From a bacterium (GTDB lineage Bacteria > UBA9089 > CG2-30-40-21 > SBAY01), in NCBI GenBank assembly GCA_040757115.1, contig JBFLYA010000018.1, positions 1 through 31,416 on the forward strand: 31,416 nucleotides of DNA, read 5' to 3'. Both the position numbers and the translations under genes were made by a program. The notes below the pieces were generated by a model. It saw only the letters and a list, made by a program, of their open reading frames with translations. It did no database searches and had not been told where the DNA came from. Positions 1-31,416 of this stretch are shown here, piece after piece. Position 1 is the first letter of the stretch; every line of letters begins with the position of its first letter.

Positions 1-145
1 TGAGATTTCCACCAATTGCCTCACTTAAATTTTTAGCCTCAATTAAAGGGGTATTACCTTCTTTTAAAGTAATTATTGGGGTTTTATCCCTCACAGGTAA
101 AAAATCTTTATATTGGGCAATTATCCCCTGCCAGTTATTATTCAT
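1..145 (-). CDS. thrC: Threonine synthase, N-terminal fragment cut by the window edge
   Basis: Threonine synthase converts O-phosphohomoserine to threonine with pyridoxal phosphate in the cytoplasm. The ATG is at 143-145, and 48 codons are visible before the window edge. They read [18 protein letters not shown], then a stretch with [20 protein letters not shown]. The pattern of a short W-G-I-I-x-x-Y start followed by LPV and T-P-x-I-T-L-x-E-G-N-T-P-L-I is typical of the thrC N-terminus. AAGGGTG about 10 nt upstream could serve as ribosome binding site. The PLP lysine lies outside the window. An inverted-repeat element begins 44 bp upstream. The call rests on a short but characteristic stretch; a related fold-II PLP enzyme is the alternative. 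Confidence 0.8.
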
Positions 146-188
146 TGTTTTTTTTCACCCTTTGAAAATACTTTTTTTAACTGAAATG

Positions 189-649
189 GTAACTATTCAG
201 CATACCAAGCAAGTAGGAAGTAGGTAGTAGGTAAGTAGGAAAGGGATAAAGGATGTGCACGGTATTCCTCTTCTGGGGACAATGTCTCCCCTTTCCTACT
301 TTCCTACTCTCCTACTTTCAGGAAAATCCCCCATTTCACTGATGCATTACCTTATTTCTTCAAGAGATCCCTGGCTTATATTATAGGCATTTAACTTATT
401 CTTTATGCCTTGTTTCTTAAAACCTTCTGCAATATTTGCTGGAATAGAAACAGCCGCTCTGCACATCTGTTGCACCAATCCATATTTTTCTTCAGTGGGG
501 AAGTTTTTGGTTATTTCGTATATTCTTATCACTAAATGATGGCTTTTTTGCCATACTACAAGTTGTCTAAAATCATCTAACTTCTCATTCATTTTCTTTC
601 CCTTTCCTACTTCCCTACTCTCCTACTTTCCTACAGGGTGAATAGTTAC
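189..649. mobile_element. Inverted-repeat element with GTAACTATTCA ends carrying a four-helix-bundle gene
   Basis: The ends are GTAACTATTCA (189-199) and its exact reverse complement TGAATAGTTAC (639-649). Inside each end is a GTAGGAAGTAGG-type arm (about 208-246) or its complement (about 601-634). A further inverted arm at about 289-330, followed by a degenerate end TGATGCATTAC (340-350), suggests a smaller copy nested at the left. The cargo is a truncated minus-strand gene at 347-592. No transposase lies inside, so the element would be non-autonomous. The same 11-bp ends recur elsewhere in the window with different arms. Confidence 0.6.
347..592 (-). pseudogene. Four-helix-bundle (23S rRNA intervening-sequence type) protein, C-terminally truncated
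   Basis: The 81-residue product begins MNEKLDDFRQLVVWQKSHHL and contains VSIPANIAEGF and NISQGSLEEIR. These are hallmarks of the four-helix-bundle family (PF05635), first known from intervening sequences in 23S rRNA genes; the molecular role is unknown. Family members are usually about 115-125 residues, so the last helix is missing. The reading frame stops at TAA (347-349), exactly inside the degenerate element end at 340-350, so the insertion seems to supply the stop. The gene is cargo of the 189-649 element. It is probably non-functional, although a short bundle might still be made. Confidence 0.8.
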
Positions 650-1168
650 TCAGAATCCTATTTTTATGGTTCTTTCTGGTGGTGGAGCCATTAGAGCTTT
701 TATGGCATCAAAGATTATCTTAAATTGGGTGTCATACTTTCCAAATTGTGCATCATACTTTCTCTCCATGTCTTCAACTTTTCTTCTCAATTCCTCATGG
801 GAGCTTAATATTTTTCTCATCCTGGTAAATGCTCGCATGATTTGGATATTGACCAGGATAGCTCTTTCGCTGTTAAGGACAGATGACAGCATAGCTACGC
901 CTTGTTCTGTAAAGACATAGGGATTCGTAGGCGAATGCTTCATGATTTTGAACCTATCGCAATTTGCGATAAGTTCCTCTTTTTCCTCCTTGTTTAGCTG
1001 AAACATAAAATCTACAGGAAAGCGTTTAGCATTCCTTTTTACCTGTTCTCTCAACCTAATAGGTTTTACTTCATAAAGTTCTGCCAGGTCTCTATCCAAC
1101 ATCACCTTTTGGTCTCTTATTACAAAGATTTTAGTCTCTATCCTTTCTATCGGTATTAACTGATTCAT
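650..1168 (-). CDS. ORF6N-domain DNA-binding protein
   Basis: This 172-residue protein has an N-terminal ORF6N domain (PF10543) at about residues 8-95: IETKIFVIRDQKVMLDRDLA, then LYEVKPIRLREQVKRN and YVFTEQGVAMLSSVL. A basic, glutamate-rich coiled region follows (about 110-150), and the tail has the common MAPPPE...IGF ending. ORF6N proteins occur in phages and mobile regions and are thought to bind DNA. The gene looks full length. The stop TGA (650-652) directly abuts the outer end of the 189-649 element, so the element sits exactly at the 3' end. The start overlaps the end of an excisionase-like remnant read in another frame, and both probably use the minus-strand promoter at 1297-1325. Function beyond DNA binding is unknown. 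Confidence 0.85.
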   Translation of the reverse strand: MNQLIPIERIETKIFVIRDQKVMLDRDLAELYEVKPIRLREQVKRNAKRFPVDFMFQLNKEEKEELIANCDRFKIMKHSPTNPYVFTEQGVAMLSSVLNSERAILVNIQIMRAFTRMRKILSSHEELRRKVEDMERKYDAQFGKYDTQFKIIFDAIKALMAPPPERTIKIGF

Positions 1169-1283
1169 GGTAACCGCCTTCTTCTACATATTTTTGAAGT
1201 AATCTTCTTGAGAATTTCCATACCCGGTCAACCTGTTTAGCAGGTATTTCGCCTTTTTGGACATGCCTTCTTATTACTTTTGC
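1131..1283 (-). pseudogene. Remnant of an excisionase/MerR-type helix-turn-helix protein
   Basis: An open minus-strand stretch reads VIRRHVQKGEIPAKQVDRVW, then KFSRRLLQKYVEEGG, ending at TAA 1131-1133. The pattern R-x-V-x-x-G-x-I-P-A-x-x-V-x-x-x-W-x-F is the second half of the small HTH_17/excisionase DNA-binding domain. The first half and a start codon are missing: the frame is closed by TGA just upstream. A nearby ATG (1285-1287) lies in a different frame, so a single-base shift may have broken the gene. It overlaps the ORF6N start by 38 bp. It could also be a short active peptide, but truncation is more likely. Confidence 0.5.
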
Positions 1284-1296
1284 TCATTCTGAAGAT

Positions 1297-1325
1297 ATTC
1301 TACCAAAAATTTTATCCTATGTCAA
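1297..1325 (-). promoter_or_regulatory. Minus-strand sigma70-type promoter upstream of the excisionase remnant and ORF6N gene
   Basis: On the minus strand TTGACA (1320-1325), a 17-bp spacer and TAGAAT (1297-1302) form a near-consensus promoter. An ATG lies only nine bases past the -10 box, giving an almost leaderless transcript. A closely similar stretch recurs at 15337-15365. Confidence 0.65.
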
Positions 1326-1333
1326 CAAATTTC

Positions 1334-1362
1334 TTGCCATTTGTGAGGAAATTTGTTATAAT
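1334..1362 (+). promoter_or_regulatory. Sigma70-type promoter reading toward the FapA-like gene
   Basis: TTGCCA (1334-1339), a 17-bp spacer and TATAAT (1357-1362) are one base from consensus. The promoter is back to back with the minus-strand promoter at 1297-1325. Transcripts would pass through the palindrome at 1442-1574 before reaching the gene at 1615. Confidence 0.65.
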
Positions 1363-1441
1363 AATAGAGTTAGAGGTCAAATATCCCTTTTCTGACTTCT
1401 GGTTTCTGACCTCTGTCAACAATCTAATTATGTCCCACAAT

Positions 1442-1574
1442 TTTTACTGAACACTGTGAAGAGTGATAATTCACAATTGACAATTCACCATTCACCATTA
1501 TTAAGGAAATTTAGGGAAGAAATTGTGAATGGTGAATTGCGAATTGTGAATGAATGTAACATTGTTCAGTAAAA
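1442..1574. repeat. Palindromic element with TTTTACTGAACA ends
   Basis: TTTTACTGAACA (1442-1453) is matched by the exact inverse TGTTCAGTAAAA (1563-1574). The interior is also inverted: TTCACAATTGACAATTCACC on the left against GGTGAATTGCGAATTGTGAA on the right. The 133-bp unit could fold into one long hairpin in the leader of the downstream gene. It is a MITE-like repeat of a different type from the GTAAC-ended family. Confidence 0.6.
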
Positions 1575-1614
1575 CTTATGGGTAAAGATAAAGTCAACAA
1601 ATGGAGGGTTTTCA

Positions 1615-4600
1615 ATGGAGCAAGACCTTGCCTATCAATATGGAATACAAGATTGGGAACAGGAATTATTAGGAGACGAAGCTATCCCTGGCCAACTCTT
1701 AGCTGTTAAAAATCCACCTGCTCCTGGCAAGCCTGGTTTGACTGTTACCGGGGAAGAATTGACACCACAATTGGGCGAGGATATCCCTCTTATCCCCGGG
1801 AAAAACACATATCTTTCTGAAGATAAACAACGAATTTACTCAGCTGTATCAGGGAAGATTAGTTGGAGAGGACACCGTGTCGATGTAGAAGAAGAACTGC
1901 AAATTCAAGGAGATGTAGATGAGGATGTTGAGTTTGAAGGTCGGGTAAAGATTAGCGGAAATGTTGGTGAAAAATTCAAGGTTCACGCCGGGGGTGACAT
2001 TATTATTGGCGGTTTGGTGCAGTCAGCAGAAATTATCTCTGGCGGAAGCATTGAAATAGGTCAAGAGATTTCAAAAGCGACAATAACTGCTGAGGAAGAT
2101 ATTAAAGCCTCTGCGGTTAAAGAAGCCACCCTCGAGGCAAAAGGAAATATTCTCATTGACGGACCAATTCTTAGTAGTAAAGTAAATGGCTATCGAGTTA
2201 TCTGTTCTGGACGAAGAGGAATAATCACCGGCGGAACAACTTCTGCCAAAAAAGAAATATCTGCAATGGCAATTGGAAGTGAAAAGTCATCTGTTCAAAC
2301 AGAATTAAAGGTTGGTCAAGGAGGAAGACTTTCTGTTCAGGGAATTCTTTATCCCAAAGTAAAGATGCTGTTGGGAAGAAGAAGTATGATTGTTAAAAAA
2401 CCCGTTAAAAAAACCACCTATAAAATAGAAATGAGTGGAGTAACCGCGATAACTTATGAACCGCCTAAAATCGAACCAGTCGAAGAGATAACTTCAGAAA
2501 ATAAACCTCAGATAAAAACCGATTTCCCATCATCAGTAATTTTAGCCGCTTTCTCTGTAGAAGAAGGGAAAAGGCGGGGAGCAGAATTATTAGGATTTCT
2601 GCATACCGAAGTAGGCTACAAATTACTACCAACACCTTACTCAAAAGGTATTCTTCTGCGTGTATTTAAAGCCAATGTTATTGGTCCGTGGAGTGAGCGA
2701 TGGGATGAATTATACGGACCACCGGTTGATGGTTCATTTTCTTTTGATAATCGCTCTGATGGACTTTATATCACCATTATCCATCATCGCGGGGAAGGAA
2801 AACAGGTTACCCCGCAAGATATTCTGAAGAAATGTGAGGAGGATGGATTTGTAAATATTGAGCAGGAAAAAGTAGAAGAGGTGTGCACAAAAAGAACAAA
2901 AGAACCGGTAAAAATAGGACCACGACAATATATTAAAGGTACAGTCGAGGTGATTATTCCTGAAGATGAAAGTAAAGCTTCAATTTCAATTGTTCCGCCC
3001 AAATTAGGCGGGATGTTAATGAAAATAGATGAGGTGATGCAGGCTTTAAAGGGAAACGGTGTTGTCCTGACACTGGTTAAAAAAGAACGAATTATTGAGG
3101 CATTGAATAAGGCAGAATTTAATGTCTCAATTGATGTCGCCGAACACCAATTGCCATTGCCAGGCAAAAAGGCATATTTTAATTACCAACTTGGAGTTAA
3201 GGATGGGGTGGAGATAATAAATGATACTGCTATTCCAGGTCAATTATTAGCCGTGAAGTCACCGGCAACTTATGGAAAACCCGGAATGACTATTCGAGGG
3301 AAAGAAATTCCAGCATTATCTGGAGAGGACTTTGAACTTACCATCGGTAGAAATACCTTTTTGTCTGACAATAAGTTAAAACTATTTGCCTCTTCTTTTG
3401 GCCGTGTTGTCTGGACTGATAATCGGGCAGATGTTGAACAAATATTTGATTTTCAAGGAGATGTAGATGAAAATATTGAATTTGACGGGATTATAAATAT
3501 AAGTGGTTCACTGGGGAATAAATTTAAAGTTAATGCCTCAAGTGATGTTAATATTGGTGGTGGTATAAATGATGCCGAGATAATCTGTGGCGGAAATGTG
3601 GAGGTAAAACAGGATATTATTATCGGAAATATCAATGCTCAGGGAAATATTATTGCCAGGTCAGCTAAAAATTCTACATTAGAGACAAAAGGAAGTATCA
3701 TTCTCGAAGATGGACTCACTAACTGTACCATCAAGGCGGATAAAATCATCTGTAAAGGCAGAAGAGGATTTATTATTGGCGGCACTATCCAGGCACAAAA
3801 AGAAATAAATGCTAAGGCTATCGGCAGTGACCGAGTCTCAACTCAAACAACGATTACGGTTGCTCAGGGCGGTAAAATAAGCAGTTATGGTTATATATTC
3901 CCTAAAGTGAATATGATGCTGGGAAGAAGAAGTATGCTGGTTAAACGAGCCCTTAAACGACTTACGCTTAATGCTGGCTTATCGGGAATAACTACCACAG
4001 ACTATGAAGAACCTAAAATAGAGATTGCAAAAAAGATGCCTATTATCCAGGTTCAAGATACCACTAAAACCGAAACCGCTAAACCTAAATTACCACCATC
4101 TGTCGTTATTTACGCCTCTTCCCTGGAAGAAGGTAAAATAAAAGGAGCAGAATTATTAAATATCTCTCCGACAGATTTAGATGGGGAGATGATTCCAAAG
4201 GAACATTCTAAATTACCAGTATTACGAATTTTCCCAAAGGATTTATTTGGTGCATGGAAAAAGGAATGGGAAGAAATGTATGGCCCGGCAAGAGATGGTT
4301 CTTTTACCCTTGAAAATAAACCCGATGGTTTATATCTTCATCTTACACCGCATCGGGGGGCAGGTAAAGCGGTAAAACCAGAAGATATATTAGCCGAAAT
4401 TAAAAACCAGGAATTTACTGGAGTGGATTCCTCTAAAGTTGTAGAGGCTTGCAAATCAAAGGTAAAAACCACAACCAAAATCGGTATAATGCAATTGACT
4501 AAAGATTTCGGCGGCAAGGTTAAAGTAGATATTGGGGATAAGGGACTTAAGGCATTTTTTACGATAATCCCTCCAGACAGGGGAGCATTAATGCTTAAAA

Positions 4601-4779
4601 AAGAAGATGTTCTGAATGCCTTAAAAGAAAAAGGTGTAGTGGTTGGCATAAAGGAAGAGGCAATTATAAATGCCTTAAAGAATAGAGAGTTTAACAAATC
4701 TATCCTTGTTGCCGAGGCAATTCTACCAGAATTGGGTCAAAAGGCACAATTTACATACCAAATCGGTTCTACGAAATAA
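1615..4779 (+). CDS. Tandemly duplicated DUF342/FapA-like polymer-forming protein
   Basis: The 1054-residue protein has two copies of one module series. Each has a FapA-type repetitive beta-helix (about residues 1-285 and 515-810) with matching motifs such as AIPGQLLAVK, GDVDE(D/N)(V/I)EF and P-K-V-x-M-(L/M)-L-G-R-R-S-M. A Jag-N-like segment follows (SVEEGKRRGAELL; SLEEGKIKGAELL), then two FapA-N-like segments. FapA proteins (DUF342, PF03961) are linked to flagellar assembly and cell polarity, but their biochemistry is poorly known. GGAGGG five bases upstream fixes the start. The N-terminus begins at the end of a FapA-N unit (YQYGIQD), and the C-terminus stops just as a third beta-helix would begin (FTYQIGSTK). 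The series is therefore out of phase, or cut at both ends, compared with usual family members. No flagellar gene is adjacent. Confidence 0.8.
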   Translation: MEQDLAYQYGIQDWEQELLGDEAIPGQLLAVKNPPAPGKPGLTVTGEELTPQLGEDIPLIPGKNTYLSEDKQRIYSAVSGKISWRGHRVDVEEELQIQGDVDEDVEFEGRVKISGNVGEKFKVHAGGDIIIGGLVQSAEIISGGSIEIGQEISKATITAEEDIKASAVKEATLEAKGNILIDGPILSSKVNGYRVICSGRRGIITGGTTSAKKEISAMAIGSEKSSVQTELKVGQGGRLSVQGILYPKVKMLLGRRSMIVKKPVKKTTYKIEMSGVTAITYEPPKIEPVEEITSENKPQIKTDFPSSVILAAFSVEEGKRRGAELLGFLHTEVGYKLLPTPYSKGILLRVFKANVIGPWSERWDELYGPPVDGSFSFDNRSDGLYITIIHHRGEGKQVTPQDILKKCEEDGFVNIEQEKVEEVCTKRTKEPVKIGPRQYIKGTVEVIIPEDESKASISIVPPKLGGMLMKIDEVMQALKGNGVVLTLVKKERIIEALNKAEFNVSIDVAEHQLPLPGKKAYFNYQLGVKDGVEIINDTAIPGQLLAVKSPATYGKPGMTIRGKEIPALSGEDFELTIGRNTFLSDNKLKLFASSFGRVVWTDNRADVEQIFDFQGDVDENIEFDGIINISGSLGNKFKVNASSDVNIGGGINDAEIICGGNVEVKQDIIIGNINAQGNIIARSAKNSTLETKGSIILEDGLTNCTIKADKIICKGRRGFIIGGTIQAQKEINAKAIGSDRVSTQTTITVAQGGKISSYGYIFPKVNMMLGRRSMLVKRALKRLTLNAGLSGITTTDYEEPKIEIAKKMPIIQVQDTTKTETAKPKLPPSVVIYASSLEEGKIKGAELLNISPTDLDGEMIPKEHSKLPVLRIFPKDLFGAWKKEWEEMYGPARDGSFTLENKPDGLYLHLTPHRGAGKAVKPEDILAEIKNQEFTGVDSSKVVEACKSKVKTTTKIGIMQLTKDFGGKVKVDIGDKGLKAFFTIIPPDRGALMLKKEDVLNALKEKGVVVGIKEEAIINALKNREFNKSILVAEAILPELGQKAQFTYQIGSTK

Positions 4780-4786
4780 AAAATTA

Positions 4787-5028
4787 GTAACCGTTCAGAT
4801 AGTAATTCACCGCAGAGACGCAGAAGAACAGAGAAGACAGGGAAATAAATCAGATAACAGAAAAAATTAGGTAATACATAAGACATCAAAACCAAATTTG
4901 TTAATCAATCATGATATGTCGGTTCTTAAAAGCTTGCTTTGATGAAAATCAGAGATGGAATGAAGTGTATGGTAAATAGTTTTTTATTTTTTTCTCTGCG
5001 TCTCTGTGTCTCTGCGGTGAACGGTTAC
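4787..5028. mobile_element. Inverted-repeat element, copy A of the CCGCAGAGACGCAGAG subtype
   Basis: The ends are GTAACCGTTCA (4787-4797) and TGAACGGTTAC (5018-5028). The arms CCGCAGAGACGCAGA and CTCTGCGTCTCTGTGTCTC pair. AAAATTA borders both sides and may be a 7-bp target duplication, although the local sequence is AT-rich. The interior shares several blocks in order with the copy at 8519-8795, including AAATAAATCAGATAACAGAA and TTTGTTAATCAATC. It has no open reading frame of note. It starts eight bases past the stop of the FapA-like gene. Confidence 0.7.
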
Positions 5029-5116
5029 AAAATTACCTGGTAAGCCTTATAATAAAGATAATCTTTTTATCCGTGTTTTTTTACTTTCGATTTATCAGAG
5101 GAAGCAAAAAAAAAGA

Positions 5117-5145
5117 TTGACAAAAAGATGTTAGTTAAGTATAAT
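5117..5145 (+). promoter_or_regulatory. Consensus promoter for tRNA-Gly
   Basis: TTGACA (5117-5122), a 17-bp spacer and TATAAT (5140-5145) match the sigma70 consensus perfectly. The tRNA begins 12 bases after the -10 box, as expected for a strong stable-RNA promoter. Confidence 0.85.
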
Positions 5146-5156
5146 ATAAATGGTGT

Positions 5157-5232
5157 GCGGGAGTAACTCAGCTGGTAGAGTACGACCTTGCCAAGGTTGG
5201 AGTCGAGGGTTCGAATCCCTTCTCCCGCTCCA
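5157..5232 (+). tRNA. tRNA-Gly (anticodon GCC), CCA encoded
   Basis: The acceptor stem GCGGGAG pairs fully with CTCCCGC. The D loop holds CAGCTGGTAGAG, the anticodon stem CGACC/GGTTG encloses TTGCCAA with GCC at 5190-5192, and the T arm has GGTTCGAATCC. The discriminator base is U (5229), usual for bacterial glycine tRNAs, followed by an encoded CCA (5230-5232). It is a single gene with its own promoter. Confidence 0.95.
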
Positions 5233-5336
5233 AAATTTCTACCCGGGCAATTTATAGTGACTCATCAGTGTGTTCTCACCATGTTTTATTCAACCTTTGT
5301 AGTTTTATTCCTTTTCTGGTCTCATCTAATTTTCAT

Positions 5337-6314
5337 CTAATATCTAATTCGCGGGTCTAAATAGGCATAGAGAATATCTGCGATTAAATTGGACACAAGA
5401 ACGATAACAGAGAGTAAGAAAAAAGCCGCCTGGGCTAATGGATAATCGTGAGAGAGCACAGCTTCAATCAAAAGTTTCCCTAAACCAGGCCATGAAAACA
5501 CCTTTTCGGTCAGCACCCCACCATTCATCGAAAAGGCAAGACTTAATGCCAGGGCGGTGACAACAGGCAACATCGCATTTCGAGCGGCATGTTTATCACG
5601 GATTGTTTTCTCATCAAGTCCTTTTGCCCTGGCAGTAGTAATATAATCCTCCCGCAATGTTTCTAACATACTATTTCGCATAAGTAACATAGAGCCAGCA
5701 AAGAAAAGCAGTGTCAGAACAAAGAGAGGTAGGGCTAAATGGTATAAAACATCCAATATTTTCGGTAAGATTCCAATACTTTTATCTGACCAGATTTCTG
5801 GGGTTAGCATTCCGGCTAATGGAAACCAACTAAGTTTATAGGCAAATATCCATATTATTATCAATCCAAACCAGGGAATAAATATGGTATAGAAAAATAA
5901 TCCAAAGACAGTGATTCCTATTTCCATGCGACTACCTCTTTTCCACGCAAGATACTTTCCCAGTGGAAGCCCAATTAAGTAAGCTAAAATTGTGGCAGTA
6001 GTAAATAAAAGGATAGTGTTAGGTAATTTTTCCATCACAATATCAAAAACTGGTTCAGGATAATAAAATGAGTGGCCAAAATTTAAACTTAAGATATTCT
6101 TAAGATAATATCCATATTGAACGAATAATGGTTTATCTAAACCAAATTGTTCACGGATAAGTATCTTTGCCTCAGCGGGTATCTTTGGGTCTAAAATCAT
6201 TGACGCCGGGTCACCTGGCATTACCCGAAAGAGGATAAACAATAAAGTCATTATAATAAACAGGGTGATTATTATCTGATAAAGCCTTTTTATGATAAAT
6301 TTGCTTATATTCAT
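5337..6314 (-). CDS. Orphan ABC transporter permease, DppB/OppB family
   Basis: This 325-residue inner-membrane protein belongs to the dipeptide/oligopeptide/nickel permease family. It opens with ISKFIIKRLYQIIITLFIIM and LFRVMPGDPA, the typical first membrane segment followed by the PGDP motif. About six hydrophobic spans are visible. The cytoplasmic EAA loop that contacts the ATPase reads DYITTARAKGLDEKTIRDKH, followed by ARNAMLPVVT. The length (family about 305-340) and the C-terminus (YLDPRIRY) look complete. Family members normally sit with a DppC-type permease, two ATPases and a binding protein, and none is adjacent here. A promoter at 6327-6355 places transcription start only a few bases before the ATG. 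The substrate cannot be predicted. Confidence 0.9.
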   Translation of the reverse strand: MNISKFIIKRLYQIIITLFIIMTLLFILFRVMPGDPASMILDPKIPAEAKILIREQFGLDKPLFVQYGYYLKNILSLNFGHSFYYPEPVFDIVMEKLPNTILLFTTATILAYLIGLPLGKYLAWKRGSRMEIGITVFGLFFYTIFIPWFGLIIIWIFAYKLSWFPLAGMLTPEIWSDKSIGILPKILDVLYHLALPLFVLTLLFFAGSMLLMRNSMLETLREDYITTARAKGLDEKTIRDKHAARNAMLPVVTALALSLAFSMNGGVLTEKVFSWPGLGKLLIEAVLSHDYPLAQAAFFLLSVIVLVSNLIADILYAYLDPRIRY

Positions 6315-6326
6315 ATTTTCAAAGAA

Positions 6327-6355
6327 ATTTTATCATAGATTTGGGATTATGTCAA
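6327..6355 (-). promoter_or_regulatory. Minus-strand promoter of the ABC permease gene
   Basis: On the minus strand TTGACA (6350-6355), a 17-bp spacer and TAAAAT (6327-6332) lie 12 bases ahead of the ATG at 6314. The mRNA leader would be only about five bases and no Shine-Dalgarno sequence fits. Confidence 0.65.
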
Positions 6356-6384
6356 CAAAAAGTCCTGGTAACCAAGCAGTTCTT

Positions 6385-6767
6385 GTACCTGTTTAGCGTA
6401 TTCCAAATTGCGTTGATTTGAGGCGTAACTCTTTGTTAAACAATAGGATACCGCGGTGCGAAATATTCCACAAGGAGTTTAATGCAAATATCAAAATGTA
6501 AAAATCAAAATTACAAAGCAAAATGCAAAAATACTTGTAAGGCAATAAAAAAAATCAAATATTAAATATTAAAAATCAAAAATAAGAATAAAAGAATTCC
6601 TTAATTTTGATATTTGCTCTTTGATTTTTGATATGATATTTGATATGTCATTTTGCATTTTAATATTTAATTTTTGATTTTGTATTACACAACTTGTTGT
6701 GTTTGAAGTGGTTTCGCACTAAGTCAGTACCATTCATTTGTGCTCTCTGACCACGCTAAACAGGTAC
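6385..6767. repeat. Large nested inverted-repeat element upstream of glnS
   Basis: GTACCTGTTTAGCG (6385-6398) is exactly inverted as CGCTAAACAGGTAC (6754-6767). Inside lie a second pair (GTGCGAAA near 6454, TTTCGCAC near 6712) and a third, AT-rich pair (ATGTAAAAATCAAAATTAC and AAAGCAAAATGCAAAAAT against ATTTTGCATTTT and TTTTTGATTTTG). No gene is seen in this 383-bp stretch. The concentric layout suggests elements inserted into elements. It differs from the GTAAC-ended family. Confidence 0.6.
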
Positions 6768-6803
6768 CAATTCTTAGCATTGCTGACCGAATTGCTACTT
6801 TGA

Positions 6804-6832
6804 TTGACATTTAATTGAAACTATGCTATAAT
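6804..6832 (+). promoter_or_regulatory. Consensus promoter of glnS
   Basis: TTGACA (6804-6809), a 17-bp spacer and TATAAT (6827-6832) match consensus fully. The expected start near 6839 leaves a leader of about 12 bases before the ATG at 6852, with only a weak AAGGT as ribosome binding site. Confidence 0.8.
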
Positions 6833-6851
6833 TGACATAAGGTAAGTAATT

Positions 6852-8522
6852 ATGACCACAAATAAATCTGATTTTATTCGAGAGATTATTGAAAAAGATT
6901 TGGAGATAAATAAATATGGTGGTAAAGTTGTAACTCGATTTCCACCAGAACCAAACGGTTATCTTCATATTGGACATGCCAAGGCTATTTGTCTTAATTT
7001 TGGGCTGGCGGCTCAATATGGAGGTAGGTGTCACCTGCGGTTTGATGACACTAATCCGGTTAAAGAAGAACAGAAATTCATCGATGCCATCAAAAAGGAT
7101 ATTCAATGGCTTGGTTTCAAATGGGGTAAGGATGAGTATTACGCCTCTGATTACTTTGAGAAATTATATGAATATGCGGTGCTGTTAATTAAAAAAGGTA
7201 AGGCGTATGTCTGTGATTTAAGTCCTGAGGAAATCAGGGAATATCGAGGCACATTAACTAAACCAGGAAAGAATAGCCCTTATCGTAACCGTTGTGTTGA
7301 AGAAAATCTGGAACTGTTTCAACGGATGCGTTGTGGTGAATTTAAAGATGGTCATTGCACCCTGCGAGCGAAAATTGATATGTCGTCTGGGAATTTGAAC
7401 ATGCGTGACCCGGTGATGTATCGGATTCTTCATGTCCAACATCCCCGCACTTCCCAGAAATGGTGTATCTATCCCACTTATGATTTCGCTCATGGTCAAT
7501 CAGATTCTATTGAAGGAATTACTCATTCTATTTGCACACTGGAATTTGAAGACCATCGACCATTGTATGATTGGTTTCTTGATGAATTAAATATCCATCA
7601 TTCCCAGCAAATTGAATTTGCTCGTTTAAATCTTAGTTATACTGTGATGAGTAAGCGGAAACTACTTGAACTGGTAGAAGGAAAATATGTTACGGGTTGG
7701 GATGACCCACGAATGCCAACAATTGCAGGATTGCGAAGGCGAGGCTATACAAAAGAAGCAATACTCAATTTCTGTGAACGCATTGGCGTAGCCAAAGGTA
7801 ATAGCATGGTTGATATATCGCTGTTGGAACATTGTATTCGTGAAGATTTGAATAAATGTGCACCTCGTGTTATGGCTGTTTTACAACCACTTCGAGTAGT
7901 CATAACTAACTATCCACAAGACAAGGTAGAAGAATTGGATGCTGAAAATAATCCTGAGGATGCCAGTATGGGTTCTCGTAAAATTCCTTTTTCTCAAGTG
8001 CTCTATATTGAAGAAGATGATTTTCGAGAAAATCCACCAAAGGAATTTTTTCGATTATCTCCGGGGCGTGAAGTTCGTTTGAAACATGCCTATTATATCA
8101 AATGTGTAGATGTGATTAAAGATGTAAGCGGTAAAATAGTTGAGTTACACGCAGTTTATGACCCAGAAACGCATGGTGGGTGGTCACAAGACAAACGGAA
8201 GGTTATGGGCACATTACATTGGGTTTCGGCGGCTCACAGTATTGACGCTGAAGTGCGACTGTATGACCGTTTATTCCTGAAATCCAATCCAGATGAAACA
8301 GAAGATGTTGATTTCAAAACGAATTTAAACCCAAATTCATTACAAATATTAACTGGCTGTAAAGTTGAACCTACTTTATTTGATGCTCCACCCGAAAATC
8401 ATTATCAGTTTTTAAGGCAGGGATATTTCTGCGTTGACGCTGATTCTTCCAATGAAAAAATGATATTCAATCGCACTGTCTCGCTGCGAGATTCCTGGGC
8501 TAAAATTGAAAAAAAACTGTAA
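6852..8522 (+). CDS. glnS: Glutaminyl-tRNA synthetase
   Basis: This cytoplasmic class I enzyme charges tRNA-Gln with glutamine using ATP. The 556-residue length matches bacterial GlnRS (about 550-560). The nucleotide-binding HIGH motif is in [16 protein letters not shown] (HIGH at 39-42) and the KMSKS equivalent is VMSKR (265-269). [33 protein letters not shown] and the C-terminal beta-barrel ending [14 protein letters not shown] are typical of GlnRS rather than GluRS. A complete GlnRS implies that Gln-tRNA does not depend only on the amidotransferase route. The stop TAA (8520-8522) lies inside the left end (GTAACCCTTCA) of the element at 8519-8795, so the insertion supplies the stop without clear loss of conserved C-terminus. 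Confidence 0.97.
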
Positions 8523-8795
8523 CCCTTCAGATGGTAATTTACCGCAGAGACGCAGAGGAACAGAGAAGACATAGAAATAAATCAGATAACAGAAAAGATT
8601 ATTGGTGCAGACATGGAAACACATAGGGCATGGTGACCAGATTTGTTAATCAATCCCTGATTTTCATCAGGGCAAGTTTAATGTTGGTGTACTCAAGAGC
8701 TTGCCTTGAGGAAAAAGAGGGATGGATTTAAGCGTATCGTCCATAGATTTTAATTTTTTCCTCTGCGTCTCTGTGTCTCTGCGGTGAACGGTTAC
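8519..8795. mobile_element. Inverted-repeat element, copy B, between two convergent genes
   Basis: The ends are GTAACCCTTCA (8519-8529) and TGAACGGTTAC (8785-8795), with arms CCGCAGAGACGCAGAGG and CCTCTGCGTCTCTGTGTCTC. Interior blocks match copy A at 4787-5028 in order. Two local hairpins are visible: CCCTGA/TCAGGG (8655-8672) and CTCAAG/CTTGAG (8692-8710). Both flanking convergent genes end at a TAA within the element ends. The long palindrome could act as a bidirectional terminator. No coding capacity is seen. Confidence 0.75.
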
Positions 8796-9892
8796 CATAA
8801 CTTCTTATAAAGTCCGATTAATCTTTCTTTCTCTAATTCCCAGTTATACCTTTCTTCAACTGCCTTTCTGCCACTTTTACCCATTTGTTTTGCCTCATCT
8901 GGATGCTCCATAAGGTATTCAATAGCCTGAGCGATCTCTCTGGGATTTAATGGGTTCACACAAATACCACAATGATTACCCTCAATTATTTCCTTCCATA
9001 AAGGGAAATCAGAGGCAATAACAGGAAGCCCACAAGACAGGTATTCAAAGAGTTTATTAGGCAGAGCATTTATATGATTTGGCTCTGGCAAAAAGCACAC
9101 AATGCCAACCTCGGCTTGAGCCATTTTTGCGGGAATATCCTGTGGTCTAACCCAGCCCTGATATTCTACCTTTTCAAAGCCTTTCAGACTTCTGACCTGC
9201 TCTTCATAGTTAGCAGGATAAAATTTACCACAGAGAATAAGTTTTACCTCTTTCTGGATATACTCTAATGACTGAATGACCTGCGAAATTCCACGAATTT
9301 CTACCAGACCACCGACATAAATAAGGTTAAAAATGGTGCTATTATCGGTTTTATTCAATAGCGAAAAATTAGATAATACTGGAAAATTTCGCACTGCTAC
9401 AATCCTTTTATGGTAAGAGAAATTATTAGATATATCATCTGTTGCTGTGACAATAGCATCAAAAGTCCTTGAGATAACCTTCTCTACTTTGTTAACCAGC
9501 CAGGCAATAGAGTATCTTGTCCATTCAGGGAGGTATGGTTTGGAAAGTATTTGTTTTGCATAATCTTCATGGACATCGTAAATAATTTTAGCCTTAGTCA
9601 TCAATTTCAACAGTAGCCCAACAAACAACAATTCCGGGTCATGGAAGTGATAAACATTGGCTTTTTGTTTCAGTGCTTTAATCAAACACCTGAAGGTAAG
9701 CAAGCCCATCCTTTCCAGTCTGTTTTTTGGTTTTGGTAAGGGGATAATTTTTATCCCGTCAACAGTTTCTTCTCTATCGCTTTGAGCAATGAGGATGACA
9801 CCATATCCCACCTTCGCCAGACTTTTTGCCTCTTTATGAAATATCCGGACATCAAAAGGTTGATGGACACTTGAAAGTAGACAGACTTTCAT
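8792..9892 (-). CDS. GT4-family glycosyltransferase
   Basis: The likely product of 366 residues is a cytoplasmic or membrane-associated GT-B glycosyltransferase for a surface glycan. The N-terminal domain shows KVCLLSSVHQPFDVRIFHKE and VYHFHDPELLFVG. The C-terminal GT4 donor-binding domain shows IYVGGLVEIRGI, YQGWVRPQDIP and PNHINALPNKLFEYLSCGLP followed by VIASDFPLW. I place the start at ATG 9892 with GGAGG four bases upstream; an adjacent ATG at 9895 is possible. The frame stays open further upstream, but that extension runs through the element at 9905-10172. The stop TAA (8792-8794) lies in the end of the element at 8519-8795. The gene is thus flanked tightly by two element ends. Donor and acceptor are unknown. 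Confidence 0.88.
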   Translation of the reverse strand: MKVCLLSSVHQPFDVRIFHKEAKSLAKVGYGVILIAQSDREETVDGIKIIPLPKPKNRLERMGLLTFRCLIKALKQKANVYHFHDPELLFVGLLLKLMTKAKIIYDVHEDYAKQILSKPYLPEWTRYSIAWLVNKVEKVISRTFDAIVTATDDISNNFSYHKRIVAVRNFPVLSNFSLLNKTDNSTIFNLIYVGGLVEIRGISQVIQSLEYIQKEVKLILCGKFYPANYEEQVRSLKGFEKVEYQGWVRPQDIPAKMAQAEVGIVCFLPEPNHINALPNKLFEYLSCGLPVIASDFPLWKEIIEGNHCGICVNPLNPREIAQAIEYLMEHPDEAKQMGKSGRKAVEERYNWELEKERLIGLYKKLW

Positions 9893-9904
9893 CATTCCTC
9901 CAAT

Positions 9905-10172
9905 GTAACTATTCACCACGAAGAGCACGAAGGGCAAAGAGATGTTACAGAACAAATCTCTTTATGCCTTTATACTCAACAGACAAAGGAGACTGTAGTT
10001 TGAATGATATCCCTAAAAGATCCATCTCTCTGGACACGCATTGTTCGTAAGTGGATTCAAGCAAACCTGGCCCAAGAGTTCGATGCACCGCTATAGCGCA
10101 TCCAATGACTCTATTCGATAATTCATCAAATTTCACTTCGTGCTCTCCGTGCCCTTCGTGGTGAATAGTTAC
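9905..10172. mobile_element. Inverted-repeat element carrying a GxxExxY gene
   Basis: The ends GTAACTATTCA (9905-9915) and TGAATAGTTAC (10162-10172) are exact inverses. They continue into paired arms CACCACGAAGAGCACGAAGG on the left and GCTCTCCGTGCCCTTCGTGG on the right. The cargo is a minus-strand gene that starts at the right end and reads inward. The left end lies ten bases upstream of the glycosyltransferase start region. Confidence 0.7.
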
Positions 10173-10175
10173 CAT
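9945..10175 (-). pseudogene. GxxExxY protein with an internal deletion
   Basis: The 76-residue frame opens MVTIHHEGHGEHEV, which is translated from the element end and arm. It continues KFDELSNRVIGCAIAVHRTL, then GPGLLESTYEQC, the G-x-x-E-x-x-Y signature (PF13366, PDDEXK-like nuclease fold). It then goes directly from PLSVEYKG to IKRFVL and stops. In intact homologues, about 125 residues long, IKRFVL is the C-terminal end after a segment with the nuclease-like D...ExK residues. About 50 residues are therefore missing in frame. A likely cause is recombination between two Gly-Ile-Lys codon runs, an inference because the lost copy is not visible. The protein is probably inactive as a nuclease. 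The AGGAGGG upstream is too far away to be a normal ribosome binding site. Confidence 0.8.
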
Positions 10176-10238
10176 ATTTGTAGTTAATTGAGTGGTTAAT
10201 TTTTTTATACCCTCCTGTTCTTTTTTATTAAGATATTT

Positions 10239-10480
10239 GTAACCGTTCAGGGATATAGCCACAGAGTCACAGAGAATACAGAGGAAATATATAACTACGA
10301 ATGAACACGAATAATAAAAAGATTTGTAGTGCGAGGCTTTAGCCTCGCTTCTGGCAAGCAGGAAAGCGAACCTAAAGGTTCGCACTACATTTATCGAATG
10401 TCACAGGTTAATCCGTGTCCTTATGTGGCTAATTTCTCTAATTCTCTGTGAACTCTGTGCCTCTGTGGCTGAACGGTTAC
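10239..10480. mobile_element. Inverted-repeat element, CCACAGAGTCACAGAG subtype
   Basis: The ends GTAACCGTTCA (10239-10249) and TGAACGGTTAC (10470-10480) are exact inverses, with arms near GCCACAGAGTCACAGAGAA and CTCTGTGCCTCTGTGGC. A further inner pair (ACGAATGAACACGAAT against AATCCGTGTCC) and a nested 65-bp palindrome at 10325-10389 fill the middle. No gene is seen. It starts 66 bp from the neighbouring element. Confidence 0.7.
10325..10389. repeat. Nested palindrome with two internal hairpins
   Basis: TGTAGTGCGA (10325-10334) and TCGCACTACA (10380-10389) are exact inverses. Each side is itself a hairpin: GCGAGGCTTTAGCCTCGC (10331-10348) and GCGAACCTAAAGGTTCGC (10366-10383). The unit resembles a REP-type doublet inserted in the larger element. 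Confidence 0.65.
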
Positions 10481-10607
10481 TGGAAAGTGTATTTTCTTTC
10501 ATCCCAAATCTCTAATCCCGACTCCCTGCTCCTGTGCATTTTCATTTTCCTATGTGCCAATTTGTCGGAATTTATAATCTCCACATCTCCACTATCCCCT
10601 TATCTCC

Positions 10608-11090
10608 TTATCTATCATCTTTACCGATAATCGAATTGACGAAGAGTTCAAAATCCATCTCAAATATCTTCTTAAGTGTCATAGCCTTCTCAGTCACCCT
10701 AATAATTCGTTCTGCCTCAAGTTCATATCCATAAGCATGCCGAAACAGGTGTCTGAACCCTCTAAGTTCATCCAGTAGATTAAAAGATTCATCGGATAAA
10801 AGATTAGGTCTGATACCATTGATTCTAATCTTCATTCGTCGCAGAAGGTCAATATGGTATCTTGTGGCGCCCTCAATCTGGTTTTCAAAGAATTCGGCAA
10901 TCAACTTGAACATATCTTCGTAAGCAGAATATAGATTATGAAGTTTATAGGCTAAACTATTGGTTAAATCCTCATTATTGATATTTTTTCTTAACTCATT
11001 AACCTTACTATCAAGCGAAGAATATATTTTTAGGACTTCCTTCTTTTGAGATTCTAAATCAGCAAGAAAGATATTTATCCTCTCTTCCAT
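10608..11090 (-). CDS. HepT-like HEPN toxin of a MntA/HepT-type pair
   Basis: The 160-residue, largely helical protein carries the HEPN motif R-x4-H-x-Y as RHLFRHAY (R113, H118, Y120). In HepT toxins the Arg and His belong to the RNase active site, and the Tyr is AMPylated by the partner nucleotidyltransferase to neutralise the toxin (established for MntA/HepT). The sequence before the motif (SAYEDMFKLIAEFFENQIEG) fits HEPN helix one. Its start overlaps the end of the nucleotidyltransferase gene at 11075-11491 by 16 bp, so the two are co-translated. It is one of two such pairs in tandem. RNase or AMPylation activity is inferred from family membership only. Confidence 0.8.
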   Translation of the reverse strand: MEERINIFLADLESQKKEVLKIYSSLDSKVNELRKNINNEDLTNSLAYKLHNLYSAYEDMFKLIAEFFENQIEGATRYHIDLLRRMKIRINGIRPNLLSDESFNLLDELRGFRHLFRHAYGYELEAERIIRVTEKAMTLKKIFEMDFELFVNSIIGKDDR

Positions 11091-11491
11091 TTTATGCCAC
11101 CTCCCATAATAATCCTTTCTGCAAAATGTATCTCCTCAAGAGGAACAACATTGACATCCCTTTCAAGATTCCTACTCAAGAAACTTGTGGCTAAAGTCAA
11201 TTTATCTTTATCGAATCCTTTTAAGGCAATATCTATATCAGAAAATTCTCCAAAGCGGTAAGGTTTTGTCAAGGAGCCAAAGATATATGCTTCTTCAAAA
11301 GAGACTATTCCTGAAAGCTCCTCAACAACTCTAAAAGTTTTCTCCAAGAGTTCTTTCCTTAAAAACTCCGTCTTCTCTGCTTTTTCTCTATAAGTCCTTT
11401 CGATAATCTCTAATTTCATTCCATTTAAAACCTCAATTACTGCCTTTTCTTCATCTTCATTAAAGTATGGTTTTGTTATTGGAATATTCAT
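11075..11491 (-). CDS. MNT-type nucleotidyltransferase (antitoxin) with an aminotransferase N-terminus fused on
   Basis: Residues 25-138 form a small nucleotidyltransferase of the MntA kind. The motif G-S-x11-D-x-D is AYIFGSLTKPYRFGEFSDID (G72, S73, D85, D87). In MntA/HepT systems this protein AMPylates the HEPN toxin. Residues 1-24 (MNIPITKPYFNEDEEKAVIE, then VLNG) do not belong to that family. They match the start of DegT/DnrJ/EryC1 sugar aminotransferases; compare the PseC start at 16621. The native start is probably ATG 11419 (MKLEIIERTY), with the aminotransferase start joined in frame by a rearrangement. AAAGGAAAT precedes the upstream ATG. It overlaps the toxin gene downstream. Confidence 0.78.
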   Translation of the reverse strand: MNIPITKPYFNEDEEKAVIEVLNGMKLEIIERTYREKAEKTEFLRKELLEKTFRVVEELSGIVSFEEAYIFGSLTKPYRFGEFSDIDIALKGFDKDKLTLATSFLSRNLERDVNVVPLEEIHFAERIIMGGGIKWKRG

Positions 11492-11520
11492 TAATTATTT
11501 CCTTTCATTAGTCTCTGCTT

Positions 11521-11949
11521 TTATTTCTTTTCTTTAAAAAAGTTCTCTATTTCTCTTATAAATTGTGACCAAATCTCTGTAATATTATTAGCCAGGTATT
11601 CTAACTGATTTTCATTAAGCATGAATCCATATCCATGAGCGAAAAAATGTCTAAAGGTCAGATATTCATAAAGTTTATCCGACAGATTCTCTGATATAAT
11701 CCCGTTCGATACTGAAGAATTTAATAAATCTTTATGCCACATCTCAGATTTAGGGATATTAACATCTTTTGTCTTTAGAACTTGTTTTAGGATATTTTCT
11801 ACCCCATTATAAATATTATGCAGAAATGTACCCATCGCCGCTAATTCAATAACCGTTTTCTCTTTTCTTCCCATAGCCTCTTTAAGATTAATTAATGCTA
11901 TTTTAATATTCTCTTTCTCTGCAACAACTTCCTTTGGTAGACTATCCAT
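11521..11949 (-). CDS. Second HepT-like HEPN toxin
   Basis: The 142-residue helical protein has the HEPN motif RHFFAHGY (R100, H105, Y107). An upstream helix, TFLHNIYNGVENILKQVL, is typical of HepT family members. The protein should be a ribonuclease toxin held in check by AMPylation of the motif tyrosine. The start overlaps the partner nucleotidyltransferase (ending 11942) by 8 bp. Its C-terminal FRHFFAHGYGF resembles FRHLFRHAYGY of the neighbouring toxin, but the two proteins are otherwise clearly diverged, so this is not a recent duplication. About 30 bp separates it from the next pair. Confidence 0.82.
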   Translation of the reverse strand: MDSLPKEVVAEKENIKIALINLKEAMGRKEKTVIELAAMGTFLHNIYNGVENILKQVLKTKDVNIPKSEMWHKDLLNSSVSNGIISENLSDKLYEYLTFRHFFAHGYGFMLNENQLEYLANNITEIWSQFIREIENFFKEKK

Positions 11950-12211
11950 AAACTCTTACCCCCATTTCTTCTACAAGGTTATTAAATAACGATTTTTGGG
12001 AGAGATCTACAAGGTCAACAGGTTTTGATAAGTATTTAAATAATTCCGCATAAAATTTGAAGAATAATCGAGGTTCAATACCTTTTACCCCGATATCTAT
12101 ATCGTTAGATTCATAGTCTTTTTTTATTGATGAGCCAAATAAAATAATAGATGAAACATTATATTTTTTAGCACATTGTAAGATTATTTCTTTATCTTTT
12201 TCTGTTATCAT
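11942..12211 (-). CDS. MntA-like nucleotidyltransferase antitoxin
   Basis: This small protein (89 residues from the preferred start) has the minimal nucleotidyltransferase motif IILFGSSIKKDYESNDIDIG: G-S followed nine residues later by D-x-D. Such proteins transfer AMP from ATP to the HEPN partner. I prefer ATG 12211 because AAGGTGA sits about five bases upstream. ATG 12217 or GTG 12220 would add two or three residues. It overlaps the second HepT-like gene. A decayed epimerase lies upstream, and the promoter at 12517-12545 probably drives the whole run. Confidence 0.82.
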   Translation of the reverse strand: MITEKDKEIILQCAKKYNVSSIILFGSSIKKDYESNDIDIGVKGIEPRLFFKFYAELFKYLSKPVDLVDLSQKSLFNNLVEEMGVRVYG

Positions 12212-12302
12212 TTTCATCACCTTTTTTGATAGATTTCGGAGGATTCATTATTTCTCCAACAAGATAATCTATCTTCTCAAAAATCAAAGCAGTATTCACC
12301 TT

Positions 12303-12476
12303 TTAATAACCGCTCTTTTTATGTTTTTGTCTCCATTCAATCAATCTCTTCAACCCTTCCTTCAAAGGTGTCGTAGCTTTAAATTCTAATTCCTCTTTAA
12401 CTAACTCATCAACCACATGTGAACCAATTAATCCTGCCCCTCCAATGACCAAAATTTTATTTCCTGAAATATCCAT
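12303..12476 (-). pseudogene. Collapsed NAD-dependent sugar epimerase: N- and C-terminal ends joined
   Basis: A 57-codon frame starts MDISGNKILVIGGAGLIGSH, then VVDELVKEE, the Rossmann G-x-x-G-x-x-G start of UDP-sugar epimerases/dehydratases. It continues directly as LEFKATTPLKEGLKRLIEWR and stops. That second part is the usual C-terminal end of the same family (F-K-x-x-T-x-L-x-E-G-L-x-x-x-I-E-W). Some 250 residues, including the Tyr-x-x-x-Lys active site, have been lost without breaking the frame. It probably was a UDP-glucose or UDP-GlcNAc 4-epimerase-like gene of an older polysaccharide locus. It cannot be catalytic now. Confidence 0.82.
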
Positions 12477-12516
12477 TTACACACTCCTTGTCTTCTAATC
12501 TTTGAATACATAAGTA

Positions 12517-12545
12517 ATTATAGACCAAAATGAACACTTTGTCAA
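12517..12545 (-). promoter_or_regulatory. Consensus minus-strand promoter before the epimerase remnant and toxin-antitoxin run
   Basis: On the minus strand TTGACA (12540-12545), a 17-bp spacer and TATAAT (12517-12522) match consensus. The next genes in that direction are the epimerase remnant and the two MntA/HepT-like pairs, so a former sugar-operon promoter may now drive them. Confidence 0.75.
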
Positions 12546-12697
12546 TACTTATTTATATATGGTCTTCGGTCTATAGTCTATGGTCTTTTTATCCTCTACT
12601 TCACGGTTATCATTCCTTTTATCTTCTCAAAGATCTTTACTCCAATTCTTCTTACCTTAGTTATTTCTTCGATTAATTGAAAATCGTAACTATTTAG

Positions 12698-13828
12698 TCA
12701 TTTGCAACGCGCTTGCCTCTTTATATAAGATATTAACCTCAAAAGTTGTGAAAGTCTGTAATTAGATGGATAATCCTTAAATGTTTTTTTAGGCATGGTC
12801 AGGAATGTTTCAAATTCATCTACGGTTATGCCCAGTTTTTTAGAAACAAATATTTTTGCTTCTTCTATTGCTTTTTCATCATAAAGAGGCCGCTGTAATT
12901 CTTTTAATGCTTCGTCTCTGGTCATCTGTCCCGCTAATATAAGACTCGATAAATGGGCTTTTCTTTTATCATATCCAAATCTTACTGGTAAAAAGTATGT
13001 TTGAAAAAAATTGGTAAACCTTGATTCTCCATGTTTACAGCCATAATATCTCCAGCCAAATTCCTTTTCTAAGAATTGTATTGCATCAGATTTTACATAA
13101 GGGATGTAATTAAGCGGTGTAACAACTACCATACCTTTTATATATGGGTAATAGAAATAATATTGAAAGAAATTAACCGTTGGAAAGGTTTTAAGTTTAA
13201 CCTTGCCAAAACATTTATGAACTGCCTTTAGATGTTTTAAGTCCATGGCATTATATCCCCATGAAGCGGGCAAAATAGATTCACTAGCAAGGTTACCTCC
13301 CGTGAGAACATATTTAATATTGTATTGAGTGGCGTATTTATATAACATGGCAAAAAATGCGTGGTCTTGTGGGACATCCTGATTTGCCAGGCCAGATTTA
13401 AAAAAAGCCAGTTGCAAATCTCTCATTTCTTCCCAATCAACCACATAGGTGAACAAGTCTATATCAAGTTTTTTGACAAGATTTTCAATATTTTTTACTG
13501 CCAGTTCAGAATTCCAGCCTCCATCCACATGGAAAACAAGCGGTCTTAAACCAAGTATTTTTTTGGCAAAATAGGTAAGATATGAACTATCTACCCCACC
13601 ACTTATCCCAATTATACAATCGTATTCTTTGTTTTTGCCATAATCTTTTATCTTTTTAACAATCTCCTGAAGTTTTTGATAACCTGATTCATCGCGATGC
13701 CAATCAGGTTTTATTTTTTCATCAAAGAAATGGCAAAAACTACACACACCATTTTCATCAAAAGTAATCTCCCGGGCTGTAGTATCCATCACACAGCGTG
13801 AACATATTTGATAGTTTCCTTGTTCCAT
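12698..13828 (-). CDS. wbpG: N-acetyl sugar amidotransferase, WbpG-like (with HisH/HisF)
   Basis: The 376-residue ATP-dependent PP-loop enzyme would replace an acetamido oxygen of a nucleotide-linked sugar with nitrogen, giving an acetamidino group. The PP-loop is GISGGVDSSYL (SGGVDS at 76-81). Two Cys pairs at the N-terminus (C9/C12 in CSRCVMDTT and C29/C32 in CSFC) form the zinc-knuckle-like start of the WbuX/WbpG family. LTGGNLASES and YGCKHGESRFTNFFQ are further family stretches. HisF- and HisH-like genes lie directly upstream in the same operon, as in Pseudomonas wbpG-hisH2-hisF2, where they supply ammonia from glutamine. Length is normal. Whether its substrate belongs to the pseudaminic pathway or to another sugar is open. 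Confidence 0.88.
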   Translation of the reverse strand: MEQGNYQICSRCVMDTTAREITFDENGVCSFCHFFDEKIKPDWHRDESGYQKLQEIVKKIKDYGKNKEYDCIIGISGGVDSSYLTYFAKKILGLRPLVFHVDGGWNSELAVKNIENLVKKLDIDLFTYVVDWEEMRDLQLAFFKSGLANQDVPQDHAFFAMLYKYATQYNIKYVLTGGNLASESILPASWGYNAMDLKHLKAVHKCFGKVKLKTFPTVNFFQYYFYYPYIKGMVVVTPLNYIPYVKSDAIQFLEKEFGWRYYGCKHGESRFTNFFQTYFLPVRFGYDKRKAHLSSLILAGQMTRDEALKELQRPLYDEKAIEEAKIFVSKKLGITVDEFETFLTMPKKTFKDYPSNYRLSQLLRLISYIKRQARCK

Positions 13829-13859
13829 TTATGTTTCCTCTCTGAGATTGGACAGAACA

Positions 13860-14624
13860 CTATACCAATCTTTTTTCCAATTCTTGATATTCAGGATAGG
13901 TAATAAGCACCGCCCGATGCTTGCCGTGAAAAACAAACATACTTCCCGCGGCAACTGCTGATGCATTTCCTTTTTTCACCGCATCAACAAAATCATCAAT
14001 CTTCCCTGCTCCTCCCATAGCTATTACCGGAATAGATAAAACATTTGTAATTTTTCTTATCAAATCAATATCATATCCTCCCTGTGTGCCATCGCGGTCA
14101 ACGGAGTTAAGTAAAATCTCACCTGCCCCCATCTCCTGAGTTGTGATAGCAAATTCAATCGGGTCAATGTCTGTTATCTTATTTCTGGTATGGTCATAGA
14201 CCTTATATTTTCCCAAAAAGTTCTTTTTTACATCTATCGTTACGACTATGCTCTGACTGCCAAATATTTCGGATGCCTGTTTTATAAAGTCTATATTTTT
14301 CAGGGCAAAAGAGTTTATAGAAATTTTTTCAACTCCAATGGAAAATATCTTTTGTATATCTTCAAGGCGACTAATTCCACCGCCATAGCACAAAGGCATA
14401 AAACACTCACCGACAATATTCTGGAGTATTTCAAAATTTGGGCTTCTGCCAACCTTTGAGGCAATAATATCTAAAAATATTAATTCATCTACCTCTTTTT
14501 CATTAAATATTCTTATCGCATTTATGGGGTCACCGACATATTTTGGTTCTTTAAATCTAATCGTTTTTACCAGCCCTTGATTTTGTAAAAGCAGGCACGG
14601 AATAACTCTGTTTTTTAGCATCAT
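13860..14624 (-). CDS. hisF2: HisF-like ammonia-channel subunit for sugar amidotransferase
   Basis: This 254-residue TIM-barrel protein is homologous to the cyclase subunit of imidazole glycerol phosphate synthase. It begins [20 protein letters not shown], a form typical of the polysaccharide-linked HisF2 group. The general acid-base Asp of histidine HisF (D11 in C-L-D-V-K) is replaced by Leu (L12), while the second catalytic Asp remains (D131 in VVTIDVKK). [18 protein letters not shown] and [11 protein letters not shown] are conserved barrel strands. It most likely passes ammonia from HisH to WbpG rather than making histidine. It overlaps hisH by four bases, and wbpG follows after 31 bp. The start could be 14624 or the next ATG at 14621. 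Confidence 0.88.
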
Positions 14625-15232
14625 AACTCCACAAAGTTTCGTAATAATGTCATGCCAAATTTATGGCTTTTTTCAGGATGGAATTGAACACCGATGATAT
14701 TGTCCTTTTGAACGGCTGAAACAAAATTATAACCGTAACAAGTTTCTGCCAGAATATCTAATCTATTATGACATACCACATAATAAGAGTGGACAAAATA
14801 AAATCGTGATTGCTCAAGACTGTTGAACATACAGTTTTCTTTGACTAATTCCACCGTATTCCAGCCCATATGCGGTATTTTCAGGTTGCAGGAAGTGTCA
14901 AACTTGAATCTTACTACCTCTGCATCCAGCCAGCCAAGTCCTGATAAAGTTCCTTCCTCACTTCGTTTGGCCAACAATTGCATCCCAAGACAGATACCCA
15001 GTATCGGGATTTTTTTATTAAAAATTATTTCGTTTAGAATCGGTATTAATCCTGACTTATTGAGATTTGTCATCCCATTGTCAAAAGCACCAACCCCTGG
15101 AAGAATAAGCTTATCTGCCTTTTCAATATCTGGCATCTTTGAGGAACTAATAGCGTTAGCCCCTATTTTTTTGAGCATATTCAGGATAGAACCTGAATTC
15201 CCCATACTGTAATCAAGTATTACTATCATCAT
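14621..15232 (-). CDS. hisH2: HisH-like glutaminase subunit
   Basis: This 203-residue class I glutamine amidotransferase hydrolyses glutamine and feeds ammonia to the HisF-like partner. The nucleophile is C81 in GICLGMQLL, and the His/Glu pair is H185 and E187 in QFHPEKSH. The N-terminus VILDYSMGNSGSILNMLKKI and LPGVGAFDNGM are standard HisH features. ATG codons at 15232 and 15229 are both possible, with GAGGTTG just upstream. A 32-codon frame ends exactly over the start, so the two may be translationally coupled. With hisF and wbpG it forms a sugar amidination unit. Confidence 0.9.
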   Translation of the reverse strand: MMIVILDYSMGNSGSILNMLKKIGANAISSSKMPDIEKADKLILPGVGAFDNGMTNLNKSGLIPILNEIIFNKKIPILGICLGMQLLAKRSEEGTLSGLGWLDAEVVRFKFDTSCNLKIPHMGWNTVELVKENCMFNSLEQSRFYFVHSYYVVCHNRLDILAETCYGYNFVSAVQKDNIIGVQFHPEKSHKFGMTLLRNFVEL

Positions 15233-15327
15233 AGTTCAACCTCAACGGATAGAAATTTACTTTGTAAGTCCTGAAGGATACTCTGATTTTTGGTTACCTG
15301 AGTATCTGCATTTTCTCTATTACTCAT
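15229..15327 (-). CDS. Small 32-codon frame leading into hisH
   Basis: The frame MSNRENADTQVTKNQSIL, then a segment ending LSVEVEL, begins nine bases after the -10 box of the promoter at 15337-15365. It ends at a TGA overlapping the hisH ATG. I recognise no family. It could be a leader peptide coupling translation into hisH, or the joined ends of a deleted gene like the two internal deletions nearby. The reading is uncertain, since a short frame can occur by chance. Confidence 0.35.
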   Translation of the reverse strand: MSNRENADTQVTKNQSILQDLQSKFLSVEVEL

Positions 15328-15336
15328 TCTGGGAAT

Positions 15337-15365
15337 ATGTTACCAAAATTTTTATGCCGTGTCAA
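15337..15365 (-). promoter_or_regulatory. Minus-strand promoter of the hisH-hisF-wbpG operon
   Basis: TTGACA (15360-15365), a 17-bp spacer and TAACAT (15337-15342) on the minus strand. The stretch from -35 through the following CAGAATGAG closely resembles the promoter at 1287-1325, as if both derive from one duplicated sequence. Confidence 0.65.
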
Positions 15366-15371
15366 GTAAAA

Positions 15372-15531
15372 GTTACCACGAATTAAACGAATTTTACGAA
15401 TGAATACTAATTATTAGAATTAATGTAACCGTTCAGGTAGTCTGGTGTCTAGGTGTCTATGTGTCTGGGTTACATAGACTACCAGACACTTAGACACATT
15501 TTTATTCGTCCAATTCGTGAAATTCGTGGTA
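15372..15531. repeat. Nested palindromic repeat between the two divergent sugar operons
   Basis: CCACGAATT (15376-15384) with following ACGAAT repeats is inverted as ATTCGT repeats ending AATTCGTGG (15521-15529). The inner part holds GTAACCGTTCAGGTAG (15425-15440) and GTGTCTA-type repeats facing AGACTACCAGACAC near 15475. The GTAACCGTTCA end has only a degenerate partner (CTGGGTTAC, near 15464-15472). It separates the divergent promoters at 15337-15365 and 15583-15611. Confidence 0.55.
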
Positions 15532-15582
15532 TATTTTATACTATCCTATATGATCGTAAAAGTTTGACACAGCATTTTATTC

Positions 15583-15611
15583 TTGACAACCAACATTGTA
15601 TATGATAAAAT
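15583..15611 (+). promoter_or_regulatory. Promoter of the pseudaminic acid operon
   Basis: TTGACA (15583-15588), a 17-bp spacer and TAAAAT (15606-15611). Transcription would start near 15618, with AAGGAC and GGAGGG between it and the pseB ATG at 15638. Confidence 0.7.
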
Positions 15612-15619
15612 TTATTTAG

Positions 15620-17795
<2,176 letters not shown>

Positions 17796-17799
<4 letters not shown>

Positions 17800-19181
17800 A
17801 AACCCTTATTATTTATCCTTGTTTAAGACCAGAACGTCCCCATCGTAATTTCCCGATAGGTCTGGCGTATATTGCTAGTGCGATAGAAAGAGCAGGGTAT
17901 AAATTTGATATTTTAGATATAGAGGCTCATAGATATACGGCTTCTGGACTTGAAGATATATTAAAAAAGAAAGAATTTGATGTAGTAGCATTTGGCACTC
18001 TTGTTACTGGTTACAAGATTGCAAAATTTTTAAGTAGATTAATTCGAGATATTAACAAAGATGCTGTCATTATTGCGGGTAATTCTGTTGCCTCTTCAAT
18101 CCCGGAGGTATTATTATCTAAAACAGAGGTTGATATTGCTGTAATGGGTGAAGGAGATATTACAATTGTTGAACTTTTGGATGCAATAGAGAGAAATCGT
18201 CCATTAGAAGAGGTAAAAGGGATATATTTTAAAAGAAATGGTAAGATAATTTCTACCCCTAAACGCCAGGTAATTCCTGAGATAAACAGAATTCCCATAC
18301 CTAATTGGGATATTTTTGATATGCAGGTCTATGTAAATGAGGCTATCCATGATATTGCTGAACCTTATCCAATACCTAAAGAATCAATTCGTGCCTTTGT
18401 AATGAATACCGCCAGAGGATGTCCTTTCCATTGCACATTTTGCTATCATGTTTTTCGTAAAGATAAATATAGATATAGAACCCCGGAATCAATATTGTCA
18501 GAGATAGTTCTGTTACAAAAAAAATATGGTATAAATTACATTAATTTCTATGATGAATTGACATTCTTTTCCAAAAAGCAGGCAAATGAGTTTGTAGATA
18601 AGTTATTAGAAAGTGGACTAAAGTTTTTCTGGAATGCTGATGTTAGGGCAAATCTATTTACAGAAGATGACATAGAAATCTTAAAAAAATTTAAAAAGGC
18701 AGGTTGTATTGGATTGGGTTATTCTTTAGAGTCAGGTTACCCTGATATTTTGAAATCTATGAATAAAAAATTAGTCGTGGAAGATTTTATCCGTCAGAAA
18801 AAGGCATTAGATTTAGTGAACATAAAAACATTTACCAGCATTGTTCTTGGTTATCCTCAAGAAACCCCTGAGACATTAAAACAGACCTTTGATATTTGTT
18901 ATGAACTGGATGTCTATCCGAGTGTGGGTTATCTTTTACCTCAACCCGGAACACCGATGTATGAATTAGCCAAAAAAAATGGGCTGATAGAAGATGAAGA
19001 GGAATATCTCTTAGGATTGGGAGATAGGCAGGATTTGAGAATTAATTTAACAAATATGCCAGATGATGTATTTCAATCAGAGGTAAAAAAGCATCTTAAA
19101 AGAATAGCGGATAAATTAAGTCTGAACCTTTCTGAAGAAAGGCTTATAAAAACAGGAAAAACAGTGATGTCAAAAAAATAA
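17796..19181 (+). CDS. B12-binding-type radical SAM protein in the pseudaminic acid operon
   Basis: The 461-residue protein has an N-terminal cobalamin-binding-like Rossmann domain (about 1-150; NFPIGLAYIASAIERAGY, VDIAVMGEGD) and a radical SAM core. The 4Fe-4S motif C-x3-C-x2-C is RGCPFHCTFC (C209, C213, C216). ESGYPDILKSMNKK and LGYPQETPETLKQTF are typical of B12-type radical SAM enzymes. The D-x-H-x-x-G cobalamin ligand is not visible (GTLVTGYKI instead), so any cobalamin would bind without that histidine. The four-base overlap with pseC implies a job in sugar modification or glycan assembly. No such step belongs to the known Pse pathway. The reaction is unknown. Confidence 0.85.
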
Positions 19182-19194
19182 TGTCAATCAAAGG

Positions 19195-19224
19195 TTACCA
19201 AAAGAACTGTTTTTTTACTATAAT
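19195..19224 (+). promoter_or_regulatory. Possible internal promoter before pseA
   Basis: TTACCA (19195-19200), an 18-bp spacer and TATAAT (19219-19224) lie in the 73-bp gap after the radical SAM gene, the only gap of that size within the operon. The -35 box is weak. It would allow separate expression of pseA and downstream genes. Confidence 0.45.
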
Positions 19225-19254
19225 ATATAAAAACTTAAATTTGAAGGTAAAATA

Positions 19255-20361
19255 ATGAAGTATTGTAAAAAATGTTTAATGCCAGATACAAGACCCGGCT
19301 CTATCTTTGATGGAGAAATGGTATGTCAAGCGTGCCGTAATTATGAAAAACGCAACACAATTAATTGGAAAGAAAGAAAAGAAGAATTAAGCAGACTCTG
19401 TGATAAATATAGAAGAGAAGATGGATATTATGATTGTATTATTCCGGTCAGTGGTGGCAAGGATTCTCATTTCTTAACTCACACATTAGTAAAAGAGATG
19501 AATATGCATCCATTATTAGTAACGGTAACAGATAGCTTTACCCATACAAAAGCAGGGGCACATAACCTAAGAAATCTTATAGAAACCTTTAAGCTAAACC
19601 ATTATCAATACACAATTAACCACGATTTATTCAGAAGAGCAACAAGAATAGCCTTTGAAGAAACAGGAGAGGCACTTAAATTTGTAGAATATGCTATTTA
19701 TACCATCCCAACTTTATTAGCTCAAAAGTTTGATATACCTTTTGTGACATTTGGAGAGAATTCTGCCTATGAATATGGAACTACGGCCAAAGAGTCTTAC
19801 TTAGCCACACCAGTTGTTCAAGCAATGTCCGACCAATTAGAAAAAGATAAACAATGGTGGATTGAAAAAGGGCTAACAAAGGAAGAGGTAAGTTCAATTC
19901 AATTAGACAAAACCAAATCCCTGCCGGAAGTAATTTATCTGAGTTATTTTGTCCCCTGGAGTAGTGTAACTAATTTAAATGTTGCAAAACGGTATGGATT
20001 TAAAGACCTATCTCATGAATGGAAAAGAGAAGGATGTATTGAAGATTTTGAACAGATAGATTCGGTAGCTTATATGGTCCATCTCTGGTTAAAATATCCC
20101 AAGTTTGGATTTCAGAGAACCTCTGATATTGCCAGTCGGCGTGTTCGAGAAGGAAGTATTAGCCTATCCCAGGCTAAAAAACTCATTATGGAATATGACC
20201 ATAAGTTAGACCAGAAAGCAATGGAAGATTTTATAAATTTCACAGGATATACACCAAAGCAATTTTGGGATATAGTAGAAAAATTCTGGAATCCTGAGAT
20301 ATTTGAAAAGGTCGATGGTGGATGGCGGATGAAATGTCCGGTATATAAAGATTTAATTTGA
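19255..20361 (+). CDS. pseA: N-acetyl sugar amidotransferase, PseA-like
   Basis: The 368-residue PP-loop enzyme is likely to change an acetamido group of pseudaminic acid (or a precursor) to acetamidino, giving Pse5Ac7Am. The PP-loop is PVSGGKDSHFL (SGGKDS at 66-71). N-terminal Cys pairs are C4/C7 (CKKCLMPDTRPG) and C24/C27 (CQAC). VTFGENSAYEYGTTAKES and the C-terminal WRMKCPVYKD fit the family. It differs clearly from the WbpG-like enzyme at 12698-13828, and no glutaminase lies next to it, as is usual for pseA. GAAGGT about seven bases upstream is the ribosome binding site. It probably starts a second transcription unit within the operon. Confidence 0.87.
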   Translation: MKYCKKCLMPDTRPGSIFDGEMVCQACRNYEKRNTINWKERKEELSRLCDKYRREDGYYDCIIPVSGGKDSHFLTHTLVKEMNMHPLLVTVTDSFTHTKAGAHNLRNLIETFKLNHYQYTINHDLFRRATRIAFEETGEALKFVEYAIYTIPTLLAQKFDIPFVTFGENSAYEYGTTAKESYLATPVVQAMSDQLEKDKQWWIEKGLTKEEVSSIQLDKTKSLPEVIYLSYFVPWSSVTNLNVAKRYGFKDLSHEWKREGCIEDFEQIDSVAYMVHLWLKYPKFGFQRTSDIASRRVREGSISLSQAKKLIMEYDHKLDQKAMEDFINFTGYTPKQFWDIVEKFWNPEIFEKVDGGWRMKCPVYKDLI

Positions 20362-20368
20362 GGATAAA

Positions 20369-21019
20369 ATGTCTGAAATTACTGAACAGTTAAAAAAGTG
20401 GACAGGTGAATTTGGCAAAGAATATACGGAGAGAAATCCAACCACTCTAAAAGAATTAGAAACATTATATCAAAAAAATTATGGTATAACAAGAACTGAA
20501 TTAAATAGATTGTTCTTAGAAAACCTGCCTCTTTCAATGCGGATTCTGGAGGTTGGGTCTAATGTTGGTAATCAATTACTCTGCTTGCAAAAAATGGGTT
20601 TTAAAAATTTATATGCTATTGAACCACAAAGTTATGCCGTTGAACTATCAAAATCAAGAACCAAAGATATTAATATTATCAAGGGAGATGGTTTTGATAT
20701 TCCTTTTAAAGATAAATACTTTGATCTGGTATTTACTTCAGGGGTGCTTATTCATATCCATCCCTCCAGTATCCTTCAGGTTATGAAGGAGATATACAGG
20801 TGCACAAAAACTTACATCTGGGGATTTGAATACTATGCTACTGAATATACCGAGATAGTCTATAGAGGGCAGGAAAATTTGCTATGGAAGGTAAATTTTT
20901 CCAAAATGTTTCGTGAAGAATTTAATGATTTAGAACTGGTTAAAGAAAAATATCTGCCGTATCTACATAATGAGAAAAATGTAGATGTAATGTTTTTATT
21001 AAAAAAGAAGAGTAAATAA
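20369..21019 (+). CDS. Pseudaminic acid biosynthesis-associated methylase
   Basis: This 216-residue class I SAM-dependent methyltransferase matches the small group found only in pseudaminic acid clusters (TIGR03587 type). It starts with TEQLKKWTGEFGKEYTERNP, which is diagnostic. The SAM-binding motif is ILEVGSNVGNQLLCLQKMG. FDLVFTSGVLIHIHPSSI and the aromatic WGFEYYATEYTEIVYRG follow. It probably O- or N-methylates Pse or a derivative, but the exact position is unknown. It lies 7 bp after pseA and 4 bp before pseF. Confidence 0.88.
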   Translation: MSEITEQLKKWTGEFGKEYTERNPTTLKELETLYQKNYGITRTELNRLFLENLPLSMRILEVGSNVGNQLLCLQKMGFKNLYAIEPQSYAVELSKSRTKDINIIKGDGFDIPFKDKYFDLVFTSGVLIHIHPSSILQVMKEIYRCTKTYIWGFEYYATEYTEIVYRGQENLLWKVNFSKMFREEFNDLELVKEKYLPYLHNEKNVDVMFLLKKKSK

Positions 21020-21023
21020 GGAT

Positions 21024-21743
21024 ATGAAGGTTTCTATCATAACCCAGGCAAGAATAACATCTACTCGACTTCCCGCAAAGGTATTAAAAACTATAAAAGG
21101 AAAATCCCTGTTGGCTTACCATATTCAAAGGGCAAAATGGTCAGGTCTGCCTATTATTGTGGCTACAACACTAAAGAATAATGAATCTATTATTGAAGAA
21201 TGCAATCTATTAAAAACTCCATACTTTAGAGGAGATGAAGATGATGTATTAAGTAGATATTATCATTGTGCCAGAGAAAACCAGATAGATACTATTATTA
21301 GAATAACCTCTGATTGTCCTTTAATAGATGGATACTTAGTTAGAGAGGGATATGAAGAATATAAAAGATTAAAGGTGGATTATTTATCAAACTCCATTGA
21401 ACGAACCTTTCCAAGAGGATTAGATTTTGAAATTTTTTCTTTTGAGGCTCTTGAATTAGCCTACAAAAATGCAAAAGAATTGTTTGAAAGAGAACATGTA
21501 ACCCCTTATATCTGGAAAAGCAATCCAAATTTATTTAGAATAAAAAATTTTTTATTCAGACTAAACAAATCTGGGTATAGAATCACTGTGGATACGGAAA
21601 AAGATTTTGAGGTGATAAAGATTTTAATTGAAGATTATGGGGCAGACCAAAAGGGTTATGAAGAAATCATTGAGATATTGGATAAGCATCCAGAGATAGT
21701 AAAGATTAATGAAAATGTTAAACAGAAAAACGATGGAGTGTAA
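21024..21743 (+). CDS. pseF: Pseudaminate cytidylyltransferase, PseF
   Basis: Last activation step: transfer of CMP from CTP to pseudaminic acid. The 239-residue nucleotidyltransferase (PF02348, SpsF-like) has the N-terminal signature TQARITSTRLPAKVL. DTIIRITSDCPLIDG is the metal- and nucleotide-binding stretch, and FPRGLDFEIFS follows. Length is typical. The ATG sits four bases after the methylase stop, with AAGGAT overlapping that stop as ribosome binding site. The 3' end overlaps pseG. Other SpsF-like enzymes act on other sugars, but the context settles this one. Confidence 0.9.
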   Translation: MKVSIITQARITSTRLPAKVLKTIKGKSLLAYHIQRAKWSGLPIIVATTLKNNESIIEECNLLKTPYFRGDEDDVLSRYYHCARENQIDTIIRITSDCPLIDGYLVREGYEEYKRLKVDYLSNSIERTFPRGLDFEIFSFEALELAYKNAKELFEREHVTPYIWKSNPNLFRIKNFLFRLNKSGYRITVDTEKDFEVIKILIEDYGADQKGYEEIIEILDKHPEIVKINENVKQKNDGV

Positions 21744-22770
21744 AAAAAGTAGAGCAATATTCAGAGTTGATGGTGGTGCAGGTATCGGCCTGGGACACAT
21801 AATGCGATGTTTAAATCTGGCTGATGGATTAAAAGAAAAAAATATCCAAAGTATATTTATCACTAAAGACAATAATTCAGAAATTGAAAAGCATATTGTT
21901 AATTATTTAGTAGAGAAATTGCCTTCACATATAGATTTGAAGGAAGACCTGGAGTTAACCATTAATTTAATTAAGAAACATCAACCTGATTTAGTCATTA
22001 CTGATTCTTATGAAATTGATGAATATTATCTTGAGCAGATGAAGAAATTGAATGGGACGCTAATAAGTATTGATGACCTATCAAAATTGCATTTCTGTTC
22101 TGATATGGTGCTCAATCAGAATATCGGGTTTAAGGATAGTGATTACTCTACAGAGGGATATACAAGGTTGTTATTAGGGACTAAATATGCTCTTCTGAGA
22201 AAGGAATTTGGAGAAAAGCACTGCTTAGAGAAAGAAATAAAAAGCGTTGCAGGAAATATCTTGATTACCCTTGGTGGAACTGATATTGATAATCAGACGG
22301 TTAAAGTAATCAGGGCAATTAAAACAATCGAAGATAATCTTATTGCTACCGTAATTATGGGACCGGCCTATCAATACGAGGAAATTCTTAACAATGAGAT
22401 TAAAGGAACAGACGGTCAGTTTATTTTAAGAAGAAATCCTCAAGATATTTTTGCACTGATGATGAATACTGATGTGGCTATCAGTGCAGGTGGAAGTACT
22501 TGCTATGAGCTGGCCTGTTTGGGGGTGCCGAATATCATTCTGATCCTGGCTGATAACCAGAAGAAGGTTGCCAACGGATTGGCTAACTACGGCACTTCTG
22601 TTAATTTAGGTTGGTTTGAAGAAGTTACTGAAGAACAAATCAAAGAGGCGGTAGAGGATTTGATTAAAAATAGAGATTGGCGAGAGAAGATGAGCAGGAA
22701 AGGTAAAGAATTGGTTGATGGTAGAGGGGTGAAAAGAGTAGTAGAAGAAATTTGGAGTTTATTGGAGTGA
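21733..22770 (+). CDS. pseG: UDP-2,4-diacetamido-2,4,6-trideoxy-beta-L-altropyranose hydrolase, PseG
   Basis: PseG removes UDP from the diacetamido altrose sugar before condensation by PseI. The product of about 345 residues has a GT-B fold like MurG. It opens RAIFRVDGGAGIGLGHIMRC, where the G-L-G-H histidine is the proposed base. ILITLGGTD and AISAGGSTCYELACLGVP form the UDP-binding C-terminal half. I place the start at ATG 21733 because family members begin only a few residues before the FRVDGG motif. ATG 21709 or 21715 would add up to eight residues. It overlaps pseF by 11 bp and is followed directly by pseI. Confidence 0.92.
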   Translation: MECKKSRAIFRVDGGAGIGLGHIMRCLNLADGLKEKNIQSIFITKDNNSEIEKHIVNYLVEKLPSHIDLKEDLELTINLIKKHQPDLVITDSYEIDEYYLEQMKKLNGTLISIDDLSKLHFCSDMVLNQNIGFKDSDYSTEGYTRLLLGTKYALLRKEFGEKHCLEKEIKSVAGNILITLGGTDIDNQTVKVIRAIKTIEDNLIATVIMGPAYQYEEILNNEIKGTDGQFILRRNPQDIFALMMNTDVAISAGGSTCYELACLGVPNIILILADNQKKVANGLANYGTSVNLGWFEEVTEEQIKEAVEDLIKNRDWREKMSRKGKELVDGRGVKRVVEEIWSLLE

Positions 22771-23826
22771 ATGATGAAAAAAGTCAAGATAGGCAATAAA
22801 TTAATTGGTGAAGATGAACCTTGCTTTGTAATTGCTGAGGCAGGAAGTAATCATAACCGTGATTTCAATCAGGCATTAAAACTGATTGATGTAGCGGTTG
22901 AATCTCAGGCTGATGCAGTTAAGTTTCAAACCTACTCTGCAGAATTTCTCTATTCAAAAAAGACACCTAAGATGAATTATCTAAAAAAAGAGAAATTGAC
23001 TAAAGAAGATGAATCGGTTTGGGAGCTTATTAAGCGAATTGAAATGCCCCGAGCATGGCATAAAGACTTATCAGACTATTGTCAGGAAAAAGGAATTATG
23101 TTCCTTTCCACTCCTTTTGACCTTCAGGCTGTAGATGAACTTGAAGAGGTAGGTATGTTGGCACATAAGATTGCTTCATTTGAAATTACCCATTTACCTC
23201 TTCTGGAATATGTAGCTAAGACAGGCAAACCTATAATCCTTTCTACGGGTATGGCTAATCTTTCAGATATTGAAACAGCCCTTGAAGTGATAAATAAACA
23301 AGGCAATGAAGATGTTATTTTACTTCATTGTGCTATAAACTACCCGGCTAAATATGAAAATTTAAACTTAAAAGCGATGCAGACAATGAAACAGGCATTT
23401 CAATTACCAGTAGGATTTTCTGACCATAGCCTGGGTATTACGGCAGATATAGCCGCGGTGGCTCTGGGAGCCAGTGTCATAGAAAAACATTACACCTTAG
23501 ATAGAAAATTACCCGGTCCTGACCATCCCTTTGCTTTAGAACCTGATGAGCTAAGGGCAATGGTTCAGGGGATAAGAGATACGGAAAAGGCATTGGGCTC
23601 ACCAATTAAAAGACATACTAAAGATGAAGAGGAAATGTTTCATTTAGCCAGAAGAGGTCTTGTTGCCGCATGTCATATCCCCAGAGGAACAAAGATTAGC
23701 AGGGAGATGATAGAAGTTAAACGGCCAGGACTGGGCATCCCAACCAAAATGATGGATATAGTTATTGGTCGAACCGCTATGGTGGACATCGAAGAAGATG
23801 ATATACTGACCTGGGAGATGATATGA
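22771..23826 (+). CDS. pseI: Pseudaminic acid synthase, PseI
   Basis: PseI condenses 2,4-diacetamido-2,4,6-trideoxy-L-altrose with phosphoenolpyruvate to give pseudaminic acid. The 351-residue protein has the NeuB-type TIM barrel (FVIAEAGSNHNRDFNQALKL, DAVKFQTYSAEFLY, GFSDHSLG, IEKHYTLDR). A C-terminal SAF antifreeze-like domain (about 285-350; RRGLVAACHIPRGTKIS) contributes to the partner active site. SAEFLY and YTLDRKLPGPDHPF favour PseI over NeuB. Start is ATG 22771 or the adjacent 22774, directly after the pseG stop, with TTGGAGTGA as a possible ribosome binding site. It overlaps pseH by four bases. Confidence 0.94.
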   Translation: MMKKVKIGNKLIGEDEPCFVIAEAGSNHNRDFNQALKLIDVAVESQADAVKFQTYSAEFLYSKKTPKMNYLKKEKLTKEDESVWELIKRIEMPRAWHKDLSDYCQEKGIMFLSTPFDLQAVDELEEVGMLAHKIASFEITHLPLLEYVAKTGKPIILSTGMANLSDIETALEVINKQGNEDVILLHCAINYPAKYENLNLKAMQTMKQAFQLPVGFSDHSLGITADIAAVALGASVIEKHYTLDRKLPGPDHPFALEPDELRAMVQGIRDTEKALGSPIKRHTKDEEEMFHLARRGLVAACHIPRGTKISREMIEVKRPGLGIPTKMMDIVIGRTAMVDIEEDDILTWEMI

Positions 23827-24305
23827 TAACCTTACGAGAAGCTACAATTGAAGACAAAGATGATATTTATCATTGGAGAAATGACCCGGTAACAAGAAAA
23901 CAATCCTTTAATACCAGAGAAATTCCATATCAAGAACATTGCCAATGGTTCAACAAAGCATTAGAATCTCCCGATAAACTTTTCTATATTGGGATTGATG
24001 ATAAAAATGAAAAATGTGGTGTTGTCCGATTTGATCTGCAAGGTGAATTTTCTGCTGAAATAAGTGTTAATGTTCCTGCTTCAAATAGAGGTCGAGGCAT
24101 TGGTTCACAACTAATTGGACAATCTTGTGCCTTGTTTTTCTCAAAGACAAAAAGAAAATTTGTCATAGCCAGAATTAAAGAAAAAAATACTGCCTCTATT
24201 AAAGCCTTCCAGAAGGCGGGATTTTTGGAACTGTTTGGTTATAATGATACTACTGAAGGAAAAGTAGTATCTCTAATTTTACTGGTTAGCAAAAAAGAAA
24301 AATGA
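23823..24305 (+). CDS. pseH: GNAT acetyltransferase, PseH-like
   Basis: This 160-residue GNAT protein should acetylate the 4-amino group of the PseC product with acetyl-CoA. It shows LREATIEDKDDIYHWRNDP at the start, the family WRN tripeptide, and the CoA-loop RGRGIGSQLI. NTASIKAFQKAGF is GNAT motif B. Length matches PseH (about 160-180). The ATGATATGA overlap couples it to pseI. The stop at 24303-24305 is two bases before the inverted-repeat element at 24308. As the only acetyltransferase in the cluster, it fits the one missing step. Confidence 0.88.
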   Translation: MITLREATIEDKDDIYHWRNDPVTRKQSFNTREIPYQEHCQWFNKALESPDKLFYIGIDDKNEKCGVVRFDLQGEFSAEISVNVPASNRGRGIGSQLIGQSCALFFSKTKRKFVIARIKEKNTASIKAFQKAGFLELFGYNDTTEGKVVSLILLVSKKEK

Positions 24306-24307
24306 AG

Positions 24308-24522
24308 GTAAGCGTTCATCTACTTAAAAAAATAACTGTAAAATGTAAAATGAGCAATTAAAAATTTAAAAGTCAATTCTGTGTTCTGGCAGTAAGAATT
24401 GATTTCCCAATCATCTTGCATAATTCTTCAGCCTCATCAAGTATATTTTGTAACCATCCTTTCATTTTACATTGCCCATTTTACATTATTATTAGATATC
24501 TTGCAATGACCTGAACGCTTAC
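24308..24522. mobile_element. Inverted-repeat element with GTAAGCGTTCA ends holding a four-helix-bundle remnant
   Basis: The ends GTAAGCGTTCA (24308-24318) and TGAACGCTTAC (24512-24522) are exact inverses. They share the family pattern but carry a matched C-to-G/G-to-C change at the fifth position, which suggests both ends are kept alike. The inner arms are AAAATGTAAAATGAGCAAT and ATTGCCCATTTTACATT. The middle encodes the end of a four-helix-bundle protein on the minus strand. Confidence 0.7.
24373..24465 (-). pseudogene. C-terminal remnant of a four-helix-bundle protein
   Basis: The 30-codon frame reads MKGWLQNILDEAEELCKMIG, then KSILTARTQN. L-x-E-A-x-E-L followed by a short helix and T-A-R is the usual last helix of PF05635 proteins. 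The first three quarters of the gene are gone. It sits between the arms of the 24308-24522 element, in the same relation as the four-helix-bundle cargo at 347-592, which lacks exactly this end. Confidence 0.6.
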
Positions 24523-24587
24523 TTTTAAACAAATATGGATTGACTGAAAAATTTACTGACTTCATGGAAAAGCATTATGGAAAATAA
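24513..24587 (+). pseudogene. 3' remnant of an unknown gene cut by the element end
   Basis: From the right element end an open frame reads ERLLLNKYGLTEKFTDFMEK, then HYGK and stop. It looks like a natural protein C-terminus and overlaps the start of the next small gene by 11 bp, as partner genes often do. The body of the gene is missing, presumably replaced by the element. The family is not recognised. Confidence 0.45.
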
Positions 24588-24768
24588 TCAAAAAATTAAA
24601 ATAGGTAAGAGAATATTAACTAGAAAAGAATTATTTGAAGAAAAGGGGAAATTCCGCAAAGAACGGGCTAAACTTCCTTTTAATGAAAAAATAAAGGCAC
24701 TTAGTCAATTACAGGAGCTTGCATATAGTTGGGGAAACAAAAAAGATATAATCGTATGGAAAATATAA
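24577..24768 (+). CDS. Small hypothetical protein (63 aa)
   Basis: The product MENNQKIKIGKRILTRKELF, continuing through a highly charged helical middle (FRKERAKLPFNEKIKALSQL) to WGNKKDIIVWKI, is basic and probably helical. I do not recognise its domain with certainty. Its start overlaps the truncated gene at 24513-24587, which implies it was the second gene of a two-gene unit, a layout common in toxin-antitoxin pairs. No Shine-Dalgarno sequence stands out. With its partner destroyed, it may be a relic. Confidence 0.6.
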   Translation: MENNQKIKIGKRILTRKELFEEKGKFRKERAKLPFNEKIKALSQLQELAYSWGNKKDIIVWKI

Positions 24769-24795
24769 GACTTCTGCAAAACGAGAAAAAATGAG

Positions 24796-24806
24796 GTAAC
24801 TGTTCA
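24796..24806 (+). repeat. Solo element end GTAACTGTTCA
   Basis: A single left-type end of the GTAAC...TTCA family with no clear inverse partner within the next few hundred bases. It lies in the gap between the small gene ending 24768 and the flippase gene, and may be the residue of a decayed copy. Confidence 0.4.
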
Positions 24807-24918
24807 GGGTATAATGAAGGGAAAAGGGAAAATAGTGGAAAAATGGAAAATTTAGGGACGGCTCATTTTAGTATGAAAGATTAAGGAAAAATAATTCTTT
24901 TATCTCCAGAAAAAATCA

Positions 24919-26214
24919 ATGAATAATAATTTTAATCTTGCCTATATCCTTAAACATAAACTCGTTACAAATACTTTTGTCTACACAAATTCTAATATTA
25001 TTGTCTCGGCTATTCCATTTCTGCTTTTACCTATTCTAACCCGTTATTTAACCCCTGCTGATTATGGTATTGTTGCTACTTTTCAGGTAATATTAGCGAT
25101 AATAACAATAGTGGTGGGATTAAATACTCACGGTGCGGTAGCGGTAAATTTTTTCCAGATGAATGAACAGGAAATCAAGATTTATATAGGCAATATAGCC
25201 TATATTATAATTATTAGTTTTGTTTTGACCTTTGGGTTAATCAGTATGTTCATAAAGCCGCTTTCCTATCTGTTAAAATTCCCAGGAGAGTGGTTACCTA
25301 TTATAGCTGTGGTTGCTTTGTCACAGGCTGTTTCTCTGGTTACTCTTACACTCTGGCAGGTAAAACAAAAACCTGTCCCTTATGGAATCTTCCAAATTGC
25401 TCAAATGCTTATTAATGTTAGTCTCTCTTTGTTCTTTGTGGTAGTATTGGGTTGGAAATGGCAGGGGAGATTATCAGGTATAATTATTACCTCTATTATC
25501 TTTGCCGTTGTTGCTGGTTTTATAATTTTCAAAAAAAAATATATAGGATTTTCCTTTAATAAGGGTTATGTTAAAGATGCTTTGTTTTTTGGCATTCCCC
25601 TTATCCCACATGCGTTAGCTGGCTGGGTGATGACAGGCATAGATAGAATTTTCCTTAATTCAATGGTTGGCGTTGCTACAACCGGTATTTATATGGTAGG
25701 TTATCAAGTAGGAATGATTATAGGTTTATTAGCCACTTCATTTAATCAAACCTGGGCACCATTTCTATATGAAAAATTAAAGGAAAATAATTATTCTACA
25801 AAGGTAAAGATTGTTAAATTCACATATTTATACTATATATCTATAATTACCCTGGCATTAGTATTAAGTTTTTTAGCTCCATTTTTGCTAAAATTTTTTG
25901 TGGGAAAGAGTTTTCATTCTGCATATAAATATGTCTTGTGGATTGCTTTGGGCTATGCGGCAAACGGTATGTATTATATGGTCGCAAATTATATTTTTTA
26001 TGTTAAAAAAACCTACATTTTAGTTTGCATAACATTTTTTTCCGCAGGTGTTAATATAGTTCTAAATTATTTTCTAATAAAGGCTAACGGAGCAATAGGT
26101 GCCGCTCAATCAGCAACAATTAGTTTTTTTACTGTATTTATTCTTACCTGGATATTAAGTGCAAAGGTCTATTCTATGCCCTGGTTTAGCTTTTGGAAAC
26201 GAAATGAGGTATAA
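24919..26214 (+). CDS. wzx: Oligosaccharide flippase, Wzx-like
   Basis: The 431-residue integral membrane protein (MOP superfamily, polysaccharide biosynthesis type) would flip an undecaprenyl-linked oligosaccharide across the inner membrane. It has about twelve or more hydrophobic spans. The N-terminal IPFLLLPILTRYLTPADYGI and a second-half FFGIPLIPHALAGW followed by GIDRIFLN are typical of Wzx proteins. Length is in the family range (400-480). Translation may be weak because only a poor purine stretch precedes the ATG. It lies just downstream of the Pse cluster, so its cargo may contain pseudaminic acid, which would suggest a lipid-linked polysaccharide rather than only flagellin glycosylation. 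It ends one base before the next gene. Confidence 0.88.
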   Translation: MNNNFNLAYILKHKLVTNTFVYTNSNIIVSAIPFLLLPILTRYLTPADYGIVATFQVILAIITIVVGLNTHGAVAVNFFQMNEQEIKIYIGNIAYIIIISFVLTFGLISMFIKPLSYLLKFPGEWLPIIAVVALSQAVSLVTLTLWQVKQKPVPYGIFQIAQMLINVSLSLFFVVVLGWKWQGRLSGIIITSIIFAVVAGFIIFKKKYIGFSFNKGYVKDALFFGIPLIPHALAGWVMTGIDRIFLNSMVGVATTGIYMVGYQVGMIIGLLATSFNQTWAPFLYEKLKENNYSTKVKIVKFTYLYYISIITLALVLSFLAPFLLKFFVGKSFHSAYKYVLWIALGYAANGMYYMVANYIFYVKKTYILVCITFFSAGVNIVLNYFLIKANGAIGAAQSATISFFTVFILTWILSAKVYSMPWFSFWKRNEV

Positions 26215-26215
26215 G

Positions 26216-27640
26216 ATGTTAACATTAAAAGATTCTTTAATTATCGAAAACAATTCAGAAATATTCGATTTTAGATTTGAATTTGATAATATTCTTATGT
26301 GGCCATTTATGAGATTTGATTTGCATAACATCCCGATTTTCAAAGAATATAATCTTGGTCAGCTTCCTTCATCAAGGGAAAAATTAACTTTTATATATTT
26401 AAAAAATACACTCCTTAATAATCCCTTCAAATACAGTTTAAAAACCAAATATGATATTTTAATGTTTTGCTCTGGAATTACAAATGTAAAAAAGGGAGAT
26501 AAATATTTTAATAGAGTAAGTGACCATTTTGCTTTTATAAATAAGGATGAAACTTTGTTAATAGAAGATTCTGTAAGAAGAAGAATATATTATACACCAA
26601 GATATTTTCCCAATATTTGCTATCACGATTTCATCCCTCTTGCAGGTTATATTAAATCAAAGTTTGTTAAGCCATGCAAAAAAGATATTATCACCATAAA
26701 AAATCTGCGAAAATTTTTAGAACAACTTTTCCCGTATCAACTTGAAAAATCAGAGTTAAATACAATAGAAAATGCTTTGTTGTATATTTCGAAAAGGTTA
26801 ACTATATATTATTATTTATATAATAAATTATTTGACAAATTTAATCCCAAAGTAATATTTTTAGAAGATGGCAGTTATGGTGGAAATAGTTATATTCTGA
26901 AATGGGCTAAGGCAAGAAATATTATTACCATAGAACCAGAACATGGGATTGTTTTTGAAAATCATCCGGCATACAATTACGGTAACGCCATACTTAATTC
27001 AGATTTTTACAAGGAATATTTGCCTGACTATTTCTTAACTTATGGTAAATATTGGGGTGAAGTAATAAATTTGCCTGTTAAAAAAATAGCCATTGGTAAT
27101 CCTTTCTATTGCGAAAATATAAAAAAAATATCCACTACCAATCAGTTTCAGACTAAAACAAAAATATTAATTGTCTTCTCTGGAGGGATAATTCCAGAGA
27201 TGAAAAAAATTGTCTTAAAGTTCCTCTCTATCATTGATAACAGTAAATATGATGTTTCTTTTAGAGTCCATCCCACTGAGTTACCTGATGTGAAAGAGAG
27301 GTATTCTGAGATTATAGCCAAAAATACAATAAAAATAGATACTGAATCAGATGTGTATTTAAGTTTATTAAATACAGATTTCGTAGTCGGTGAACCTTCT
27401 ACTGTTTTGGTTGAATCAATAGGTTTTTGCAAATCTGTTTTTGTGATTGACCATCCATTCACAGATTTGTATTTTCCCAGAAGCATAATTAAACGATTTT
27501 CGAATGCAGAGGAATTAATGAATCTTATTATAACACATAACTCAAACAATGAAATTAACAAAGATTATATCTGGGAACCTGATTGGGAAGTTAATTATAA
27601 AAATTTTATGAATAGATTAATGTCTGTGAATTTGAAATAG
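26216..27640 (+). CDS. Unknown protein, possible GT-B glycosyltransferase
   Basis: The 474-residue protein has no family I can name with confidence. It starts at ATG 26216, one base after the flippase stop region, with GAGGTATAAG as ribosome binding site. The C-terminal half shows TKILIVFSGGIIPEMKK, SFRVHPTELPDV and VVGEPSTVLVESIGFCKSV. An R-x-H-P box followed by a E-P-S-T-x-L-x-E box also occurs in capsule-type and CDP-glycerol-type GT-B transferases. The middle has NPKVIFLEDGSYGGNS and IEPEHGIVFENHPAY, resembling an acceptor-domain end. Its place behind pse genes and a flippase makes it a candidate pseudaminic acid transferase, which is inference only. Codon use is AT-rich like its neighbours. 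Confidence 0.6.
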   Translation: MLTLKDSLIIENNSEIFDFRFEFDNILMWPFMRFDLHNIPIFKEYNLGQLPSSREKLTFIYLKNTLLNNPFKYSLKTKYDILMFCSGITNVKKGDKYFNRVSDHFAFINKDETLLIEDSVRRRIYYTPRYFPNICYHDFIPLAGYIKSKFVKPCKKDIITIKNLRKFLEQLFPYQLEKSELNTIENALLYISKRLTIYYYLYNKLFDKFNPKVIFLEDGSYGGNSYILKWAKARNIITIEPEHGIVFENHPAYNYGNAILNSDFYKEYLPDYFLTYGKYWGEVINLPVKKIAIGNPFYCENIKKISTTNQFQTKTKILIVFSGGIIPEMKKIVLKFLSIIDNSKYDVSFRVHPTELPDVKERYSEIIAKNTIKIDTESDVYLSLLNTDFVVGEPSTVLVESIGFCKSVFVIDHPFTDLYFPRSIIKRFSNAEELMNLIITHNSNNEINKDYIWEPDWEVNYKNFMNRLMSVNLK

Positions 27641-27713
27641 ACCTTCACCCCACCATTTTCTCTTAACATGTTGTGAATATAACACTTATAGCACTTATTA
27701 GTCAAAATTTGAC

Positions 27714-27911
27714 ATATAGTAGTTATTAACGAAAATTTCTCATAGAACAGATATAGCAACAGGGTTGATGGTTGATAGTTTATAGTTGATAGTTTATAGT
27801 TTCATAGACTATCAACCATCAACCATCAACAATACTAATGTGAAGTTTTGGTTAATACTTACTATACTTATCGGCATTTCTAAGTAAAATTTTGAATAAT
27901 AACTGCTATAT
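27714..27911. repeat. Nested inverted repeat in the 27.6-27.97 kb gap
   Basis: An imperfect arm at 27714-27738 (ATATAGTAGTTATTAAC...) is inverted at 27886-27911 (...AATAATAACTGCTATAT). Inside is an exact hairpin, GTTGATGGTTGATAGT (27764-27779) against ACTATCAACCATCAAC (27808-27823). No gene is seen between 27641 and 27969. Confidence 0.55.
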
Positions 27912-27954
27912 TACTGCCCTAATTATTTGCTCTGTCAGTGCTTTTTCTCTGTGG

Positions 27955-27992
27955 TGAACGATTACCTTTTTACCTACTACCTGAATGGTTAC
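27955..27992 (-). repeat. Two right-type element ends in tandem
   Basis: TGAACGATTAC (27955-27965) and TGAATGGTTAC (27982-27992) are two family ends 27 bp apart, and CTCTGTGG precedes the first as in other arms. A left partner is not obvious. The outer end is translated as the C-terminal tail of the gene at 27970-29307. Doubled ends also occur at the left of the copies at 4787 and 8519. Confidence 0.5.
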
Positions 27993-29307
27993 CTCTAATC
28001 GTTATCTGTGAAGTAACAATTCCTTTTTCAAATCCCAATTGATTTAGCAATTCAGTTTTAACGGGTAATATGCATTCATTCGCTGAGGGATTTAATTTAA
28101 ACAACCAATCATACAAATTTTTGTATTTTTCCACTAATAGTTTTTGTTTTTTAATCTGGTCATGAAAGTATTTATTTGGCCAGAAACGTAAATCTCGTGG
28201 GACAAAAAGGATATGTGAATGTCCTAATTCAACCAGTTCCACAAGTTTATGTGCCTCATGTTCAAATTGAACTACCTCTTGACTTTCTCCTCTCTCCGGG
28301 TCATCAACATTAGTCAGTCGAGGTTTTTTTATCACGCGGAATGGCAAATCAAACATCTTTCTATCAATTGAGGTATGTAGCCAGCCCATATTGGTATTAA
28401 ATTCTTCTATATTCAACAAATCATTATGGCTGTGTGGTGAAATTCGGGTAAGTTCTAAAATACCCGGTCCTGTTTGACCATCTGGTCGTTTCATCAGAAC
28501 GCATTTTCCGCCTTTTTTGTCCTCTGCAGATTGCCGGGCAGATTCAAACATTATTTGCACCTGTTGTGTTTCATTGAGCCAGGAAAAATATCCCGCGATA
28601 GTTAGGTCTATTTTTGCCTCAGAGTTATCCACATTACAGATTAAAAGTATCTCTCCACCGTTATTAATAAATTCGTCATAAAGTCCACTTTTTTCAAACG
28701 CTTGATAGACATCGCCGTGTCCTTTAGTAACGATACTTAATCTGCCGCTTTTGCGAGTAATTAATTCTGCGGTTTTGGGATTAATTCTTGGCCAACCCAA
28801 ATCCTGGCAAAAATGTTTTGGTTTGACTTTCAGATTGAAATCATTAAATTTTTTAAGGTAGTCTTTTGTATCTTTATCTGTTGACGGACTATTCATAAAA
28901 TATGTTGGTATGGGTAGTCCAGTTTGATAGATAGAATAAAGTTTGATGGCAATAAAACTAATTGGTGTGAGCATAATTGCTTGAAATATACCTTTAGTTG
29001 GTCGATAGCCTAATTCTTTCTCATACGAAGTGGCAACACCACCGTTTAAGATTATCATCCCTAACTTACCATTTTCTGCCAGGTTAAATCCTCTTTGAGA
29101 AAAGTAATCTGGCATAAGCCCATTTTGTTGCTCAATTACAGATAACTCGTCATAAGAACTCATATATTTTGTTCCTTTTAATGAACAAATCTCACCATCA
29201 TAAATTACTTCTAACTCATTTCGCAGGTATTTCTGGCGAATTTCACCAAATTTTTCTACATCCATTTCTGGATAATTTTTCTTTAACCAGTCTAAATTGT
29301 TATTCAT
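27970..29307 (-). CDS. UDPGP-family uridylyltransferase (UTP-sugar-1-phosphate)
   Basis: This 445-residue cytoplasmic enzyme of the UDPGP family (PF01704) makes UDP-sugars such as UDP-glucose or UDP-GlcNAc. MIILNGGVATSYEKELGYRP followed by TKG is the altered nucleotide loop, with the expected Lys. FMNSPSTDKDT, KGHGDVYQAF and CNVDNSEAKID are further conserved parts. I place the start at ATG 29307 with AGGAG nine bases upstream. The open frame continues upstream through repeat sequence that is unlikely to be translated. The last seven residues (GNHSGSR) come from the inverted-repeat end at 27982-27992. The sugar specificity cannot be read. It may supply precursors for the surface glycan. Confidence 0.82.
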   Translation of the reverse strand: MNNNLDWLKKNYPEMDVEKFGEIRQKYLRNELEVIYDGEICSLKGTKYMSSYDELSVIEQQNGLMPDYFSQRGFNLAENGKLGMIILNGGVATSYEKELGYRPTKGIFQAIMLTPISFIAIKLYSIYQTGLPIPTYFMNSPSTDKDTKDYLKKFNDFNLKVKPKHFCQDLGWPRINPKTAELITRKSGRLSIVTKGHGDVYQAFEKSGLYDEFINNGGEILLICNVDNSEAKIDLTIAGYFSWLNETQQVQIMFESARQSAEDKKGGKCVLMKRPDGQTGPGILELTRISPHSHNDLLNIEEFNTNMGWLHTSIDRKMFDLPFRVIKKPRLTNVDDPERGESQEVVQFEHEAHKLVELVELGHSHILFVPRDLRFWPNKYFHDQIKKQKLLVEKYKNLYDWLFKLNPSANECILPVKTELLNQLGFEKGIVTSQITIRGNHSGSR

Positions 29308-29740
29308 AACCGTTCTCCTGAAAAATAGGAAGTAGAAAGTAGAGAGTAGAAAGTAGAGAGAAAATCTTTCCTCCACCTGTTTTTTCCTATTTCTCCTGAA
29401 AATGTGTGTAACTTGTTGTAATTATTAATGTTTTGTAATAGCGATAGGGAAGTAATACCGTCTCTTCTCTTAAAAACGCACAATATCCCCCTCCCGCCAT
29501 CGTCTCAAAAACTATTTGTCTCTAAACTATCGCTCCCCTTCTATTAACAACCTATTATCCATAGATTTATACTATATATTCTAAATATATGGTCAGCCAG
29601 CATAGCTATTAAAAATTTCTCCTGCGTGCTCTATGGCAACATTCCTTTGTTCTTATGTCTGGCTCGGTCAGTTTCTCCTTCGGGGTCTATACCACCAGTA
29701 ACGCCCGACCTCTCTTACCATATATCCTTTTGTCTATATC
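29308..29740. other. Gap with repeat arms and the presumed IS110 downstream flank
   Basis: Near 29308-29410, AGTAGAAAGTAGAGAG-type repeats and a CTCCTGAAAAATAGGAA / TTTTTTCCTATTTCTCC pair form an imperfect palindrome, beginning with TAACCGTTCTCC, which is like an element end. From about 29430 to 29740 no coding frame is seen. GGTCAGTTTCTCCTTCGGGG and the following GTCTATACCACCAGTAACG could fold. This may be the non-coding end of the IS110-type element, where such elements keep an RNA. Confidence 0.35.
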
Positions 29741-30025
29741 CTATGCTACTTTCTTAAGAAAAACTACATCATAACCAAGATTGAGTAGTATCTTCCTGTA
29801 ACTCCCTGCTATCTTCTTTCTCCTCTTCTCATCAAGATAACTTATCCCAATCTCTTTATATCCTACTTTATTCTTCAAAATGTAATAACTCATTATCAAT
29901 ATCTTATGTCCTATCGCTACTAATGCTCGTTTCTTCCCCCGCCTACCTGCAAGACGGTGATACTTTGAATTTAAATAACTATCCTTCTTCTTTGACCCCG
30001 CCCAAGCACTTTCTGTTAATGTCAC
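29741..30025 (-). pseudogene. IS110-family transposase, C-terminal part (out of frame)
   Basis: The 94-residue frame (TLTESAWAGSKKKDSYLNSK, then YHRLAGRRGKKRALVAIGHK) is the C-terminal Tnp_IS110 domain (PF02371), including the Ser of TESAW expected at the active site. It continues the transposase at 30028-31035 in the -1 frame. Reading back, THGNKGLKV directly precedes it in the same frame, as in intact members. By itself it would lack the RuvC-like half. It ends at TAG 29741-29743. Confidence 0.85.
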
Positions 30026-30027
30026 TT

Positions 30028-31035
30028 TTAAACCTTTATTACCGTGAGTTGTCCCACAACTTTTTTTTTACCAGCACTCTCGTTATTCCCAGGACTCATT
30101 CCTGCCCACGAGGATAAATGTGCCTCTGTAGGAAATTTACTCATATCTACGCCTATCTCGGCTATTATGGAGGCGGCACTATCTCCTTTTACTCCAGGTA
30201 TGGTCTGCAGTAATTCATACTCTTTCCTATACTTATCTATCTTCTTGTCTATCTCCTCTTCTATTCTTTCTACTATCTCCTCTATCCCCCTAATATGTCT
30301 TAATGACTCCTTTATCATAAATTTATGATGCTCCTCAAATTTCCCAAATAACGCTTCTTTTATCACTTCTTTTTTCCCTTGTAGTCTCCCTCTGGCTAAA
30401 TCGCTCATCTCCTCTATAGTTAATTTCCCCTTCATTAATTCCTCTATAATTTCACTCCCACTTACTCCAAATGTCTCTGTTACTACTGACGATAACTTTA
30501 TATTCGCATCCTCTAATACCCTTTGTATCCTATTCTTCTCCGCTGAAATAGATTGAACAAGCTTCCTCCTATACCTCGTCAAATCCCTTAACTCACGAAT
30601 ATCCCGCGGTGGGATAAAACTCCCTCTTACTAAACCATTCCTTAATAACTTACACAACCATTCAGCATCACAAACATCGGTCTTCCGACCAGGAACATAC
30701 TTTATATGTCGTGCATTTACCAGTATAACCTCAAAATCCTCCTCTAATATGTTAAATACAGGCTTCCAATATACCCCTGTGCTTTCCATGGCTACATGAG
30801 TAACCCCCTTGCTCTTAAGCCATTCCCTTAACTTCAGCAAATCGTTTGTAAATGTCCTGTAACTTCGCACCTCCTTCGCAATACCAATTCCATCAAACAT
30901 GCAGTTAAACTTTCCTTGTGCACATCGTAACTGCTCATCATCAAGTGGCAATCTGCACCTTACAGCTTCAACAGCCACATAATATCTAAAGAACCGTTTT
31001 TTATGGCGAAGGACCTCATGGATAACAAACTGCAC
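30028..31035 (-). pseudogene. IS110-family transposase, N-terminal and middle part, broken at both ends
   Basis: FTNDLLKLREWLKSKGVTHV, AMESTGVYWKPVFNIL, NARHIKYVPGRKTDVCDAEW and RYRRKLVQSISAEKNRIQRV are the DEDD (RuvC-like, PF01548) half of IS110 transposases. TIPGVKGDSAASIIAEIG and LSSWAGMSPGNNESAGKKK begin the PF02371 half. After an A9 run (30061-30069, minus strand) the frame leaves the family sequence and stops, and the correct continuation is in the -1 frame. At the N-terminus, the first 45 or so residues do not resemble the usual start with Asp in G-x-D. They overlap the 3' end of the IS66-like gene, so the 5' end was probably replaced. Likely inactive unless frameshifting restores a product. 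Confidence 0.82.
30047..30069 (-). other. A9 slippery run followed by a stem-loop at the transposase frame break
   Basis: On the minus strand nine A residues (30069-30061) are followed at once by AGTTGTGGGACAACT (30061-30047), a six-base-pair stem with a three-base loop. Slipping back by one base joins the two transposase frames exactly. It may be a simple indel in a homopolymer. Confidence 0.5.
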
Positions 31036-31416
31036 TTCTTTGCCCGATCATCTCTGCTAAGGATGGCAGCCTGTATTCTCCAGAAAGTCTATCGTATAAA
31101 TACTTACGAAAATTCACTCCAAGTTTTCGACATGTATCTTTAATTGACAAAAATATCTCCCAACTCCGTGTCCCTTCCTCACTTCTGGTCGGTATGATGA
31201 TCTTGCGTTTTACAACATATTCCCTTACAGCTAATTCTGCTGGATTGTTGTGCAATGGCACTTCGGGATGATCTAAGACCACCAACAATCCTGATTTCCT
31301 TTCCATTGTTTTCGCTATGCATTCATCAAGTGTAACATATCCTGTTTTTACTGAAAAGAGTTTATCAAATGCCTCATTTAATCGTTTTTTCTCTTTCTCA
31401 TCTGGATTGGATTTAT
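31016..31416 (-). CDS. IS66-like transposase, C-terminal part, cut by the window edge
   Basis: The open frame runs in from beyond the window and contains VVLDHPEVPLHNNPAELAVR, then EYVVKRKIIIPTRSEEGTRS and KDTCRKLGVNFRKYLYDRLS. The N-N-P-A-E-x-A-x-R and T-R-S-x-x-G patterns are typical of the DDE domain end in IS66-type transposases, with the last catalytic Glu in NNPAE. The C-terminus SLAEMIGQRSAVCYP ends over the start of the IS110 fragment, so two insertion sequences meet here. The upstream part cannot be judged. Confidence 0.72.
   Translation of the reverse strand, partial: KSNPDEKEKKRLNEAFDKLFSVKTGYVTLDECIAKTMERKSGLLVVLDHPEVPLHNNPAELAVREYVVKRKIIIPTRSEEGTRSWEIFLSIKDTCRKLGVNFRKYLYDRLSGEYRLPSLAEMIGQRSAVCYP

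Follow-up and report, generated by a model that had tools for sequence, protein, structure and literature searches.

The ISBst12 group of the IS66 family of insertion sequences is exemplified by ISDge4, which has GTAA-starting ends (GTGACTACTCAGCA/GTAACTGCTCAGCA), an 8-bp direct repeat and a single transposase gene (PMC12898284). IS66 ends and 8-bp repeats as published match those described here (PMC11946415, PMC12898284), with end lengths given as 20-30 bp (PMC11946415) versus the 11 bp conserved in our elements. Prokaryotic MITEs, such as ERIC, MITEAba12 and the SM elements of Sulfolobus, are short, non-autonomous sequences with inverted ends and target duplications, present in tens to hundreds of copies (PMC10969869). 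According to the same review, prokaryotes have not been seen to harbour dozens of MITE families within a single species (PMC10969869). The bacterial genome analyzed here holds one end type (GTAAC) at about 1,100 sites, enclosing at least ten interiors, some of which are also found behind other end types. We propose, with a probability of about 0.82, that these copies are miniature, non-autonomous transposons of the IS66 family, moved by an end-recognizing IS66 transposase and with interiors that are free to change.

The window, a whole stretch of 31,416 nt (contig JBFLYA010000018.1), contains six end pairs that had been named in the first-pass annotation, and all of them were found where they had been placed; no strand is assigned to these elements. 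The copy at 189-649 has GTAACTATTCA ends of the CTA class and GTAGGAA-repeat arms, and encloses a truncated four-helix-bundle gene resembling the 23S rRNA IVP (347-592, minus strand; PF05635, E=2.7e-28, positions 1-73 of 106), the only PF05635 gene among the window copies. No target duplication was seen at its flanks, which in the sister species G001 enclose 109 bp of unrelated sequence. CGCAGAG arms are present both in the element at 4787-5028, with GTAACCGTTCA at both ends, and in the GTAACCCTTCA/GTAACCGTTCA element at 8519-8795. The former lies between 7-bp direct repeats (AAAATTA), the sole near-complete target duplication among the window copies, and G001 has an element at the same place, while the ends of the latter provide the TAA stops of both flanking convergent genes (ORF ends 8522 and 8792). 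The element at 9905-10172 (CTA class, GTAACTATTCA at both ends, CACGAAG arms) holds a fragment of a GxxExxY (PDDEXK_3) gene (9963-10124, minus strand; PF13366, positions 2-55 of 117). The two window ORFs match these domains only in part and are not complete genes. The element at 10239-10480, with GTAACCGTTCA at both ends and CACAGAG arms, folds into a strong hairpin (-100 kcal/mol as RNA, z -9.8) and has many copies, 90-98% identical, in both sister species, and the one at 24308-24522 combines GTAAGCGTTCA at both ends with AAATGTAAAATG arms. Solitary ends are also present: GTAACCGTTCA of a shortened element (15425-15435, plus strand) within another hairpin (CCACGAATT arms, about 15376-15530), GTAACTGTTCA (24796-24806, plus strand), and two right-hand ends (27955-27965 and 27982-27992, minus strand). 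At the contig end lies the C-terminal part of an IS66 transposase gene (31016-31306, minus strand; PF03050, E=2.9e-6), at most a candidate source of these ends.

Such ends are in surplus at both scales, as GTAACNNTTCA has 13 matches in the window versus 0.27 expected in shuffles, and 1,101 occurrences in the 4.3-Mb genome versus 33 for a reversed control; 1.13 Mb of the genome was read as stretches. The elements range from 0.1 to 0.5 kb (median 242 bp), have inverted ends and contain no transposase gene. The end consensus is GTAA[C/G]NNTTCA, 11 bp on each side, its GTAA start being true of all pairs by construction. Exact 8-bp target duplications flank 34 of the 93 pairs in the own genome, 32 of 69 in the sister species and 16 of 34 in a genome of the same phylum, compared with 0.4-0.5 expected per set from permuted flanks, while other repeat lengths stay near background. 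Copies with such duplications occur in nine of the ten multi-copy interior families. Empty and filled sites were also compared, and four clean empty sites were found between the sister species, with the 8-mer in single copy, or nearly so, at each. The first-pass annotation would have been refuted by pairs no commoner than in shuffled sequence or by a lack of empty sites, and neither was the case, the pairs being far commoner than chance. The 59 own-genome pairs without an 8-bp duplication probably arose via deletion beside the element or via recombination between copies. A search for swapped duplications, as a possible reason for the missing ones, gave 11 partner matches within the own genome versus 0-2 in controls, but several of these are nested copies from a single locus or AT-rich 8-mers.

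In regard to the enzyme, a search for a transposase gene flanked by such ends recovered IS66 genes in the own genome and in its relatives. The own-genome gene (L053) is broken by two stops, and no intact copy with such ends turned up in that genome. Among the relatives, a genome of the same order (G004) has an open frame of 476 codons between the same ends (L052) and contains only 33 end sites in 2.6 Mb; one further gene lies between the same ends in G005 (L051), and a broken one in G014 (L054). No target duplication was seen at the complete IS66 copies. The elements of G008, among which is a bare shell of 33 bp, have their first 20 bp in common with L053, but no PF03050 matches were found in that genome despite 724 end sites. 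Counting against the proposal are this absence, the lack of an intact own-genome gene, the complete IS66 copies without a target duplication, the 59 own-genome pairs lacking one and the greater end length published for IS66. The IS66 genes between the same ends, together with the 8-bp-duplicating insertions, support the earlier idea that the ends are constant owing to an enzyme recognizing them. That enzyme is probably a transposase and not an interior-swapping recombinase. Judging from the sequences, a single-gene, ISBst12-like IS66 transposase would act in trans, binding the 11-bp end on each side and moving the element, and each move would leave an 8-bp target duplication, in agreement with the end type, the duplications and the empty sites. 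The interiors would be free to change because little beyond the end must be kept.

The first-pass annotation offered two origins for the changing interiors, an unseen recombinase that swaps them or one repeatedly invaded ancestor. A dedicated recombinase of the integron or cassette kind, binding the 11-bp ends and exchanging interiors in place, could account for at least ten interiors having identical 11-bp ends and for the few sites at which sister species differ in content between identical flanks. However, whole elements enter new sites with 8-bp duplications, and the two shared sites aligned in detail differ by one nested insertion and one internal indel, making such exchange very improbable. 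The replacement that was dissected speaks against it as well, since it sits in a differently ended element: the middle of this GGTGGTGTCT-ended chimera has been replaced by arms also known from a GTAAC family, with 5-6 bp of common sequence at both junctions (AAAGGG and TACAC). The chimera has 18 full-length copies in the own genome and seven in G001, and exact duplications flank four of seven copies that were checked. The invaded ancestor was supported in part, by nested insertions, one of them observed with its own 8-bp duplication. The idea that the elements are immobile parts of the host genome, for example hairpins with a regulatory or terminator role, agrees with their strong hairpin folds and with their avoidance of genes (33-37% of points 60 bp outside elements lie in long ORFs versus 71-75% genome-wide), but the 8-bp duplications, together with the empty sites and the nested copies, refute it as the sole explanation and leave it practically no weight.

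Alternatively, a single ancestral element could have diverged in its arms by concerted evolution of tandem repeats, with selection fixing the ends and without any exchange of modules. The arms are indeed inverted tandem arrays of short repeats, and many of them repeat a CAC-NNAG-NN theme every 7-10 bp, and such arrays can homogenize fast. On the other hand, the GTAGGAA and AAATGTAAAATG arms fall outside this theme, CACGAAG arms are found in other phyla without GTAAC ends, and the unrelated CGACCTGTG and GGTGGTGTCT ends of these same genomes enclose the same arms, homologous over 43-50 bp at 90-96%. Such a scenario is therefore already disfavoured, and we consider it unlikely. The presence of the same arms within other transposon ends, three shells (GTAAC, CGACCTGTG and GGTGGTGTCT) in total, is the converse of the pattern first noted and had escaped the first reading. 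An arm-anchored search, with patterns that were too strict, missed the other shells, which were found by an unanchored search. Pieces of the GxxExxY gene likewise occur between CGACCTGTG ends, and the genome has full-length four-helix-bundle (PF05635) genes at other places, including two within GTAAC ends.

Returning to miniature IS66 transposons, their interiors change in several ways. Other mini-transposons insert into them, as the nested copies show, and larger versions carrying four-helix-bundle or GxxExxY genes may shrink by internal deletion, as the gene fragments suggest. Interiors may also be replaced via short homologies; microhomology replacement is apparently what produced the chimera, the one case dissected, where the microhomology lies within purine-rich repeats. 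The tandem-repeat hairpin arms act as modules, being found between several end types, and a new combination of end and arm can amplify as a family of its own, as the chimera did. A general rule by which the hairpin drives the copying of one end to its partner was considered and rejected, as the ends of family 2 stay unequal (CCG/GCG, 16 of 19). More tentatively, the hairpin arms, whether or not they carry a four-helix-bundle or GxxExxY gene, might constitute their own class of mobile module that enters unrelated shells, is spread by the transposases of those shells and crosses phyla, with the protein or the hairpin active in capture.

Pairs of end and arm are not limited to this genus, as GTAACNNTTCAGCCACNGANNNACAC, comprising both, occurs in Desulfobacterales, Methylobacter, Armatimonadetes and one Methanophagales (archaeal) contig, taxa being given as binned. 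Five pairs on such contigs outside the genus carry 8-bp duplications, and the arm joined to the end in these distant taxa is of the CACAGAT type. IS66 genes are present in three of five genomes inspected (two Methylobacter and three Desulfobacterales), none of these genes having exact GTAACTATTCA ends, and a search for GTAACTATTCACCACGAAG in viral contigs gave no match.

The genome shows how bacterial mini-transposons get assembled from parts, and comparison with a close sister species reveals the steps of construction through sites that are empty, filled, nested or replaced. A testable answer is likewise offered to the spread of hairpin-flanked four-helix-bundle and GxxExxY genes, some of which are carried in these genomes between the ends of IS66-type and other transposons.

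In comparison with known systems, the elements resemble the ISBst12 group (ISDge4, ISBst12) in their GTAA ends and 8-bp repeat, with IS66-type genes with matching ends present in this phylum, but differ in being 0.1-0.5 kb long, without transposase, with about 11 bp of end conserved and with many unrelated interiors. They are a variant of MITEs, being short, transposase-free and numerous, with inverted ends and with autonomous-type relatives bearing the same ends, and are notable for their copy number, modularity and spread. Unlike in prokaryotic MITEs, one end type spans many interior families and interiors are common to several end types. The 1,101 end sites exceed the 711 copies that are the highest figure in the review (PMC10969869), ends and copies being different counts. 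BrickBuilt of Porphyromonas gingivalis is a bacterial MITE with a minisatellite, and its abstract does not mention the interchange of interiors between end types (PMC4596501) seen here. In the coral CMITE elements, conservation between families is higher in the internal region than at the ends (PMC2872659). Those elements are eukaryotic and piggyBac-related, whereas ours have bacterial ends of several types, and ends and interiors both recombine. Hairpin elements of the 23S rRNA IVP and GxxExxY kinds likewise have a four-helix-bundle or GxxExxY gene between inverted arms, but the window genes are truncated and carried between transposon ends. Integron-like cassettes exchange at fixed sites without target duplication, in contrast to the scattered sites, 8-bp duplications and empty sites found here. 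Foldback elements (Drosophila FB, Galileo) have long inverted arms of short tandem repeats and different transposases. Tandem-repeat inverted arms are found here too; however, they are not bound to one lineage, and the same arms stand behind three end types.

The six end pairs listed in the first-pass annotation were all found in the window (189-649, 4787-5028, 8519-8795, 9905-10172, 10239-10480 and 24308-24522), and its observation of shared ends was confirmed. The pattern GTAACNNTTCA has 13 matches in the window against 0.27 expected in shuffles, and 1,101 in the source genome (4.32 Mb in 462 contigs, one of which is the entire window) against 33 for the pattern read backwards. The same count revealed an excess in most of the phylum, unevenly distributed (1,110 in the sister species, 724 in G008, a genome of the same phylum, and 328 in the relative G005), with several other genomes of the phylum, and most genomes outside it, near the control. 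An end-plus-arm pattern, GTAACNNTTCAGCCACNGANNNACAC, was found across genomes in at least 120 stretches; hosts among the matches listed are Desulfobacterales and other deltaproteobacterial MAGs, Methylobacter, Armatimonadetes and one Methanophagales contig, and 8-bp duplications occur at 5 of 21 pairs among the listed stretches. Several other phyla contain CACGAAG arms without GTAAC ends.

Elements with GTAAC-type ends are transposons. In the stretches read (1.13 Mb of the source genome, 0.78 Mb of the sister species, 0.40 Mb of G008), an exact 8-bp direct repeat flanks 34/93, 32/69 and 16/34 inward-facing pairs, respectively, against 0.4-0.5 with permuted flanks; repeats of neighbouring lengths stay at the background level or close to it. 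The median element length is 242 bp; a bare shell of 33 bp in G008 (L361 15348-15380), with an 8-bp duplication, consists of scarcely more than both ends. The suggested comparison of empty and filled sites yielded four clean empty sites between the sister species. For three copies in the source genome (L087 4646-4923 and 17570-17863, L133 397-633), the sister species has the 8-mer just once at the site, while the fourth, a sister-species copy (L167 6876-7313) with an empty counterpart in the source genome, lies at a T-run that leaves two bases of slack.

In regard to the pairs without a duplication, slow decay was rejected as the cause because a pair has either a perfect 8-bp match or none, with no excess of one-mismatch pairs. 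Some copies stand opposite unrelated sequence at the same site in the other species, like 189-649 of the window (109 bp in the sister species) and L040 3509-3748 (241 bp, apparently coding). Duplications could have been lost through deletion beside the inserted element, or through recombination between neighbouring copies.

A search with PF03050 for a transposase gene bounded by the same ends, as had been proposed, located IS66 transposase genes between element-type ends in four genomes. The source genome holds a 1,563-bp element (L053), whose first 14 bp, GTAACCGTTCAGGT, are identical at both ends and whose frame is broken by two stops. The element of G004, a relative of the same order, is 1,505 bp long with an open 476-codon frame (L052), and a chance pair around it is very unlikely in a 2.6-Mb genome with just 33 end sites. 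The relative G014 carries a broken element with GTAACTATTCAGCA at both ends (L054), to which a partial CTA-type copy in the source genome (L075) is 93-96% identical, and G005 one of 1,737 bp with ends GTAACTACTCAGGT/GTAACTACTCAGGA (L051). Many G008 elements start with GTAACCGTTCAGGTATAGCT, a 20-bp identity to one end of L053. Published features agree with the elements found here: IS66 has 8-bp repeats and ends starting GTAAGCG (PMC11946415), and an 8-bp repeat also accompanies ISDge4, a member of the ISBst12 group with ends GTGACTACTCAGCA/GTAACTGCTCAGCA (PMC12898284). The elements belong to the IS66 family. With PF03050, no intact transposase with element-type ends was found in the source genome and no match at all in G008, and no target duplication was seen at complete IS66 copies. 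At the contig end, an IS110 transposase gene adjoins an IS66 transposase fragment (30028-31306).

The first-pass annotation had explained constant ends around changing interiors by an unseen recombinase that recognises the ends and swaps the interiors, or by one repeatedly invaded ancestor. This explanation is borne out in part. Its end-recognising enzyme stands, most likely as an IS66 transposase, but the swapping is not supported: interiors change by nested insertion, deletion and, apparently, short-homology replacement. Nesting is seen at a site common to both species, where the sister-species copy contains a second element that begins GTAACTATTTACCC and is itself flanked by an 8-bp duplication, AATCTCTT; at another common site, the source-genome copy has additional internal sequence. 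The apparent replacement is in the GGTGGTGTCT element at L094 14786-14985. Ordinary GGTGGTGTCT elements (356 and 422 bp) match its first 59 bp at 98% identity and its last 39 bp at 97%, but the sequence in between corresponds to arms of the family-2 type; the two sources share AAAGGG at the left junction and TACAC at the right one. There are 18 copies in the source genome and seven in the sister species that span 198 bp or more of its 200 bp, and exact 8-bp duplications at 4 of 7 checked copies indicate that the chimera moves as a family. Replacement of the middle through microhomology is likely but unproven, because the junctions lie in or beside purine-rich repeats.

The 162 pairs of the source genome and the sister species together fall into ten multi-copy interior families and singletons, nine of the ten including copies with 8-bp duplications. 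Both ends are identical in 54 of 93 elements against 30 expected, chiefly because each interior family has its own ends; general homogenisation is ruled out by family 2, which keeps unequal ends (CCG/GCG in 16/19). Interiors in the window include truncated four-helix-bundle (PF05635) and truncated GxxExxY (PF13366) genes, which have 26 and 65 matches in the source genome. Full-length versions have a wide variety of arm types around them, in some cases within GTAAC or CGACCTGTG ends, which suggests that the short elements derive by deletion from versions carrying a gene. By eye, the minus strand at 24380-24460, in the interior of the 24308-24522 copy, reads like the C-terminus of a four-helix-bundle protein, a Pfam search giving no match. 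A hairpin with GTTGATGGTTGATAGTTTATAG arms lies without GTAAC ends at about 27764-27831, and similar arms flank a four-helix-bundle gene elsewhere in the source genome (L380).

An unanchored scan for inverted ends with 8-bp duplications found other shells, beginning CGACCTGTG and GGTGGTGTCT in the same genomes and GGGACGGTTCA in G008, and some arms are shared between shells, leaving out several inter-shell matches that represent one element nested in another. CACGAAG arms follow GTAACTATTCA in the source genome (duplication AATTTTAT) and CGACCTGTATGGTTAG in G008 (duplication CAAGATTT). The GTGTAAGAAA-GGGGATAAGG arm type is common to GTAAC family 2, a CGACCTGTG shell (96% over 50 bp) and a GGTGGTGTCT shell (91% over 43 bp). 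A CGACCTGTG shell with a duplication in the sister species (L165 11415-11633) holds CACAGAG-type arms and, by eye, a stretch like a GxxExxY fragment. The window also contains a different hairpin element at about 1444-1575 (outer ends TTTTACTGAACA and TGTTCAGTAAAA, AATTCACA-type arms), a repeat element at about 6365-6770 (ends TTGTACCTGTTTAGCGT and ACGCTAAACAGGTACCAA, AAAATGCAAAAAT-type arms) with copies 87-99% identical elsewhere in the source genome, and a CCACGAATT-armed hairpin at 15376-15530, interrupted by a GTAACCGTTCA element fragment.

Long ORFs contain 33-37% of the points lying 60 bp outside elements, compared with 71-75% for the genome. Since the end reads GTAAC, insertion at the 3′ edge of a gene can supply a TAA stop; raw counts for ORFs of at least 100 codons are 9/186 ends in the source genome and 4/138 in the sister species. 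Both ends of the 8519-8795 copy are in-frame TAA stops of convergent neighbours, a glutamyl/glutaminyl-tRNA synthetase gene and a glycosyltransferase-like gene. Elsewhere in the window, FapA regions recur in the 1,054-aa protein encoded at 1615-4779, PF03961 matching two stretches and PF20250 three.

MITEs themselves are already known; what appears to be new is MITEs with interchangeable foldback-like interiors common to several end types. In excerpts of a 2024 review of prokaryotic MITEs, the largest copy number given is 711, dozens of families per species are said not to be observed in prokaryotes, and IS66 is unmentioned (PMC10969869). The closest reported parallel found in the open-licence literature is the coral CMITE group, where conservation is higher in the internal region than at the ends (PMC2872659).
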